64,000 nucleotides of DNA from Gemmatimonadota bacterium (GTDB taxonomy: Bacteria; Gemmatimonadota; Gemmatimonadetes; Gemmatimonadales; Gemmatimonadaceae), in NCBI GenBank assembly GCA_003155795.1, contig PMEM01000013.1, forward strand, positions 75,033 to 139,032. Reading direction: 5' to 3'. The translations under genes and the position numbers were made by a program. The notes under the pieces were generated by a model. That model had not been told where the DNA came from, did no database searches, and saw only the letters and a program-made list of their open reading frames with translations. How positions within the stretch are numbered: the first letter of the stretch is position 1; the number at the start of each line of letters is the position of its first letter. Positions 1-64,000 of this stretch are shown here, piece after piece.

Positions 1-1
1 A

Positions 2-1669
2 GTGAATGGTATGCTCATTGATAGTTTGGGGGCTGCTCCCGAGGAGGCAGCAACAGCGACAGGCGATTCAAGACAGGCTCTTTCCATTCCTGGCAGTAGA
101 TCGCCCCAAACATCAATGCCAAAGGGCGATACAGCGCAGTTCCTTCCTTTCTTCGAAGGAAGGGATCACCAGGTTTACTACTGGATGACGGTGCCAGTAC
201 TCGATGGCGACAAGCAAGTCGGCTGGATTGCGGAGCAGGCGAGGATCAAACCTCGTGCCGGTGCCGATTCACAGATCAATCGTCTGCTCGGAGATCATAC
301 TGCGGCTTACTTTCGCAACGTGAACAACCCGTTCTGGACAACGCTGGGTGGCGTTCCGCGGCAGCAACCAATCGGTAGCACTTTGGCACTGCCATCGATA
401 GGCAACGCTGGCAAGGTGGTTTCATACACACGCGATCGTCACGGCCAGGTTCTCTCGACTGAACTTCCCATCGACGGAACGCCGTGGTGGATAGTTGTCG
501 AGGCCGATCACTCTGCCGTTGTAGCAGGCGCGAGCTGGCTTTTGCTCAGATTCACGCTGTTCAGTTTGCCGCTTCTGCTGGCCGCAGTTGTTGTTTCATG
601 GCTGTTGATACGACACGCTCTCCGACCACTCGTTGATCTCACACGAGCAGCGACACTGATATCTCGTGGTGACTATTCGGTTCGCGTCAATGTGAGGCAC
701 GAGGACGAAGTCGGACGCCTCGGTACGTCTTTCAATACAATGGCTGGTGATGTCGATGCGTCGCAGCACAAACTGGCGCGGCAGGTGCAGGAAGCTCACA
801 GGTTGGCACTTGAACTCGACCGGGCAAGAGGCATCGCCGAGAGCGCAAGCAAGGCGAAGTCCAACTTCCTTGCCACGATGTCGCACGAGATCAGAACACC
901 CATCAATGCAATCATCGGTTACACCGACATTCTCGACCTTGGGATATCAGGGCCGCTGACTTCAAAACAGCAGGAGAATGTTCGCCGCATCCGAAGCAGC
1001 AGTAGCCATTTGCTAGCCCTTATAAACGATGTGCTCGACCTGTCGCGAATAGAATCTGGTACAATGCAGCTGACAACAACGCAGATCAACACTCGACAGT
1101 CGATTGACGCAGCGGTGACACTTCTACAACCGGCTGCGGTCAAAAAGGACATTCAACTAGTCATACAGTCGGATGATCTTCGAGCGGAGACGTATATTGG
1201 CGACGAACGGGGAGTGCAGCAGGCACTCGCAAACCTGCTCTCGAATGCCGTGAAGTTCACCAATTCGGGCGGCGAGATTCGGGTTGGGACTTCACTCACC
1301 AGCGCTTTCAGCATAAGCGAATTCCTCGATCCGAGCAGAATGTACATCGCGATTTCCATCGCCGACACGGGAATTGGAATTGACGAGAACAAAATCGGTC
1401 GGCTTTTTCAGCCGTTCACTCAACTGGAGGCGGAGGGCGGCAACCCATACACGCGCCTGAGGTCCGGAGCTGGATTGGGGCTTTCCATCAGTCGCCATCT
1501 CGCACGCATGATGGGCGGCGATATCACGGTCGAGAGCACCCCGCAACGTGGATCGACGTTTACGCTGTGGTTGCCGCACGAGATCGTCGAGTCGGATGGG
1601 TCGGAGACCGACGCTACCGGCAATACTCTGGACCTGGACGCCGTAGCCCGCGAAGACGACCGCAACTAA
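2..1669 (+). CDS. sensor histidine kinase, 5' end outside window
   Basis: This is a membrane-bound two-component sensor kinase that autophosphorylates on histidine and passes the phosphate to an unseen response regulator. The frame is open at the left edge, so the N-terminus is missing; a GTG at position 2 is not necessarily the start. The visible part has an extracytoplasmic sensor remnant (about residues 1-175), a membrane segment (about 178-203) and a HAMP linker with RPLVDLTRAATLISRGDYS. A HisKA box MSHEIRTPINAIIGY follows with the phosphoacceptor at about H295, then an HATPase domain with the N box NLLSNAVKF (about 410), DTGIGID (about 456) and GAGLGLSISRHLA (about 490). There is no receiver domain at the C-terminus. 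It converges on the addA-like gene with a 10-bp gap, and no cognate regulator is visible. Confidence 0.93.
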   Translation: MNGMLIDSLGAAPEEAATATGDSRQALSIPGSRSPQTSMPKGDTAQFLPFFEGRDHQVYYWMTVPVLDGDKQVGWIAEQARIKPRAGADSQINRLLGDHTAAYFRNVNNPFWTTLGGVPRQQPIGSTLALPSIGNAGKVVSYTRDRHGQVLSTELPIDGTPWWIVVEADHSAVVAGASWLLLRFTLFSLPLLLAAVVVSWLLIRHALRPLVDLTRAATLISRGDYSVRVNVRHEDEVGRLGTSFNTMAGDVDASQHKLARQVQEAHRLALELDRARGIAESASKAKSNFLATMSHEIRTPINAIIGYTDILDLGISGPLTSKQQENVRRIRSSSSHLLALINDVLDLSRIESGTMQLTTTQINTRQSIDAAVTLLQPAAVKKDIQLVIQSDDLRAETYIGDERGVQQALANLLSNAVKFTNSGGEIRVGTSLTSAFSISEFLDPSRMYIAISIADTGIGIDENKIGRLFQPFTQLEAEGGNPYTRLRSGAGLGLSISRHLARMMGGDITVESTPQRGSTFTLWLPHEIVESDGSETDATGNTLDLDAVAREDDRN

Positions 1670-1679
1670 AGGTCGGCCA

Positions 1680-4600
1680 CTACTCCACGAAGCGTTTTCC
1701 CACCTCGCAAAATCCACGGGTTCTGTAACCACAACTCCTGCACTTCTCACCCGGCTCCGTCTCCCAATTCTCGTGGGATATGCGCTCGAGGGCGTCGCTC
1801 ATTCTCCCCTCGACCCCATCGAGCTGCCTCGCATTCATGTCGAACGTGCGCGCGACCGGTTTGTTCAGGAAATAGAGCGTCGCTTCGTCTGCATTGACCA
1901 AACCGGCTCTCGTCGCAGCCAATGCGTACATCTCGATCTGGGGTTCGTAATACCTGGATAGCACATTTACCCGATCCGGTGCTGCGAGATCGTTTGACTT
2001 GTAGTCAACCACGACGCCGCGGCCATTCGCATCGGTGAATACGAGGTCTATGATCCCATGCACCAGCGTTCCGTTCATGGCGAGATAGAACGGGTATTCT
2101 CGTTCCAACCGCGTCGCTCCTCGCGCGCGATCAATCAGTGGATCGGACAAAACGCTCGTGAGCATCCGTTCGACCCGGTCCCGATCCTCGTCCGACGTCG
2201 AACTGCTTGAGCTTTCACTCGCCAGCCGGCGAGCTTCCTCAACGGGAACGGCGCCGAAATCGGCACGTTCCAGTAGCTCATGCACACGTGTACCCAGCTC
2301 GGCCGCGGAAAGCTGACGGTCGCTCGCAACCTCGGATCTCCGCCGCTTGCGCGGGTGTTCTTCAATCTGGAGAACGAGGTTGAAATAATAGACGAGTGGG
2401 CAGCGTGCAAAATTCACGAGCTGCGTTACGGTCGTCGTGCCAACGCTGCCTTGCGGGGCGACTGGAATCAGAGGGCCCGATAGCAAGTCGCGCACAGTGG
2501 TAACGATTCGCGCCTCACGGTCCGGCGGCGGCGGTTCCCATTTCACAGACTCGCCACGTTCAACAGAACGACGTGCGGCCGTCAGTTCCGGATCGTGCGT
2601 CACTATCGTTCCGCGAAGCTGCGAAACCGTGTCCTCTCTGATAATGCTCACGTGAATCGGAGCGGCTGCAATCGTCGCATCACAATCGTCCGCTACATCC
2701 GGCTCCAATCCGGCAGCGTCGCACAACCATTGGATCGGCGCACTGAAGCCACGCTTTGTTTTCGGCGTGCGATCGGACGGTACATGCCCGCCCGAAAGTA
2801 TGAGATACTCCCGCGCTCGAGTCATGCCAACATAGAATAACCGCCGACCTTCCTGCTCGCTGCGCTCCTTCACGGTGTCGATCACCTGCTTCTGGCTGAC
2901 CAGTTTGCGGGGCTTGGCTTCCTCGTCCCTGGGCTCCAGCACAAGCGTCTCGTCGGCGGCCGAATAGAAGGAACCGTTATCCGATCGATCGAATTTCGCG
3001 TCGAGGCCGGCCATGATCACGACAGGCCACTCCAGTCCTTTCGAACCATGAATCGTTCCGAGAAGCGCAACGTCTTCACCTTCTGCGGCGATTGACGCTT
3101 CACGCTCCTGCGCGAGATAGTCCTTTGCCAGCTCAGCGCGGTGGATGAATTGATGCAAGTCCGGTCCATCTACCTCTGCGCTTTGTCTTGCGAATTCCAG
3201 AAGCTTCTGCACATTCGCAACGCCACCACGCCCCCGCGGGGTTCGGAGAAGTGCAGCATTGTAGCCAGTGATGTCCAGAAGCACCTGGATCAGTCGCGCT
3301 GGTGACATGGACGGCGCCAATCGACGTAGAGTCGAGAGGGCCTGATATGCATCACGGTCCGCCGATCGACCCTGCGGCTGGAATCCACGCGCGCACGCGG
3401 CCCACAAGTCACGCTTCGCAGCGCGGCGAAGCAATACCAGATCTTCGTCGCTCCAGCCGAATAGCGGCGAGCGGAGGGCGGCAAGCAGCGCTACTTCGTC
3501 GTATGGATTCGCGACAACTCCAAGTGCTGCCAGGACATCCTGGACCTCGCGACCAGTAAAGAAACCGCGACCTCCGTCCGCGACGACAGGGATTCCCAGG
3601 TCGCCGAGCACGCGTTCGTAAATGGCAAAGTGAGTCCGGCTGGCAGAGAGTATCGCAATGTCCTCGTACTGCGCGGGACGATAAGTCTTGTTGGATCTGT
3701 CATACACAACCAACGGAGCGCATGTATCGTCGCCATCAACGATGCGCCGTATTCGCATCGCGATGGCTAGCGCTTCGCGTTCGTGCAGAGCCGCGGAGTC
3801 GTCGACCTTCTCGCGCCCGGCGTCCGGGTCGGCTTGTTGTTTCTCAATCAGCAGCATTTCCACATGCGGCAGCGGTGCGCTTTCTGATCTGTAGTCGAAC
3901 TTGCACACGAGGTTCGAGTAGTCTATCAGCTCGTCGCCGTCCCACAGGCTGGTCCCTGCCGCATTGATAAAATCGATGAGTTCGGAACGGGACCTGTAGT
4001 TATCCTGGAGCTGCAGTCGGCCTTCATTCGCTGACCGATGGATCTCCCTGAAAATGGAGACATCTGCACCGCGGAACCCGTAGATGGACTGCTTGAGATC
4101 TCCAACAGCAAACAGACATTGCCCATCGCCGCACATGATAGCGTCGATGATTGCCTTCTGAACCTTATTGGTATCCTGTGCTTCATCGAGAAGGACGTGC
4201 CGGAAGCGTGATGCGTACTCTGCTCGCACATCTGCATTATTCAACAAACGAAGCGCGAGACGCTGCAGGTCGTCGAAATCGAGCAAAGACTGCTCCGCCT
4301 TCATCCCTTCGTAATCCCGCCGAATCGCGCCTGCATGGGCGTAGATGCGAACCTTCAGTGGCGCAATGTCGTCGCGCTCGATCTGTTCCTGAACCGTACG
4401 GTCAATCCCAACCAGGGTCTTGAAAGTGTCTCTCACTACGTCGGTCGTTGCCTTGATCTTCGCACGTACGCCCAGGTCCTTGACCCCTCCGGTAAAACCG
4501 GTCAAGCCAAGAAACTCGGTCGCCCACGCTTGGTCGAACTCACCAAGCGACGACAATTGACGCAACATCTCGCAGAGCCTGCTGTGCTGCTCGGTCTTCT

Positions 4601-5330
4601 TTGGTCCGCTGACAGCCGCAGTTGCGATCGTGTTTGATACTCGCAACAGCGCCTCCCTGGATTTCTGCCAGGAAACCCTGCGGTATTCATCGATCCGCCG
4701 CATCGCCGCGTTTACATGATCATCAACAGTCCATGATTCTTCTTCCGGAATGCCTTTGCCGAATTCGCGCGACTTGAAAACACAGTCTGTCATCAGCTCG
4801 AATAACGTGTCCCTGCCGGAAGCATATCCGGATGGAAACAAACCTCTGGCTTCGAGAAACCATTCGTCATTGAGCATGCGCTCCAGCTCTTCATCCAGAA
4901 AGAGACCGAGACGCATGTCGTCGATGATTCCGAACGCCGGATTGATACCAGCGGCGAGTGGGTTTTCCCGCAGCAATCGTGCGCAGAATCCGTGGATCGT
5001 CGAGATATAGGCTGCTTCTGCACGGCGCCGGTTCAGATCGTCGCCATTCTCCTCGAAGCGGCGGATAATCCTTTCCTTCATCTCCGCTGCTGCCTTCTCC
5101 GTGAACGTAATTGCCAGGATGTTCAGTGGCGACACGCCTTTCGTGATCACAGAGTCCAGGAATCGCTCGACCAGCACAGTGGTCTTGCCTGAACCGGCAC
5201 CAGCGGACAGCGCAACCAGAGCATGCGGTGCATCTACGGCAATGCGTTGTTCTCCGACGATGACTGACTTCCCAGTCGCGCTATTAGAGCGTCCGATGGC
5301 GACATCGTTCCCGGTCTGCGTATCAGCCAT
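1680..5330 (-). CDS. addA: AddA-like UvrD/Rep helicase-nuclease subunit
   Basis: Predicted large subunit of an AddAB-type double-strand break resection complex: ATP-dependent 3'-5' DNA helicase with a C-terminal RecB-family nuclease. From the start chosen here it is 1216 residues, the usual AddA size. It has Walker A SAGAGSGKT near residue 43-50, a Walker B/motif II region LLDEAQDTN, motif III-like GDLKQSIYGFRG, and late helicase motifs GTIHGSKGLEWPVV and LFYVGMTRARE. The nuclease part has ELGTRVHELLE, GIIDLVF and VVVDYKSND (D1109, K1111), followed by a small Cys cluster CRSCGYRTRGFC. The ATG at 5330 overlaps the TGA of the upstream addB-like gene by 8 bp, which favours this start over one 60 bp further up. 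Co-transcribed with the AddB-like and NUDIX genes. Confidence 0.92.
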   Translation of the reverse strand: MADTQTGNDVAIGRSNSATGKSVIVGEQRIAVDAPHALVALSAGAGSGKTTVLVERFLDSVITKGVSPLNILAITFTEKAAAEMKERIIRRFEENGDDLNRRRAEAAYISTIHGFCARLLRENPLAAGINPAFGIIDDMRLGLFLDEELERMLNDEWFLEARGLFPSGYASGRDTLFELMTDCVFKSREFGKGIPEEESWTVDDHVNAAMRRIDEYRRVSWQKSREALLRVSNTIATAAVSGPKKTEQHSRLCEMLRQLSSLGEFDQAWATEFLGLTGFTGGVKDLGVRAKIKATTDVVRDTFKTLVGIDRTVQEQIERDDIAPLKVRIYAHAGAIRRDYEGMKAEQSLLDFDDLQRLALRLLNNADVRAEYASRFRHVLLDEAQDTNKVQKAIIDAIMCGDGQCLFAVGDLKQSIYGFRGADVSIFREIHRSANEGRLQLQDNYRSRSELIDFINAAGTSLWDGDELIDYSNLVCKFDYRSESAPLPHVEMLLIEKQQADPDAGREKVDDSAALHEREALAIAMRIRRIVDGDDTCAPLVVYDRSNKTYRPAQYEDIAILSASRTHFAIYERVLGDLGIPVVADGGRGFFTGREVQDVLAALGVVANPYDEVALLAALRSPLFGWSDEDLVLLRRAAKRDLWAACARGFQPQGRSADRDAYQALSTLRRLAPSMSPARLIQVLLDITGYNAALLRTPRGRGGVANVQKLLEFARQSAEVDGPDLHQFIHRAELAKDYLAQEREASIAAEGEDVALLGTIHGSKGLEWPVVIMAGLDAKFDRSDNGSFYSAADETLVLEPRDEEAKPRKLVSQKQVIDTVKERSEQEGRRLFYVGMTRAREYLILSGGHVPSDRTPKTKRGFSAPIQWLCDAAGLEPDVADDCDATIAAAPIHVSIIREDTVSQLRGTIVTHDPELTAARRSVERGESVKWEPPPPDREARIVTTVRDLLSGPLIPVAPQGSVGTTTVTQLVNFARCPLVYYFNLVLQIEEHPRKRRRSEVASDRQLSAAELGTRVHELLERADFGAVPVEEARRLASESSSSSTSDEDRDRVERMLTSVLSDPLIDRARGATRLEREYPFYLAMNGTLVHGIIDLVFTDANGRGVVVDYKSNDLAAPDRVNVLSRYYEPQIEMYALAATRAGLVNADEATLYFLNKPVARTFDMNARQLDGVEGRMSDALERISHENWETEPGEKCRSCGYRTRGFCEVGKRFVE

Positions 5331-8300
5331 CGATGAAGGCCATTCCGTTCGGCGTGTATCTGCAGATCGGGCCGAGCTCGCAGAACCCACATCCGCTGCT
5401 ATCCGGCTGCGCGACGATATCGAAAGTTACAAGCCGTTCAATAAGACGCTGGATCAGTTGCTCCGTTCCAGAGTGCACGAATTTGTCCCAGACATCGTGT
5501 TTCATGACGGTGACGGTTTTGGGATCGAATTCGCCAATGCGATCTTCTGCAACTTCGGAAATCGCACCGCGCCGAACACCATCGCCAAACCCGACGTACA
5601 GTGCGCCGACAGGCATGACGCCCCAAAGCCGTTCCAGCGCGAGTAGATATAGCCTGAGCTGCAGATCGGTTCCGTCGTGCATCGCATCCGAGTAATACTT
5701 GCTCGTCGCACCTGTTTTGTAATCCAGTGCAATGCCGCAGGTCGCCTGATCTCTCTGGTACGTATCCACCCTGTCGATTGAGCCGGTGAACTTCACAACC
5801 CGCGGGCCCATTGATGTTTGTACCGCGAGATCGAAGGTCGAGGCTACCGATGCGGGATCGCGCTCGCCATGCGCCGCGATTCGTTGTCCGAACGCCAGCT
5901 CGTTATATGCTGGCTTTGCTGCACCAGCGGCACTGACTGCGTCGAGTTCATTGCGCACGAACACGTTGAGCTGCCCTCGATCTTCGTCCATCATGAATCT
6001 CGCAAGCCTGCCTTCACGAACGGATGGTGGTAGAGCCGTCACTCGATTTGCGAACCAGCTATCCAGCTCTCCGAGAGCAGCGTCACCACGTTTCCAGCCA
6101 TCCAACCGTACCCACTGCATCATCGCTTCGTGGACCAGCGTTCCCTTGCTCGGCGCGTCGTACTCGGGTACTGCAAGGTCACCCGGGTGAAGCACCTTGT
6201 TCACAAAGTGTTCGTAGGTACAATGCTGGATCGTCTTGAGTTGCGACGCGCTCAATTCCAGCGTATGATGCGGCGCAAACTGCAATGCATCGGCACTGAA
6301 CGATGGTCGCAGTTCAGCCACGCGGCCACTGGATACAGGCACAACAGACGCCGAAATTGCGAGCAGATCATTCCATGCTGCAAAGCTCGCTCTTCGATCG
6401 GCGATAGACGTGGGAATTGCCGGCAGGCGTTGCCAGATTCCATGCGCCACGGCTGCAAGCATCTCCGACCGGGATACCGCATCTTCCGGACTCGGCGCAA
6501 CGTCCGCAATTCCGAGTCGCTCGACTTCCCAATGGTGATCCTTGCCGATAGCTCGCTGCAGGTCTTCAATGAAGAACGATGCAACCGCGGCTTTCCCTTT
6601 CGCGTCGGTGGCTGCGTAGGACAGGTAAAGCGCCTCGCTCGCCGTCGTAATTACCCGGATGAACGCCTCGCGTTCGCTTTCAGCTGCGTCCTCCGAACCG
6701 GCCAGTTCAATTCCGAAGTCTGCCAGCCGCGTACGTAGCGTGTCTCGCAAAAATGGATTTTGCCGAGCCTGGCGAGGAAATGCTTGTTGACGGAGACCGA
6801 GAATGATGGTTACCCTGGCTGGCTGTCCGTCACCGGCAGATGCTCCCGCCACGCGAACGAGACCGTCGCCCGAAACAGTGCGTTGCAGCGTCTCGTCGTC
6901 CAGTGCGCGCTCGAACAACGAAATCCATCTTTCAGCGAACGACAGATGCGCGTCTGAGCCGCCACTTGCGTCGGCACTTGCGTCGGCATTCAGCATGTCT
7001 GGCATCGTGTCGTCCAGTACTTGCTCGACCATCTCCCACGTCTGATTGTCATCGCGGATTCCCGCATTCATCAAACGAGTTTCGAGTTCGCTTCCTGATC
7101 CGCCGGCGCTGGCGCGCTTACGCGCGAAGTACGCATTACCGACCAGTCGCAACTCTTTCGCCAGCTTTCGCACGGCGAAAGCCATTTCCTTGTTTGAGCT
7201 CGCGGCGGCAAATGCTTCTCTCGCTGCGCCAAGAGAGCGCCTGAATCGGACGACTCGCCGTCTGGTTCGCTTGCCAAGTGCATGAAAGACTCGCCTGTCC
7301 CACCCGTCAACCCCAAGGTAGCCAAGCGTTCGTACGCGCCGCGTCAGGCGGTCCGCGGCCCGCGTTCCAAGATCGAGATGCGGAGATCTCAATATCTTCA
7401 ACGCCTGCTCGCGAGTGCCGCCCGAGCCATCTGCCGCCATCCGTAACAAATCGAGCAGCACCGATCCGAGCGATGTCTCCGACGCTGACAATCGCGCTCC
7501 CGCGTTCACACCGATACCAGTCTCGGTAAAAATCTCCTGGATCAGCTCGCGATAGCGACTTCCGCGCGCAACGATCATGATGTCCGACGCGTTCATCGGA
7601 TCCCTCGCGTTGGATTCGCGCAGGTGTCGCAACACTACTCGCGCCGCCAACCGGACCTCGGCGGTTTCGCCAGCGGCTTCGAGCCGGACGATCTCGAGAG
7701 ATGGATTCCGGGAAGTTGAATCTTCCATCGTCGCGGCGAATATCCGATCGCCAGCTCCGTCCAGCGGGTCGTTACTGCAGCTTAGCGGTTTCTCGTCCCA
7801 TTGCGCAGTTGAACGGAGCAGATAATAGGCTCGCAGCGCTGGTGATGTATCAAGGTGAGCCGCGTATTCACTGGTTGCTACAATCGGGCAACTCGCGGTT
7901 GCGACGAGCGCTTTCATCATGTCGCGATCTAGCGGCCCGAACAGCGGAAGATCTTCGAGAACGATAAGAGAGCAGTCGTTCATTACGGACGATTCACGCG
8001 TTTCAAGCAGTTGGATCGCAGCTCGTTGTGCAACTGCCTGCGAGCGGGAGTCCGGTCCGCGCAGTCGCTCCAGTTCCCGCCACGTTTCAAGCAGTACTGT
8101 CGCGCCATCGCCTCTTTCATGGATTGCCGTCAGCGCGGCTTCGAAAGAACTGAACGTGCCGCCACCACGCTCGACCTCGGCGATCGTTCGAGCGGCTGAC
8201 GATGCAAGCCCGGTTGCAACAACGGACGATGTTGCATTCGCCGCTGCTGTTCGTATAGCTCGCTCAAGCAGGATCTCGTCCACAGCACCGCCAGCAATCG

Positions 8301-8562
8301 CGGCGCCCTTGATGCGGGCACGCCTCTCAATCTCCCTCGGCAGCCTCTTCAATGTTACAACACGAAGTCCGAATACAGCTTTCCGGCGGTTGACGAGTTC
8401 GGACCTGACCGCCAGCTCCGCCGCTCTGTTTGCAACGACGTGAAGTATGTCACGCGCACCCGCGTCGGCAGCCGCGCATACTGCATCGCGTGCGTGCCTC
8501 GACTGCCCCGCGCCAAACGGACCGTGGAAGAGCGTGCGCCGAGGAGCCTCGGGTTTGCTCAC
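5323..8562 (-). CDS. addB: AddB-like PD-(D/E)XK nuclease subunit
   Basis: Predicted 1079-residue partner of the AddA-like helicase. Its C-terminal half is a RecB-type nuclease with KGTLVHEAMMQWV, GSIDRVD and LDYKTG (D947, K949). Four cysteines in AddB-like arrangement (C781, then C1058, C1061 and C1067 in CGFCELGPIC) suggest an iron-sulphur staple around the nuclease. The N-terminus keeps the P-loop position but reads GPFGAGQS, so the Walker A lysine is replaced by Gln, and ATP hydrolysis by this subunit is unlikely. The start is GTG at 8562; the TAG of the NUDIX gene shares one base with it (TAGTG). A run ADASADASGG is encoded by a 12-bp tandem repeat near 6963-6986. The AddB assignment rests on architecture and pairing; overall similarity of this subunit is usually low. 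Confidence 0.85.
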   Translation of the reverse strand: MSKPEAPRRTLFHGPFGAGQSRHARDAVCAAADAGARDILHVVANRAAELAVRSELVNRRKAVFGLRVVTLKRLPREIERRARIKGAAIAGGAVDEILLERAIRTAAANATSSVVATGLASSAARTIAEVERGGGTFSSFEAALTAIHERGDGATVLLETWRELERLRGPDSRSQAVAQRAAIQLLETRESSVMNDCSLIVLEDLPLFGPLDRDMMKALVATASCPIVATSEYAAHLDTSPALRAYYLLRSTAQWDEKPLSCSNDPLDGAGDRIFAATMEDSTSRNPSLEIVRLEAAGETAEVRLAARVVLRHLRESNARDPMNASDIMIVARGSRYRELIQEIFTETGIGVNAGARLSASETSLGSVLLDLLRMAADGSGGTREQALKILRSPHLDLGTRAADRLTRRVRTLGYLGVDGWDRRVFHALGKRTRRRVVRFRRSLGAAREAFAAASSNKEMAFAVRKLAKELRLVGNAYFARKRASAGGSGSELETRLMNAGIRDDNQTWEMVEQVLDDTMPDMLNADASADASGGSDAHLSFAERWISLFERALDDETLQRTVSGDGLVRVAGASAGDGQPARVTIILGLRQQAFPRQARQNPFLRDTLRTRLADFGIELAGSEDAAESEREAFIRVITTASEALYLSYAATDAKGKAAVASFFIEDLQRAIGKDHHWEVERLGIADVAPSPEDAVSRSEMLAAVAHGIWQRLPAIPTSIADRRASFAAWNDLLAISASVVPVSSGRVAELRPSFSADALQFAPHHTLELSASQLKTIQHCTYEHFVNKVLHPGDLAVPEYDAPSKGTLVHEAMMQWVRLDGWKRGDAALGELDSWFANRVTALPPSVREGRLARFMMDEDRGQLNVFVRNELDAVSAAGAAKPAYNELAFGQRIAAHGERDPASVASTFDLAVQTSMGPRVVKFTGSIDRVDTYQRDQATCGIALDYKTGATSKYYSDAMHDGTDLQLRLYLLALERLWGVMPVGALYVGFGDGVRRGAISEVAEDRIGEFDPKTVTVMKHDVWDKFVHSGTEQLIQRLIERLVTFDIVAQPDSSGCGFCELGPICRYTPNGMAFIDG

Positions 8563-9110
8563 TATAAGCCGGCGCTGAATCCCGCCGCGTACAGAATAGT
8601 CAACGCAGTCTTGGCGTCTCGTATTTCATTCGTCTGAATCATCCTGAGAGCCTGCGACAACTTGAACGTCACAACCTCTGTGAATTCATCTGCGTCCAGA
8701 TGCTTCTCGCCCGTCGTCAGGCCAACAGCCATGAATGAATGGATTACCTCATCCGTGAAACCTGGCGTTGTCAGGAAGCTGAGCATCGGCTCCATTCTCT
8801 GAGCTGTGCAACCCGTTTCTTCCTTCAATTCACGCACAGCACAGTCCATTGGCGCTTCACCTTTTTCCAGCTTCCCTGCTGGAACCTCGTACAGGTATCC
8901 ACCAGCCGCATACCGATACTGCCGGATAAGCATTATCTGTGGATCGGAGCCCGCGGGATCGCTGACAAAAGGCAGTACTGCCGACGCACCAGAGTGCCGG
9001 ATGATCTCCAGCTCCCCGGTACTTCCGTCCGGGTATCTGACCTGATCTACATCCAGGGAGACGACCTTGCCGGTATAGATCCGATGCGATGCGATTTGCG
9101 GGTTGGACAT
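8562..9110 (-). CDS. NUDIX hydrolase, ADP-ribose pyrophosphatase type
   Basis: 182-residue NUDIX hydrolase, probably cleaving ADP-ribose or a related nucleoside diphosphate derivative to AMP plus a phosphosugar. The Nudix box spans about residues 79-101 with core GEAPMDCAVRELKEETG and all expected glutamates. The preceding LIRQYRYAAGGYLYEVPAG matches the ADP-ribose pyrophosphatase/NudF subgroup. It is first in the NUDIX-addB-addA operon: its TAG overlaps the GTG of addB by one base. The genes are coupled, but a functional link to DNA repair is only inference; housecleaning NUDIX enzymes often ride in unrelated operons. Confidence 0.9.
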   Translation of the reverse strand: MSNPQIASHRIYTGKVVSLDVDQVRYPDGSTGELEIIRHSGASAVLPFVSDPAGSDPQIMLIRQYRYAAGGYLYEVPAGKLEKGEAPMDCAVRELKEETGCTAQRMEPMLSFLTTPGFTDEVIHSFMAVGLTTGEKHLDADEFTEVVTFKLSQALRMIQTNEIRDAKTALTILYAAGFSAGL

Positions 9111-9129
9111 GAATTCTCTGGGTTCGCGT

Positions 9130-10479
9130 TCAGGGGCTTACAACATCGAGCGGGCCGAATCCCAGCGCTTCCAGCGGTTCACGGATCGCGGCTTCGTCAC
9201 CAACAACCACTATCTGCATGGAATCAGATTTTATATGAGCGTGCGCAGCACGGAGTACGTCATCCACTGTCACCGCACTCATTCGTTCACGATATGTATC
9301 GTACCAGTCTTCCGGCAACCCATAGATGGTAAGTGTTGCAAGCGCAGTGGCGATCGCTGCCGTTGTCTCGTAGCGAATCGGAAATACTCCTCCCAGATAA
9401 CTCGTAGCAAGTGACAGCTCGCTCTCGCTTATCGGTTCAGATCGCATGCGATCAACTTCCTTCAATGTCTCCTGAACTGCCGGCACCGTCACATCGCTTG
9501 CTACCGCCGTACCAATTACAAATGGGCCAGCCTCACGCCGCCAATCAAAGGCTGATGATGCACCGTAGGTGTAGCCGTGTGCCTCGCGAAGATTCAAATT
9601 CACTCTGGACGAAAACAGCCCGCCCAGCACCGCATTCATTATCGTGATGGAGAAATAGTCGGGATGCGTACGTGGCACACCAACATGTCCGATCCGCAAC
9701 TCTGACTGAGGCGCGTCACTCTTCCGAACTAGCCGGATGCTGCGTGTCACCCTTGCCGGCGAATCGTTCGCACTGGCTGCTGGAACCCTCGGCCCAGTCC
9801 AACCTTCAAGTGTCGCCGCAACCATTCGCTCAACGGCATCAGCTTCCACATCCCCGACGACTATCAGTGTAGTCGCCGATGGCTGATACCTCGCTGCATG
9901 GAAGGCTACAACCGCATCGCGCGACAGTTTGCCAACGGATTCCGCAGTACCACCCAGCGGCAACCTGAAGCGTGACGCCAAATCGTAGATATACTCGTCA
10001 AACTTTTCATCAGCCAGCTCGCGTGGCTCGGATTCGATCTGCATCAGCTCCGCCTGACGTTCCGCTTTCAGACGCTCGATCGCTGGTACAGGGAACGTGG
10101 GCGCAACAAGCACTTCAGCGAAATGCACAAATGCGTTCTCGAGATTCTCGCGCAGCACTGTCATTGCAACGGAAGCCGAGTCCCATCCAGCTGCACCACC
10201 CACAGAGGTTCCCAGGTGCTCCATATAGTCCGTGAGTGCCTCACCATCGTACTTGGGAGTGCCCTCGTTGAGTGCACGCGCGGTAAGCTCCGCGATGCCT
10301 TCCTGCCCAGCTGGCTCCGCAACTCCCCCTGCGTCAATCACCGCCAATACGGTGACAATCGGCAGATTATGCGTCGGAGCAACCAGCACTTTCATTCCAT
10401 TCGCAAGAAGACGTCGGTCAAATTTCGGGAAGTGATATTCGCGCGGCGATTCTGGAGTCGGTCGAGTCGATCTGCTCAT
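9130..10479 (-). CDS. M16 family peptidase-like protein, non-catalytic partner
   Basis: 449-residue pitrilysin/insulinase-fold protein. The place where M16 peptidases carry HxxEH reads GIAELTARALNEG here, so the zinc site is absent. The C-terminal M16 domain is intact, with SELRIGHVGVPRTHPDY and GLFSSRVNLNLREAHGYTYG. The upstream gene encodes the HxxEH-bearing partner and overlaps it by ATGA (10476-10479). Known M16B peptidases form such catalytic/non-catalytic heterodimers, and this pair fits that scheme. There is no signal peptide, so a cytoplasmic pair is likely. It is followed after 19 bp by the NUDIX gene on the same strand, possibly as one operon. Confidence 0.9.
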   Translation of the reverse strand: MSRSTRPTPESPREYHFPKFDRRLLANGMKVLVAPTHNLPIVTVLAVIDAGGVAEPAGQEGIAELTARALNEGTPKYDGEALTDYMEHLGTSVGGAAGWDSASVAMTVLRENLENAFVHFAEVLVAPTFPVPAIERLKAERQAELMQIESEPRELADEKFDEYIYDLASRFRLPLGGTAESVGKLSRDAVVAFHAARYQPSATTLIVVGDVEADAVERMVAATLEGWTGPRVPAASANDSPARVTRSIRLVRKSDAPQSELRIGHVGVPRTHPDYFSITIMNAVLGGLFSSRVNLNLREAHGYTYGASSAFDWRREAGPFVIGTAVASDVTVPAVQETLKEVDRMRSEPISESELSLATSYLGGVFPIRYETTAAIATALATLTIYGLPEDWYDTYRERMSAVTVDDVLRAAHAHIKSDSMQIVVVGDEAAIREPLEALGFGPLDVVSP

Positions 10480-11795
10480 GCTGTCACCTCGCTCGAGCCA
10501 ATTGCATCCTCAGAACCGACTTCCTCGGCGCCATCCCGCGGAAGGTACGTCAGAAAGGCGCGATTATCCTCGCCAAGCCGGCTCGCTGCAAACTTGTTGA
10601 CGTCTGCAACAGTGACAGCGCGATATCTGTCCATCTGCTCATTGATGAGTGACGGATCTCCAAAATATGTGGCGAACCGGGATAGCTGATCCGCACGCTC
10701 CCCTGCCTGCTGCATCGACGCAATGAAATCGGTACCAATGAGCGCTACGGCACGGTCAACTTCACCCTGCGTTACCCCATCCATGCGCATCCGATCAATC
10801 TCGCGCACTACCGCTGCCTCAAGCTGCGCGTCGGTTACGCCAGGACGTGCAGTCGCATCGACAACCAGTATATCCGCTCCTTTTGGTAGATCGAACGTGA
10901 AAGCCGTTACGTCCGCTGCTACCTCGCGCTCGCGGACCAGCACACGCTGGAGTCTGCTCCCCTTGCGCATCCCCAGAATCGCGCCTGCGACGGACGCCGC
11001 GTAGTACGCGTCGTCGCCAAGTGCGGGAGAGCGAAATGCAAGGTATATGCGTGGAAGGCTGACTTCGTCGTGCATCACCTCGCGCAACGTCCCGCCAAAC
11101 GTATCCGGCAGTGTCATATCGGGAAGCGGCGGCTTTCCCTTGCCACGTGGTATGGCGCCAAAGTACGACTCGACGAGTTTTCGAGCCTCAACTGGATCGA
11201 AATCGCCTGCTATCGTAAGAACGGCATTATCCGGCGTATAGTACGTCGCAAAGAAACGAGCGATGTCCCCGAGCGACGCGGCTTTGAGATCTTCAAATGA
11301 TCCGATCAACGAATGGTGGAACGGATGCGGATCCGGATATGTCAGCGCCGGCAGCTTCTCCCACCATGTGCCGTAGGGCTGATTGTCTACCGACCAGCGC
11401 CGTTCATTTGATACCACATCGCGCTGTGTATCCAGCTTTTGTTGGGTCATGGCCGGCAATAGCGCACCCATGCGATCAGCTTCCAGCCAGAGGGCTATCG
11501 CCAGCTGGTTCGATGGAACGGTCTCAAAATAGTTGGTCCGATCGAGCCACGTGGAACCGTTCAGCGTGCCGCCGGCACGTTGCACCAACTCGAAGTGCTC
11601 ATTTGCTTCAACATTCTCCGAACCCTGGAAAAGCATGTGCTCAAACAGGTGGGCGAACCCGGTACGCCCCGCCCGCTCATTAGCTGAGCCCACGTGGTAC
11701 CAGATGTTCACCGCAACGATCGGAGCGGTGTGATCTTCAGAAAACGTGACGAGCAGGCCGTTCGAAAGCCGGAATGTCTCTATTGGTATACGCAT
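10476..11795 (-). CDS. M16 family zinc metallopeptidase, catalytic subunit
   Basis: 439-residue zinc peptidase of the M16B type. The inverted zinc motif is at H49-H53 (GFAHLFEHMLFQGSE), and the usual substrate-site NGSTWLDRTNYFETVP follows. The start is taken at the ATG at 11795, giving MRIPIETFRLSNG, the normal beginning of this family. The frame stays open 267 bp further upstream, but that stretch runs antisense through the histidine phosphatase gene and has no family similarity. An AGGAC ribosome-binding site and a TATATT -10-like hexamer lie just upstream. No signal peptide is seen, in contrast to the second M16 pair at 15690-18559. It is coupled to its non-catalytic partner by a 4-bp overlap. 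Confidence 0.93.
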   Translation of the reverse strand: MRIPIETFRLSNGLLVTFSEDHTAPIVAVNIWYHVGSANERAGRTGFAHLFEHMLFQGSENVEANEHFELVQRAGGTLNGSTWLDRTNYFETVPSNQLAIALWLEADRMGALLPAMTQQKLDTQRDVVSNERRWSVDNQPYGTWWEKLPALTYPDPHPFHHSLIGSFEDLKAASLGDIARFFATYYTPDNAVLTIAGDFDPVEARKLVESYFGAIPRGKGKPPLPDMTLPDTFGGTLREVMHDEVSLPRIYLAFRSPALGDDAYYAASVAGAILGMRKGSRLQRVLVREREVAADVTAFTFDLPKGADILVVDATARPGVTDAQLEAAVVREIDRMRMDGVTQGEVDRAVALIGTDFIASMQQAGERADQLSRFATYFGDPSLINEQMDRYRAVTVADVNKFAASRLGEDNRAFLTYLPRDGAEEVGSEDAIGSSEVTA

Positions 11796-11863
11796 GAAAG
11801 TCCTGGGTTTCCGCGTAATATAGAGTGTATTCGGCCCCACTTCCTTATGCTTTCCCGATCTGA

Positions 11864-12634
11864 ATGAACCATTTTTCTGGCTGCCCCAATACACTGTTTG
11901 TCGTCCGGCACGGCGAATCTGCCGGCAATCTGGCCCGCAATGCCGCCAACACAGCACGAGCTCTCGAAATCCACAGTTCCTGCCGCGACGTCGACGTTCC
12001 GCTTTCTCCATTGGGAGAGAGGCAATCCACAGCTCTCGGACACTGGTTCGGGGCGCTTCCAACCGACCAGCGTCCGACGGTGGTCATCACTTCGCCGTAT
12101 CTGAGGGCTCGCCAGACCACAGACATAATCAAGGCGCTGGGCCATTTTCGCTACACCACCGACTCCGCGGGAAGCTTGCAGGATGAACGTGTCCGCGAAA
12201 AGGAGTTCGGCATCCTTGATGGCCTGACCAGATACGGTATTTCAGCTCGTTTTCCAGAGCAGGCTGCTCTACGCACGTCACTGGGCAAATTCTACCATCG
12301 CCCGCCGGGTGGCGAGAGCTGGTGTGACGTGGTGCTTCGACTCAGAAGCGCCCTCGAAATGATGTGCCGGGAGTTTCACGGCGAGAGGATACTCGTCGTA
12401 GCACACTCCGTCGTCGTCCTTTGCATGCGCTACATAATCGAGGGGCTCAGTGAAAGCGACATCCTCGCAATCGATCGTTCCACTGAAGTTGCAAACTGTT
12501 CACTTACGCGGTTCGATACAGATACAACGGTGGGGAAACCAGGACGGATGACCCTGGACAGTTTCAACTTTGTAGCACCGCTGCAGGAAGAGGGCACGCC
12601 GATCACATCAGCGTCCGATGCCGCTGACGCCTAG
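11864..12634 (+). CDS. histidine phosphatase family protein
   Basis: 256-residue member of the phosphoglycerate-mutase-like histidine phosphatase family. The catalytic RHG is at residues 15-17 (LFVVRHGESAGN), and the second catalytic histidine lies in ILVVAHSVVVLCMRY. The PTVVITSPYLRARQTTDII stretch is typical for the family. The substrate cannot be told from sequence; it could be a phosphorylated metabolite or a nucleotide. It is divergent from the catalytic M16 gene, separated by 68 bp carrying promoter signals for the minus strand. Its 3' end overlaps the end of the DUF3857 gene by 4 bp in convergent orientation. Confidence 0.9.
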   Translation: MNHFSGCPNTLFVVRHGESAGNLARNAANTARALEIHSSCRDVDVPLSPLGERQSTALGHWFGALPTDQRPTVVITSPYLRARQTTDIIKALGHFRYTTDSAGSLQDERVREKEFGILDGLTRYGISARFPEQAALRTSLGKFYHRPPGGESWCDVVLRLRSALEMMCREFHGERILVVAHSVVVLCMRYIIEGLSESDILAIDRSTEVANCSLTRFDTDTTVGKPGRMTLDSFNFVAPLQEEGTPITSASDAADA

Positions 12635-14604
12635 CCGGGAGGCGGGTCTAGTACGATTAGCTTCACGTTGTCACTGCCAATCGACCGTAACCATCCCACC
12701 AACTCGTTGACGCGACTTGGTAGAAAGATCCCTCCTGTGCCCACGAGTTCATGCCTCAAGACAAGCTCGCGACCCTGTTGTGAGTACGTAGCGGTGTACG
12801 AACCGAAGACACTCCTTGCAGTCAGATCACTCGGCAATCGTGCATGCCAACCGTCGGGAAGTGTTACCCGGAATTCCGTTATCTCCGTACGCAAGCCAAT
12901 CATCTTCGACGCATCGATGGGAAATCGCCGCGTCGGTAACGCTGCAATATCATCGGCTGCAGCCGCGATGGAGGTGAGACCAGCAAACGGATTATTCAGG
13001 AGTACTACAGGTCCCGCACTCGTGGTCGCATTCGCATCTCGAATACGGAGCCGGACGTGCGCGGGTACTGCGTAATCACGTCCGTTGAACGCGACCAGAG
13101 AGTCTCCCTCCCCACTCGTGAAATACTTTCGCGCGACGAGACGTGCAGCCGTAGCACGTTGCGCCGAATCGGGCGGCGATGCAAAAGCAGCCCGCATCCC
13201 AGCGGCAAGAGCGCCGGTTGCTTCTTCATCGTAATAACCGTTGAACTTCCCGCCTGTCGTCAACTCTCCAGTCAATCGTGTGCTCTGCACATTCGATGAT
13301 GGTGCGTCAACTGGTATCGTGACCTCCTCATTTCTGCCGTCCGGGAACACTATGATTCCGAAGCCACCTTCGATGTTCAATGGCAATTCGCCATATGCGC
13401 TGAACGATGATGTAAGATCAACGAAGCGATATCCACCGCCTGCGAGCGCTACAGCAGCTATCTCATGATTGAACTGTTGCGGGGTCGGCATGTCTCGCTT
13501 CGCCGAAGCATTGATACTCAGGAGGACCGGAAATGCGCGAATTCCAAGATGTCCCAATGCTGCCACAAATAACGTTGCCTTGTCCTTGCAGTCACCGTAT
13601 CCGGTGGCAATGACAGTGTCGGGCATACGGGGCTGGTAGCCTCCAATCCCGAGTTCGATCCCGACGTATCTGATATCCTGAGCAACCCAGCGATGAACAG
13701 CGCGAATTGAATCCTCGCGGCTTTTCGCGCCTGCCACCAGCGAATCGACAACTCTTGATAATCCCGGCGTTGTCGAATATCTGTCCCGGGCAAGACCAGC
13801 ATACCATCGCGATACATCTGTCCACGTAATAGCGCCGCCTACTCGCACATCCATTATTACACCGTCGGAATCCGCCGCGAATAGTTCTCGTTTGACAGTC
13901 GGCGTCCGGTCCCGCGACCAGATGTAGCGCGTTCGACCATTGTATGTTCTGGTCACGTGCTTGAAATCGAGATTGTCTTCCCGAATTCGCGGTAGCAGCG
14001 ACGATGGAACTTCCAGAGTGAAACGGGCTCGCTCGATAGAAGGCCCTGGGGTGAACACGTACGTCTGGGCGAAGTCACCCTTCATCGCTGGTGCGTGTTC
14101 GTCAACGGCGAAGGCAACGTCCAGTATCGTTCCAGGAGTCACCCCCGAAAGCGATACCCTCGTGACTTTGTTGTCACTGTAAACAGGCGATGTCGAGATT
14201 GGAGCCGGTACATCGGACTCCTGGACATGCGTCGGTGCTGCACTCACGACCGAGCCGTCGGGCCTCACAACACGCAGCCACTTCACAACGAACGTTTGAT
14301 GTCCGGGCGAATATGTGAATTGCTGTTCGCGAAGAGTCGCGGCACCTGCCTCTGTCAGAACCTGAATTACGCGCCTGAATGTCCTTATTACACCCCCGTC
14401 TTCCCTGACACTAACGGATGTTGAATCGAAAAGCAGGTGGGTGCCTTCGCCTTCGTGCGTCGCTGGATCGACGACTAGCTTATAGAGAGAGTCGTCCCCT
14501 CGCGTCGGTGCCACGGCTGGAACAATTATCCCCTGCGCCGCAACCGATGTCGTGACCGCAAGAAGAAGCGTCGCTACTGCAATCAGCCTTCGCGTCAGGT
14601 CCAC
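12631..14604 (-). CDS. DUF3857 and transglutaminase-like domain protein
   Basis: 657-residue exported protein. The signal peptide MDLTRRLIAVATLLLAVTTSVAAQG is followed by a DUF3857 domain (about residues 50-260) and a transglutaminase-like cysteine-protease fold. The catalytic core GYGDCKDKATLFVAALG has Cys339, with downstream NHEIAAVAL and FVDLTSSF supplying the His and Asp. A beta-rich C-terminal part follows (DUF2569/DUF3858-like region not clearly assignable). Such proteins are periplasmic or outer-membrane associated in Bacteroidota, Acidobacteriota and Gemmatimonadota, with unproven peptidase or crosslinking roles. The start overlaps the end of the BstA-like gene by 10 bp, so it is the last gene of the minus operon beginning at 20564. 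Confidence 0.9.
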   Translation of the reverse strand: MDLTRRLIAVATLLLAVTTSVAAQGIIVPAVAPTRGDDSLYKLVVDPATHEGEGTHLLFDSTSVSVREDGGVIRTFRRVIQVLTEAGAATLREQQFTYSPGHQTFVVKWLRVVRPDGSVVSAAPTHVQESDVPAPISTSPVYSDNKVTRVSLSGVTPGTILDVAFAVDEHAPAMKGDFAQTYVFTPGPSIERARFTLEVPSSLLPRIREDNLDFKHVTRTYNGRTRYIWSRDRTPTVKRELFAADSDGVIMDVRVGGAITWTDVSRWYAGLARDRYSTTPGLSRVVDSLVAGAKSREDSIRAVHRWVAQDIRYVGIELGIGGYQPRMPDTVIATGYGDCKDKATLFVAALGHLGIRAFPVLLSINASAKRDMPTPQQFNHEIAAVALAGGGYRFVDLTSSFSAYGELPLNIEGGFGIIVFPDGRNEEVTIPVDAPSSNVQSTRLTGELTTGGKFNGYYDEEATGALAAGMRAAFASPPDSAQRATAARLVARKYFTSGEGDSLVAFNGRDYAVPAHVRLRIRDANATTSAGPVVLLNNPFAGLTSIAAAADDIAALPTRRFPIDASKMIGLRTEITEFRVTLPDGWHARLPSDLTARSVFGSYTATYSQQGRELVLRHELVGTGGIFLPSRVNELVGWLRSIGSDNVKLIVLDPPPG

Positions 14605-15137
14605 CCGCGTCGCTCACGCAACATCATGATATGCGCCGTGTGATGCCGACCGTGCCATGCATACAGCGCTGCTACCTCATGAAGCGGCACACTCCGATTC
14701 TGCTCAGGGTGCACATAGCATCGCTCGAAATCATAGTCGGTCATCGATCTGAGCAATGCCACAAAACGTTCGTGTAGCTTGTCCAGGAGATCGAGCGACA
14801 CTTCTACAGGCACGATTGCGATGTCGCCGAGCCTCGCAACCGCGGCTTCGTCGTACGGCTTGATCGTCGGTGTGTCCTCAGTCAGAGCGAGCTTGCACCG
14901 CATGTAAGCGTTCATGTGACTGTCAGGTACATGATGCACTACCTGTCTGACGGTCCACCCTTCATCGCGATACGGTGTATTGAGTTGCTCCGCATTCAAT
15001 CCAGTTACCGTCGCTCGGAATAGCCTCGGCAGCGATGCAATTGCCTGAATTGAGCGATCGATCGCTTCACGCGATGAATCACCGTCGTACCTGAATCTAC
15101 CTATCGGATATCGCTGATCCACTTCTGAACCGGTCAT
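14595..15137 (-). CDS. YfiT/BstA-type DinB-fold metal-dependent transferase
   Basis: 180-residue four-helix DinB-superfamily protein. The sequence follows the Bacillus YfiT/BstA pattern closely: YPIGRFRYDG at the N-terminus, GWTVRQVVHHVPDSHMNAY, LALTEDTPTIKPYDE and AWHGRHHTAHI. The metal ligands are expected among H68/H69 and the H162-H169 cluster. BstA enzymes transfer bacillithiol to electrophiles; whether this organism makes bacillithiol cannot be judged from the window, so a general thiol S-transferase is the safe reading. Its ATG overlaps the stop of the upstream lipoprotein gene by ATGA, and its end overlaps the next start by 10 bp, so translation is tightly coupled. Confidence 0.85.
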   Translation of the reverse strand: MTGSEVDQRYPIGRFRYDGDSSREAIDRSIQAIASLPRLFRATVTGLNAEQLNTPYRDEGWTVRQVVHHVPDSHMNAYMRCKLALTEDTPTIKPYDEAAVARLGDIAIVPVEVSLDLLDKLHERFVALLRSMTDYDFERCYVHPEQNRSVPLHEVAALYAWHGRHHTAHIMMLRERRGWT

Positions 15138-15670
15138 CTCGGCGCGCCTCTTACCTTGAGAATTGCATCGTTCACAGTCGAAACGAAGTTCTGTGCGTCC
15201 TCAGGCGTAAAGGAATCAAGCGCGGTCTGATTATTCTGCTTGACGTCCTCAAAGGCCATCTTGCGACGATTACGATAGGCGAACTTGATCCGGCCGTTAC
15301 TGTAATGCGCGCTGTCGATGTCCGCCAGCGGGTATTGCAGGCGAGTATGCAGCGCGGAGCTCACACGTTTCTTGACGTACCGTTCAACGGCTCCGGCAAT
15401 TGCGCTCCTGGTCTCTTCGGTGTCCCTGGCCATGTCCTTGCCTACCACCGCCAGCACCGAATCGGTAAGCCCCATGAACACAGTATCGTCCGCAAGACCG
15501 AGTTGCATCGTACCGTCTTTCGTTCTAATTACAATGCTGTCTCCCGACATCCGTGCCGGTACGCCGTTCGAAGCTGACCCATCGCCTGATGATTGGTCAG
15601 ATTTCTGACACGCCACACTCCATGACAGCAATGCCGCCGTACATCCCACGCTGATGATCCTGCGCATCAT
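15134..15670 (-). CDS. predicted lipoprotein of unknown function
   Basis: 178-residue lipoprotein not recognised as a named family. Starting at the ATG at 15670 (a second ATG follows directly at 15667) gives a short lipoprotein signal MMRRIISVGCTAALLSWSVAC with the lipidated Cys at residue 21. A GGGAAG ribosome-binding site lies immediately upstream, and the longer frame to 15712 would run back into the M16 gene. The mature part is low in hydrophobic residues and includes DGTMQLGLADDTVFMGLTDS and KMAFEDVKQNNQTALDSFTPEDA. It lies between the second M16 pair and the BstA-like gene, coupled to the latter by ATGA. Confidence 0.75.
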   Translation of the reverse strand: MMRRIISVGCTAALLSWSVACQKSDQSSGDGSASNGVPARMSGDSIVIRTKDGTMQLGLADDTVFMGLTDSVLAVVGKDMARDTEETRSAIAGAVERYVKKRVSSALHTRLQYPLADIDSAHYSNGRIKFAYRNRRKMAFEDVKQNNQTALDSFTPEDAQNFVSTVNDAILKVRGAPR

Positions 15671-15689
15671 CTTCCCGGGTGATTGAAGT

Positions 15690-17138
15690 TTATTGAATTG
15701 GATTTCCAGCAACGTCCAGCAGTACTACCGGGCCAATGTTCAACGCTCTGATAGGTGCCTCGATCGATTTTCTGTCGCCGACTATCAGAATCGCCAGATG
15801 CAACGGATCGATGTACTCCGTCGCAACACGCTGCACGTCAGCCTGCGTAACGGCGGCAATCTGATCAACAACGTGGTTGTAGTAATCCGGAGGCAACCCG
15901 TACAGCGCAACGTCGCTCAGGCGTGATGCAATCTGACCGTTCGTCTCGAACGAGCTCGGCAACTCCAGTTGTAGATATCGCTTCGTCTTCGCCAGCTCGG
16001 TTTCGGGAACCGGCTCGCGAATGTCACGAAACTGTTTCATGAATTCAATAAGCGCCGAGTCAGATTTGGCTGATACCACTTCTGCCGAAGCTGTAAACGG
16101 ACCAGCGTATTTCCGCATATCGAAACGCGAAGACGCTCCATATGTGTATCCCTTATCCTCGCGAAGATCCTGGTTCAATCGACTGGTGAACGAGCCGCCC
16201 AAGGTGGTGTTCATGACGTTGATCGGGAAGTAGTCGGGCGTGGAACGCGGCACGCCTATCGAGCCGATTCTGAACGACGACTGCGCCGCACCCGGTTTGT
16301 CTATCAGATACACTGTTGTCACCGAAGCTGGCAATCCGGAACCAACCACGGTGCCTTCGACCGGCCTGCTCGCCCAACGCCCGAACAATGTATTGATCTT
16401 TCGCTCGAGCTGGGCAGGCGTAACATCGCCAACAGCAATGAGCGTCGCACCATCCGGTGAGAAGTGATCCTTGTAGAAGGCAGCAATATCTCCCGCTGTC
16501 ATCGCGGTCACTGACTCGATTGTGCCAATCGACGGTCGTCCATACGGATTATCCTTCCCGTACAGAAGTGAAGGATACGCCAGATTCGCGATCGCAGGCC
16601 CGCGATCGCTTATCTGCAGCAGCGCTGTCAAACGTTCTTCCTGTGCCCGCGCAAATTCAGACGCCGGGAACGCAGGGTGCAGCGATACATCCGCAAACAG
16701 CGCCAGCGCACTGTCAATCTGCGCGATTGGTGTGGATAGCCTGACCGTCGTCGCATCCCACCCGCTGGAGCTGGTCAGCGTGACGCCCAGATATGCCGTC
16801 TGATCTGCAATCTGCAACGCGTTGCGAGTCGTCGTTCCTTCTGTTAGCATGCCCGCTACCAGATCGGAAATCCCAGCCCGGTTGGGAGGGTTGGCCGCAG
16901 CACCCGTGGGCACCACAAGCACAAAATCGGCGACTGGCAGTGCGTGCCGCTCAACAACCATAAGCTCAAGACCATTCGCCAGCTTGCGCACGACAACGGG
17001 AGGCAGGTGCAATGCTGGTGGTGGACCCAGCACCGGCGGCTTGCTACGATCGACTTGCGCGCTCACTGAACTGGCTACGATTCCGGAAGCCGCAAATAGT
17101 GCGATCGGGATCAGCGTTCGTCTCATGACACTGGTCAC
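15690..17138 (-). CDS. exported M16 peptidase-like protein, non-catalytic partner
   Basis: 482-residue M16-fold protein with a signal peptide (MRRTLIPIALFAASGIVASSVSAQ after the start). The HxxEH zinc site is lacking: the position reads GISDLVAGMLTEG. It retains SSFRIGSIGVPRSTPDYFP and GGSFTSRLNQDLREDKGYTYG of the M16 C-domain. The start is most likely the GTG at 17138, overlapping the preceding gene's stop by GTGA; an ATG at 17126 is an alternative. It is probably exported to the periplasm and assembled with the HxxEH-containing product of the upstream gene as a heterodimeric peptidase. Confidence 0.9.
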   Translation of the reverse strand: MTSVMRRTLIPIALFAASGIVASSVSAQVDRSKPPVLGPPPALHLPPVVVRKLANGLELMVVERHALPVADFVLVVPTGAAANPPNRAGISDLVAGMLTEGTTTRNALQIADQTAYLGVTLTSSSGWDATTVRLSTPIAQIDSALALFADVSLHPAFPASEFARAQEERLTALLQISDRGPAIANLAYPSLLYGKDNPYGRPSIGTIESVTAMTAGDIAAFYKDHFSPDGATLIAVGDVTPAQLERKINTLFGRWASRPVEGTVVGSGLPASVTTVYLIDKPGAAQSSFRIGSIGVPRSTPDYFPINVMNTTLGGSFTSRLNQDLREDKGYTYGASSRFDMRKYAGPFTASAEVVSAKSDSALIEFMKQFRDIREPVPETELAKTKRYLQLELPSSFETNGQIASRLSDVALYGLPPDYYNHVVDQIAAVTQADVQRVATEYIDPLHLAILIVGDRKSIEAPIRALNIGPVVLLDVAGNPIQ

Positions 17139-18559
17139 TCGTCGCCTCCCTTCAGCATCATGGATGTCTCTCCTTCCGGAACCACCGTCAATACCACCTT
17201 TGGTATGCTCAGATACGTTCTCGCAACCCGCTGCACGTCGGCACGTGTCACTGCGTCATAACGAGCTGCGTCACGCTCGATAAAATCAGGATCACCCGCA
17301 AAATAGTTGTATCGATTAAGCAGTTCCGCGGTTCCGAGGTCGGTGGACAGAGATCGAAGAAATCGTGACCTCGTCGAATTCTGAACTCTGGCAAGTTCAC
17401 GCGATGTTATTCCGTCCCGCTCCAGTTTCGCAAGCTCCTGACGCACAATGGAATCCACCCGAGCTGGCGCAATTCCCTTGCGCGGTGTCACAACAATTTG
17501 GAAATAACCCGCCAGCCGCGACCCTTGCTGACCAGCGTACACGTCCTGCGCAATTTGCAGATCGTAGACCAGGCGCTTGTAAAGTCGTGAATTCTTGTCG
17601 TCAGCCAGTACGGACGCAAGCACATTCAATGCTGCATCGTCGCGTGAAAAATCCTTGACTGTTGGCCACGCATAGTACACGCGCGGTATCTGCACTCTGT
17701 CTTGCAGAACCAGAAAAGTGTCCCGCTGAATGACAACGGACGGTGGCACTGGACGTGCCGGCAACGCTGGCCCGCGGGGAATGTCACCGTAATAGTGCGT
17801 GACAAGTGCTTTCGCAGAATCAATCTGAAAGTCTCCAGAAATCACGAGCGTCGCATTGTTCGGTGCGTAGTATGTCCTGAAAAAGTTCTTTACATCATCC
17901 AGAGTAGCCGCCGATAGATCCGCCATGGATCCGATGACTGGCCAGGAGTATGGATGGCCTTTCGGATATAAAGCCGCAAGGATTGTCTCGTGCGCCTTAC
18001 CGTATGGGACGTTGTCGACCCTTTGCCTGCGCTCGTTCTTCACAACGTTTCGCTGAAGATCGACTTTTGATGCGTCGAGCGCCTGCACCAGAAACCCCAT
18101 CCTGTCGCTGTCGAGATACAACGCCAGCGGCAACGCGTTGGAAGGCGTCGTCTCGTAGTAGTTGGTCCGGTCCTCTGTAGTCGAACCATTGTTGTTTCCA
18201 CCCGCCGCCTCGAGCAATTGGTCAAACTGCCCCGTCGGAACATGCTCCGAACCCATGAACATCAGATGCTCGAAAAGGTGAGCAAACCCGGTGTGGCCGA
18301 CTTTCTCATCCCCGGACCCGACGTGAAACCACGTGTCGACCGCGATCATCGGCGTCGTATGATCCTGATGCAGAATCACTTCAAGGCCGTTGGGGAGCGT
18401 GTACTTCTCAAAGGTGATTCTGGGGATCGCCTGCGCGTCGGCAACGGTAGCTGATGCCACGAGTGATGCTACGACAGCAATCGCAATACAAGCACGAAAA
18501 AACGGCAGGCGCACAAAACGACACTTTGTACTCCACGGAACAACGTTCGAATTAATCAC
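17135..18559 (-). CDS. exported M16 zinc metallopeptidase, catalytic subunit
   Basis: 474-residue M16 peptidase with the zinc motif GFAHLFEHLMFMGSE (H94, E97, H98) and NGSTTEDRTNYYETTPSN. A GTG at 18559 is chosen as start because it forms a GTGA overlap with the stop of the YdcF gene and gives a signal sequence (VRLPFFRACIAIAVVASLVA, then SATVADAQA). The open frame reaches 18700, but that part lies inside the YdcF gene. It is co-translated with the non-catalytic partner that follows. Compared with the cytoplasmic pair at 9130-11795, this pair is predicted to be periplasmic, so the two pairs probably act in different compartments. Confidence 0.92.
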   Translation of the reverse strand: MINSNVVPWSTKCRFVRLPFFRACIAIAVVASLVASATVADAQAIPRITFEKYTLPNGLEVILHQDHTTPMIAVDTWFHVGSGDEKVGHTGFAHLFEHLMFMGSEHVPTGQFDQLLEAAGGNNNGSTTEDRTNYYETTPSNALPLALYLDSDRMGFLVQALDASKVDLQRNVVKNERRQRVDNVPYGKAHETILAALYPKGHPYSWPVIGSMADLSAATLDDVKNFFRTYYAPNNATLVISGDFQIDSAKALVTHYYGDIPRGPALPARPVPPSVVIQRDTFLVLQDRVQIPRVYYAWPTVKDFSRDDAALNVLASVLADDKNSRLYKRLVYDLQIAQDVYAGQQGSRLAGYFQIVVTPRKGIAPARVDSIVRQELAKLERDGITSRELARVQNSTRSRFLRSLSTDLGTAELLNRYNYFAGDPDFIERDAARYDAVTRADVQRVARTYLSIPKVVLTVVPEGETSMMLKGGDE

Positions 18560-19215
18560 CGTTCCACCAGGTAGGCGATGGGTGCCTTCAACGATTCGCT
18601 GAATATATAACCAGCACTTGCCGGCACACTGGCCCAGATAGGAGACGTTCGCGTTGGAGATGTAACTACGGTGAGCCCATACCGGTGAGCAAGTATCCAT
18701 AATCTGAACATGTGAAACGGATCGCTTACCAGAACTACCGACGTCTGACCTCTCGCACCAAGCATCTGAGCAACAGACCCAATCGATTCGCTCGTGGTCC
18801 TTCCCTCAGCCTCGAGCAGAATCGCACTCTCTGGCACGCCGTGTCGCATGGCATAGGATGCGCTCACTGCAGCCTCGCTCGTAGTGTCACGATCGCCAAC
18901 GCCGCCAGTGAGCACGAGTAACGGAGCTACGCGCTCGTGCCACAAATCAACCGCATGATCGACTCGCGCACGCAGAACTGGCGATGGTTTCCCCGCGTAC
19001 TGTGCCGCGCCAAGAACTACGATCGCGTCGGCCTGACCTACTCTAGCTGCCCCGTGGTGCACTCCGTCATATTCGGCGAAGAGCAAAACTGCGGTCACCG
19101 AACCGATCCATCCAAGAAAGAGCAATACCAGAACCACACCCGTAACGCGGCGCGGCCATGATGACCGCGCGGGCCGCCGTGTCAGACCGTTCGCTTGCTG
19201 CGCGGTTCGGGACAT
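18556..19215 (-). CDS. YdcF/SanA family (DUF218) membrane protein
   Basis: 219-residue protein with one N-terminal membrane segment (VTGVVLVLLFLGWIGSVTAVLLF) and a DUF218 domain: QADAIVVLGAAQYAGKPSPVL, LLVLTGGVGDRDTTSEAAV, RTTSESIGSVAQML and VLVSDPFHMFR. Relatives such as ElyC and SanA influence cell-envelope integrity; biochemical activity is not established for most. The annotated ATG overlaps the end of the beta-CASP gene by 34 bp, so a later start is possible. The stop overlaps the GTG of the M16 peptidase gene by 4 bp. Confidence 0.85.
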   Translation of the reverse strand: MSRTAQQANGLTRRPARSSWPRRVTGVVLVLLFLGWIGSVTAVLLFAEYDGVHHGAARVGQADAIVVLGAAQYAGKPSPVLRARVDHAVDLWHERVAPLLVLTGGVGDRDTTSEAAVSASYAMRHGVPESAILLEAEGRTTSESIGSVAQMLGARGQTSVVLVSDPFHMFRLWILAHRYGLTVVTSPTRTSPIWASVPASAGYIFSESLKAPIAYLVER

Positions 19216-20564
19216 TCTACAGTATAGCCCTTCGAAGCCAGCGCAGTCTTGAAAATATCCTGTACGTCCGCCTCACCGTGTACGAGATACACAGGTCCCA
19301 GATGCGGCGACGTTGTCTTGACACCGTCCAGCCATGCAGTCAGCTCCCCTCTGTCTGCATGCGCGCTGTACCCGTCGATGATCTTCACCTCTGCCCGCAA
19401 TGGCGTGTCCTCTCCATAAATCCGGATGCTCGGCGGCGCAGCCTCGATCCGGCGGCCCAGGGTGCCCTCAGCCTGATAGCCGACAAAGAGAATCGTATTC
19501 TTCGGGTCGCCAGCACCACGCTGAAGGTGATGCAGAATCCTGCCGGCTTCCACCATCCCGGACGCTGCGATGATCACCATCGGGCCGCGCGCTGTATTCA
19601 GCGCCTTGGACTCTTCGACGCTCCGCGTAAAATGAACCTGCGGGAATTTGAAGAGGTCCTTCGCCTCGTTGATGAGATCCTCGGTGTGATCAAACACCTC
19701 CGGATGCATCTCGAAAACCGTCGTTGTGTCAATCGCGAGCGGACTGTCAACATAAATCGGAATTTCCGGGATTGCCCCCTCACGGGACAGACCATTCAGA
19801 TTGTACAACAGCTCCTGCGTACGACCGACGGCAAACGATGGAATCAAAATCCGACCGCCGCGCGCCGCCGTTTCCCGTACTACGGCCGCGAGTTGCGCAC
19901 GCGCGTCTGTTGTTGATTCATGATCACGGTTGCCGTACGTCGACTCCATGATCACGGCATCAGCGCCGGTCGGCACCACTGGGTCGCGGATGATAGAAAG
20001 ACCTGGACGGCCGATGTCTCCCGAAAAAACCAGCCGCTTGGTCGATCTGCTCTCCGTGATATCCAGGAGCACCGACGCCGAGCCCAGAATGTGGCCCGCA
20101 TCGATGTAGGTGCACTTGACTCCCGACACAACGTCAAAGGTCTTGTTGTAAGGGATGCCTATCATCAACTCCTGAGTGCGAACGGCATCCTGCATCGTAT
20201 ATAGAGGCTCAACGAACTCTCTATGGTTCTTGGCCAGATGTTTGGCGTCGCTCTCCTGAATGTGCGCCGAGTCCGCCAGCATGACCGCGCACAGATCCCG
20301 CGTTGCGGCAGTGGCCCAAATCGTCCCGGAGTAACCCATCCTTGCCAGATACGGCAACCGCCCTGAATGATCGATGTGCGCGTGCGAAAGCACCACCGCG
20401 TCAATCTCTCCCACATCCACGGGAAGTGTCTTGTTCTTCGCCGCGGATTCGCTCCTCCTCCCCTGGAACATCCCGCAGTCGAGAATCACAACCTTCCCAT
20501 TCACGCGCAGGATATGGCACGACCCGGTAACCTCTCGGGCCGCTCCGTAGAACTCTATCTCCAT
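19182..20564 (-). CDS. beta-CASP metallo-beta-lactamase fold RNA nuclease
   Basis: 460-residue protein of the MBL/beta-CASP group (YsgA/CPSF-like, COG1236). The metal site is VVLSHAHIDHSGRLPYL, with IMESTYGNRDHE, the beta-CASP signature IIAASGMVEAGRILHHL, and a final motif IDGYSAHADRGELTAWL. These enzymes are usually RNA exo- or endonucleases. The ATG at 20564 has no good Shine-Dalgarno sequence; a -10-like TACTAAT sits directly upstream within a motif shared with the DUF4129 gene at 24134 (see findings). It heads the minus-strand operon that runs down to 12631. Confidence 0.9.
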   Translation of the reverse strand: MEIEFYGAAREVTGSCHILRVNGKVVILDCGMFQGRRSESAAKNKTLPVDVGEIDAVVLSHAHIDHSGRLPYLARMGYSGTIWATAATRDLCAVMLADSAHIQESDAKHLAKNHREFVEPLYTMQDAVRTQELMIGIPYNKTFDVVSGVKCTYIDAGHILGSASVLLDITESRSTKRLVFSGDIGRPGLSIIRDPVVPTGADAVIMESTYGNRDHESTTDARAQLAAVVRETAARGGRILIPSFAVGRTQELLYNLNGLSREGAIPEIPIYVDSPLAIDTTTVFEMHPEVFDHTEDLINEAKDLFKFPQVHFTRSVEESKALNTARGPMVIIAASGMVEAGRILHHLQRGAGDPKNTILFVGYQAEGTLGRRIEAAPPSIRIYGEDTPLRAEVKIIDGYSAHADRGELTAWLDGVKTTSPHLGPVYLVHGEADVQDIFKTALASKGYTVECPEPRSKRTV

Positions 20565-20590
20565 ATTAGTATCGGATTGCTACTATATTG
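20565..20590. promoter_or_regulatory. imperfect palindrome at a start codon, copy 1
   Basis: The sequence ATTAGTATCGGAT followed by a partial inverted copy (TACTATA) abuts the start codon of the beta-CASP gene. Its first 13 bases are identical to the palindrome at 24113. On the minus strand it presents CGATACTAAT two bases before the ATG, which could be a -10 element of a leaderless transcript or an operator. No protein that binds it can be named. Confidence 0.4.
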
Positions 20591-20626
20591 AAGGGGAAAA
20601 ATTAGAACTAGGCTTCAAGTAACGCC

Positions 20627-20797
20627 TCAACCTTCGGCTGAACGGCAGAATATCAGAGTTAACTGCTCGCCCCGCTGGCTGATCAGGGTGGGTTCCCATC
20701 CGCCACGGCTGCGCTCGTTCAGCAGATCGGTCAGCGTATCTTCATTCTCACGCGTGTGCCGCGTAAGCTTGACCATAACAGCTTGATATTCTTTCAT
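20627..20797 (-). CDS. small DUF4177-like protein
   Basis: A 56-codon reading frame too short for usual cut-offs. It starts at the ATG at 20797 with [13 protein letters not shown] and ends at TGA 20627. The product contains [17 protein letters not shown], then [19 protein letters not shown]. This layout (N-terminal EY-x-V strand, LLNE..GGWE turn, final IF-x-R strand) is typical of DUF4177-type small proteins of unknown function. A TATAAT hexamer lies only 4 bp before the ATG, so the mRNA may be leaderless. It is divergent from upp, with only 9 bp between the start codons if upp begins at 20807. An alternative ATG is at 20776. Recognition is by pattern only. Confidence 0.65.
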
Positions 20798-20806
20798 AGA
20801 GATTAT

Positions 20807-21442
20807 ATGGAGTTCCCGAACCTAACTATTATCCGCCACCCACTCGTTCTCCACAAGCTGACCTTGCTGAGGGATCGACGGACACCCACTAAGATCTTCA
20901 AGGAATTGGTGGACGAAATAGCGACACTGATGGCTTATGAGGCCACCAAGGATCTGGCTCTCGAACCACGCAGCGTGGATACTCCGCTGGAACACGCCAC
21001 CGGTCATCACATCAGCGGGAAGAAGCTGACGCTGGTTCCGATTTTACGCGCTGGTCTCGGAATGGTGGAAGGCGTACTGCGGCTCGTTCCATCCGCTCGG
21101 GTTGGTCATATCGGACTTTATCGCGATCATGAAACGCTCCAGCCTGTCGACTACTACTTCAAGATTCCGGGCGACGCCGCTGAACGTGATTTCTTCCTTC
21201 TGGACCCGATGCTCGCAACTGGCGGAAGCGCGGCAGCTGCAGTGACATCGCTCAAGCGCACGGGCGCCAATCGCATCCGCTTCCTCTGCCTTGTCGCTGC
21301 CCCTGAAGGCGTTCAGAAGCTTCTCAATGCGCATCCGGATGTGCAGATATATGCCGCATCCCTGGACCGCGAGTTGAACTCGGTCGGCTACATACTGCCA
21401 GGCCTGGGCGATGCTGGAGACAGACTTTTCGGAACCCGTTAG
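20807..21442 (+). CDS. upp: uracil phosphoribosyltransferase
   Basis: Converts uracil plus PRPP to UMP in pyrimidine salvage. From ATG 20807 ([18 protein letters not shown]) the product is 211 residues, matching the usual 208-210. The family hallmarks are present: [14 protein letters not shown], the PRPP loop [16 protein letters not shown] and the C-terminal uracil-binding region [16 protein letters not shown]. The frame is open to a GTG at 20756, which would add 17 residues not typical of the family. No clear Shine-Dalgarno is seen before 20807, and its upstream region overlaps the divergent small gene. It complements the nucleoside transporter (50433-55497) and pyrE (41249) found elsewhere in the window. 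Confidence 0.95.
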
Positions 21443-21487
21443 CCCGGGGTCGAGCCCGAGTCTCAAAAGTGTTGACGTATTTGCCGG

Positions 21488-22138
21488 CTATACGAACCAC
21501 TCGCGCGGATCAGTCTGCTGCCGGCTGGCAGCATCGACTATCCATTGCTGAACCTCGAGATTGATAACCTCGTCGGCGACCAGACCAAACCACGCATTCG
21601 CCTGAGTCAGATCGCCAATACGACGCCACAGTTCGCCGACCAGGTAGGCGAGGACTGCTCGGTCCTCCCTCGGCACGGAATCATAAAATTCCAGCGCCTG
21701 CTCGAATGACCATGCAGCCAGTCTCCGGAAATATCGCTCGGCTTCCACGTCACCTTCATCTACACAGCACCAGGCAGCTCGAAGCCAGAGATCCCCGATG
21801 TGTCGCGGATCCGCACCCTGCCATTCAGCGACCTTCGCAGCCGCTTCATATTTTTCCGAGCCAGTGGCAACACTCTGCGCACGAGGCGATAGTTCACTCC
21901 AGACGCGCTCTCTTACTTGCGGACTGATGTCTGTCTGATCCGTAAAATCCCGCTCCGCGCCGGAATAGCCGCACCTGTCACACATATGCACCTGATATGC
22001 CCACGGTTGCGCTCCAGCAGCGCGCTCGTGAAAGTCTGTCCGCTTCCCACCAAACCAGTTCGTCGACACCACCGTCTGTGACGGAAATTCGTGGTTGCAC
22101 GACGGACACCGTAGCTCGATCTTGCGCAACGCAGTCAT
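21488..22138 (-). CDS. DUF2225 family protein with zinc ribbon
   Basis: 216-residue cytoplasmic protein of the DUF2225 family, function unknown. Two CxxC pairs (RCPSCNHEF and MCDRCGYSG) form a likely zinc ribbon at the N-terminus. A helical, TPR-like part follows with AWCCVDEGDVEAERYFRRLAA and LAYLVGELWRRIGD. The ATG at 22138 is preceded by a good GGAG ribosome-binding site; the frame extends to 22231, but without family similarity. It is convergent with upp (45 bp apart) and divergent from the zinc-protease-like gene. Confidence 0.88.
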   Translation of the reverse strand: MTALRKIELRCPSCNHEFPSQTVVSTNWFGGKRTDFHERAAGAQPWAYQVHMCDRCGYSGAERDFTDQTDISPQVRERVWSELSPRAQSVATGSEKYEAAAKVAEWQGADPRHIGDLWLRAAWCCVDEGDVEAERYFRRLAAWSFEQALEFYDSVPREDRAVLAYLVGELWRRIGDLTQANAWFGLVADEVINLEVQQWIVDAASRQQTDPREWFV

Positions 22139-22294
22139 GAACTCTCCTTGCCTCTCCCTCCCTATGGGAATTTCTGTGCCACAACGCCAGTTTGCCCGGC
22201 AACTCTGTCGTTTGGCGCTCCGCAACGCCACAGCCGGACAAGGAACCGGATGGTTCGTCGGATTCCGAAATCTGGATCAGTTCGCTTTTGACTC

Positions 22295-22323
22295 TTGTAG
22301 TGCATTTGCGAACGCGGTATTTT
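22295..22323 (+). promoter_or_regulatory. candidate promoter of the HEVAH protein gene
   Basis: TTGTAG and TATTTT are separated by 17 bp. Transcription would start at about 22330, almost at the ATG at 22334, and no Shine-Dalgarno sequence is present. This suggests a leaderless or very short-leader mRNA. By-eye assignment only. Confidence 0.35.
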
Positions 22324-22333
22324 CTTGGCGCCG

Positions 22334-23278
22334 ATGCTGATCAACCTGCTCCCCGATTTTTTCGCCGTTATTGACAGCACAGATCGCGTCGCTGCGTACA
22401 TGCGCTACTTCGAAGCGCATCGCCGAATTCTTGAATCGTACTGGACCAATTACGTCCTCGATCCCGAGGGACCGCACTTCCAGGAAGTAGTTCGCGCGAC
22501 TACTCACGCCAACCGCGACGACCTGCGCAGCATGCTCGCGCGTATCGACGTCGTCGCCCTCGCGAGATTGGCCGAGACCGAAAGCCGCAGGGTTCTGGAC
22601 GCCGATGTCGATACCGATGTCGTGCTGATGGTCGGTGTCGGTGCCGCGAATGCTGGCGAGCTTGTCGTCGGCGGCCGCGGAATGGCATTCATCGCGCTCG
22701 AACACTTTACAGGTCAGACCAATCCCGAAACGAGCGCTCTTGGCCTCGAACCGGAATTGATTCCGCTCTGGCTGGCTCACGAAGTAGCGCACGCAGTCCG
22801 ATATACCTCCCCTACCAGCTACAGCGAAATGCGAGATCTGATCGCCGAAGCCGGTGGCAACTACGATTATTGGGAGACGGGTCGTCGAGCATCTCTACGC
22901 GAACTCATCATCAACGAGGGCATCGCCGTGCAGACCAGCCGCATCGTGAGCCCCGGCCATGCAGCCTGGGAATACTTCGGCTACGCTCGCAAGGAGTACG
23001 CTCGCATACGCGAAGCCGAATCGTTTATCATGCGCGCCGTAGCCAAGCATTTCGACCGGGCGGGACTTGGCCTACGGCTGCGCTACCTATCCGGGGGTAT
23101 GAGCGACGACGCGAGAACCGTCGATCGAAGCGTGATCCCCGAACGCAGTGGCTACTTCGTTGGTGCCCGACTTACCGACGCAGCCGTGTCCAGCCGCGGG
23201 CTTGGCTGGACCGTCCGCGCAGATGCGTCCCAGATAGCCGCCGTCGCGGCGAGTCAGTCGGCCGCCGCAAGCGCTTAA
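22334..23278 (+). CDS. predicted zinc-dependent protease (HEVAH), DUF2268-like
   Basis: 314-residue cytoplasmic-looking protein with a thermolysin-type zinc motif LAHEVAHAVRY (H149, E150, H153). Downstream LRELIINEGIAVQTSR supplies a probable third ligand in an E-G-I-A context, as in DUF2268 and related predicted proteases. There is no signal peptide. A TTG at 22325 in the same frame is an alternative start; the ATG at 22334 fits the short-leader promoter at 22295-22323. It is first of a plus-strand run followed by a membrane protein and the DUF4129-DUF4350-MoxR-DUF58 genes. The function is unproven, and assignment as a peptidase rests on the motif. Confidence 0.75.
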   Translation: MLINLLPDFFAVIDSTDRVAAYMRYFEAHRRILESYWTNYVLDPEGPHFQEVVRATTHANRDDLRSMLARIDVVALARLAETESRRVLDADVDTDVVLMVGVGAANAGELVVGGRGMAFIALEHFTGQTNPETSALGLEPELIPLWLAHEVAHAVRYTSPTSYSEMRDLIAEAGGNYDYWETGRRASLRELIINEGIAVQTSRIVSPGHAAWEYFGYARKEYARIREAESFIMRAVAKHFDRAGLGLRLRYLSGGMSDDARTVDRSVIPERSGYFVGARLTDAAVSSRGLGWTVRADASQIAAVAASQSAAASA

Positions 23279-23344
23279 CGCAACCGCAAGCATGGCAGCC
23301 AGGCTTCGCTCGCTGCCACCGTCCAGTGCCGACCACGGGCGCTG

Positions 23345-24106
23345 ATGACAGACTTTCGCCCCCGCTCCAGTTCTGAGATCCTGGATGCCGCCTTCGAAAT
23401 CTACAGGCGCTACTTCACAGTCTTTGTCGCCATAAATATTTTTGCGGCAATCCCGGTAGCCCTGTCTTCGTATTTGGGCCTGACCGCAATAATGCTTCAA
23501 CAACCCGACGCCATCGTCACTTCGTATCTGGTCCGCGCCGTCGGTGCTCTCATCACTCCGTTCACCGAGGGCGCAATGACCTGCGCCGCATCCGCCGCTT
23601 ACCTCGGTATGCCGGTCGATCTCGCAAATTCTGTCCGAGCCGCCTTCCAGCGCCCTGGTCGCCTGTTCGTCGCAATGTTTACAAAGTGGATCCTCCTCGT
23701 GTTCGGGCTCGTCCTGTTCCTGGTCCCGGGTTTCATAGTCTTCAAGCGATACTTCGCCCTGCCGATGACTGTATTGTTCGAGGACAACAAGGTTGGTGAC
23801 GCGATCTCTCGCTCGCGCCAGCTCTCGAACGGCAACGGCACGAGGATATTTGGCCTGATCGGCGGAGTCTTTGTTTTCACGCTCGTGGTTACGGCCGTCC
23901 TGACAAAAACCATCACGTCACTGACAAGCTCAGTCGCCGTCACGGCTGTAATCACACTCCTCGTCGCCACGGTGATCTCCCCATTCGGCACGGTCGTCGC
24001 GACGCTACTTTATTACGACATCCGGATACGCAAGGAAGGCTACGATATCGAGCTGATGACTCAGGCCCTCAACACAAGCTCGCTTCCTCAGCAAGTCGTG
24101 ACATGA
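23345..24106 (+). CDS. YciC-like multi-pass membrane protein
   Basis: 253-residue integral membrane protein. The N-terminus SSSEILDAAFEIYRRYFTVF and internal FKRYFALPMTVLFEDNKVGDAISRSR resemble the UPF0259/YciC and glycerophosphodiester-phosphodiesterase membrane-domain group. About six hydrophobic segments are visible, at roughly residues 25-50, 65-85, 110-135, 175-200 and 205-235. The function is unknown. It sits 66 bp after the HEVAH protein and 27 bp before the DUF4129 gene, separated from the latter by a palindrome that may begin a separate transcript. Confidence 0.75.
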   Translation: MTDFRPRSSSEILDAAFEIYRRYFTVFVAINIFAAIPVALSSYLGLTAIMLQQPDAIVTSYLVRAVGALITPFTEGAMTCAASAAYLGMPVDLANSVRAAFQRPGRLFVAMFTKWILLVFGLVLFLVPGFIVFKRYFALPMTVLFEDNKVGDAISRSRQLSNGNGTRIFGLIGGVFVFTLVVTAVLTKTITSLTSSVAVTAVITLLVATVISPFGTVVATLLYYDIRIRKEGYDIELMTQALNTSSLPQQVVT

Positions 24107-24112
24107 GTAACA

Positions 24113-24135
24113 ATTAGTATCGGATCGATACTAAT
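24113..24135. promoter_or_regulatory. 9-bp-arm palindrome at the DUF4129 start codon
   Basis: Arms ATTAGTATC and GATACTAAT flank a 5-bp centre GGATC, and the second arm runs into the ATG of the DUF4129 gene at 24134. It shares 13 identical bases with the motif at the beta-CASP gene start (20565). The second arm could act as a -10 of a leaderless mRNA, or the palindrome may be an operator. No T-run is present, so a terminator for the preceding gene is less likely. Confidence 0.5.
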
Positions 24136-24772
24136 GGACCCTATCAGCAATTCTGCAATCGCGGATACGGTAGTCGCCGTGTTGCGCAGCCGCGATTTTA
24201 CCGAACATAACTCGGTGTCCATTGGCCAACTTATCGCTGAATGGATGTGGAGCGTCTTCGTCCGGCTGCTGCGCTTCACAGCCAGTCACCCGGCAGTCGG
24301 GCTCGTTCTCAAGCTGACCCTCGGCGCGATCGTGTTGATCATCCTTGTCCGCATCGGATACGGGCTGCTCGTCCGCTATTCACCTTCTGCACTCGGTCGG
24401 CAACAGTTTGATTCAGCTCGCGGAACCGACTGGTGGCGCACGGCTCAGCAGCGCGCAGCGGACAGCGATTACACAGGGGCGGCACACGCTCTGTACCTGG
24501 CGCTCCTGGGATCCGTCGCCCGGCGCGGTCTTGTCTCCCTCCATGAATCCAAGACGACAGGCGACTATCTACGCGAGGTACGCCGAAGACCTGATGCGAT
24601 CGACCTGCCAAGGTTTGCCGACTTCACCAGATCGTACGAAACGGTGATTTATGGCATCGGCACGTGTGATCAGGAACGCTACACAAGGCTGAATAATCTT
24701 GCCGGTACGCTACTCGGCTTTCTGCCAGGCAGCACCGACAGTCAGCCGCATACGCGTCGTGCGATTCCATGA
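24134..24772 (+). CDS. DUF4129 domain membrane protein
   Basis: 212-residue single-pass membrane protein. A helix LVLKLTLGAIVLIILVRIGYGLLV (about residues 57-80) is followed by a C-terminal DUF4129 domain with WWRTAQQRAADSDYTGAAHA, LYLALLGSVARRG and FTRSYETVIYGIGT. DUF4129 genes regularly accompany MoxR, DUF58 and DUF4350 genes, as here. The stop overlaps the start of the DUF4350 gene by ATGA. The ATG lies at the end of a palindrome and lacks a Shine-Dalgarno. Its role is presumably in a membrane-associated chaperone or assembly complex served by the MoxR ATPase (inference). Confidence 0.85.
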   Translation: MDPISNSAIADTVVAVLRSRDFTEHNSVSIGQLIAEWMWSVFVRLLRFTASHPAVGLVLKLTLGAIVLIILVRIGYGLLVRYSPSALGRQQFDSARGTDWWRTAQQRAADSDYTGAAHALYLALLGSVARRGLVSLHESKTTGDYLREVRRRPDAIDLPRFADFTRSYETVIYGIGTCDQERYTRLNNLAGTLLGFLPGSTDSQPHTRRAIP

Positions 24773-26043
24773 ATAGCGCACAGCACAGCATACCGGCACT
24801 GGACGCCGCATCCGCAAGTGCATCGTCGCTCCTTCCCATCCGCGTCCTCTCGGCTGTTGCTATCCTGCTCGTGCTGTTCATTATCTTCGCACCCCAGCAG
24901 TCCACAGATCCGGGAGCAATGTACAGCTCCCATAGCACAGGGGCAGGTGGCACACGTGCTATATACGACGTGCTGAAACGCCTCGGCTTCACCGTAGAAC
25001 GCAATGAGAAACCGTTGTCGGCCGAGCCTGATAGCAATTCGATTTTCTTGCTCTTCAGCCCAACTCAGCCGCTCACTACAACTGAGCAGTCACATTTATT
25101 GACCGCCGTTCGACGTGGTACAATCCTGGTTTTCACGATGGGTGACGATGCGCTTGCTGATTCACTCGACTTTCAAACGACGATGCCGGCGGATGGCTTT
25201 TACACACTTGGTCGAACCAGCGTCGCGGGCGGCAACCCGCAGCCACCGACGGTTCAGGACCCACGAGCAATTTTCCAGACCGCATTTCCGATTTCCGTCA
25301 CTGTAGCCTCTACTTCAAAAGGCTCCAGTCAGACATTCCTCTGGCTGGAGCCCCGCACAGGCAGCAAGGCGGCCCAATTGGACTCCGCTCAACAAGCGGC
25401 GCTTGTGATCGGTCATCGCATCGGTCGCGGCTACGCAATAGCCGTGGCGCCAGCACAAATCGTCATCAACCAGGCTGCCCGCGATCCACGACCTGCAATC
25501 GCAATCGTACGAGCGATTCAATTCGCCAGTGCGTCCACCGGTCAACATCCCGGTTCCAACAAAGTCGTCTTCGACGAGTACCATCACGGCTTCGGTACAC
25601 ACGCGGATATGGTCGCTGCAATCGAGCGTGGCCTCACCCAAACGCCACTCGGCCGTGTGACGCTCGAGCTGGTCGCGGCGGCATTGATTCTTCTGTTGGC
25701 ATTTGCGGTACGGCCACTCGCACCAGTATCCGCCCCTCCGGTGTCGCGCCGCTCCCCGCTCGAGCACGTTGGCGCTCTCGCGTACGCATATTCGCAGGTG
25801 AATGCAAAAGCTCTTGGCACCACACGTCTGATACATGGCCTCAGACGACGTCACCCGTTCGGCTTGCCCAGATCGCTGCCGGATTCCGATTACATGTCGG
25901 CCATACGCACCCGTATTCCGGACGTTACGACAGATGTGGACGAAATCCTCGCGGCATCTTCAAACAGATCATCCGCATCGTCCGGTACTTTCGCAACTAC
26001 AGGTACCGCCATCGCGAACATAGAGAGGGCTATCCAAAAGTGA
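24769..26043 (+). CDS. DUF4350 domain membrane protein
   Basis: 424-residue protein with an N-terminal membrane segment (VLSAVAILLVLFIIFAP). The DUF4350 domain begins STGAGGTRAIYDVLKRLGFTV and continues through a GATase-like fold (SNSIFLLFSPTQPLTTTE, FDEYHHGFG). A second membrane helix lies near residue 300 (LELVAAALILLLAFAV), with a cytoplasmic tail after it. The two-helix layout with a periplasmic domain is usual for the family. It is coupled to DUF4129 upstream and MoxR downstream by 4-bp overlaps. Confidence 0.85.
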   Translation: MNSAQHSIPALDAASASASSLLPIRVLSAVAILLVLFIIFAPQQSTDPGAMYSSHSTGAGGTRAIYDVLKRLGFTVERNEKPLSAEPDSNSIFLLFSPTQPLTTTEQSHLLTAVRRGTILVFTMGDDALADSLDFQTTMPADGFYTLGRTSVAGGNPQPPTVQDPRAIFQTAFPISVTVASTSKGSSQTFLWLEPRTGSKAAQLDSAQQAALVIGHRIGRGYAIAVAPAQIVINQAARDPRPAIAIVRAIQFASASTGQHPGSNKVVFDEYHHGFGTHADMVAAIERGLTQTPLGRVTLELVAAALILLLAFAVRPLAPVSAPPVSRRSPLEHVGALAYAYSQVNAKALGTTRLIHGLRRRHPFGLPRSLPDSDYMSAIRTRIPDVTTDVDEILAASSNRSSASSGTFATTGTAIANIERAIQK

Positions 26044-26999
26044 CTGATTTAACCGAGACATCCGCCGTACTCCAGCGCATCCGTGAAACGGTCGCTGCAC
26101 GCGTTCTGGGGCAGGAAGAGGTGATAGATCAAATCCTGGCTGCGTTCATCGCACGCGGCCATGTTCTTCTCGAAGGTGTTCCTGGCACCGCCAAGACATT
26201 GATGGTCCGCGTGCTTGCGGCCGCACTGGATGTTCGTTTTGGCCGCGTCCAGTTCACACCCGACCTGATGCCGTCTGATGTTGCCGGCGTCAGCGTCTAC
26301 CAGGAATCGTCGCGAGCCTTCGAATTTCGCCCGGGCCCGATATTCACTGACCTGCTTCTGGCGGATGAAATCAACCGCGCGCCCGCCAAGACTCAATCGG
26401 CCCTTCTCGAAGCGATGCAGGAGCGTCAGGTCACGGTAGATGGAGTCACGCATTCTCTCGGTGACATCTTCAGTGTTTTCGCGACACAGAACCCGGTCGA
26501 ATACGAAGGGACATATCCGCTTCCGGAAGCACAGTTGGACAGATTTCTCGTGAATGTTCGAGTAAACTATCCGGCAAGGAGCGCCGAGCTGGCCATGCTC
26601 GCGAATTATTCCGACGGTTTTGATGCCGAACGCGCTGAGACGTTCATGCCAGCTCCAGTTGTGACACGGGAGGAAGTGCTTCAGCTGAGATCTTTTGCCG
26701 AAAATGTTAACGTGACACCCGAGGTCCGCGAATACATAACCGACATCGTGCGCGCCACTCGTGAGGATGCATCGCTTACTCTCGGCGCGTCTCCCAGAGC
26801 TGCTGTTGCATTATTCCGCATATCGCGAGCGGCAGCACTTGTCGCAGGCCGTGACTTCGCCACACCAGACGACGTGAAGCAGCATTCGCTACCGGTGCTC
26901 CGACACCGTGTACTGCTCGCCCCAGAACTCCAGGTCGAGGGTCGGTCAACCGACGATGTGATCAACGCAGTTCTCGCACGCGTTCCCGCGCCCAAGTAA
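26040..26999 (+). CDS. MoxR family AAA+ ATPase
   Basis: 319-residue AAA+ ATPase of the MoxR group. It has Walker A GVPGTAKT (near residue 43), Walker B LLLADEINRAPAKTQSALLE and sensor 1 FATQNPVEYEGTYPLPEAQ, with an arginine finger in QLDRFL. MoxR proteins act as chaperone-like ATPases that activate or assemble partner complexes, usually together with a VWA or DUF58 protein; the DUF58 gene follows 44 bp later. It overlaps the DUF4350 stop by 4 bp. The cellular target cannot be told from sequence. Confidence 0.95.
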   Translation: MTDLTETSAVLQRIRETVAARVLGQEEVIDQILAAFIARGHVLLEGVPGTAKTLMVRVLAAALDVRFGRVQFTPDLMPSDVAGVSVYQESSRAFEFRPGPIFTDLLLADEINRAPAKTQSALLEAMQERQVTVDGVTHSLGDIFSVFATQNPVEYEGTYPLPEAQLDRFLVNVRVNYPARSAELAMLANYSDGFDAERAETFMPAPVVTREEVLQLRSFAENVNVTPEVREYITDIVRATREDASLTLGASPRAAVALFRISRAAALVAGRDFATPDDVKQHSLPVLRHRVLLAPELQVEGRSTDDVINAVLARVPAPK

Positions 27000-27043
27000 A
27001 AGGCAATGGTTGGCCCGAACAGGCTTTCCCATACAACATACCA

Positions 27044-28414
27044 GTGACGCCGTCACATCTGTTGCACCGTATGATGCGTGCGATTCGTGGACTCGCGCGC
27101 TATTCGCCGACTCCGCGGTTTGCGTTGGTGCTCGCAATTGCGGCGCCGGTCTGGCTGATGTCATCCGATACCAGCGGTCAAGTAATAGCGACGGCGATTA
27201 TTGCACTCATCGCTCTTGCGGTCATTGTCGACGCGGTCAGGATCCCGGGAAGTTCGTACGTAGCTCTTCAACGAATCTTTCCTCCTACCATAGGCGTTGG
27301 AGACACGAAAGAAGCCCACTACGAGGTTCGCTCGACTTGGCCGACAGCGTTGATGGCGAGCATCACGCAGCAACTCCCGGCATCGATCTCGGAGATTGAC
27401 GGTCCGCCAGACATCATGCCATTCACAGACAGGGCGACTCTCGTCATTCCAACGACAATTACGGGAAAGGTGCGGGGCAGTTTTCAACTGGGACCAGTCG
27501 CGCTGACGATACCAGGTCCGTGGGGTCTCGCAAAACGCTCGATACTTTACAACCCGGCCGATACGATCACCGTTGTCCCGTCGATCGTTGGCGCCGGCCG
27601 CTATCGCCTTCTTGCAGCGCAACACCGACTCCGGACCGTTGGGCAGCGCGTGATCCGGCGCCGCGGTGGTGGAACATCATTCGCGAATCTCCGCGACTAC
27701 GTTCCCGGCGACGACCCCAGACACATCGACTGGAAGGCGACAGCCAGGCGACATCGTCTGATCTCGAGAGAATTCACAGTCGAGCAGGGCCAGACGGTGA
27801 TGATTGCGATGGATTGCGGCCGTATGATGACGCAGCTCGCCGGCGACCGACCCCGTTTCGAGTACGCTCTCGCGTCAGCTCTGACACTCGCAGACATTGC
27901 ACTTTCGACTGGCGACCGTGTTGGATTGATAGCATTTGATTCGACAGTCCGTAGCTATCTCGCACCCACTCGCGTACCGGGGACTATCGCAGCCATACGC
28001 GATGCTCTCACATCTGTCACGGCTACCATGACGGAGCCGGATTATGCGGCCGCGTTCCGCACGCTAACTGAGCGTAATCGTCGTCGCTCTCTCATCGTGC
28101 TATTCACGGATGTGATCGATGTTCGGTCGTCCCGAGCAGTCATCGCGCTTTCCGCACGAAGTTCCGAGCGCCACCTTCCTCTCGTTGTAGCTCTCCGCAA
28201 TGAACAGCTTGTCGCCGCTTCAATTCCGTCATCGGGTGCCACCGATGAGCAGACTTACGAGAGCGCTGCCGCGGAAGAACTGATTTCAGCCAGAGAGGAC
28301 GCTCTCCAGACCATGCGACAGATTGGAGTCGCTGTAATAGATACGGCGCCCGCAGGAATGACCGCCGCGCTTGTCAATCGATATCTTGAGATCAAGGATC
28401 GCTCCATACTCTAG
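27044..28414 (+). CDS. DUF58 domain protein with VWA-like fold
   Basis: 456-residue membrane-anchored protein with two hydrophobic segments near the N-terminus (FALVLAIAAPVWLM and IATAIIALIALAVIV). A beta-rich middle is followed by the DUF58 motif NLRDYVPGDDPRHIDWKATA and a VWA-like domain (VMIAMDCGRMM, VGLIAFDS, LIVLFTDVID). DUF58 proteins pair with MoxR ATPases. The listed start is a GTG at 27044; ATG codons at 27071 and 27074 are alternatives, and no ribosome-binding site settles the choice. It is last in the operon and convergent with the HENVH gene (7-bp gap). Confidence 0.88.
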   Translation: MTPSHLLHRMMRAIRGLARYSPTPRFALVLAIAAPVWLMSSDTSGQVIATAIIALIALAVIVDAVRIPGSSYVALQRIFPPTIGVGDTKEAHYEVRSTWPTALMASITQQLPASISEIDGPPDIMPFTDRATLVIPTTITGKVRGSFQLGPVALTIPGPWGLAKRSILYNPADTITVVPSIVGAGRYRLLAAQHRLRTVGQRVIRRRGGGTSFANLRDYVPGDDPRHIDWKATARRHRLISREFTVEQGQTVMIAMDCGRMMTQLAGDRPRFEYALASALTLADIALSTGDRVGLIAFDSTVRSYLAPTRVPGTIAAIRDALTSVTATMTEPDYAAAFRTLTERNRRRSLIVLFTDVIDVRSSRAVIALSARSSERHLPLVVALRNEQLVAASIPSSGATDEQTYESAAAEELISAREDALQTMRQIGVAVIDTAPAGMTAALVNRYLEIKDRSIL

Positions 28415-28421
28415 CCAATTG

Positions 28422-29264
28422 CTAGTAGTTACGACGTGGCGTAAGTGCGTATGCCTCACGCTCCCACGGTCGTGAATTATACGGCACGATGCTGTTCGCA
28501 AGCCCATTGAAGCCCAAAGAAAGAAGTCCCACATCTATATGACGGGTTATCCGTCTCCCGATCGAAGTTTGATTCAAGATCGATCTTTCGATCGGGTTTG
28601 CAACTGCGAACGCAAGGTAGTCGTCCTGCAGAACATGCACATTCTCGTGGTACAACACATTCGGCGTTCCGTTAGAGTTGGTGAATGCGCTTTTCGCAAT
28701 CTTGATCCCGCCGAAGAACTCGGATCCGCGCGCCTCGCCATTTGACGTGTGTAAAGTCTCCCGGTTGTCGCGGAATACAAACGTGCCCGAGTACAACGAT
28801 AGTGTGGGATCTATATGAGTTGTTCGGCTTACTGAATTCACAACCGCTGCAACTGCATAGGTCGCGTTGACGCGCCAGTCAAATTCCTTTCCGTCTGTCA
28901 ATTGCAGTTCAACTGGTCCAACAGGGAACGAGAGCGTGGTGTGGTCGCTTCCCGCCGATGTGAGTGCGGATATGCCAACCGCAGACAGTTCTCTACCTGC
29001 GAAACCGGAACCGGAAAACGGGCTCGCAGCAACCTGTCGCCCGACACCAATCGTCGCACCACCAATCAGCCCCTGCAGCACAGCTCGCTTGAATCCGCGG
29101 CCACGAGCCAGCGACCATACGGTCGCGGTCGCGGCCCCGATTGCTGCATTGATACCCAGATCCTGCGCCCGCATGCTCATGCTCACCTGCGCAGAAACAG
29201 ATAGCGGAGTTCCAGTAATCACGACTGAAACTGCAACCAGCCTCCACAACCCGATGGAAGTCAT
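28422..29264 (-). CDS. exported HENVH-motif protein, putative metalloprotease
   Basis: 280-residue exported protein of unrecognised family. From ATG 29264 the N-terminus is MTSIGLWRLVAVSVVITG, then TPLSVSAQV, a signal peptide. A glycine-rich amphipathic part follows (AAIGAATATVWSL, GLIGGATIGVGRQ). The C-terminal half holds VLYHENVHVLQDDYLAF (H206, E207, H210), a zinc-motif match, and ends with RPWEREAYAL, a possible third ligand region. The open frame continues to 29357 only because two copies of a palindromic repeat are read through. The start codon itself lies in the first repeat copy. Peptidase activity is a guess from the motif. Confidence 0.65.
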   Translation of the reverse strand: MTSIGLWRLVAVSVVITGTPLSVSAQVSMSMRAQDLGINAAIGAATATVWSLARGRGFKRAVLQGLIGGATIGVGRQVAASPFSGSGFAGRELSAVGISALTSAGSDHTTLSFPVGPVELQLTDGKEFDWRVNATYAVAAVVNSVSRTTHIDPTLSLYSGTFVFRDNRETLHTSNGEARGSEFFGGIKIAKSAFTNSNGTPNVLYHENVHVLQDDYLAFAVANPIERSILNQTSIGRRITRHIDVGLLSLGFNGLANSIVPYNSRPWEREAYALTPRRNY

Positions 29265-29340
29265 CCCGCCGAAGGTCGGGATCCATGGACGAGACCGCAG
29301 GGAAGTCATCCCGCCGAAGGTCGGGATCCATGGACGAGAC
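29256..29340. repeat. two tandem dRS3-like palindromic repeats
   Basis: Two 40-bp copies, at 29256-29295 and 29301-29340, are identical in sequence and separated by CGCAG (period 45 bp). Each contains TCATCCCGCCGAAGGTCGGG followed by ATCCATGGACGAGAC, in which ATCCCG and CGGGAT form a hairpin. Elements of this type (GTCATCCCG...CGGGATCCA) are widespread short intergenic palindromes in many bacterial genomes, related in form to dRS3/REP sequences. Here they lie between the RDD-SpoIIM and HENVH genes and provide the start region of the latter. Confidence 0.85.
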
Positions 29341-29357
29341 TGCAATGTGGCTACCAA

Positions 29358-31181
29358 TTATTGCGCCGAGTTGTGAGACCGACGACCAAGTGACAAATAG
29401 GCGAACATCACAATTGCCGTCACACCAGATATGGCGAATTTCCACGTAAGTGGCCACACCCGTGGCGATACCAACCCTTCAAGCGTTCCAGCGACAAGCA
29501 GAAACAACGAGGACGCGGCGATGAGATCAATCGCGCGCCTGCCGTTTGCGACCAGCGCGTCGCGTCGCGTCTGCTTCCCGGGCAACAGAATTCCTTTTGC
29601 AATCAGGAGGCCGCCGCCACCAGCGATGCAGATCGCGCTCAGCTCGAGGACGCCGTGAGGGGCGACGAATGCGAGGATCAACCGAGCTACCCCACGAGAC
29701 GCAAACAGGCCCACACCGCTGCCAATTGCAACGCCGTTGAAAATGAGCAGCAACACAGTACCGATACCTGCCGTCAGCCCCATCGCAAACGTCAGATAGG
29801 TAACGGTGACGTTGTTCGAAATGATCCGGCTTGCAACAATCGGTCGGACTTCCTCTGGAATGGAGACGTAACCCTCGCCGTGTTTCTCCCGTTCGACGCC
29901 GGTTGCCGCGCGGCTTATCATCTCGTCCGGAAGAAGTTGCGTCGCAACCGTCGGATCCCGGACAACTACAACGTATGCCGCAACAGCCGGCCCGAACAAC
30001 AGAAGGACAGCCAACGCGATTGGCCGCCATGATCGGCGAACTTCGTGCGGTACTGTCGCCATCAGGTAGTCCACCACCAATCCGGCGTTCTTCCCACGCT
30101 GCCGGTACAGCAGGTTGTGACCACGTGCAACAAGCCTGCCGACGAAAAATAGTGATTCTGTGTCCCGCCCCCGGCTCGCCGTCTGGAGCCGCGCGAGATC
30201 GGTCGTGATCTCCCTGTACCGCGCCACGAGAGCCGACACGTCTTCCGGTTTCATCTTCGCCAGCCGTGTCGCGTAAGCGGCATCCAGTGCCGTAGCAAAG
30301 TCATTCCATCGCTTCAACCCGAGTGCAACAATCGCATGTTGCTCCCGATGCGCTCCTGTGTCGCTGCGTGACGCTCCGCCACTCGCTCTGGCGTCACGCT
30401 CCGATTCGTACAGTCGAAGCAGCGATGCACGCAAAGTGGCTGCTGATGTCGATGGCAGGTATTTCTCGAACCGCTTCCCAAATTCCGCGACGATAATGTC
30501 CCTGCGCGCTGGTTCGAGCGTAGTGCGCCGCTCCATATACCGATCAAGGACCGCGTATTCCTCATCGCTCAGCTGCGCAAATACGCTGGGGTTCTGCGGC
30601 CTGTGTGATTGCCGCTCCGCGGACTGTGGCTTCGATCGTTCTTCTTTGATCACGAACGTACCGGCGACTATATCACCCAGCCGTTTCCGGGAATCGTTCA
30701 GCATGGCAACAATTATCCCAACCAGATATACGCCGAGTGCATCGATTACCCGCAGCAGATTCCGTACAGCCGACGCGGCAAACGTGACGGAAAACCCACC
30801 ATCACGCACGACACGCAAATGCATGAATCGCTTGCCTGGGGTCTGACCATCCCAGATTCCCTCGAACACCACGTAATAACCCCACGTCACTGCGAATTGC
30901 GCTATGACATATGCGGCCATCACCCATGCCGCGGATGGGCTGACATTGCCAAGCTTGATACCGGAATAGCTTGCGGCAACTCCCGCAAGAATCGCCAGTA
31001 CAATGAGCACAACCATGCTGATGATCGTGTCAATCGCTGCGGCAGCGCCACGAGATCCAATACCCGCCACGGAATAGGACAGGGCAATCTGCTCCGGAGT
31101 CTCCACCTCGATGGAGATGTCCAGGCTCGAGGCCGAGCTGAACGGTGTCTCTGTTACGACACTCGCGCTAGCGCTGGTCAC
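29358..31181 (-). CDS. RDD domain fused to stage II sporulation protein M-like domain
   Basis: 607-residue multi-pass membrane protein. The N-terminal RDD domain (about residues 25-170) shows GSRGAAAAIDTIISMVVL and DGQTPGKRFMHLRVVRDGG. From about residue 205 a SpoIIM/DUF95-type domain begins, with FEKYLPSTSAATLRASLLRL, and carries further helices through LILAFVAPHGVLELSAICIAGG and a final helix near 585-603. RDD and SpoIIM proteins are usually separate genes next to MoxR/DUF58/DUF4129 clusters; such a cluster ends 940 bp away on the other strand. The GTG start at 31181 overlaps the mnmE stop by GTGA, so it is translated with mnmE. Confidence 0.85.
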   Translation of the reverse strand: MTSASASVVTETPFSSASSLDISIEVETPEQIALSYSVAGIGSRGAAAAIDTIISMVVLIVLAILAGVAASYSGIKLGNVSPSAAWVMAAYVIAQFAVTWGYYVVFEGIWDGQTPGKRFMHLRVVRDGGFSVTFAASAVRNLLRVIDALGVYLVGIIVAMLNDSRKRLGDIVAGTFVIKEERSKPQSAERQSHRPQNPSVFAQLSDEEYAVLDRYMERRTTLEPARRDIIVAEFGKRFEKYLPSTSAATLRASLLRLYESERDARASGGASRSDTGAHREQHAIVALGLKRWNDFATALDAAYATRLAKMKPEDVSALVARYREITTDLARLQTASRGRDTESLFFVGRLVARGHNLLYRQRGKNAGLVVDYLMATVPHEVRRSWRPIALAVLLLFGPAVAAYVVVVRDPTVATQLLPDEMISRAATGVEREKHGEGYVSIPEEVRPIVASRIISNNVTVTYLTFAMGLTAGIGTVLLLIFNGVAIGSGVGLFASRGVARLILAFVAPHGVLELSAICIAGGGGLLIAKGILLPGKQTRRDALVANGRRAIDLIAASSLFLLVAGTLEGLVSPRVWPLTWKFAISGVTAIVMFAYLSLGRRSHNSAQ

Positions 31182-32521
31182 TTGCCAACACAGAAAGTTC
31201 GGAATAGACGATCCAACACGTGCTCCACGTCAATGGTTCCGGTGACATCCGCAAGTGCGTCCACGGCACTACGAAGATGCACTGCCGCCACAGACACTGG
31301 CAAACTCTCGCTCGCAAGCGCCGCCTGAAAGGCCAGCAGTTCATCCCGCGCGAGCTCGACACAATAACGCTGTCGTTCGCGAAAGAGAATCGGCGAGTCC
31401 GTGGTGAGCTCTCCATGACGACTTGAGATGGCCGCTTCAATCGAAACCAGAAGTTCCCGTATTCCCTCCCCCGTCACTGCACTCACTGCACTCACGCTGG
31501 AAGGTGCTTCCGTAAGGTCCGCTTTTGTTTGGACCGGGATTACCGCCGCGCCGCTCATGGTCGATACTATCACAGCGGTCTCTGCCGCAGCTTGAACTGT
31601 ATCACCACATGCGAGTATCACATCAGCCGATCCAAGGTATTGTGTCGCTACTTCTATTCCCATCTGCTCGACAACATCGCTCGTGTCGCGCAATCCAGCG
31701 GTATCGACAAGTCGTATCGGCCACGAACCTGCCTCGAGAACTGCTTCGATCGCATCTCTCGTTGTGCCTGGAATTTCGGTAACGATGGCACGCGATCTGC
31801 CCAGCATCGCGTTGAACAACGACGACTTGCCAACATTTGGGGCGCCTGCAACCACCACGAGTGCGCCTTCCCTGACAAGCTCACCTGCGGGCGCCGTCTC
31901 CAGCAATGACGTCAGCGATTGCACCGCGGCGGCGGTTGCTGCTCCGACACGTTCTCGCGAAACCGGGCCGTCGTCTTCCTCAGGAAAATCAATGTCATAC
32001 GCAATCAACACTTCGAGGTTGATTACCTCTTCCCTCAGCTTATTGATGCGGCGCGATAGCCCGCCATCCAACTGTGTGACCGCAACGCGCTGCATGGCGC
32101 GCGACTTCGAGTCAATCAGATCACCGATTGCCTCGGCTTGCACCAGATCGTATTTCCCGTTCAGTACCGCGCGTCGAGTAAATTCGCCTGGCTCCGCCAG
32201 CCTCGCGCCCGACGAGATAAGTGCCGCCAGCACAAGTGTCGGAACTATCGTCCCACCGTGCGTAGCGATCTCTACGACATCCTCGCCAGTAAAGGAAGCC
32301 GGTCCAGCAAAGGTCGTTACAAGTGCTTCGTCCAGCACATCGCCAGCATGGTCACGAATTGTGCAAAGCGTCGCATGCCGTTCGGTCACGGGCCATTGTC
32401 GCACGTGCCGCTTTACTATCGCAAACGCCGACGGGCCAGATATGCGGATTACCGCAATTGCGCCACGTCCTTCAACGGTTGCAATCGCTGTAATTGTGTC
32501 GTCGCCCAAAATCGTACTCAC
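31178..32521 (-). CDS. mnmE: tRNA modification GTPase MnmE
   Basis: 447-residue GTPase that, with MnmG, installs the carboxymethylaminomethyl group at U34 of certain tRNAs. It has a tetrahydrofolate-binding N-domain (DTITAIATVEGRGAIAVIRI), a helical region, the G domain with G1 GAPNVGKSS, G3 DTAGLRD and a G4-like QTKAD, and the conserved C-terminal FCVGK. The start is GTG 32521, overlapping the upstream MBL gene stop. It lies in the rpmH-rnpA-yidD-yidC string, its classical location near oriC; the partner mnmG is at 60527. Confidence 0.97.
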   Translation of the reverse strand: MSTILGDDTITAIATVEGRGAIAVIRISGPSAFAIVKRHVRQWPVTERHATLCTIRDHAGDVLDEALVTTFAGPASFTGEDVVEIATHGGTIVPTLVLAALISSGARLAEPGEFTRRAVLNGKYDLVQAEAIGDLIDSKSRAMQRVAVTQLDGGLSRRINKLREEVINLEVLIAYDIDFPEEDDGPVSRERVGAATAAAVQSLTSLLETAPAGELVREGALVVVAGAPNVGKSSLFNAMLGRSRAIVTEIPGTTRDAIEAVLEAGSWPIRLVDTAGLRDTSDVVEQMGIEVATQYLGSADVILACGDTVQAAAETAVIVSTMSGAAVIPVQTKADLTEAPSSVSAVSAVTGEGIRELLVSIEAAISSRHGELTTDSPILFRERQRYCVELARDELLAFQAALASESLPVSVAAVHLRSAVDALADVTGTIDVEHVLDRLFRTFCVGK

Positions 32522-33294
32522 AAAAATGCCGGCGTGACATCAATGAATTCTCCGGGGTTGAGAATCCGGACGTCCGCACCACGCGAATGGCTCTTCACCT
32601 GCTGTCGCAATTCCCGTATCGCATCATCTGCGGAGGCCGTTACATGGTTGAATGTCCCCCAGTGATACGGAACGAAGTACCTCGCGTTGAGTCTCTCAAA
32701 CAGAGTAAGTGCGTCTGCACTGGTCAGGTGCCCGTGCTTGAATCCTACCTTCCAGGCCGGAGCGTAACCAATCGGAAGCAGCGCTACGTCAAGCCGACGG
32801 TCTTCGAGTACCTGCATCACCATGCCAGTCGAGTCATCTCGAAGCGCGGTATCGCCAGCGAAAAAGACGCTTTCTTCATTAGTATCGAATAGATACATAT
32901 TAGCCTGTCGCCGCCAGCGATCGACTAGATACCGGGTCCCTGAATGCGAGGCCGCCTCGGCATGAACAGTGACGCTGCCGCTCGTTGTTGACTCTCCAGG
33001 CCCGAGGTCGATTGCCTGAGCCACCCCTTTCCTGCGAATCCATCGCGCAATGACCGGCGGAGCGAATAGAGGGACGTGCTGGAGTTTAGCAAGCGACCGA
33101 AATGAAAGATGGTCTGCATGCGCATGCGTCAGCACGATCATATCGAGCTTCGGAAGATCTGCGAGCGCAATCCCCGGCGCACTCACCCGGGCCAGCACCA
33201 GCCCAAGTGATGAATCGAAATTCGGATCAGTGAGAATCGTCTTCCCACCTATCTCGATTAACAGCGTCGCGTGACCGATGTAGGTAACCCGCAT
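32518..33294 (-). CDS. UlaG-like metallo-beta-lactamase fold hydrolase
   Basis: 258-residue MBL-fold hydrolase of the COG2220 type (UlaG/YfiR-like or NAPE-PLD-like). It shows RVTYIGHATLLIEIGGKTIL, the metal motif VLTHAHADHLSF, VFFAGDTALRDD and YFVPYHWGTFNHV. The substrate is unknown. It is inserted between yidC (59-bp gap) and mnmE (GTGA overlap), so it is likely expressed in the same operon. A sequence resembling the 20565/24113 palindromes lies inside the gene at about 32878-32900. Confidence 0.9.
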   Translation of the reverse strand: MRVTYIGHATLLIEIGGKTILTDPNFDSSLGLVLARVSAPGIALADLPKLDMIVLTHAHADHLSFRSLAKLQHVPLFAPPVIARWIRRKGVAQAIDLGPGESTTSGSVTVHAEAASHSGTRYLVDRWRRQANMYLFDTNEESVFFAGDTALRDDSTGMVMQVLEDRRLDVALLPIGYAPAWKVGFKHGHLTSADALTLFERLNARYFVPYHWGTFNHVTASADDAIRELRQQVKSHSRGADVRILNPGEFIDVTPAFL

Positions 33295-33353
33295 ATCTCT
33301 AAGCTACAGCGCGGACGCGCGGCCCATCACATCAGTTGCCCGGACGGCTGACC

Positions 33354-35123
33354 CTAACCTTTTTCCTTGCCCTTGGTCCCCGTGGCTGCAGCATCCTTGG
33401 TAGCAACAACAGCCTTGGGCTTGCTCATGCCGCGCGTTCGTGACAGATGCCACTGCTGTGGCAATGTCGCAAGGTTCTGCGTCGCGTAGTAAAGATTGAG
33501 TCCGGCTGCCTCCCTGTACAGGAACAGCGTGAACATCGCCGGCATGATATAACTCATCATTTTGGCCTGCGGGTTCGGCGGCGTGTTGCGCATTCCGATC
33601 CACGAGATGAGGTACATCGACGCGCCCATCAGCAGCGGTAATATGTAGTACGGATCCCGCACTGAAAGATCGCTCATCCACCAGAATGGCACCCCGCGAA
33701 ATTCAATCGTATTCCTGAATACAAAGAACAGCGCAAGCAGTATCGGCATCGGCAGCAGTGACGGGAGGCAACCCAGTAGCGGTGACAATGGATTCATCCC
33801 GTGACTCTGATACACCTTCATTATTTCTGCCCGCTGTTTCTCCGGATCCTCCTTGTACTTATTCTGAACCGCTGTCAGTTCAGGCTGGAGAATCTGCATC
33901 TTGATCGATGTCTTCATCGATGTCTGATACAGTGGCCACATCAACAGGCGAACAAGCAGACCTAGCGCAATGAGAACCAGCCCGTAACTCAGATTCAACG
34001 CGCGGTGCATCCACAGCACAAGCCTGATCACCGACGTCGCAATGGGCTGCATCAACGGCCGTACAAAGGCCCAGCCGTACGGATTGACCTGATCAAAATC
34101 GCGCCCGAGTGCGTTCAGCTTTTTCCATTCCTGAGGACCGGCGTACATGTCGAAGGCGAACGTTCCGTTCACCACGGGGATCACGACAGTGCCAGTCGCA
34201 TGTGTCGCAATCTTTGTTGCACGTGGCCCGCCAACCAGAGTCGCTTCGGTGAACTCGGGGCCCTTCTTCGGAGCCAGCAGACCGACAACGAAGTACTTGG
34301 ATTTCGCGACTATCCAGGTGACCGGTCCCTCAACAAGCTGCTTCTCACCAGGATCAAGCGAATGGAACGTTACGTTCCGGGCCGCCTCGCGCTTGGTAAG
34401 GAATGCGAACGCAAGCGAATTCCGATCATCCGCAGTGTCAGGCTCCGTCGCCGCAAAAGTCTGCGGAAGCTGAACGATCACGTAGCTTCCGTTCTTCGCA
34501 CCAGCAACGGTCCCGGTTACATGCGAGATGAAACTGTCAGGTACGGTCGCATACTGAATTCGTACATCACCGCCAGCGACCGGAGTTGAATACGTGACAA
34601 TATTTCCGTCCCGTGCGCTCTGGAACGCCGTGTGCGACAGGTCCACGGGCTGACCGCCATTAGTAACCAACTGATACTTAAGTATCGAATTCCCATCCGA
34701 GCCAAGCTGAACTTTTGGGCCATTGCTGCCATGGACGCGGTTGGCGTACGTATTCATCACAATCGCAACTGGAACTGCACCCACGTTGCTGAAGTGAAAG
34801 TCGGCGCCGCTGTCGCGCTTCGCGGCCACCGGAGCCACGGTCAGTGTCTCTGCAGCGACCACCGGAAGTGCTGCTGAACGCGTCGTTGGCAACGGCAACG
34901 CGGTGGGCTGGACTGTACTTGGGGCTACTGCCATTCCAGCCGAGTCCTGCGCCGACACCGTCGCGGTGCCGGTGCTGCCTGCAGCTACGGTTTTATGTAC
35001 GGCGGTACTGTCAGCCTTGCCCGGGAGCTTCTTCTGTTCGGAATTCTGGGGAAACAGGAATTGCATCCCGAGAAAGACGGCAATAGCCAACGCTGCGGCG
35101 ATAAAAAATCGTCTACTTTCCAT
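33354..35123 (-). CDS. yidC: membrane protein insertase YidC
   Basis: 589-residue insertase that places proteins into the inner membrane alone or with Sec. The N-terminal helix FFIAAALAIAVFLGMQFLF is followed by a large periplasmic beta domain (about residues 100-355), as in Gram-negative YidC. The conserved insertase core has ALGLLVRLLMWPLYQTSMKT, LLGCLPSLLPMPILLALFFV and helices ending near residue 555. A basic tail KPKAVVATKDAAATGTKGKE probably contacts ribosomes. It follows yidD by 14 bp in the rpmH operon. Confidence 0.97.
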   Translation of the reverse strand: MESRRFFIAAALAIAVFLGMQFLFPQNSEQKKLPGKADSTAVHKTVAAGSTGTATVSAQDSAGMAVAPSTVQPTALPLPTTRSAALPVVAAETLTVAPVAAKRDSGADFHFSNVGAVPVAIVMNTYANRVHGSNGPKVQLGSDGNSILKYQLVTNGGQPVDLSHTAFQSARDGNIVTYSTPVAGGDVRIQYATVPDSFISHVTGTVAGAKNGSYVIVQLPQTFAATEPDTADDRNSLAFAFLTKREAARNVTFHSLDPGEKQLVEGPVTWIVAKSKYFVVGLLAPKKGPEFTEATLVGGPRATKIATHATGTVVIPVVNGTFAFDMYAGPQEWKKLNALGRDFDQVNPYGWAFVRPLMQPIATSVIRLVLWMHRALNLSYGLVLIALGLLVRLLMWPLYQTSMKTSIKMQILQPELTAVQNKYKEDPEKQRAEIMKVYQSHGMNPLSPLLGCLPSLLPMPILLALFFVFRNTIEFRGVPFWWMSDLSVRDPYYILPLLMGASMYLISWIGMRNTPPNPQAKMMSYIMPAMFTLFLYREAAGLNLYYATQNLATLPQQWHLSRTRGMSKPKAVVATKDAAATGTKGKEKG

Positions 35124-35137
35124 TGATCAGTGCAAAC

Positions 35138-35440
35138 TCAGGGGACCGGGTCGAAGCCGCCCGGCCGAAAAGGATGACATCTTAGAATACGTCGTACCGC
35201 CAACCAGCCGCCCTTCAACGGACCGTACTTGTCTATCGCCTCGATCGCGTAGTTCGAGCAAGTTGGATAGTAACGGCACGCCGCCGGCATCATCGGCGAT
35301 ATCGCGAGTTGATAAAAGCGTATAGGACCACGGAGGATCCACGTCCCCACGGATCTTCGCCGTCCCGCCGAAACCAATTGCTGCCCAGGATTCCTCTGGT
35401 TCCCGCTCGAATGATCATGCGAGTCGTGCAACGATCCCAT
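35138..35440 (-). CDS. yidD: membrane protein insertion efficiency factor YidD
   Basis: 100-residue small membrane-associated protein that aids YidC-dependent insertion. The family core is [49 protein letters not shown] and a final PGGFDPVP. The listed start makes a 26-bp overlap with rnpA and an N-terminal extension of about 35 residues without family similarity, so a later start is possible. Gene order rpmH-rnpA-yidD-yidC is the standard one. Confidence 0.93.
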
Positions 35441-35732
35441 CTATCTCCCGCTCAAGCACCACAAAACTGGCAGCGTACGCCCGCGGAAGCGCACGAAGAA
35501 GTACGTCCGTCGGCGGTACGGACCTCAAAGACGGAAGCATTCGAAGTCGAACGAGCTCGCGCACCCGCCTCCGAAGCCTGTTCCGCTCAACTATGATGTG
35601 CCCGTACTTGGGCACAATAATACCGACTCGCGCACGCAACGACGGGGAAGCAGTTATCCGGACGTCCAGCAGTCCAGACTTTACTCGCTTCCCCGTTCGC
35701 TTCACGAACTCAATATCCGGAGCGCGCGACAA
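35415..35732 (-). CDS. rnpA: ribonuclease P protein component
   Basis: 105-residue basic protein subunit of RNase P that helps the RNA subunit process tRNA precursors. The RNR signature is present as [15 protein letters not shown] (about residues 49-63), preceded by [12 protein letters not shown]. The N-terminus [18 protein letters not shown] corresponds to the usual region around the first strand. It is located 50 bp after rpmH and overlaps yidD. The catalytic RNA (rnpB) is encoded at 39776-40166. Confidence 0.93.
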
Positions 35733-35782
35733 CCGCTGCGCGCGAGAAAACTTCAGATGCGACGTTGGTTGTGGCGGTTTTA

Positions 35783-35947
35783 CTACGCGCCAGCGTACTT
35801 CGACGGCAACTGCACCGTCAACTGCTTGCGCCCTTTCTTACGGCGACGCGCTAACACTTCTCGGCCCCACCGCGTGGACATGCGCTCGCGAAATCCATGC
35901 GTTCTGATCCGGCGCTTGTTACGCGGACGATAAGTCGGCTTACCCAT
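35783..35947 (-). CDS. rpmH: 50S ribosomal protein L34
   Basis: A 54-residue basic protein identified by direct translation. It starts [19 protein letters not shown], continues [20 protein letters not shown] and ends [15 protein letters not shown]. The KPTYRP...R...GFR.RM.T..GR.VLA.RR.KGR pattern is diagnostic for L34, a large-subunit protein. The length is slightly above the common 44-47 because of a C-terminal extension. A GAGGATC ribosome-binding site precedes the ATG at 35947. It is first gene of the minus operon beside dnaA, the typical oriC arrangement. Confidence 0.96.
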
Positions 35948-36083
35948 ATATGATCCTCAGTGCTCACTTGAACGGCTCTTGAACAACTTTAGCGAAAGAC
36001 CGTTAAATCTAATGGCACCAATGAGATGCAACAACTGCGTGGAACAAAAGCTTCAATGAGCAAGCCAAGTTTCGGAAGGGTGA

Positions 36084-36112
36084 TTGACTTATCCACATCC
36101 ATTTCGTAGCTT
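36084..36112 (+). promoter_or_regulatory. dnaA promoter with embedded DnaA box
   Basis: TTGACT and TAGCTT are separated by exactly 17 bp and fit a sigma-70-type promoter. The predicted start would be near 36119, 8 bp before the dnaA ATG at 36127, and no Shine-Dalgarno is visible. A perfect DnaA box TTATCCACA occupies 36089-36097, beginning in the -35 end and running into the spacer, so DnaA binding would block polymerase. The assignment is by eye; the autoregulation logic is known from other dnaA genes. Confidence 0.55.
36089..36097 (+). promoter_or_regulatory. DnaA box (perfect consensus)
   Basis: TTATCCACA, identical to the standard DnaA box, lies in the 179-bp gap between rpmH and dnaA. 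It is the only perfect match found in this gap. Confidence 0.8.
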
Positions 36113-36126
36113 CGCCTCCCCACCTC

Positions 36127-37530
36127 ATGGAATCGCTTGATCTTCTCCCCGCCGACATTTGGTCGCGTATTCTCGAGCGAGCTCGTCGAGAGTTGCCCGA
36201 GCAGACCTTCAAGACCTGGCTGGAGCCTACGGAGGCTCTCGAGGTCATTGGCGATACCCTGATCGTTGGTACACCTGATCGATTCGCGGCAGACTGGAAC
36301 GAGTCAAAACACGCGACCATGCTCAGTGCATTCGCGCCGGTGGCTCTTGGCCAGCCGCTTAAAATCACATTCCGGGTCAACGAAGAACGACAGGCTCGTC
36401 CACAGATGGACTTCTTTGTCGCGCCAAAGCCCGAGGAAATCCCCACATCACTAAGACCCCAACGCGCCATTGAGGCGCCACTTAACGACAGATACACGTT
36501 CGAGCAGTTTGTCATCGGTAAGTCCAACGAGCTCGCTGCTGCCGCCGCACACGCCATCGCCGAGGCGCCTGGGAAGATTTACAACCCGTTCTTCATCTAT
36601 GGCGATACGGGACTCGGCAAGACACACCTGATGCAGGCGATCGGTCATGCCATCTACGAGCGTGACCCGTCGACCCGGATAATGTTCGTTGGAACCGAGC
36701 AGTTCACCAACGAGATGGTCAATGCCATTCAGAACAGGACCAATGCAGAATTCCGGCGCCGGTACAGAGAGACGGATCTGCTCCTCATCGATGACGTCCA
36801 CTTCCTGAAGGGCAAGGAAGGAACCCAGGAAGAGTTCTTCCACACCTTCAACGCTCTCTACGAGGCTGGTCGCCAGATCATTCTCACAAGCGATCGGCCA
36901 CCATCCGACATCGCTGGGCTCGAGGCTCGCCTCGTGAGCCGCTTTCAGTGGGGAATGGTGGCCGACATTGAGCTACCCGATTTCGAGCATCGCATCGCTA
37001 TTCTGCAACAGAAGTCTCACCAGGATGATCTGGAAACCACCATTCCAGAGGACGTCATCCGCTTCATTGCGGAACACGTGCGCTCAAGCGTGCGGGAGCT
37101 TGAAGGGTCCATAATCAAGCTCCTCGCATATGCGTCACTTCGCCACAAGCCTGTGACCATTGAGGTGGCCCGTGAGGCCCTCCGGGACAAGCTGAAGGCA
37201 TTGGAAGACGGTCAACGAGACACGGCACCGCTTGGGCTGAACGTCGGTGTCATCCAGACAGCTGTGGCCAAGGAATGGGGCACTACAGTCGACGGCTTGC
37301 GCTCGAAGACAAGAACCAAAGCCCTGACTGTCCCAAGACAAATCGCAATGTACCTGACGCGAGACCTGCTCGGGATGCAACTTGTCGAGATCGGAGCAGC
37401 ATTCGGTGGCCGTGACCACTCAACGGTGATCCACAGCCTTGACAGGGTGACCCAGATGATTCAAAGCAACCCACAAACACAAACCAGAATAGCGCAACTG
37501 AGAGCTATGTTGGCATCTCTCAGGATGTGA
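36127..37530 (+). CDS. dnaA: chromosomal replication initiator DnaA
   Basis: 467-residue initiator that binds DnaA boxes and melts oriC. Domain I (LLPADIWSRILERARREL, TFKTWLEPTE) is followed by a short linker. The AAA+ domain III begins RYTFEQFVIGKSN, with Walker A GDTGLGKTHLMQAIG and Walker B DLLLIDDVHFLKGKEGTQEE. Domain IV has the DNA-binding signature GAAFGGRDHSTVIHSLDRV near the C-terminus. Start ATG 36127 gives MESLDLLPADIWSRI, the usual N-terminus. It lies divergent from rpmH and upstream of dnaN. Confidence 0.98.
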   Translation: MESLDLLPADIWSRILERARRELPEQTFKTWLEPTEALEVIGDTLIVGTPDRFAADWNESKHATMLSAFAPVALGQPLKITFRVNEERQARPQMDFFVAPKPEEIPTSLRPQRAIEAPLNDRYTFEQFVIGKSNELAAAAAHAIAEAPGKIYNPFFIYGDTGLGKTHLMQAIGHAIYERDPSTRIMFVGTEQFTNEMVNAIQNRTNAEFRRRYRETDLLLIDDVHFLKGKEGTQEEFFHTFNALYEAGRQIILTSDRPPSDIAGLEARLVSRFQWGMVADIELPDFEHRIAILQQKSHQDDLETTIPEDVIRFIAEHVRSSVRELEGSIIKLLAYASLRHKPVTIEVAREALRDKLKALEDGQRDTAPLGLNVGVIQTAVAKEWGTTVDGLRSKTRTKALTVPRQIAMYLTRDLLGMQLVEIGAAFGGRDHSTVIHSLDRVTQMIQSNPQTQTRIAQLRAMLASLRM

Positions 37531-37831
37531 ACAAAATGAGGAGCAGTTTCCCACCATTTCCCACGCTCAGAACCATTTACCGACAGTCCAGATGTTGGCA
37601 GCTGTTGAAATCAGATGTTCTCCACGATCCTTCCACAGTGCCAAATCACTGGAAGTCCGTGTGAAATCGATACTTACAGAGCTTCTCCGCTTATAAACAT
37701 TACCCTACTACGACTGCTAGATTTCTATATCATATAGTCTTTAATAGAACACGGAGATCTTCCACACGAAGACCTCCCAATACAAGCAAGATTGCACGAC
37801 TTCTACTCTCCTCGGACGTCAGGGAATACGG
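37531..37831. other. dnaA-dnaN spacer, candidate oriC
   Basis: 301 bp without a gene, between dnaA and dnaN. It contains several degenerate DnaA-box-like TCCAC motifs: TTTCCCACC and TTTCCCACG near 37549-37570, TTCTCCACG near 37618, CTTCCACA near 37630 and near 37754. A box-like TTATAAACA at 37691 is followed by a DnaA-trio-like tract CTACTACGACTGCTA (37705-37719) and an AT-rich stretch to about 37745. This order (box, trio, AT-rich) resembles the unwinding module of bacterial origins. No perfect DnaA box is present, so the call is tentative. Confidence 0.5.
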
Positions 37832-38944
37832 ATGCGCTTTACGATCTCTCGTGAGAAGCTTCAGGAAGGCCTCAATGCCGTCTCGGCGAGCATTCCCACG
37901 AAGACCACTCTCCCGGTCCTGGCGAATATCCTCGTCGAGACCACTGACCGCGGCATCAGGCTGTCGGGAACTGATCTTGATATAGCCGTGAGTACCGAAG
38001 TCACTGCGGATGTCGAAGCACCTGGTGCTGTGACAATTCCGGCTAAGAAACTCAGTGAACTCGCGCGCGAACTTCCACCAGCTCCCGTGAAGATCGCAGC
38101 ACTTGGTGAACAGCGCATTACGCTCGAGTGCGGCAGATCCAAATTCAAGTTGCTTGGCTTGCCACGCGATGAATTCCCTACGTTCCCAGTCGTTCGATTC
38201 AACGAGAGTTGGAGGATCAAGTCCGGCGATCTTCAGAAGCTCATCGGCGCCACCGTGTTTGCTGTATCGACAGAGGAAAGCAGACCAATTCTGAATGGTG
38301 TGTTGTGGGAGCTTCGTCCGGAGCAGATGCGGATGGTTGCGACCAACGGACACCGACTCGCAAAGATGGAAATTCCGATCGTTGCGACTAACGCGCCGGC
38401 AAGTGATCTGATTGTGCCACCGAAAGCACTCGAGCAAGTACGTCGGCTATTCCCTGCTGAAGAAGAACTTGAGGTCGCTCGTGGTGAGAACCACATCGGT
38501 TTCCGATCACCGCTCACCGCTGTCTACACGCGACTGATCGAAGGGCCTTATCCGAACTATGACCAGGTAATCCCGCGCGACAACGACAAGTACGCAATCG
38601 CGGACAAGACAGCGTTGATCAGTGCGCTCAAGAGAATGTCTGTCATCGCGAGTGATCAAACGCACCGCATTCGGATGGCCTTCAACTCGGGAATGCTGAA
38701 GTTCAGTGTGACGACGCCAGATCTCGGTGAAGCTCAGGACGAGCTGCCGATTCGATACAACGGGGACCCGCTCGAAATCGGGTTCAACGCCAGCTACTTG
38801 CTGGAGATACTGCGGTACATGCCAACCGATGAAGTCAGGCTCACATTCAAGGCGCCAGAGCGCGCCGCCACGATGGAGCCAGAAGGCTGGACGGATTCGG
38901 CGACTTACATGTGCCTGGTGATGCCACTCCGCCTGATGGACTAG
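37832..38944 (+). CDS. dnaN: DNA polymerase III beta subunit (sliding clamp)
   Basis: 370-residue clamp that tethers polymerase III to DNA. It shows the three repeated clamp domains: an N-terminal MRFTISREKLQEGLNAVSA, mid RPILNGVLWEL and ATNGHRLAKME, and the C-terminal hydrophobic-pocket end YMCLVMPLRLMD. The last residues match the usual PMRL ending (here PLRL). An AGGGAAT ribosome-binding site precedes the ATG. The convergent lipoprotein gene follows, sharing a small stem-loop at the two stop codons. Confidence 0.98.
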   Translation: MRFTISREKLQEGLNAVSASIPTKTTLPVLANILVETTDRGIRLSGTDLDIAVSTEVTADVEAPGAVTIPAKKLSELARELPPAPVKIAALGEQRITLECGRSKFKLLGLPRDEFPTFPVVRFNESWRIKSGDLQKLIGATVFAVSTEESRPILNGVLWELRPEQMRMVATNGHRLAKMEIPIVATNAPASDLIVPPKALEQVRRLFPAEEELEVARGENHIGFRSPLTAVYTRLIEGPYPNYDQVIPRDNDKYAIADKTALISALKRMSVIASDQTHRIRMAFNSGMLKFSVTTPDLGEAQDELPIRYNGDPLEIGFNASYLLEILRYMPTDEVRLTFKAPERAATMEPEGWTDSATYMCLVMPLRLMD

Positions 38945-38958
38945 GCTCGTTACCGAGC
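38945..38958. terminator. stem-loop between convergent stop codons
   Basis: GCTCG and CGAGC flank a TTAC loop between the TAG of dnaN and the TAG of the convergent lipoprotein gene, and CTAG at each side extends the symmetry. There is no T-run on either strand, so intrinsic termination would be weak; it may be Rho-assisted or just mark the RNA ends. Confidence 0.3.
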
Positions 38959-38959
38959 G

Positions 38960-39757
38960 CTAGTGAAAACCGGCGAGCGATATTGATTCCGTTACGTTCT
39001 GGAGGAATCGCTCGAGCCGTCCCGACGTAGTGACGTTGACGAGTGTTGATTGAGTTCCGCGCAGCATCACCAGACGGCCAGTGTTTGGATCCAGGAACGC
39101 GTGCGATAAACCGGTTCCTGTTGCAGTAACCAGGATTCGATGCTGACCACTCGATCCTTCACCAGTTGCTGAGATCGAATCCGCGCGCTGGATCTGCAGC
39201 ACTCGCGTGCTGTTGATCGTTGTGTCACCAGTAACTGTGTAATTACTAATTACTGTTGACGCGGCTGGTATCATTCCCCGACACCCGGTTGTAGTTGTCG
39301 AGTCACGCCACGTCGCACCGGCTTGCAGCGCATTTGGAATCCTTGGAAGCAGCTGTTGAGCTCGGAGGATCAATGCTGCTGTGGGATCGCAAGCCGGCGA
39401 AGTAGCTGGTGGTGGGTCCATTACCTGTACGTCACCAGATCCAGAAATTGAGATCGTTGCCGTTTGGTGCGACTGGGGCAACGGCTGCTTTTGGCTTGTG
39501 TCAGATGCAGGAGCGATGGTCCCGTCTGTTTGCATCGCGTAGGTGTAGGTACCTGGGGCGTACGTGAAATTCCAGGATCCGGACAACCTTGCAAGTGGCG
39601 GGGTTGGTAGAGCAGTTGGTGGTGGCGGAACGGGCTGTGTTGGCTTCGTGGCGGGAATGTTCGCTGGTGTTGGTGGTACAACAGGTGGGACAGCTGCGCA
39701 CGCCATCGTGATGAGCACAACGCATGGTCCAGCCACAAAGCCAGTCAGTTTCGTCAT
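38960..39757 (-). CDS. lipoprotein with proline-rich linker, unknown function
   Basis: 265-residue lipoprotein. ATG 39757 gives MTKLTGFVAGPCVVLITMAC with the lipidated Cys at residue 20. A proline- and threonine-rich linker (PPVVPPTPANIPATKPTQPV and more) follows to about residue 55. The globular part starts LSGSWNFTYAPGTYTYAMQT and contains DPPPATSPACDPTAALILRA, TWRDSTTTTGCRGMIPA and two paired-looking Cys. It is not assigned to a family; the fold may be a beta-barrel-like lipocalin or DUF6263-like domain, but that is a guess. It ends convergently with dnaN and is followed upstream on the same strand by rnpB. Confidence 0.75.
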   Translation of the reverse strand: MTKLTGFVAGPCVVLITMACAAVPPVVPPTPANIPATKPTQPVPPPPTALPTPPLARLSGSWNFTYAPGTYTYAMQTDGTIAPASDTSQKQPLPQSHQTATISISGSGDVQVMDPPPATSPACDPTAALILRAQQLLPRIPNALQAGATWRDSTTTTGCRGMIPAASTVISNYTVTGDTTINSTRVLQIQRADSISATGEGSSGQHRILVTATGTGLSHAFLDPNTGRLVMLRGTQSTLVNVTTSGRLERFLQNVTESISLAGFH

Positions 39758-39775
39758 CGTACCTTGGAGAGAGAG

Positions 39776-40166
39776 GTGCCACCGGCCTATAAGCCGGGTT
39801 CTGTACACCAGATCTTTCGATCTGGTGTGACGATCATTTCTCTCGACGTGCAGTCGCCTGCACGTTCCAGCAGCCTACCCGCGGTGTCTTTGTCAGGGTG
39901 GACGCCCCTCACCGCCTATTTGGCCTTGCTCCCACTGGGGTTTGCCGAGCCACGTGTGTTACCACACGTGCGGTGAGCTCTTACCTCACCATTTCACCCT
40001 TACCAGTGGTTGCCCACTGGCGGTTTGCTTTCTGTTGCACTTTCCGTCACTCAGCGTTTGACCGCCTCGTGCCCAGGCGTTACCTGGCAGTGTGTCCATG
40101 GAGCCCGGACTTTCCTCGGAATAGTACCACGAGGATACTATTTCGCGACCGTCCAGCCGGTGGCAC
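39776..40166 (-). ncRNA. rnpB: RNase P RNA, bacterial class A
   Basis: On the minus strand this 391-nt region holds the conserved RNase P RNA blocks: GAGGAAAGTCCGGGCTCC near the 5' end, GACGGAAAGTGCAACAGAAA and GGTAAGGGTGAAA in the core, and ACAGAACCCGGCTTAT near the 3' end. The ends GTGCCACCGGC (5') and GCCGGTGGCAC (3') are exactly complementary and form helix P1, which sets the borders used here. It forms the catalytic part of RNase P together with rnpA at 35415. A plausible promoter upstream is TTGCTT, 16 bp, TAGATT. Confidence 0.96.
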
Positions 40167-40171
40167 TTCTG

Positions 40172-40199
40172 GAATCTAATGTCACGTTGATACGAAGCA
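40172..40199 (-). promoter_or_regulatory. candidate rnpB promoter
   Basis: On the minus strand, TTGCTT and TAGATT are separated by 16 bp and end about 7 bp before the predicted 5' end of RNase P RNA. The rest of the gap up to the AraC-type gene at 40341 holds GATGATG-rich sequence and a GAAGGG ribosome-binding site for that gene, and nothing else recognisable. Confidence 0.45.
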
Positions 40200-40340
40200 A
40201 TCAGATCAATCATGGGGACCGACCGATCCTGGCAATGATGCCGTGATGATGTAACGATGATGCCCCGGTGATTGGCGGATCTATGCTGATGTCGCAAACG
40301 CGTACTGATTTGCTTCACCATCAGCTAGAAGGGTACATCG

Positions 40341-41237
40341 ATGCTAGAGAACGAAACTCGTCCGGTGCACACAACTGCTGTTCCAGCTCGACCACCCGTA
40401 ATTGCCACTGTGCTTACGCCATTGGAGCGTGTAAGGGTGGATGTTGCTGCGGAGGGGGTTTTTGAAGTGATCCACCGCGGTTCCGTGGAGGAACTGAATG
40501 ACGATGTCCGATTGGAGCAAGTAGATGCCGTGATCGTTTCTGTTGCCAGGTACGATACCGGGAGTACTGCACGAATGGCGGCGATGGTTCGGGAGTTTCC
40601 TACAATTCCGACATTCGCACTGCTCACGGATGTGCAGCGATCGACGCCACATTCCGTTCTTGAGCTTGGCCGAGTGGGAGTTCGTACCTTGATTGACGCA
40701 AGGTCGCCATCCGGCTGGTCGGCATTGCGGGAACTTTTGTCGCACGAGCGACCCACCGACGTTCAACGACAGATGCTGGGTGCACTCAACATCGATCTGA
40801 CTGGCGTGGCACCAGATTGTTGGAAGTTCTTCGAGCTGTTGTTCACTCACAAGCCGTACATCGTGAATGTCAGACAGATGGGGCGGTATCTCAACGTATT
40901 GCCGGGGACGTTGATGAGTCGGTTCTACCGCGCGAACCTTCCGTCACCCAAGCGCTACATCGACGTCGGACGTCTGGTTCGTGCGGCAAGACTTCTGGAG
41001 AATGCCGGTTTGTCAGTCACGAGTGTTGCGCGCAAGCTGGATTACTCATCGCCGCAGGCGTTCAGTCGGCACGTGCGGTGTGTACTCGGAATGTCGCCTG
41101 TAAGATTTCGGGAGGCGTATGATGGTGGAATGATGCTGTGCAAATTCCGCGAGGAGCTGATTCTGCCGCATTTGCCTACGTTGCGCACATTTCGTCCTGC
41201 TACAGCTCAGCCCGGGTGGATTTCGAAATCTGCCTGA
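40341..41237 (+). CDS. AraC family transcriptional regulator with receiver-like N-domain
   Basis: 298-residue DNA-binding protein. The C-terminal AraC double helix-turn-helix (about residues 200-280) has RYIDVGRLVRAARLLENAGL and SVTSVARKLDYSSPQAFSRH, then VLGMSPVRFREAY. The N-terminal part (about residues 20-140) alternates strands and helices like a response-regulator receiver (VDAVIVSVARYD, IPTFALLTD, ELGRVGVRTLIDA) but shows no convincing phospho-Asp pocket, so it may be a pseudo-receiver. A GAAGGG ribosome-binding site lies 9 bp before the ATG. Target genes are unknown. It is convergent with pyrE. Confidence 0.85.
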   Translation: MLENETRPVHTTAVPARPPVIATVLTPLERVRVDVAAEGVFEVIHRGSVEELNDDVRLEQVDAVIVSVARYDTGSTARMAAMVREFPTIPTFALLTDVQRSTPHSVLELGRVGVRTLIDARSPSGWSALRELLSHERPTDVQRQMLGALNIDLTGVAPDCWKFFELLFTHKPYIVNVRQMGRYLNVLPGTLMSRFYRANLPSPKRYIDVGRLVRAARLLENAGLSVTSVARKLDYSSPQAFSRHVRCVLGMSPVRFREAYDGGMMLCKFREELILPHLPTLRTFRPATAQPGWISKSA

Positions 41238-41248
41238 CTGTCTAGCGT

Positions 41249-41803
41249 TTATTTTATTCGCGGGATAATCTCTGCTGCCGTGGCAAGTGACCGAACGCTG
41301 TAACCTTCGGTCTCGATTCGCTCCTTCCCGCCTTCCTCGCGATCCACTAGCGAAAGGACACCAATTACGGAAGCTCCCGCGCTCTGGATTGCATGTATCG
41401 CCTTGAGTGCGGAGCCTCCGGTTGTGATCACATCCTCGATGACCACTACCCGATCTGATGGCAGGAATGGCCCCTCGATCAACTTGCCGGTCCCGTGGGT
41501 TTTGGCCTCTTTGCGGACCGTAAACGCGCGTACGGGGGTTTCAGCCAGCGCGCTTGCGTAGGCGATGGCGTAGGAAATCGGATCAGCGCCAAGTGTGAGA
41601 CCCCCTACGGAATCAGCCTTCCAGCCCGCGAGCCTCAGTTCGCCGAGGGCGAGTGGTCCGATCAAGGCGAGCCCTTCAGGGCTCATAGCCGTCATCCTGG
41701 CGTCGATGTACAGGTTTGAGCGAGCGCCAGATGCTAGAGTAAATTCCCCGGTACGTGCGGATCGTGTGGCGAGGAGTTCCACCAATTGCTCATGCTTCGT
41801 CAT
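41249..41803 (-). CDS. pyrE: orotate phosphoribosyltransferase
   Basis: 184-residue enzyme converting orotate plus PRPP to OMP in de novo pyrimidine synthesis. The PRPP-binding signature is VVVIEDVITTGGSALKAIHA; GEFTLASGARSNLYIDAR and AFTVRKEAKTHGTGKLIEG are typical OPRTase segments. Start ATG 41803 (MTKHEQLVELLATRSARTG) fits the family; an in-frame ATG at 41824 is possible. It is divergent from the histidine kinase gene at 41852. Confidence 0.95.
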   Translation of the reverse strand: MTKHEQLVELLATRSARTGEFTLASGARSNLYIDARMTAMSPEGLALIGPLALGELRLAGWKADSVGGLTLGADPISYAIAYASALAETPVRAFTVRKEAKTHGTGKLIEGPFLPSDRVVVIEDVITTGGSALKAIHAIQSAGASVIGVLSLVDREEGGKERIETEGYSVRSLATAAEIIPRIK

Positions 41804-41851
41804 GCGCGAAAAATATACACGCATCCAACTCGGTTTCTGTGAATTGAATCA

Positions 41852-42778
41852 GTGTTAGATCAACTGCCTGCTGGCCTTGGCTGGGTTCTCGTCGGTGTTG
41901 GGGCGATCGTCTTCGTTTATGTGGTGCGACGGTTCCGGATGCAGGCGCGCCGTCTTCAGGAGCGCTCCAGAGAGCTGGAGCACCTATCGACGGAGTTGAT
42001 CAGAGTCAACAAGATGAAGAGCGAGTTCCTGGCCAACGTATCGCACGAACTGCGTACGCCTCTGAACGCTATTGTCGGATTCGTAGATTTGTTGCGCGAG
42101 GGAGTCTACGGGGAACTCACGCCGAAGCAGGCAGGTCCCGTTGAAAGAATCGAAGCTTCCGCGACTCATCTGCGGCATCTTGTCGATCAGATCCTGGATC
42201 TTGCAAAGATGGCTGCCGGCCGACTTGAAGTGCACTCCGAGCCAATCGACTTGCATCCGTTCATTCTTGACATCGCCAGCGAGATCGAACCGTTAGTCAC
42301 GGAAAGGAAACTCTATCTCTCTCTGGCTCTGAGCAGCGGTCTTCCGCGCGTACGTACAGACGCGACACACTTGCGTCAGATCATACTCAATCTGCTTGGT
42401 AACGCTGTCAAGTACACCAACTCGGGGACGATCTCGGTACGCGCACGGAGTGTGCCTGGGACAGATCCCGTTCTGCCGGGTCTTATCAAACCTTCTCAGG
42501 ATACAACTGCGGCGACTGTTCGGCCCTGGATTGCGATTCAGGTTGCCGATACGGGGATCGGTATCAGCAAGAACGATCAGTCCCGAGTGTTCGAGGAGTT
42601 TGAACAGATCGACGCAGGGTCTCGCGGCGATTCCATGAATCGCGGTACGGGGCTTGGCCTCCCAATATCACGCAGGCTAGCGCGACTGCTTGGGGGTGAC
42701 GTTACCGTCGAGAGTGAATTGGGGAAGGGCTCAACGTTTACGGTCTGGCTGCCTGGAGAACCGGCGCAGCAAGCGTGA
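41852..42778 (+). CDS. sensor-less membrane histidine kinase
   Basis: 308-residue histidine kinase with one N-terminal membrane helix (GLGWVLVGVGAIVFVYVV) and a short coiled-coil linker, but no extracytoplasmic or PAS sensor domain. The HisKA motif NVSHELRTPLNAIVGFVDLL has its phosphoacceptor at H65. The HATPase domain shows NLLGNAVKYTN, VADTGIGIS and RGTGLGLPISRRLARLLGG. The start is GTG 41852. Its last 48 bp overlap, in convergent orientation, the end of the Ser/Thr kinase gene. No response regulator is adjacent. Confidence 0.9.
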   Translation: MLDQLPAGLGWVLVGVGAIVFVYVVRRFRMQARRLQERSRELEHLSTELIRVNKMKSEFLANVSHELRTPLNAIVGFVDLLREGVYGELTPKQAGPVERIEASATHLRHLVDQILDLAKMAAGRLEVHSEPIDLHPFILDIASEIEPLVTERKLYLSLALSSGLPRVRTDATHLRQIILNLLGNAVKYTNSGTISVRARSVPGTDPVLPGLIKPSQDTTAATVRPWIAIQVADTGIGISKNDQSRVFEEFEQIDAGSRGDSMNRGTGLGLPISRRLARLLGGDVTVESELGKGSTFTVWLPGEPAQQA

Positions 42779-43648
42779 TATCGTGCTCTTTTGTTCCACG
42801 GGGAGTGCAAGGGTGCGCTCAAGCTCAACCGCGAACTCCATGACGCTCGGGTAACGATCCTTTGGCTGTCTTGCCAATCCGCGCATGGCAACTTCTTCGA
42901 CTTCTGGCCGGAATTCGAGATCTTCGCTCGCCTGGCTCAATGGTATCGGTGGCATGGTAAGCAGCTGGGTAAACATCTCGCGTGGCTGCTTGGCCGTGTA
43001 CGGGTGGCACCCTGTGAGCAGGAAGTACGCAATGGTCGCGAGTGAGTACTGGTCGGCTGCTGGCGTAACCAGCTCTCCGGATAGCGCCTCAGGGGCGACG
43101 TACATCAATGTGCCTACGAAGAATCCGGCACGTGTCAATCTCTCGTCTGCCGGCGCCGTCGTATCAGTCGCGATTCCAAAATCCAGCAATTTCACTGTAC
43201 GCGTTACCGGATCGTACATGACGTTGTCGGGCTTCAGGTCCCGATGAACAATATTCTGGCAGTGTGCTGCTTCGACGGCGGCTGCAATCTGAACGATTAT
43301 CGTCGCCGCTTCAGCAGGCTCGAGATGACCCTTGGTCTTGGCGTACCGTTCAAGGAGTTCACCGGGCGCCCACTCGATTGCGAGGAAAGGAATTCCTCCT
43401 TCGGCTTCTCCAGTCTCAATGGTGTGGACCACATTTATGTGTTCTACACGAGCACCGAATTTTGCCTCACGGACAAACCGTGTTACTGCGGTGGCATCCT
43501 GCCGCAGTCGCTCACGCAGGACCTTGAGCGCTACTCGGCCGTGTTCGGGATGGTGGGCGTCGTAAACGGCAGACGTACCTCCCTCCCCGACCTCTCTGTC
43601 GATCGCATAGCCGGCGATCGTAGTTCCAACAAGATTCTCTCGTGGCAC
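42731..43648 (-). CDS. serine/threonine protein kinase
   Basis: 305-residue Hanks-type kinase. It has the glycine loop YAIDREVGEGGTSAVYDA, a VAIK-like lysine in RVALKVLRE, catalytic loop NIVHRDLKPDNVMYD, DFGIATD metal motif and an activation segment ending GTLMYVAPEAL. There is no transmembrane helix or sensor domain; the protein stops about 30 residues after the kinase core with a basic tail RLLRRFSRQPDRKR. It is probably a cytoplasmic signalling kinase. Convergent with the histidine kinase at 41852, overlapping by 48 bp. Confidence 0.93.
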   Translation of the reverse strand: MPRENLVGTTIAGYAIDREVGEGGTSAVYDAHHPEHGRVALKVLRERLRQDATAVTRFVREAKFGARVEHINVVHTIETGEAEGGIPFLAIEWAPGELLERYAKTKGHLEPAEAATIIVQIAAAVEAAHCQNIVHRDLKPDNVMYDPVTRTVKLLDFGIATDTTAPADERLTRAGFFVGTLMYVAPEALSGELVTPAADQYSLATIAYFLLTGCHPYTAKQPREMFTQLLTMPPIPLSQASEDLEFRPEVEEVAMRGLARQPKDRYPSVMEFAVELERTLALPVEQKSTISRLLRRFSRQPDRKR

Positions 43649-43697
43649 TCGGCGAACCTAATGCTAAATGGACGGTAAGGACAGGGGCACCAGCGTA

Positions 43698-43703
43698 TAT
43701 AAT
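43698..43703 (+). promoter_or_regulatory. candidate -10 element before the GWxTD gene
   Basis: A perfect TATAAT lies in the 105-bp gap between the divergent Ser/Thr kinase gene and the GWxTD lipoprotein gene. A matching -35 (GTAAGG, 17 bp upstream) is poor. Confidence 0.35.
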
Positions 43704-43753
43704 ACCTAATGCTCCGAGAACGCATTCGCTGACCCTTGACCCTGGACCAGTGC

Positions 43754-45175
43754 ATGAGGTTGATAATGTTTAGATGGTTTTCCTTGGGGCTGGTCGCGGC
43801 TCTCTTTGCGTGCGCTTCCGGGAATGCGGGTTCGGGATCTACTCCGGATGGCTCTCTCCGGCCCTATGGTTCCCAACGTACGACGGCAACTGCTGGTGCT
43901 ACCGACCAGTTCGCGGAGATTTACGATCAGATGGGCCTGGCGGCTTCTGGTCCTCCCCTGTTTTTCGTGGGAGATGTATCCTATTTCGCTACCCAGTCTC
44001 CGGATACAACGCTTGTTGTCGTAGGTCTGTCTCTGCCCAACAAAGGGTTGGTATTCAAACGGGAAGAATCTGGCAGCTATTCGGCGAGCTATGCTGTGGA
44101 TCTGTCACTTGCCAGGAGCGGCGGACTTGCAACTCAGGCGTATGACAGCGAGTCGGTCCGGGTTACGGCCTTCAAGGAAACATCACGTACCGATGAGAGC
44201 GTGATTTACAAGCGCTCACTTAGAGCTGCGCCGGGGATGTACGCGCTGAACTATGTTGTCCGCGACGGGAACAGCCAGCGAGGCGCCGGACACACTCTTT
44301 CGATCACCGTTCCACGCTTATCGTCGTCCGGGCTTTCGACCCCGGAGCCTGTATATGAGGCGAAGCCGAGGACGCACCTTGATTCGGTCCCAAGCTATCT
44401 GCCAGCGCCTCGTGCCTCTTACGTATTTGGTGTCGACGATTCCGCGTCCATCTACCTGGAATCGTATGACCCGGCGAAACCAGTCATCCTGCAACTTCGT
44501 ACACCCGATGGTAAGGTTGCATGGGAGGGGACCAGGTCGTTTGCAGCTGGGAACCCGAAGATCGGGTCAGGCCTGCTGACCGTCCCACTACTCCACTCGG
44601 ATGTCGGAGTGGGCACCATACTCGCGACGCAAGCCGGTTCTGCAGACACGATGGGTACACGGATCTTCGTTGGCTTCGGTCCGGATCTGCCAGTGCTTTC
44701 CTTCAAGGATATGCTGGGATATCTCCGTTTCTTCCGGGCGCGGAGCAAACTCGCGCTGCTGTACAGCGCGACGGCGGAGAATCGAGGCGCTCGCTGGTCA
44801 GAGTTTCTTAGGGAGACTGATCCCAACCCAAACACACCGCAGAACGAAGCTCTCGATGCGTATTTCAGCCGCATACGCGAAGCGAACTCGCTGTTTGTAA
44901 CGGATTCCCCGCCGGGCTGGTTGTCGGATCGTGGCATGGTGTATGTGACACTTGGCGCACCCACCAATTCATACGAGGACTATGCATTGATGTACGCAGG
45001 TGGTATCGCAGCACCAGGCGAGGTGCCCAATCGCGTAAGGGTACTCGTGTGGGAATATTCCCAGTACCAGGCCAGCATCATCTTCTATGATCCAAATGAC
45101 ATCCGTCAGTGGCGCCTTACCAGGCAGAGCATGTCGCAGTTTCAATCCTTACTTGTACGGGTGACGGATCGTTGA
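43754..45175 (+). CDS. GWxTD domain lipoprotein
   Basis: 473-residue exported protein. From ATG 43754 it begins MRLIMFRWFSLGLVAALFAC, a lipoprotein-type signal with Cys near residue 20; a TTG at 43736 and an ATG at 43766 are alternatives. The middle is beta-rich. The C-terminal GWxTD domain (about residues 330-440) has WSEFLRETDPNPNTPQNEAL, the signature region GWLSDRGMVYVTLGAP (a variant of GWxTD) and VWEYSQYQASIIFYDP. Such domains occur in Acidobacteriota, Gemmatimonadota and Bacteroidota without a known biochemical role. Its TGA overlaps the ATG of polA (TGATG), so the two are co-translated. Confidence 0.88.
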   Translation: MRLIMFRWFSLGLVAALFACASGNAGSGSTPDGSLRPYGSQRTTATAGATDQFAEIYDQMGLAASGPPLFFVGDVSYFATQSPDTTLVVVGLSLPNKGLVFKREESGSYSASYAVDLSLARSGGLATQAYDSESVRVTAFKETSRTDESVIYKRSLRAAPGMYALNYVVRDGNSQRGAGHTLSITVPRLSSSGLSTPEPVYEAKPRTHLDSVPSYLPAPRASYVFGVDDSASIYLESYDPAKPVILQLRTPDGKVAWEGTRSFAAGNPKIGSGLLTVPLLHSDVGVGTILATQAGSADTMGTRIFVGFGPDLPVLSFKDMLGYLRFFRARSKLALLYSATAENRGARWSEFLRETDPNPNTPQNEALDAYFSRIREANSLFVTDSPPGWLSDRGMVYVTLGAPTNSYEDYALMYAGGIAAPGEVPNRVRVLVWEYSQYQASIIFYDPNDIRQWRLTRQSMSQFQSLLVRVTDR

Positions 45176-47985
45176 TGGAAGTCGCGCTACCAAAATCGCC
45201 CCGACTCTTTCTGGTGGATGGCTATGCGCTGATCTATCGCGCATTCTTCGCTCTGATCTCACGCCCGCTGACTACGAGCCGTGGAGAGAATACATCTGCT
45301 GCGTGGGGTATAGCCAACTTTCTACAACGACTGCTTTCTACACATCGGCCCGAGTATCTGGGCTGGGTGCACGACTCCGGGTTGTCGTTCCGGCACGAGC
45401 GTTATCCAGCGTACAAGGCTACTCGCGAGAAGCTATCGGAGGAACTTCAGTCGGATTTCGACCGCGGGATGGATCGCGTCTGCGCGCTCCTTGCGGCGTA
45501 CGGTATCCCCATCATCGCTCTTGAGGGATATGAAGCGGATGACGTGATCGGGACGCTGGTGAGAAAATCGGTGGAAGCCGAAATGAATGTCGTCGTGATT
45601 TCGGGCGACAAGGATTTTCAACAGCTCGTTCGTCCTGGCGTCTGGTTACTAAACCCGGGAAGAGGAGGGCCAGCAAGCGTTGAGGAGCATTGGGTAGGTG
45701 TCGAAAACGGTGCGGAAAGACTTGGCGTACCACCGAGTTTTGTAACGGACTATCTGTCGCTTGTCGGCGACTCGTCCGACAATGTTCCGGGCGTCAAGGG
45801 GATCGGCGACAAGACCGCATGTGAATTGGTAGCGCAGTTTGGGCATCTGGAGGAGATCCTCGCACACGCAGCAGAGCTCACCAAGAAGAGGCCACGCGAA
45901 GCACTACTGGCACATGCAGAAAATGCGCGCCTGTCAAAAGAGTTGGTGACCATTCGCGATGATCTTCCAGTAGCGCTGGATCTCGACGCTATGAAAGTTG
46001 GTGCCCCGGACAATGCTGCTCTCGCACAGCTGTACGTGGAGTTGGAGTTCCACACTTTCGCAAAGGAAGCAGCCGGCGCAGTCGAAGCGCCTAAGGTTAC
46101 TGCGACGGCAAAATATCGTACAGTCGAGACCGTCGCCGAGGTCGAGAGGATAGTACGCAAGGCTCGCAAGGCAAAAAATATCGCGGTTGATACAGAGACT
46201 GTCATAGATGCAGACTCGCCGTCAAAGATCGATCCACTCAGGTCGCGGCTTGTGTCGCTCTCATTGGCTGTCGCACCCGGTGAGGCGTATTACTTCCCGT
46301 TTGCGCACACTGATCCGGCAAGCCAGCAGGGAGAATTGCTTGGAGGTGATGCCGCGCCGAAATCGAGCGTCAAGAACCTTCCGCCGCTGTCGTCAGCTGA
46401 GATGAGACCATTGGTCGATCTGCTTGAGGATGCAGCAGTTGCAAAGACACTCCAGAACGCGAAATACGATTTACTCGTTCTTCGTAACGAAGGCATCACG
46501 TTGCGCGGAGTGGAGTTCGACACGATGCTTGCGAGCTACGTGCTTGATCCAGGTCGCCGATCACACTCTCTCGATATGCTCGCGATCGAGTTCCTTGATC
46601 ACACAATGACTTCATATGCCGATGTCTGTGGCAAGGGCAAGTCGGAGATCTCGTTTGATCGGGTCGCATTGGATGTTGCGCGCGATTACTCGTGCGAGGA
46701 TGTCGACATGACTCTGCGGATGCGCGAGCACTTTGAGCCGCAGCTCGAAGCCTACGAACTCACGCGCCTGTTCCATGAAGTCGAGATCCCGCTCATTGCC
46801 GTCCTTGCCGACATGGAGTGGAACGGCATGGCTATAGACTCCACGCACTTTGCGACACTCAAGGCGAGGTTCAAGCGAGAACGGGAGTTGGTGCAGCTCG
46901 AGATCTACAAGGAAGCCGGTGAGGAGTTCAACATAGGCTCCAATGTGCAGCTGCGTGAAATTCTCTTCAACAGGCTCAACCTGCCTGTGTTGAAGAAAAC
47001 AGCTACCGGTGCGTCGACCGATGCGAGCGTGCTCCAGGAGCTCGCGGACGAGGGCCACCGATTGCCGGCGCTGTTGATGGAGTATCGAGAGCTAGCCAAA
47101 CTCGAGAATACATATCTGGATGCACTTCCGCGCCTCGTGAATCCGAGAGATGGTCGGCTGCATACGTCGTTCAATCAAACGGTCGCGAGCACAGGACGGC
47201 TCTCGTCCAGTGATCCTAATCTTCAGAACATACCCATACGTCGGGAGCTGGGCCGGGATATCCGCCGAGGGTTTGTTCCACGTGCTGGTTGGAAACTTCT
47301 GGCGGCGGACTATTCTCAGATCGAACTGCGTTTGCTTGCGCATCTCTCACGTGACGTGAACTTTGTCGATGCATTCAACGCGGGTGGTGATATCCACCGA
47401 CAGACAGCGTCCATCATCTTCGATGTTCCACTGGAATCCGTAACACAGGAAATGCGTGGTCGCGCGAAGACAATCAATTTTGCGACCATCTATGGACAAG
47501 GCCCGCACGCTCTGTCCAGGCAGCTTGGAATACCACACGCTGATGCGCGTGATTTTATCGCCAAGTATTTCGAGCGTTTCGAAGGCGTTAAGAAGTATCT
47601 CGACTCGATGGTCGAGTTCGCACGAGAAAATGGCTATGTGCAGACCATTTTCAATCGACGGCGATACATACCGGAGTTGAGGGAGAAGAATTTCAACATG
47701 CGTGCATTCGGTGAACGAACCGCCGCAAATTCACCGATTCAGGGTTCAGCTGCAGACCTCATCAAAATCGCGATGATTCGCATCGATACCGCATTCCGCC
47801 AGCGTGGTTTCGCAAGCAAAATGCTCTTGCAGGTGCATGATGAGCTCGTCTTTGATGTCGATCCCGCGGAACTGGATGAAGTTCAATCGGTTGTCGCGCA
47901 CGAGATGGAAAATGCAGCTCAACTATCTGTACCGCTCGTCGTTGATATCGGGGTTGGCGATAACTGGCTCGAGACCAAGTTCTGA
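45175..47985 (+). CDS. polA: DNA polymerase I
   Basis: 936-residue repair and lagging-strand polymerase. The 5'-3' exonuclease domain (about 1-290) shows LFLVDGYALIYRAFFAL, EGYEADDVIGTL and GDSSDNVPGVKGIGDKTA. The 3'-5' proofreading domain appears intact, with IAVDTET (ExoI), NAKYDLLVL (ExoII) and YSCEDVDMTLRM (ExoIII). The polymerase domain has SSDPNLQNIPIRRELGRDIR, AADYSQIELRLLAHLS, RAKTINFATIYGQGPHALS and the C-terminal QVHDELVFDV. The start at 45175 (MEVALPKSPRLFLVDGYAL) overlaps the preceding gene by TGATG; the frame is open 66 bp further upstream. Confidence 0.97.
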   Translation: MEVALPKSPRLFLVDGYALIYRAFFALISRPLTTSRGENTSAAWGIANFLQRLLSTHRPEYLGWVHDSGLSFRHERYPAYKATREKLSEELQSDFDRGMDRVCALLAAYGIPIIALEGYEADDVIGTLVRKSVEAEMNVVVISGDKDFQQLVRPGVWLLNPGRGGPASVEEHWVGVENGAERLGVPPSFVTDYLSLVGDSSDNVPGVKGIGDKTACELVAQFGHLEEILAHAAELTKKRPREALLAHAENARLSKELVTIRDDLPVALDLDAMKVGAPDNAALAQLYVELEFHTFAKEAAGAVEAPKVTATAKYRTVETVAEVERIVRKARKAKNIAVDTETVIDADSPSKIDPLRSRLVSLSLAVAPGEAYYFPFAHTDPASQQGELLGGDAAPKSSVKNLPPLSSAEMRPLVDLLEDAAVAKTLQNAKYDLLVLRNEGITLRGVEFDTMLASYVLDPGRRSHSLDMLAIEFLDHTMTSYADVCGKGKSEISFDRVALDVARDYSCEDVDMTLRMREHFEPQLEAYELTRLFHEVEIPLIAVLADMEWNGMAIDSTHFATLKARFKRERELVQLEIYKEAGEEFNIGSNVQLREILFNRLNLPVLKKTATGASTDASVLQELADEGHRLPALLMEYRELAKLENTYLDALPRLVNPRDGRLHTSFNQTVASTGRLSSSDPNLQNIPIRRELGRDIRRGFVPRAGWKLLAADYSQIELRLLAHLSRDVNFVDAFNAGGDIHRQTASIIFDVPLESVTQEMRGRAKTINFATIYGQGPHALSRQLGIPHADARDFIAKYFERFEGVKKYLDSMVEFARENGYVQTIFNRRRYIPELREKNFNMRAFGERTAANSPIQGSAADLIKIAMIRIDTAFRQRGFASKMLLQVHDELVFDVDPAELDEVQSVVAHEMENAAQLSVPLVVDIGVGDNWLETKF

Positions 47986-47994
47986 CGCTCGACG

Positions 47995-48924
47995 TTACGG
48001 GTGATTGGCGTATGCTGCCCAATACGCGCCTGTGATTAACGAAACGAGAAAAAGAAGACCTGCTACCCAACCTAACAGCAGCCCGACGATCGTCACCTCC
48101 ACCACGTAGGACACGAGTATCGCCCCGAAGCCGAATGTCATGGTGTACATGGCTGGCTCACCGGGATCTGCACTCAGGCGCACTGCTTGTCGTCGAGCAA
48201 ACCGGAGAGGAAGCTCGTGCGTTACTCGACCCCACCAGGCAGCAACTCTTACAAGCCAGTTTCGCCTGGTTGGCAGGAGATGTTCCTTGCCGAACGGCAC
48301 ATTGAGCATGGAGATGCTCCGCAACTGCGCAGCAATTGATTCGGTAAGCTCTCGAACTTCTTCACCCGGCCAGTCGTCCATCGCTATAGGCTCGCCAACC
48401 TGTGCGATTACTCGCGTTCCCGGCGTTGATTTATCCTCGAAGGTAATTCCAATGGGGACGATCCTGATTCCGTCCACTCCGTCCTGTCGAGCTCGGAGTG
48501 CTGCTCTTGCCAAACCGGTCTTCAACGGAGCGATCTCAGGCTCATTGTGGCTCTTGCCCTCTGGAAATACCAGGATTGCACCACCGCGTTCAAGCTCGTC
48601 GATCATTGCCTTGAACGCGTGCCTGTTCCGCATTGGATCGGGTGCTGCTGGATTGTCAGCAACTCGTCGCAGCGGAATTATCCCTATCGACTTCATCAAA
48701 ACCGCGCCTGCCATTGTGTCGCCGAGCGTTGCCTTGGCTGTGATGCGCAACTCCCGGGGAACTATCCAGAGCGCCAGAAGCGCATCGATCAACGCATTCT
48801 GGTGATTCATGGCAACCAGTATCGGACCAGTGACTGGAATGCGATCACCGTTGACGACGTGTACGTCACTGTAGAACCAGTTCAACGCTACACCGCCAAT
48901 CCAGTGCGCCAGTCGTTGAATCAT
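47995..48924 (-). CDS. PlsC-type 1-acylglycerol-3-phosphate acyltransferase
   Basis: 309-residue acyltransferase probably making phosphatidic acid from lysophosphatidic acid. The catalytic NHxxxxD motif is present as AMNHQNALIDALL, and the second motif as VFPEGKSHNEPEIAPLKTG. The C-terminus has two hydrophobic segments (TFGFGAILVSYVVEVTIVGL and GWVAGLLFLVSLITGAYWAA), so the protein is membrane-bound. It is the last gene of the minus operon and converges on polA with a 9-bp gap. Confidence 0.9.
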   Translation of the reverse strand: MIQRLAHWIGGVALNWFYSDVHVVNGDRIPVTGPILVAMNHQNALIDALLALWIVPRELRITAKATLGDTMAGAVLMKSIGIIPLRRVADNPAAPDPMRNRHAFKAMIDELERGGAILVFPEGKSHNEPEIAPLKTGLARAALRARQDGVDGIRIVPIGITFEDKSTPGTRVIAQVGEPIAMDDWPGEEVRELTESIAAQLRSISMLNVPFGKEHLLPTRRNWLVRVAAWWGRVTHELPLRFARRQAVRLSADPGEPAMYTMTFGFGAILVSYVVEVTIVGLLLGWVAGLLFLVSLITGAYWAAYANHP

Positions 48925-48954
48925 GTGAGCGCCAACGTGTACCCCAGCGCGCGG

Positions 48955-50391
48955 TTAACCAGCATGAGGTTGAAAATTCTCCGGCACACCGCGTAGTATC
49001 AGCAAGGCTACACACATTGCGATTGCGACTGTACCTACTCCAGCACGGTATGCTATCCCCGTGCCGAACTTTGGGGTCAGTCCATCAACTGCGAATGCCC
49101 ACACCAACGGACCAACAATCGCGGCCGCCCGAGCCGATAGAACCATAAGCCCGAAGAACCGGCCTGCTTCTTCGTCTGGTATCAGTCGCAGAAGCATCGG
49201 CCGCTCGGCCACATTGACTCCACCGTAGATAAAACCAATCATGGCGCCGACAACCCAGAACGCCTGTCGCGAAGGCGCAAGGATCATTGCGATGAGTAAT
49301 ACTATCCACGCGCCGATGACGACCATGAGTGTGTGCTTCGGCCCAATCCTGTCAGTCAGCCTCCCCCAGACCCACGCTCCGAAGACCGCTGGTATGGTGA
49401 GGACCACAAACAGTGTCGTCTCCGTTCCCTCCTTGAATCCCATCGCTATCACCGCGTAGAGCGCCATGAAGCTGATGATTGTCCCCATTGCATCCTGGTA
49501 GACAAACGACGCAATGATAAACCTCAGTGTTCCTGGATACTTGCGCGACTCACGGATCGTATTGGCGACGTCGTGGAATGCCTTCTTCCACGGAATGACC
49601 TGACGCACACGAGACGGGAAACGATCCCGGCAGAATATGAACAGTGGTATGCTGAAAAGGAGATACAACAGCGCGGTCGGGGCGAACGTGGCCACCCGTC
49701 CACCTGAGTGAGCAAACGGGAATATGGTTCTCAGTGTATGCATGAAGCCTGTCGGCAGCGCACCGATCAACGGAAGTGTACCGTCGAAAAATGGCTTGAT
49801 CATCAACACACCGAGGATCGATCCCACGTAGCCGAGCAGAGCTCCCAATCCGGAGAGCTGACCCCACTTGTCGGGCGGCGCAAGCTCGGGCATCATCGCA
49901 TTGTAGAAAGGAAGCGCCCCCTGATATGCGTAATTCGCGGCGACAAATGCAGCTATTACGAAGAACAGTGGCAGACCAGATATCACATAGTTGCTCGCGG
50001 GCGACGGGTTCAGCACCGACTCACCGATGTGTGGTATGAAGTGCTGGCCTACCGCACCGATGGCTGCCGTCGAGACTACAGCGACCAGCGTGAACCCAAC
50101 GACCCATGGTTTCCGACGTCTGGTGACATCCGATATCGCACCGAGTACGGGAATCGAAATCATGACCAGGATCGATGCTATTCCATTTCCAAGCGCGACA
50201 TCGGTGTTGGAGCCACGAAGATCCGAAACCATCCACACTGCGAAATACAGCGTGGCGATATTCATTGAGAAGATCGTATTCGCGAAGTCGTACAGCGCCC
50301 AACTCCAGCGCTCGCGCGCTGGCGCCATCGCATTTACAAGAGGCAGCCCGGGAGCTTCGCTTTCGCCCAAGTCAGCTGCGGTATCGGTCAT
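48955..50391 (-). CDS. MFS transporter, UMF1/Atg22-like
   Basis: 478-residue transporter with about 12 membrane helices. The N-terminal WSWALYDFANTIFSMNIATL is the hallmark of the UMF1/Atg22-like branch of the major facilitator superfamily, and VWGRLTDRIGPKHTLMV is the loop motif between helices. The start is ATG 50391, with a strong GGAGGAAAGG ribosome-binding site about 15 bp upstream; the open frame to 50877 lies in the permease gene and is not used. The substrate is unknown; placement after the nucleoside ABC genes may hint at related solutes. Confidence 0.9.
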   Translation of the reverse strand: MTDTAADLGESEAPGLPLVNAMAPARERWSWALYDFANTIFSMNIATLYFAVWMVSDLRGSNTDVALGNGIASILVMISIPVLGAISDVTRRRKPWVVGFTLVAVVSTAAIGAVGQHFIPHIGESVLNPSPASNYVISGLPLFFVIAAFVAANYAYQGALPFYNAMMPELAPPDKWGQLSGLGALLGYVGSILGVLMIKPFFDGTLPLIGALPTGFMHTLRTIFPFAHSGGRVATFAPTALLYLLFSIPLFIFCRDRFPSRVRQVIPWKKAFHDVANTIRESRKYPGTLRFIIASFVYQDAMGTIISFMALYAVIAMGFKEGTETTLFVVLTIPAVFGAWVWGRLTDRIGPKHTLMVVIGAWIVLLIAMILAPSRQAFWVVGAMIGFIYGGVNVAERPMLLRLIPDEEAGRFFGLMVLSARAAAIVGPLVWAFAVDGLTPKFGTGIAYRAGVGTVAIAMCVALLILRGVPENFQPHAG

Positions 50392-50432
50392 GGCGCCCAA
50401 AAATACAGGCCTTTCCTCCAACTCGCTCGGCG

Positions 50433-51371
50433 CTATTCCAGCTCCAGATCCTGCCGTCCGAGTGCTGCGGGCGCGCTCACGCGGCCGTGGGTCGCCGCGA
50501 GCGCGATCAGCGTCAGCACGTACGGAAACGCGAGGAAGAGTTGATACGGCAGATTGGTCCCGATCGCCTGGAAGTAGAACTGAAGCGCACTCGCTGCGCC
50601 GAATATCAGTGCTGCGAGCACGGTACCGAGTGGATTCCACCGTCCGAGTACAACAATCGCGATGGCAATGAAGCCCCGGCCAGCAGACATTCCCTCGACA
50701 AACGTTCCTGCCTGAGCAAGTACGAGTGTTGCTCCGCTCACTCCGCCCAGAGCCCCACCGAACAGGACGGCTGTGAATTGGACCCGCTTGCCCCGGACGC
50801 CTGCGGCGATCGCCGCGGCCGGGTTCTCTCCCACGGACCGTAACGCGAGCCCGGCGTGCGTGCGGTACATCCACCAACTGACGACCGGAATCAGCGCGTA
50901 GAGCACGTAAGTGATCGATGGCTGGGCGAACAACGCCAAGCCTACTACCGGGATTTTGGAAAGAAACGGAATCGCAGCCGGATTTAGCGTCGGGGTGTTA
51001 AGTGCAGCGCCGGCACTTCCATAGATGAGTCGGTAGAGTGTCCCGGTCCCCCCCAAAGCCAGCAGTGTGACGGCGGTCCCCGTGATGATCTGGTCCGCAC
51101 GCAGAACTACCGCGAACAGCGCGAATATCGCAGCCACGGCCAAACCACAAACTGCACCGAAGACGAAACCTGCCCAAACACCGCCGTGCGCGGCGCCAAC
51201 AACCGAGCCGAGCGCTCCGGCAATGATGCTGCCTTCCAGTCCGATATTGATTATCCCGCTACGCTCGGTGACGGTCTCTCCAAGCGCCGCAAGCGCCAGC
51301 GGAGTTGCGGTCCGGACGACCCCCTCCAGGAATGCCTCCATTCCGCTGGTCACGTAGCGGACACCGAACAA
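50433..51371 (-). CDS. BMP-type ABC transporter permease (second)
   Basis: 312-residue inner-membrane permease of the branched-chain/nucleoside class (YufQ/NupQ-like). The family segments are TVTERSGIINIGLEGSIIAG, LRADQIITGTAVTLLALG and VGENPAAAIAAGVRG near the middle, with about 8-10 helices. The reported start overlaps the preceding permease by 22 bp; an in-frame ATG at 51341 (MEAFLEGVVRTATPLALA) would avoid the overlap. It works with the other permease, the double ATPase and the BMP lipoprotein as a predicted purine nucleoside importer. Confidence 0.92.
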   Translation of the reverse strand: MFGVRYVTSGMEAFLEGVVRTATPLALAALGETVTERSGIINIGLEGSIIAGALGSVVGAAHGGVWAGFVFGAVCGLAVAAIFALFAVVLRADQIITGTAVTLLALGGTGTLYRLIYGSAGAALNTPTLNPAAIPFLSKIPVVGLALFAQPSITYVLYALIPVVSWWMYRTHAGLALRSVGENPAAAIAAGVRGKRVQFTAVLFGGALGGVSGATLVLAQAGTFVEGMSAGRGFIAIAIVVLGRWNPLGTVLAALIFGAASALQFYFQAIGTNLPYQLFLAFPYVLTLIALAATHGRVSAPAALGRQDLELE

Positions 51372-52252
51372 CGAGAGCGGAATTGCGCGATCCCGATAAC
51401 GCCAAGGATCACAACCGCTTCAATAACAGATGCGGTCGTTGCAGGGATCCCTGCATTGCGTTGCATCGTGCCGGCCGCTGTTTCGAGCGCGCCAAACAGG
51501 ATCCCCGTGCCAATTACTCCAAGTGGATTGAGACCAGCGAGAAGGGCCACAGCGATCGCGGTATATCCGTAACCGGGTGAGATGTTCTCGTACAATGCGA
51601 ATGTGACGCCGCAAACCTCGACACCTCCGGCAATACCGGCGATCGCACCGCTCACGATGAACGCGCCTGATGTCACTCTCGGCACATTGATCAGGCCAGC
51701 ATTACGAGCTGCAAAGGGATTCATGCCACTGGCCCGGATCCTGAATCCAGTCGCCGAATACTTCATCGCGTACCACGTCAGTACGGAGAGCAACAGTCCG
51801 AGAATGAAGCCCCAGTGCAGTCGAGTATCGGAGATGAGAATTGGCATGTGTGCACCCGCGACAATGCTGCTTGTCTGGGGGAAGACGTGCGTCGGCTCCT
51901 GCAGCGGTCCACGTACGAGATACGACGCGCCATATGTTGCAATGAAATTGAGCATGATCGTGCTGATTACTTCAAGCACTGCGAACCGGGATCTTAACCA
52001 CGCGGCAATAGCGGCCCAGATCCCTCCTGCGATCGCGCCTGCAACAAGCGCAAGTGGGAGCGCCAACCATCCAATCGTGGCCGGTGCACTCACTCCAATC
52101 CATGCAGCAGCTGTCGCTCCGGCGATGAACTGGCCATCGGCCCCGATATTCCAGATCCCGGCGCGAAATGCTATCGCGACAGCCAGACCGGTGATCATGA
52201 GTGGTGTGGCATGCACGAGCGTGTCCACTATAAAAGCTGTGGTCTGGCTCAC
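51350..52252 (-). CDS. BMP-type ABC transporter permease (first)
   Basis: 300-residue permease (YufP/NupP-like). Typical segments are GLAVAIAFRAGIWNIGADGQ, VLEVISTIMLNFIATYGASY, ASGMNPFAARNAGL and GYGYTAIAVALLAGLNPLGV. It has multiple helices from the N-terminus on. The start overlaps the stop of the ATPase gene by 4 bp (52249-52252). It forms the membrane channel together with the second permease. Confidence 0.92.
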   Translation of the reverse strand: MSQTTAFIVDTLVHATPLMITGLAVAIAFRAGIWNIGADGQFIAGATAAAWIGVSAPATIGWLALPLALVAGAIAGGIWAAIAAWLRSRFAVLEVISTIMLNFIATYGASYLVRGPLQEPTHVFPQTSSIVAGAHMPILISDTRLHWGFILGLLLSVLTWYAMKYSATGFRIRASGMNPFAARNAGLINVPRVTSGAFIVSGAIAGIAGGVEVCGVTFALYENISPGYGYTAIAVALLAGLNPLGVIGTGILFGALETAAGTMQRNAGIPATTASVIEAVVILGVIGIAQFRSRCSVSAT

Positions 52253-53706
52253 GGGGGCGTAACGCCAAGCATGGCGCGGCCAATGGACTCATAATCGTTT
52301 CCGCATTCACTCACCTTGCCTGCGTACACGACTACGACTCTATCAGCAAGCGATACGATCTCATCCAGGTCCGAGGAGTAGATCACAACAGCGGCGCCGG
52401 AGTCACGCGCCTCAATGATCCGCGCTCTTACTGCGGCGGAGGCATGGATATCCAATCCCCTCGAAGGGTTCTCCGCAACGAGTGCGACATGAGCCCATTC
52501 GATCTCTCGGCCAACAACGAGCTTCTGTTGATTGCCGCCAGATAGTGTCGATGCGTGCACGTTCTCGTCGCGTGCGCGGACATCGTAGGCTCCGAGGAGA
52601 TTGCGAGTTCGATCGCCGATTGCAACCCAATCCATCATCCCTCGCCTTGCACCAGCGCCGGCAAGCGCAACGTTGTCGCGTAGTGACAGGTCCTGGATGA
52701 GCGCATCCCGCTGTCTGTCCTCCGGAATGAAGCCGACGCTGGGCGGTAGCGTAACCACGCCCGAAGTCGCGCCAATCCGGCCGGCGAGGACGCGGAGAAG
52801 TTCATGCTGGCCATTTCCTTCCACGGCTGCGACTCCCACTATTTCTCCAGCGCAAACTTCCAGAGATGCTGCCTTGAGGCGTTCCACTCCTGACGCGTCA
52901 CGCACGCTCACATTGCGTAACGCCATTACAACCTCGCTGACAGACGCTCGCTTTCGGCGACTGTTGTTGCCTTCGAGTGACTCCAACGGAGCGCGCTCTC
53001 CCCCGAGCATCGCCGATACCAGCGCGTCTTCTGTAGCTTCGTCGGCGCGCCCCGTCCATACGGTCGCTCCGCGCCTCAGCACGGTGATGTCGTCCGCGAA
53101 CTTCAACGCGTCGCGTAGTTTGTGCGTGATAAGAATCGCAGTTCCGCCGTCGTTGACGAGTTCTCGTGCTCGGTTCAGCAGATCATGAGCCTCGATCGGC
53201 GTCAGTATCGCGGTCGGTTCATCGAGTATCAATACTCGTGGCTTGTGTGATAGCGCTTTGAGAATCTCAACCCGCTGTTGCGCACCAGCCGGCAGTTCTT
53301 CAACGCGCGCATCTGGATCGATCGCGAAGCCAGTACGCCTGGCCAACGCCAGGAGCTCACTTCGCGCTTTCCGGGGATGGAGCAACCCTCGACCTCCAAG
53401 TGCGACGTTCTCTGTCACGGTCATCGCTCGCACCAGAGTGAAATGCTGGTGCACCATCGCAATCCCATTAGCTATCGCTGCACTCGGTGATGCAAACGAC
53501 TTGATATCACCGTTCACCCGGATGGTTCCGGCATCTGGTTGCAACATCCCGAATGCGATTCGCATCAGGCTAGTCTTGCCAGCTCCATTCTCACCGAGTA
53601 TGGCATGGACGGTCCCGCGCCGCGCCGAAAGCGATGCGGACTGCAATGCTGTGGTTCGACCAAAGCTCTTGGTGATCGACGCCAGCTCCAACGCGACGTC
53701 GTGCAT
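52249..53706 (-). CDS. ABC transporter ATPase with two nucleotide-binding domains
   Basis: 485-residue tandem ATPase of the nucleoside/sugar import type. The first domain has Walker A LGENGAGKTSLMRI, a signature region LPAGAQQRVEILKAL and Walker B RVLILDEPTAILTP. The second lacks a clear Walker A (AAVEGNGQHELLRVLAG) but has the signature LSGGNQQKLVVGREI and VALVAENPSRGLDIHA. One degenerate site is usual for this transporter class. It is located 4 bp after the Nif3 gene in the same operon. Confidence 0.94.
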   Translation of the reverse strand: MHDVALELASITKSFGRTTALQSASLSARRGTVHAILGENGAGKTSLMRIAFGMLQPDAGTIRVNGDIKSFASPSAAIANGIAMVHQHFTLVRAMTVTENVALGGRGLLHPRKARSELLALARRTGFAIDPDARVEELPAGAQQRVEILKALSHKPRVLILDEPTAILTPIEAHDLLNRARELVNDGGTAILITHKLRDALKFADDITVLRRGATVWTGRADEATEDALVSAMLGGERAPLESLEGNNSRRKRASVSEVVMALRNVSVRDASGVERLKAASLEVCAGEIVGVAAVEGNGQHELLRVLAGRIGATSGVVTLPPSVGFIPEDRQRDALIQDLSLRDNVALAGAGARRGMMDWVAIGDRTRNLLGAYDVRARDENVHASTLSGGNQQKLVVGREIEWAHVALVAENPSRGLDIHASAAVRARIIEARDSGAAVVIYSSDLDEIVSLADRVVVVYAGKVSECGNDYESIGRAMLGVTPP

Positions 53707-53710
53707 GACG

Positions 53711-54484
53711 TCAGAGACCGGTGGGTGCCTCTATGAACGTCCACGGCAAGCCAAATCGGTCCGAGAGATGCGCTGCGACGGCGCACACCCCGAGCGTCTC
53801 GGTCGCGTAGTGTCCGGCATAGATAACCGTGATTCCACTTTCTTCTGCCTCGACCGCCGAATGATGCGGACCCTCACCAACTACGAGAGTGTCGATACCA
53901 CGTTCGCGTGCTTCGCTCAATGTTCCGCTGTCGGCACCGGCACCCGTGCAGATCGCCCATGCGCGAGTTCTCCGCCCTGGTTCCACGGGAGTAGTGCGCA
54001 CAGAGCCGCCATGCAAACGTGCGAATTTATCGGCGCGCGATGCCAGGGCGGCCGTTGCAATATCACTCTGACCAGCTACGCCGATTGCGATGTTCTTGAA
54101 CTGCGCGAACTCAGCTGACGGTTCGAGGTCGAGTTCGGCGGCTAGCAACGCATTGTTGCCATAGAGAGCATGACGGTCGAGCGGAAGGTGCGACGAATAA
54201 ACCGCCATGTCGTGAGCGATCAGAGTCTGCAACCGAGTGAAGGTTGTCCCAACTATCGGTTTCAACCCGCCCCAGAACATTCCGTGATGCACTATCAGGA
54301 AGTTTGCTTTCGACTCGGCAGCTGCGACCACCGTGCGGAGCGAGAAATCGACAGCAGCAGCGATGCGTGTAACCTGGCCGCTGTTTGCCAATTGCAAACC
54401 GTTCAATGCGTTTGGATAGTCCGGGATCGAATCCGTGTCGAGTAGATCGTCCAGGTAATCAACGATGAGTGTGGAGCTCGTCAT
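53711..54484 (-). CDS. Nif3-like dinuclear metal centre protein
   Basis: 257-residue member of the DUF34/Nif3 family (NIF3, YbgI type). The metal ligands are seen in LIVHHGMFWGGLKPI near the N-terminus and in VGEGPHHSAVEAEESGITVI and YAGHYATETLG near the C-terminus. The biochemical role is unsettled; family members have been proposed as GTP cyclohydrolase-like or metal-insertion proteins. Its GTG/ATG start overlaps the BMP gene stop by 4 bp and its stop lies 4 bp before the ATPase start, so it is embedded in the nucleoside transporter operon. Confidence 0.92.
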   Translation of the reverse strand: MTSSTLIVDYLDDLLDTDSIPDYPNALNGLQLANSGQVTRIAAAVDFSLRTVVAAAESKANFLIVHHGMFWGGLKPIVGTTFTRLQTLIAHDMAVYSSHLPLDRHALYGNNALLAAELDLEPSAEFAQFKNIAIGVAGQSDIATAALASRADKFARLHGGSVRTTPVEPGRRTRAWAICTGAGADSGTLSEARERGIDTLVVGEGPHHSAVEAEESGITVIYAGHYATETLGVCAVAAHLSDRFGLPWTFIEAPTGL

Positions 54485-55497
54485 TCCGGTATTTTGAGTT
54501 GCCCAGCGTCAAGTGCCTTCTTTGCCGAAGCGAGCTTGGCCTGCGTCTCTGGCGATATCTCTGTCGAGAGCGTTGGGTTGCCTCTCCATAGAACCACACC
54601 TTCAACATCGCCGAGGTGGTACGTATGGCCCGTGAAAGTACCGTCCTTCACGTCGCGGGCAATCATCAGCATCGCACGCGGAAGATCGATGACAACACTT
54701 CCGAGCGTGACTTCCGGAGCAACTGCGTTCTGGTCGGAATTGGACCCTATTACGCGGACGCCAGTTGACTGCCGTGCCGCCTGAAAGACGCCCAAGCCGG
54801 CCGCGTCTGCATTCTGGAATATCACATCGGCGCCTCGGGCTATCTGAGCCAGAGCCTGTTCCTTGGCTGCACTTGGATCGTCCCAATTGCCAACGTACGC
54901 TGACAGCACTTTAACGTTTGGATTTACGGACCGCGCACCTGCTTGAAATGCTCTGAAGGCGCTGACCACCGGAGGAAGTTGAGTTCCGCCGATGGTGCCT
55001 ATGGTCCCTGAATGCGACACTGCGCCGGCAACAATTCCTGCGAGGTATGCTCCGTCCGAGAAGGCAAATTGTACTGACGCAACGTTGGGTGCGGTGTTCG
55101 CTCCGGATGTGATGACAAACGCTGTCTTCGGGAACGATGGCGCGACGCGAATAGCTGGATCCTGGTATTCGAAACCATGGCCGAATACGAGGTTGTATCC
55201 CTGGCTACCGTACTGCCGGAAGTTCTCGTCGATCTCTGCGGGCGTCTGGGTCTGCACGTTTGAGATGTGGGCGCCGAGCGAATCACGAATGCGCAGGAGG
55301 CCGCGATATGCTCCAGCGTTCCAACCCTGGTCAGACACCGAGCCCGTTGTTACGAGCGCAACCTTGAAATCCTTTGAGGTCGACTGGGGATGGTCCACAG
55401 CCTTGCCGCAGCCGATTATCGAGGTCGCCACAAGTATGTGGAAACCTGTGGATAACGTGAGCGTTCGCTTCCGTCCATAAAAGCTAAAGTGTTTCAT
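54481..55497 (-). CDS. BMP family substrate-binding lipoprotein
   Basis: 338-residue lipoprotein of the Bmp/PnrA family, the binding protein of purine nucleoside ABC importers. The signal ends with a lipobox TSIIGCGKA (Cys about 30). The mature domain has FKVALVTTGSVSDQGWNAGA, YNLVFGHGFEYQDPA and GTIGGTQLPPVVSAFRAFQA, and a hinge-region VIGSNSDQNAVAPE. It is the first gene of the importer operon. Its 5' coding region contains a perfect DnaA box in reverse orientation (55447-55455), and a second box-like site lies upstream (55517). Confidence 0.93.
   Translation of the reverse strand: MKHFSFYGRKRTLTLSTGFHILVATSIIGCGKAVDHPQSTSKDFKVALVTTGSVSDQGWNAGAYRGLLRIRDSLGAHISNVQTQTPAEIDENFRQYGSQGYNLVFGHGFEYQDPAIRVAPSFPKTAFVITSGANTAPNVASVQFAFSDGAYLAGIVAGAVSHSGTIGTIGGTQLPPVVSAFRAFQAGARSVNPNVKVLSAYVGNWDDPSAAKEQALAQIARGADVIFQNADAAGLGVFQAARQSTGVRVIGSNSDQNAVAPEVTLGSVVIDLPRAMLMIARDVKDGTFTGHTYHLGDVEGVVLWRGNPTLSTEISPETQAKLASAKKALDAGQLKIPE
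55447..55455 (-). promoter_or_regulatory. DnaA box inside the BMP gene
   Basis: TGTGGATAA on the plus strand is a perfect TTATCCACA box on the minus strand, in codons near the start of the BMP lipoprotein gene. It lies about 18 kb from the dnaA-dnaN spacer. It could be chance (a 9-bp match), but a second box-like site lies 70 bp away. Confidence 0.5.
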
Positions 55498-55516
55498 AGT
55501 AATGACTTACTATGTT

Positions 55517-55525
55517 TGTTGATAA
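55517..55525 (-). promoter_or_regulatory. DnaA-box variant upstream of the BMP gene
   Basis: TGTTGATAA (TTATCAACA on the minus strand) differs from the DnaA consensus by one base. It lies in the 55-bp gap between the stop of parB and the start of the BMP gene. Confidence 0.4.
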
Positions 55526-55552
55526 CTGTGTGAATATTCGGTAATTGCTCGG

Positions 55553-56473
55553 TCACTCGAGCGCGCCCATCATTTCCAGGAGCCTGTTCAGGTCCTCTGT
55601 AGAGTAGAACTGGATGCGCAGTTCACCCTTGTCCCGCTTCTTCCGAATCAGGGAGACATCGGTTTGGAATCGGCTTCTGAGGAGATCTTCAACATGCCTG
55701 ACTTCAGGCGGTCGGGTGTCTTCCTTCCGTGGGCGACCACGGTGTGGCTTTTCATGCCGAGGTGCATCCTGTCGAACACGCTCCTCGATGGTTCGGACCG
55801 AGAGACCATGTTCGACCGCCTCGGTTGCCAGCTTGATTGCCAGGGCATGGTCTTCCAGTGCCAGGAGCGGCCTCGCGTGTCCAAGGCTGAGGGCCCCGGT
55901 CTCGAGCATTTTCCGAACTTCAGCGGGTAGCTGGAGGACGCGCTGGAGGTTTGCAACAGTTGATCGATCCTTGCCGACGAGGTCTGCGATCTCGTTTTGA
56001 GAGAGGTCGAATTCGCTTGCGAGTCTTGTGTATCCTTCGGCCTCCTCGATCGGATTGAGATCGGCGCGCTGCAGGTTCTCGATCAACGCGAGCGTGAGCA
56101 TCGTGCGATCGTCGTAGTCGCGAACTATCGTCGGGATTGTTGTCCAGCCGAGCAATTTCGCTGCACGGAGACGGCGCTCTCCAGCGACGAGCTCGTACCC
56201 ATCCTTGGTGCTACGGACAGAGATAGGCTGAAGCAGGCCGGCGGTTCGAATGCTGTCTGCGAGCTCCTTCAGCTCGTCTGTGCTGAACTCCTTTCTGGGC
56301 TGGTAGTGGTTTGGCGCAATCTCGGAGATGGGAATGTCCCGGAGCACTGTGCGAGATTCGGCTGGAGCATTGCCCGGTTCGTCGGGCTTCGGCGAGGTTG
56401 ACGTTGTTCTTCTCTCGCCGAGCAGTGCGTCGAGTCCGCGCCCGAGCCGACGAGGCGTTTTGTCGGCGCTCAC
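55553..56473 (-). CDS. parB: chromosome partitioning protein ParB
   Basis: 306-residue CTP-dependent DNA clamp that binds parS. It has the N-terminal RRLGRGLDALLGERR, the nuclease-fold box DIPISEIAPNHYQPRKEF, YELVAGERRLRAAKLLGW and a helix-turn-helix SQNEIADLVGKDRSTVANLQ. The C-terminus EMMGALE follows a dimer region FYSTEDLNRLLEMM. GTG 56473 overlaps the parA stop by GTGA. Located about 18 kb from dnaA, within the expected origin-proximal zone. Confidence 0.97.
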   Translation of the reverse strand: MSADKTPRRLGRGLDALLGERRTTSTSPKPDEPGNAPAESRTVLRDIPISEIAPNHYQPRKEFSTDELKELADSIRTAGLLQPISVRSTKDGYELVAGERRLRAAKLLGWTTIPTIVRDYDDRTMLTLALIENLQRADLNPIEEAEGYTRLASEFDLSQNEIADLVGKDRSTVANLQRVLQLPAEVRKMLETGALSLGHARPLLALEDHALAIKLATEAVEHGLSVRTIEERVRQDAPRHEKPHRGRPRKEDTRPPEVRHVEDLLRSRFQTDVSLIRKKRDKGELRIQFYSTEDLNRLLEMMGALE

Positions 56474-57258
56474 GGCGCAGCCTGTTCGTTGGTAAGCGCC
56501 GCGGTGCGTTGAATCAATTCGTGGGCGACTCCCATGTACGCTTTCGCACCAACTGAGGCCACATCATAGAGAATGATTGGCTTTCCGAAGCTTGGCGCTT
56601 CGGCGAGCCTCACATTTCTTGGGATGACCGTGTCAAAGACCTGGTTGCCGAAGTATTCCCGAGCTTCGCTTGCAACCTGTCGGCTCAGATTGAGTCGAGC
56701 GTCGTACATGGTGAGGAGGACGCCATCGATGGCGAGCGAGGGATTCACCCCTTGCTGGACGCGGTGGACCGTATTCAGGAGCTGGGAGAGACCTTCGAGG
56801 GCGTAGTACTCGCACTGCAGCGGGATAATCAATGCATCTGCAGCGGCGAGCATGTTGATTGTGATGAGGCCGAGCGAGGGAGGGCAATCGATGAGGATGA
56901 AGTCGTATTCGTCCCGAATCGGGGCCAGTGCGGAGCGCATTCGCTGTTCGCGTTGGGGCAGATCTACCAATTCGATCTCTGCGCCCGCGAGATCGGGAGT
57001 TGCCGGGAGGACATCCAGGAGGCGGAAGTGTTCTCCGACTTTCCTGGCTTCGCGGATCGTTGCCTCGTTCAGTAGCACCTCGTAGATCGTCTTTCCGATC
57101 TCCCGGACACCAACGCCGCTCGTCGCATTTCCTTGGGGGTCGCCGTCGATCAGGAGAGTTCGCTGTTCAGCGGCAGACAAGGAGGCTGCGAGGTTTACGG
57201 CGGTAGTCGTTTTTCCGACGCCACCCTTCTGGTTTGCGACAGCTATGACTCTAGACAC
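56470..57258 (-). CDS. parA: chromosome partitioning ATPase ParA (Soj)
   Basis: 262-residue Walker-type ATPase. The deviant Walker A is NQKGGVGKTTTAVNLAASL, followed by LLIDGDPQGNATSGVGV and LIDCPPSLGLITINMLAAA. ParA drives origin segregation with ParB. The start is GTG 57258. The 224-bp gap upstream contains a terminator of the SIMPL gene and a repeated TGTGGAACGTG motif, but no evident promoter consensus. Confidence 0.97.
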   Translation of the reverse strand: MSRVIAVANQKGGVGKTTTAVNLAASLSAAEQRTLLIDGDPQGNATSGVGVREIGKTIYEVLLNEATIREARKVGEHFRLLDVLPATPDLAGAEIELVDLPQREQRMRSALAPIRDEYDFILIDCPPSLGLITINMLAAADALIIPLQCEYYALEGLSQLLNTVHRVQQGVNPSLAIDGVLLTMYDARLNLSRQVASEAREYFGNQVFDTVIPRNVRLAEAPSFGKPIILYDVASVGAKAYMGVAHELIQRTAALTNEQAAP

Positions 57259-57385
57259 TTACCGTTGTTTTTGCGGACGAGGGACAGGTCGAGGAATCTA
57301 AGCCCGTATCCACTGGATCGCATCATCGTGGGCGGGGAAAAGGATGAAAACTTCCTTGATAGCGCCAGTGGATCCTTCGAAGCAC

Positions 57386-57420
57386 AAAAAAGGGAGCAAC
57401 CGTGGAGTTGCCCCTCTTTT
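57386..57420 (-). terminator. intrinsic terminator downstream of the SIMPL gene
   Basis: The plus-strand sequence AAAAAAGGGAGCAAC, then CGTGGA, then GTTGCCCCTCTTTT forms a stem-loop with A/T runs at both sides. On the minus strand the T-run TTTTTT follows the stem, so it ends the SIMPL-gene transcript; it may also work on the plus strand. Confidence 0.75.
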
Positions 57421-57459
57421 GTGGAACGTGAAAAAGAAATTCTGTGGAACGTGGAAAAA
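57420..57459. repeat. direct repeat TGTGGAACGTG(G)AAAAA near parA
   Basis: Two copies, TGTGGAACGTGAAAAA (57420-57435) and TGTGGAACGTGGAAAAA (57443-57459), lie between the terminator and the end of the SIMPL gene. ACGTGGAA and ACGTGAAA match half of the known parS consensus, but neither copy is a full inverted parS. Confidence 0.4.
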
Positions 57460-57482
57460 CCCTATTGTTGCCCTTTGCTGCT

Positions 57483-58211
57483 CTATCTGCCTGCGATGAA
57501 CTGCCAGCTGCCGGAGACCGTCATAGTGACCGTCTGCTGCCCGGCATTGATCTGGGTTTCCGGCGCTGACGCGGACATTGCCCTTACCGAGTACATCGGG
57601 CGAGGTGGGAGTGCTGCGTTTCCGCCGCCGACATCGAGTCTCATCAACGGGCCCAACGACCCACCAGCTGCTCTCGCTGCGATATCAGCTTGGGCGCGGG
57701 CCTTCGCTACCGCATCTGATAGTGCCTTGTCGCGCGCAGCGTCGGTATTGCTGGCGTAGAAGTCCAACGATGATATGAGATTGGATCCACTGGATAGTGC
57801 GGTATCCAATACCTTACCGACCTGCTTGATGTCATGCACGTCAGCCAGGATCGTGTTGGTGACGGTATACCCCGTCAATACCGGTGCTGCGTTCTGCGAA
57901 TATCGATACTCCGGGCTCACGCTGTAGCCCGTGGTAGATAGCTGTTCGTTAGTCATACCTAACGCACGTAAGGAAGCCAGAACAGCACTTTGTTTCCTGG
58001 CATTGTCCGCTGCGGCGGCTTCAGCGGTCGTTGCCTTCGTTTGGACCGCGATACTCACGGTCGCGCGGTCGGGCGTGTACTTGGCTTCTGCGGTAGCTGA
58101 GCTGGAGATGGCCGCGATTGGTGCATGCCCCATCGGCTGTGCAGGCATTCCCTGTGCGCCGAGCGCTGCAGCTGGGAGAAGCGCAGTGGCGATAGCCTGA
58201 CGAAAGAACAT
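57483..58211 (-). CDS. SIMPL domain (DUF541) exported protein
   Basis: 242-residue protein with a signal peptide (MFFRQAIATALLPAAALGAQ) and a SIMPL/DUF541 domain. The N-terminal strand ISSSATAEAKYTPDRATVSI is typical, as are YSVSPEYRYSQNAAPVLTGY, TLADV-like region TNTILADVHDIKQVGKVLD and a C-terminal TVTMTVSGSWQFI. The family resembles oxidative-stress defence protein YggE; its exact role is unknown. A GGAG ribosome-binding site precedes ATG 58211. The gap 58212-58366 upstream holds no gene and no recognisable signal apart from that site. Confidence 0.9.
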   Translation of the reverse strand: MFFRQAIATALLPAAALGAQGMPAQPMGHAPIAAISSSATAEAKYTPDRATVSIAVQTKATTAEAAAADNARKQSAVLASLRALGMTNEQLSTTGYSVSPEYRYSQNAAPVLTGYTVTNTILADVHDIKQVGKVLDTALSSGSNLISSLDFYASNTDAARDKALSDAVAKARAQADIAARAAGGSLGPLMRLDVGGGNAALPPRPMYSVRAMSASAPETQINAGQQTVTMTVSGSWQFIAGR

Positions 58212-58366
58212 GGGAGCTCCATGAGGGTTGTGGTTTTGGTTCGGCTAGAGTGCTGATCGAATGTCGTCGGGACGGATTCCAGGGCCCCACTCGCAATCGT
58301 GAATGAGCCTCATTTCAGCACCCGGCTACGATTCCCTTCGGCAGCAATTGTGCCGGTGACGACGCG

Positions 58367-59170
58367 CTAGCTCTCTACGAGATCGTAATCATGAATGCGC
58401 GACAGATCCATACCTGTCGTTCCCCTCTCTCTCGACTCGATGAACATCGACTTGAATTTTGCGTCGAAGACGATCTCGTTCGCCTTGTACGATGTACGCG
58501 AGTGCACAACCTGCGCGAATGTATCATCGTTCCCGGATAGCAATACAAGAAATTCGGCTTCGCGTTCGATGAGATCTTCCGGAGTGCAGTTGAGCAGCGG
58601 ACTTGTCTCGTCGATTGGATGAACGACGGTCCAACTCAGCGCGAAGAACGTGACCTTGTCAAATTCGAGCGGTAGTGAAGTGAACTCGCGTACACGCTCC
58701 CCACTCGGTCGACGTTCGATGCGACTGTACATGATCTGCACCGACACTTCGATGAGCTGGTCGCTCCGTTCATTCGCACAGCGAAACATGAAGCCGCGGA
58801 TACCACGGTAGGGTGCGATCAACGCACGCTTACTGTAAACGATCGCCGCGTTCGGTCGGGAGAAACGCGCGAAGACAAGTCCTGTTGCAAGTGCCGCGCT
58901 CAGCAAGCCGACAAACGACTCGGCTGTGAGCAGAATATTGGCGGCCATTCCCGACGGCACGATGTTACCGTAGCCAATCGTCCCGAATGTCTCGACACTG
59001 AAGAAATACGCGCGGAAGTAATCACTGAAGAACGCAGAATGACCAGTGAACCCGGGACCGATCAGAGAGCCACGCCCACAAGCGAGATACGCAAATGCAA
59101 ACAACGCATTTACCAACACAAAGAACGTGGCGACAAGAAAAAGGAATCTGCCCCAACCCATTCCCAGCAA
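58367..59170 (-). CDS. inward-rectifier (KirBac-like) potassium channel, start codon unclear
   Basis: Potassium channel of the Kir type. It has an outer helix (FLFLVATFFVLVNALFAFAY), pore with selectivity filter TIGYGNIVPSG, an inner helix (AESFVGLLSAALATGLVFA) and the cytoplasmic Kir immunoglobulin-like domain (MFRCANERSDQLIEVSVQIM, LSWTVVHPIDETSPL). The listed TTG start at 59170 gives 267 residues and cuts off the conserved slide-helix region. In the same frame upstream lies NRDGTFNVERAGTRG and TFAPYHALLGMGWGRFL, clearly Kir sequence. That frame is open to a TGA at 59369-59371 without any ATG, GTG or TTG. See finding on a possible frameshift. Confidence 0.85.
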   Translation of the reverse strand: MLGMGWGRFLFLVATFFVLVNALFAFAYLACGRGSLIGPGFTGHSAFFSDYFRAYFFSVETFGTIGYGNIVPSGMAANILLTAESFVGLLSAALATGLVFARFSRPNAAIVYSKRALIAPYRGIRGFMFRCANERSDQLIEVSVQIMYSRIERRPSGERVREFTSLPLEFDKVTFFALSWTVVHPIDETSPLLNCTPEDLIEREAEFLVLLSGNDDTFAQVVHSRTSYKANEIVFDAKFKSMFIESRERGTTGMDLSRIHDYDLVES

Positions 59171-59393
59171 CGCGTGATACGGCGCGAACGTCTGCCGGCC
59201 TCGTGTCCCGGCACGTTCAACATTGAACGTGCCGTCACGATTCAGTAGCCTCTGTCGACTATCTACCGCGATTCGGGGGCCGAACCCCAGATTGCGGGCA
59301 GCGTCCGGATCCGTTACCGGCTTGTTGATTCTCGGCTCAGGCCCTGCAGGTTGGTCAGTGATTGGCTCTCATCTCCCGCAGATTGCAGTATGT

Positions 59394-59678
59394 CTAATCA
59401 GCAACAGCGACCTTGATTCCACCTACGGTACCGGACACCAGGTTGTAGATCATGGCTCCGATGAAACCACCGATGTAGCCAAATACCCCGTACATGATTG
59501 GGAAGAGAATGATCATGAGGCCGCGACTCATGGACGGCAGTCCGGCGGATGCCGGAATGAACGATGAAAGCAGGAAAAAGCATATCGCAAAGAAAATGCC
59601 CAGAAGAGCATAAGTAGCACCTATTACCAACGCGAACTGGCCCGGCTCGATTCTCGATATGCTCCGAATGCTCGACAT
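59394..59678 (-). CDS. small two-helix membrane protein, DUF3566-like
   Basis: 94-residue membrane protein. The N-terminal RSISRIEPGQFALVIGATYA leads into a first helix (ALLGIFFAICFFLLSSF), then a second glycine-rich helix GVFGYIGGFIGAMIYNLVSG and a final strand GGIKVAVAD. The arrangement is like DUF3566 transmembrane proteins; no function known. ATG 59678 has a GGAG ribosome-binding site 8 bp upstream. It lies between the Kir channel and two other small genes on the same strand. Confidence 0.7.
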   Translation of the reverse strand: MSSIRSISRIEPGQFALVIGATYALLGIFFAICFFLLSSFIPASAGLPSMSRGLMIILFPIMYGVFGYIGGFIGAMIYNLVSGTVGGIKVAVAD

Positions 59679-59754
59679 GTTTGCGGCTCCGTTTATGTGT
59701 GAATGACACCTCAGGGGAATTGCCAGAACATCAGCACCAGTACTACTCCGCGTC

Positions 59755-60063
59755 CTACGTCAGCGATAGAAAGCCAAACGTGACACCAACACTTATCACT
59801 ACCACTATCACCAGCAACACAGCCAGCATTCGCCTGCGAGTATTTCTGACGGCATTCCAGACTGGCTCGTCCAGGTAGAACATTCCCGGACTCGCCTCAC
59901 GAATTACCTCGTGTCGTCTGAGCCGCCGCAATGCGATTCCTTCGCCAACTCCGATATCTGCCAGCCGCCGCGCACTTGCCGGGGACGTGACACCAACGTC
60001 CCGGAATCGGCCGACAATATGTCGCTCTTTTGCAAGGATAACGGCAGCAGCTCCCGCGCCCAT
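59755..60063 (-). CDS. small membrane-anchored protein, unknown function
   Basis: 102-residue protein not assigned to a family. The N-terminal 70 residues (ILAKERHIVGRFRDVGVTSP, RRLADIGVGEGIALRRLRRH, GMFYLDEPVWNAVRNTRRR) look like a small helical or winged-helix domain. A C-terminal helix MLAVLLVIVVVISVGVTFGF anchors it, so the domain faces the cytoplasm. A strong GGGAGGG ribosome-binding site precedes ATG 60063. Its start lies 15 bp after the stop of the PH-like gene. Confidence 0.7.
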   Translation of the reverse strand: MGAGAAAVILAKERHIVGRFRDVGVTSPASARRLADIGVGEGIALRRLRRHEVIREASPGMFYLDEPVWNAVRNTRRRMLAVLLVIVVVISVGVTFGFLSLT

Positions 60064-60078
60064 TGAACCCTCCCCATC

Positions 60079-60444
60079 TCAAGTGAAGGATGACGGTATG
60101 GCCGACATGAGTTTGTCGACTTCCGCTTGTGGGTGTGCAACCTCAACAACAAGGTGATCGTACGACTCGTGATCCAGCGAGATAACTATCGTGTTGTCGG
60201 TATCGTGCACGTCGTAGAAAACGCGACGGCCGTGCTGATAGAATGTGCCTGCAGTTATCAACCCGGGTATCTGTGTGCCGGGCATCCGGAATCCGTGCCA
60301 CCAACCGCGCGCGGCTTCTCTGTCAATCTTCGCGCCCGTGATGTGTGCCAGAGGTACTTCGATTCGACCCCTGAGCGACCAGAACTTGTCCATTCCCTCA
60401 ACTTCAAAGACGGCATTCGCGCCGCTAATCGATACGCTGACCAA
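60079..60444 (-). CDS. small bacterial PH-domain-like protein
   Basis: 121-residue soluble protein. The strand pattern (VSVSISGANAVFEVEGMDKF, LRGRIEVPLAHITGAKIDRE, TFYQHGRRVFYDVHDTDNTI, VISLDHESYDHLVVEVAHP followed by a C-terminal helix PQAEVDKLMSAI) fits bacterial PH domains (bPH type). The proposed start is TTG 60444, with GGAG 6 bp upstream. It is first of a group of three small genes down to 59394. Function unknown; the fold assignment is by pattern. Confidence 0.65.
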   Translation of the reverse strand: MVSVSISGANAVFEVEGMDKFWSLRGRIEVPLAHITGAKIDREAARGWWHGFRMPGTQIPGLITAGTFYQHGRRVFYDVHDTDNTIVISLDHESYDHLVVEVAHPQAEVDKLMSAIPSSFT

Positions 60445-60494
60445 GTGGAGCTCCGTGCTTTGCGAAGCGGAAGAAAATACGACGATCCGGAATC

Positions 60495-60516
60495 AAAAGG
60501 AACAATCATTGTTCCC
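60495..60516 (-). terminator. intrinsic terminator of mnmG
   Basis: GGAACAAT and ATTGTTCC form a tight stem with AAAA at the plus-strand left side, that is TTTT after the stem on the minus strand, 10-30 bp beyond the mnmG stop. Confidence 0.65.
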
Positions 60517-60526
60517 TGACCGCGAT

Positions 60527-62449
60527 CTAGGTCCTGGCGGTGCGGCGGTGTCGCCGTTCGACTTCGATGACCAGATTCTGAATATCGTTTGGGCTGACCC
60601 CGGGTATGCGGGACACCTGAGCGAGGGACCGAGGGCGGAGCGCACCGAGCTTATGGCGCGCCTCGAATGTGAGTGACGCCATGTTGGCGTAGTCCAAATC
60701 TTCCGGCAACGCGAACTCGCCCATGCGCTTGAGTTTGTCTGCCTGGGTCCGTTCACGCTCGAAGTAGCCAGCATACTTGATCTCAAGCTCTGTCGATATC
60801 AGCGCGTCAGGGTCGAGGTGCTCGCCCACACCAACTGCGGCGAACAAGGCGGCGAGCGAGACATTCTGTCGCTTGGCCACCTCGGCCACTTTTACCGAGT
60901 GAGTCAAACACTTACTATCGCTCTCGGTAAGCAGTCGTGCCGCCTGCTCCGGTCGGATACTTGTGCGCTCAGCAAGCGAGCGGATTTCCTTGTCGGCGGC
61001 AAAGCGGTGTTCGACGACATCATTTTCCCGTTCACTGTAAATGCCGAGCCCTAGGGCGAGTGGAGCCAGGCGCTCAATCGCGTTGTCCTGTCGAACTGTG
61101 AGGCGAAACTCTGAGCGGGAGGTGAACAGACGGTATGGCTCATCAACGCCTCGCGTGACGAGATCGTCGATCAGAACTCCGATATACGATGTCTGGCGGC
61201 CAAGTACGATTGGTGGGCGCCCGAGAGCAGCGAGTCCAGCGTTCAGGCCGGCTACAACTCCCTGTCCAGCGGCCTCTTCATAGCCGGTGGTGCCGTTGAT
61301 CTGTCCGGCAAAGTAGAGCCCGTGGACGCTCTTGACCTGCAGTGATATGTCGAGCTGCGTCGGCGGATAGTAGTCGTATTCTATCGCGTAGCCGGAGCGT
61401 GTCATCCGTGCGTTTTCGAGTCCACGGACACTGTGGAGGATTTCGACCTGGACTTCTGCTGGCAGCGACGTCGACAGACCGTTTACGTAGAGCTCGCTCG
61501 TGTCGTGCCCCTCCGGTTCCAGGAAGATCTGGTGACGTTGAGCATTCGGGAATCGAAGGATCTTGTCTTCGACGGAAGGACAGTAGCGCGGACCACGTGC
61601 GGAGATCGCGCCGCCGTACATCGCCGAGCGGCCAATGTTGTCGGCGATTATCTGTTTGCCAGGTGCTTCGAGGTAGGTAATCCAGCATGGCAGCTGCTCA
61701 GGATGACGCGTCACTCCCGCGTTCAGCCGCGGCTCAGGCCAGAAGTGGGACCAGGAATAGTCGAACTGATCGATTTCGCTCTCCTGGAGCTGCAGGTGCG
61801 AGAAATCCACCGACCTTCCGTCGATGCGTGGCGGGGTTCCTGTCTTGAACCGCTCGACCACAAGCCCTGCACGCTCGAGTTGCTCGGCGAGATGGGTGGT
61901 CGCAGCCTCACCTGCGCGACCCCCGGACAGGTTCAGGTCTGTTCCGATGTGGATGCGACCACGGAGAAAGGTGCCGGCGGTAATGACGACACAGCGTGCT
62001 CCGAAGCGGCGACCTTCGAGTGTTTCGGCGCCGAGGACGGTGCCGCCGGCCTTGTCCATTATAAGGCGAGCGACAGTTCCCTGGATGGTCTGAAGGGCCG
62101 GGAACTCCTCAATCAGATGGCGGGCGGCTCTCCTGTACAAACCTCGGTCGCATTGCGCTCGGGGCGACCACACCGCAGGGCCTTTGCTCCTGTTTAGCAT
62201 CCTGAACTGGAGCATAGCCATGTCCGTGGCGCGGCCCATGATACCGCCAAGCGCGTCCACCTCTCGTACGACGGTGCCTTTGGCGACGCCACCGATTGCG
62301 GGATTGCAGGACATCTGGCCAATGGTTTCGAGGGCGCTCGTGATCAGGGCGACAGATGCGCCGAGCCTGGCGGACGCAACGGCAGCCTCGGTGCCGGCAT
62401 GGCCGCCACCGATGACGATGACGTCAAAAGAAGACTCGAAGTTTGGCAT
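60527..62449 (-). CDS. mnmG: tRNA U34 modification enzyme MnmG (GidA)
   Basis: 640-residue FAD-dependent partner of MnmE in wobble-uridine modification. The FAD-binding N-terminus is SFDVIVIGGGHAGTEAAVAS. Family signatures RMLNRSKGPAVWSPRAQCDR, GTFLRGRIHIG, TGTPPRIDGRSVDF and GYEEAAGQGVVAGLNAGLAA are all present. The start ATG 62449 (MPNFESSFDVIVIGGG) fits; the frame extends to 62515 without similarity. It lies 3 kb upstream of parA on the same strand, though interrupted by the small genes, and not next to mnmE as in some genomes. Confidence 0.97.
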   Translation of the reverse strand: MPNFESSFDVIVIGGGHAGTEAAVASARLGASVALITSALETIGQMSCNPAIGGVAKGTVVREVDALGGIMGRATDMAMLQFRMLNRSKGPAVWSPRAQCDRGLYRRAARHLIEEFPALQTIQGTVARLIMDKAGGTVLGAETLEGRRFGARCVVITAGTFLRGRIHIGTDLNLSGGRAGEAATTHLAEQLERAGLVVERFKTGTPPRIDGRSVDFSHLQLQESEIDQFDYSWSHFWPEPRLNAGVTRHPEQLPCWITYLEAPGKQIIADNIGRSAMYGGAISARGPRYCPSVEDKILRFPNAQRHQIFLEPEGHDTSELYVNGLSTSLPAEVQVEILHSVRGLENARMTRSGYAIEYDYYPPTQLDISLQVKSVHGLYFAGQINGTTGYEEAAGQGVVAGLNAGLAALGRPPIVLGRQTSYIGVLIDDLVTRGVDEPYRLFTSRSEFRLTVRQDNAIERLAPLALGLGIYSERENDVVEHRFAADKEIRSLAERTSIRPEQAARLLTESDSKCLTHSVKVAEVAKRQNVSLAALFAAVGVGEHLDPDALISTELEIKYAGYFERERTQADKLKRMGEFALPEDLDYANMASLTFEARHKLGALRPRSLAQVSRIPGVSPNDIQNLVIEVERRHRRTART

Positions 62450-62513
62450 ATGGGGGGCTTCTAAATGTAGAGCACGACGCCATTCACGGCTGGACTCGGG
62501 GTAATTTTGGGGC

Positions 62514-62798
62514 ATGCCAATACGAGCGGCTCACGACCGTCCGACAGTCTTCATCCGACGCGAGGCTTTTGAGCGTGCAGGGCTGGAACGTCAATCCATC
62601 GACGCCCGCTTCAACCTTACGGATGAGGAATTCGTCGTTGAGGGGAACCTGGTAGCTATCGGACCACTTCCATCAGATGACACGTTGAGCGATCTCGTGA
62701 TCGAACTGGAGACAATTGGGCTCCGGTACTTCGACGATTTCTTTGAGTTGAGCGGCAACTGGCCAACCTGGCTCAATTTGTTCGTTACGTCGGTCTAA
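62514..62798 (+). CDS. small protein of unknown function
   Basis: 94-residue soluble protein with no recognised family. It is acidic in its second half: RREAFERAGLERQSIDARF, NLTDEEFVVEGNLVAIGPLP, DTLSDLVIELETIGLRYFDD and NWPTWLNLFVTSV. Start ATG 62514 has GGGG 3-6 bp upstream. It is divergent from mnmG with 64 bp between starts. It may be co-transcribed with the lipoprotein gene that follows. Coding potential rests on length, codon use and its position. Confidence 0.6.
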   Translation: MPIRAAHDRPTVFIRREAFERAGLERQSIDARFNLTDEEFVVEGNLVAIGPLPSDDTLSDLVIELETIGLRYFDDFFELSGNWPTWLNLFVTSV

Positions 62799-62804
62799 AG
62801 CGGG

Positions 62805-64000
62805 ATGTTCAAGCTGGCGCGTGTTGCGGGCGCGGCGCGCTCGTGCATTTCAATGCGACGTCTGGTGATAGTATTCACACCGCTCGGGATTCTCGCATCT
62901 ACTTCGGGCTGCGCAGCACACAGCGGCAACGTCGGGCCAGTTGCAGCAGACACGCATCCAGTTGCAACTGAAAAGCGCCAAGCGCATAGCGCACCGACCG
63001 CGACGACTACCCCTGCGGCAACGAATGACTTTGAACCCAGCGAAATTGCAACTGCGGCTCAGCTCAAGCGATCGCCCAATCAGGGAGAATCCACGCAGCG
63101 AGAGTTGGAATGGGTGGAGCGTGAGGAGTCGGCAGCCAGCGGAGAAGTAGAGGCGGGTGAGTACGTCGTCACGTATCTCATCACGCCGGCTGATGATTAC
63201 TATGTTCTCGAAGCTGGCGTAGACACAGTGCCGGCGCATCACACAACAGTCACTCCCGGGTCGGCACATGTATCGGTCGTAGTGCGCGATGCAGCGGACG
63301 GACGAACTGTTAATGGATTGGATGTGCATGCGACGCTTGGTGCCGCAATCACAGGAACACAGATTCGTGCAAAACTTCCATTCGGCTGGCATCCGATTCT
63401 GAATCGGTATGGCAAGAACATGGTTCTGCCCGAAAGCCCGTTCACGCTGACAATTCGTATTGGGACGCCGACGTATCAGCGCGAGGATAGCGTGAACGGC
63501 GATCGATTCCGGAAAGATGTAACTGCGAGGTTTGACGACGTTTCCGTGTCGAGTGATTCTCTTGCTGGAGCGGCACAGCGTCTTGCACGCGGCAGCCGTA
63601 GTGATGCCATCGAACTGTCACGCGCGGAGGGAAAAGCGATTGGATCCTCGATTGCCGCCGTGTTGCGCGAACGTCCTTCGAACGGGCTGCAGCGACAATC
63701 TGGCGATTATACCGTGGCCGTTCTGATTGGTCCTCCTCAGGGAGTGTGGGCGCTCCAGAACGGCGGACTCGCTTACCTACCAGCGGACGGGAGCATCGGC
63801 CCGGTCAACAACATCGGGATCAGTATTCGCGATGCAGCGACCGGACGAGTGATACCCGACCTGAACGTGCGCGCAACGATTATTGACTCAAGGAAAAAGG
63901 AAATTGACACGTACGTCATGCCATTCGTGTGGAGTCCACGCGTGGACGCGTATGGCCTGAATGTGGCTGTCCCCAGTAGCGGGCGATACACGGTCCAGGT
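62805..64000 (+). CDS. lipoprotein with two Tp34/P19-like domains, 3' end outside window
   Basis: An open frame read directly from the sequence, continuous to the right edge. ATG 62805 opens it; an internal ATG at 62853 gives a clean lipoprotein signal MRRLVIVFTPLGILASTSGC. After a Thr/Ala-rich linker come two related modules. The first has YVVTYLITPADDYYVLEAG, VSVVVRDAADGRTVNGLDVH and HPILNRYGKNMVLPE. The second has YTVAVLIGPPQGVWALQNGG, IGISIRDAATGRVIPDLNVR and PRVDAYGLNVAVPSSGRYTV. The layout resembles the Tp34/P19 iron-transport lipoprotein domain, where a Y-G-x-N element follows the core. Function as a metal-binding periplasmic protein is inference. The C-terminus is missing. Confidence 0.75.
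   Translation, partial: MFKLARVAGAARSCISMRRLVIVFTPLGILASTSGCAAHSGNVGPVAADTHPVATEKRQAHSAPTATTTPAATNDFEPSEIATAAQLKRSPNQGESTQRELEWVEREESAASGEVEAGEYVVTYLITPADDYYVLEAGVDTVPAHHTTVTPGSAHVSVVVRDAADGRTVNGLDVHATLGAAITGTQIRAKLPFGWHPILNRYGKNMVLPESPFTLTIRIGTPTYQREDSVNGDRFRKDVTARFDDVSVSSDSLAGAAQRLARGSRSDAIELSRAEGKAIGSSIAAVLRERPSNGLQRQSGDYTVAVLIGPPQGVWALQNGGLAYLPADGSIGPVNNIGISIRDAATGRVIPDLNVRATIIDSRKKEIDTYVMPFVWSPRVDAYGLNVAVPSSGRYTVQ

Follow-up and report, generated by a model that had tools for sequence, protein, structure and literature searches.

The KirBac inward-rectifier potassium channel gene on the minus strand of the window, by which we mean the whole 64,000-nucleotide stretch of the Gemmatimonadaceae assembly GCA_003155795.1 that was analysed, very probably begins translation at a near-cognate codon, the ATC at 59362, which is matched by ATC or ATT in three sister species and thus appears conserved across the genus. 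As proposed, the gene occupies 58367..59362 and encodes 331 amino acids followed by a stop codon. Sequence comparison would place it among genes with AUH starts: no fitting canonical start was found in frame in any of the four species, or in any frame nearby in two of the four, and an aligned AUH codon with an upstream motif was present in all of them. The aligned codon encodes isoleucine, and a need for that residue alone could account for the codon's conservation; if the isoleucine were conserved for itself, no better-fitting start would appear to remain.

The channel and its reading frame

Inspection of the window found the KirBac frame open on the minus strand from 59368 to 58367 and closed upstream by a TGA (59369..59371), a stop that lies just upstream of the ATC/ATT codon in all four species. 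Between this TGA and the TTG at 59170 (59168..59170) there is no in-frame ATG, GTG or TTG, as an earlier note on this DNA had stated. Counted along the frame, the ATC (59362-59360) is codon 2 and this TTG, the earliest canonical codon, is codon 66; the start-to-stop ORF listed in this frame runs from the TTG for 267 aa. The same note had put two slide-helix stretches upstream of the TTG, which is accurate for NRDGTFNVERAG, wholly upstream, but not for YHALLGMGW, which contains the TTG as the first L of its LL. Because the TTG sits in YHALLGMGW, a start there would lose the NRDG region.

The predicted product is, plainly from its sequence, an ordinary KirBac3.1-like channel. Its Pfam matches are all above the curated cut-off (IRK_C 5.1e-22, Ion_trans_2 3.7e-07, IRK 1.7e-06), the selectivity filter TIGYGN is present in the translation, and the closest solved relative is KirBac3.1 (4lp8, 1.6e-61, query residues 36-325), with which the N-terminal NRDG stretch aligns from chain residue 11. 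The combination of a pore domain bearing a TIGYG-type filter and a cytoplasmic IRK_C domain assigns the predicted protein to the KirBac family. Its N-terminus, encoded by a region with no canonical start (59171..59359, minus strand) that includes LGFG and NRDGTFNVE, holds what reads as an intact slide-helix region, and the inclusion of this region in the product would depend on the proposed start.

Orthologues and the aligned near-cognate codon

The channel gene was sought in 60 genomes, the source included, and 35 had a match, among them all four species of the genus. Orthologues from the three congeneric genomes, G001, G002 and G003, are 81-83% identical to the channel; two of the four congeneric genomes are metagenome assemblies and the other two may be. 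In each species the frame has to be followed from the upstream stop as far as codon 64-67 to reach a canonical start: codon 64 in G001, 65 in G002 and 67 in G003, against 66 in the source. Near-cognate codons align across the four congeners as ATC, ATT, ATC and ATC, with the ATT belonging to G003, and they are separated from the in-frame TGA by two codons in the source and by four in the other three. The residues from the aligned codon onward are I-T-D-Q in the source, I-T-D-P in G003, and I-A-D-P in G002 and G001. Because there are only four species and G001 and G002 are close (dS about 0.22), this pattern amounts to approximately three independent lineages.

Outside the genus, the orthologues look ordinary in start codon as far as they were tested. 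At least one in-frame canonical codon was found upstream of LGFG in 24 of the 24 orthologues with that motif, a result that speaks to the availability of such a codon within ~60 codons and is not proof of its use, several of these loci having no Shine-Dalgarno motif. The check covered 26 loci, of which two were without LGFG; eight further matches had no locus.

Upstream of the channel lies a gene for a 94-aa predicted membrane protein (59394..59678, minus strand), which had no Pfam match at E 0.001. This gene aligns over its full length in G003, and only its last codons (TVGG-K-V-like) remain in G001 and G002, a pattern that points to lineage-specific loss beside a retained 3' tail. The wider neighbourhood resembles a replication origin, with dnaA, dnaN, a ParA-like gene and mnmG at 36127-38941 and 56473-62515, and with the RNase P RNA at 39774-40164 on the minus strand.

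Shine-Dalgarno motif and proposed start

The proposed start codon (ATC, 59360..59362, minus strand) lies 10 nt after a Shine-Dalgarno-like GGAG (59373..59376, minus strand) within GGGAGATGA. The motif reads GGAG in the source and GAGG in the three congeners, with a gap of 10 nt in all four, and is only four bases long in three of the four species; by chance, 1456 of 20000 random window positions had such a motif at gap 4-12. The earlier note had suggested ATC 59362 as a possible non-canonical start, and the alignment of this codon and its motif across the genus lends weight to that suggestion. A search of the source assembly for the 16S 3' end pattern found none, and the anti-Shine-Dalgarno sequence was therefore taken from the published profile for the class Gemmatimonadetes, UCACCUCCU (PMC10783764, in part). 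By eye, GGGAGATGA matches AGGAGGTGA, the complement of that profile, at 7 of 9 positions, the profile being a class-level one (PMC10783764, in part). RNA folds of the start region, compared by eye, had no structure common to the species.

Genes with ATG as their first canonical codon had the nearest motif at gap 4-12 in 5/49, 15/75 and 5/46 cases in three sets, for which true starts were assumed and of which the third overlaps the first in gene content. No GGAG, GAGG or AGGA occurred within 25 nt upstream of 42/49, 57/75 and 39/46 ATG-first genes (contig C19, G001:C4 and G001:C2, respectively), which hints that gene starts in this lineage may be mostly Shine-Dalgarno-independent.

Two other readings of this region keep a non-canonical start. 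Initiation might instead use a nearby codon such as that for the valine of KPVTD (GTA, GTC, GTT and GTT in the four species), comparable to the GTC start documented for sigR. The valine is kept in 4/4 species, but the third base of its codon varies among them and, by eye, no GGAG, GAGG or AGGA lies within 25 nt upstream, making this choice of codon very unlikely. Also very unlikely is coupling, in which ribosomes ending the upstream gene, or an NTG AGR ... TGA mini-frame, would reinitiate at the ATC/ATT. NTGA is present in all four species (ATGA, TTGA, CTGA, CTGA), the mini-frame ends 5-11 nt after the first ATC/ATT base, and in the source, where the mini-frame ATG AGA GCC AAT CAC TGA (59355..59372, minus strand) overlaps the proposed start, the stop codon of the upstream gene is 31 nt from the ATC. 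Against this, the ATG of the mini-frame is species-specific, little is left of the upstream gene in G001 and G002, two species that also have no canonical mini-frame start, and TGAGG is explicable by the Shine-Dalgarno motif itself. Coupling would, in any case, still use the ATC/ATT as the start.

Canonical codons in other frames

The ATG at 59372-59370 that overlaps the TGA, and the GGGAG directly before it, are both present in the sequence as the earlier note described, and G003 has a TTG at the homologous place. From the ATG and the GGGAG the note had proposed a frameshift, either a real slip from ATG 59372 or a base error, that would join MEPITDQ to the channel. The comparison makes this highly improbable, as the ATG occurs in one species only and is CTG in both G001 and G002. 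Its frame stops after five codons, no slippery run is visible, and the GGGAG touches the ATG with zero spacing; an assembly error would require the same fault in four separate assemblies. In G001 and G002 the interval from -42 to +141 nt relative to the TGA held no ATG, GTG or TTG in any frame, and every frame opened in the 150 nt examined upstream was stopped by 22 nt before the TGA. Because these two species are without a canonical start in any frame, a single frameshift or readthrough from such a start cannot explain them, and more than one odd event would be needed.

Constraint on the N-terminus

Least probable of all, and extremely so, is initiation at TTG 59170, or three codons further along at the ATG that all four species share, which would make a truncated channel and would leave the upstream similarity as leftover DNA. 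These are the first canonical codons of the frame, and the Met of GMGW is common to 4/4 species; the exact TTG position itself is TTG in the source genome (G000) and G001 only, CTG in G002 and CTT in G003. Constraint on the preceding sequence was measured over the 55 codons that start at NKPV and end just ahead of the first shared Met; in three species a TTG is among the last four of them. Across the five distant species pairs, dN was 0.060-0.078 and dS 1.2-3.0 (the upper dS values approach saturation and mean no more than 'large'), giving dN/dS of about 0.02-0.06. In the same pairs 49-50 of the 55 residues were identical, and substitutions at codon positions 1, 2 and 3 numbered 4-6, 4-6 and 24-30. 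The close pair, G001 and G002, gave dN 0.008 and dS 0.22. Between the source and G003, over the 57 codons that precede any canonical codon in either, dN was 0.09 and dS 1.39.

Protein-level constraint is strong across the 55 codons leading up to the shared Met, and because this stretch is constrained as coding sequence, ribosomes must enter upstream of it. Truncation would also discard the NRDG stretch, whose alignment with KirBac3.1 begins at residue 11. The pattern named in the earlier note as telling against an upstream start, orthologues that begin at the TTG and have no NRDG region, was not found in the genus; NRDG is kept and constrained in 4/4 species.

Two further candidates were rejected. 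One was readthrough of the TGA: between the preceding stop (-42) and the TGA, this frame offers no ATG, GTG or TTG in G001 or G002. The other was a double frameshift that fuses the channel to the upstream gene, which would call for two shifts in each species.

Frequency of such frames in the contig

A screen of 116 conserved non-overlapping frames compared the whole 175-kb contig with stretches of G001 (200 kb), G002 (103 kb) and G003 (26 kb), following a first pass on the window alone (55 conserved frames). Because the comparison genomes were represented by stretches only, genes without a homologue there are missed by the screen. In 22/116 frames at least 12 conserved codons preceded the first canonical start; 14 of the 22 overlap another conserved frame over more than half of the stretch. 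Among the eight that do not, only KirBac had a dN/dS well under 1 (0.09/1.39), after which the lowest values were 0.55/1.32, 0.11/0.23 (DNA before dnaA) and 0.12/0.25, and the remaining stretches include DNA before dnaN and the RNase P RNA gene. The KirBac gene is the only such case found among the 116 conserved contig frames.

The same screen between G001 and G002 (190 and 101 frames), a pair too little diverged for the purpose, left 43/89 and 20/35 flagged stretches as non-overlapping. KirBac was among those 20, and most of the stretches had few or no third-position changes. A few are borderline at the low divergence of this pair, such as G001:C4 102866-102904, with 13 codons and changes of 1/1/5 at the three positions.

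infC as a control gene

The gene for IF3, infC, offers a same-lineage control. The comparison took in 31 infC loci from the order: four belong to the genus, two of these in the source assembly, and 27 to relatives. Ten further matches were listed without loci, one of which, G000:C63, was included as L036, and G003 had no infC match. The apparent start, 8-13 codons before RVN (or RIN), was ATT, ATC or ATA in 22/31 loci and CTG in 8/31. GGAG, GAGG or AGGA preceded the near-cognate codon at gap 4-12 in 30/31, the exception being L066, which was without a motif. In the KirBac genus, infC reads GAGG, 8 nt, ATC-CCC.

In seven loci a canonical codon is available as well, 10-15 codons ahead of RVN, with the motif closely placed in five (ATG at gap 3 in L078, TTG at gap 2 in L033-L035, GTG at gap 2 or 1 in L069) and TTG without a fitting motif in L081 and L036. 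From the conservation and from precedent we infer that the near-cognate codons are the infC starts in this order. Known infC start codons are ATT in E. coli, ATC in Streptomyces and AUA in S. aureus (PMC5472188 and PMC13009471, each in part). Since infC has a near-cognate codon with a motif and most ATG genes are without one, the channel would share both start type and motif with infC.

Across the order-wide loci L061-L087, the apparent infC start type divides by family, with ATT/ATC/ATA in f1 and f3 and CTG in the nine f2 loci. The source assembly holds two infC genes of different types, L035 (C48) and L036 (C63). The copy on C63 resembles those of other genera and has unread bases upstream, and it may therefore be foreign to the genome bin.

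Implications and comparison with known systems

In the mechanism we propose, a Shine-Dalgarno contact 10 nt upstream would select ATC 59362, the initiator tRNA would read ATC or ATT at a lowered rate, and IF3 would reject the near-cognate codon. Judged from its type, the start is probably weak and IF3-sensitive, which suggests that production of the channel may be slow and factor-controlled. Because near-cognate codons are slow and rejected by IF3, the channel level would be low and would rise as IF3 activity falls; repression by IF3 and weak output are expected here because of the precedents of infC, sigR, cvfC1 and ccpN.

A more speculative reading, possible though somewhat doubtful, is that an exchange of the start codon for AUC/AUU has placed the channel with infC in an IF3-sensing set, with IF3-linked regulation of physiological use. 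If so, potassium conductance would track the state of translation initiation, as set by ribosome number, growth rate, or cold or potassium stress. Possible reasons for such a start are that a leaky channel is kept rare or that potassium flux is tied to translation capacity. A membrane-channel case that spans a genus, paired with an infC control from the same lineage, would allow a clean test of the idea that IF3 controls a small group of genes through weak starts. Start-finding rules miss or truncate genes with non-canonical starts, and here they would cut the slide-helix region from the channel. A limited literature search, judged from result listings, found no published report of this case.

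The KirBac gene would join a small known class made up of infC, pcnB, sigR, cvfC1 and ccpN. In E. coli, as Binns and Masters are said to have reported in 2002, the chromosomal gene pcnB is limited by its AUU start. The KirBac gene would resemble pcnB in being a chromosomal gene with a start of this kind, ATC/ATT in its case; the product of pcnB is not a membrane channel. Experimentally characterised natural genes with non-canonical starts are few (PMC5472188, in part). The likeness to infC lies in the near-cognate codon and the upstream Shine-Dalgarno motif, but infC is autoregulated (PMC5472188, in part), whereas the KirBac product is a potassium channel and its start a trait of one genus among those examined. 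Beyond infC, sigR of Streptomyces resembles KirBac in having a non-canonical start that start-finding rules miss; the sigR start is GTC rather than ATC/ATT, and its repression by IF3 was measured (PMC5472188, in part), where for KirBac it is predicted.

In S. aureus, cvfC1 (AUU) and ccpN (AUA) have conserved near-cognate starts with extended Shine-Dalgarno motifs, and in poor medium these starts yield about 10% of the expression obtained with AUG (PMC13009471, in part). The KirBac gene would share with them a conserved near-cognate start and a Shine-Dalgarno motif, but the motif has four bases in 3/4 species and the case is known from sequence, in contrast to the extended motifs, ribosome data and reporters of the S. 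aureus genes (PMC13009471, in part). As a protein, the predicted channel aligns with KirBac3.1 (PDB 1xl4, 4lp8) in both its body and its NRDG-type N-terminal region, and would differ from it in carrying ~35 residues before the aligned part, compared with 10 in the solved chain.
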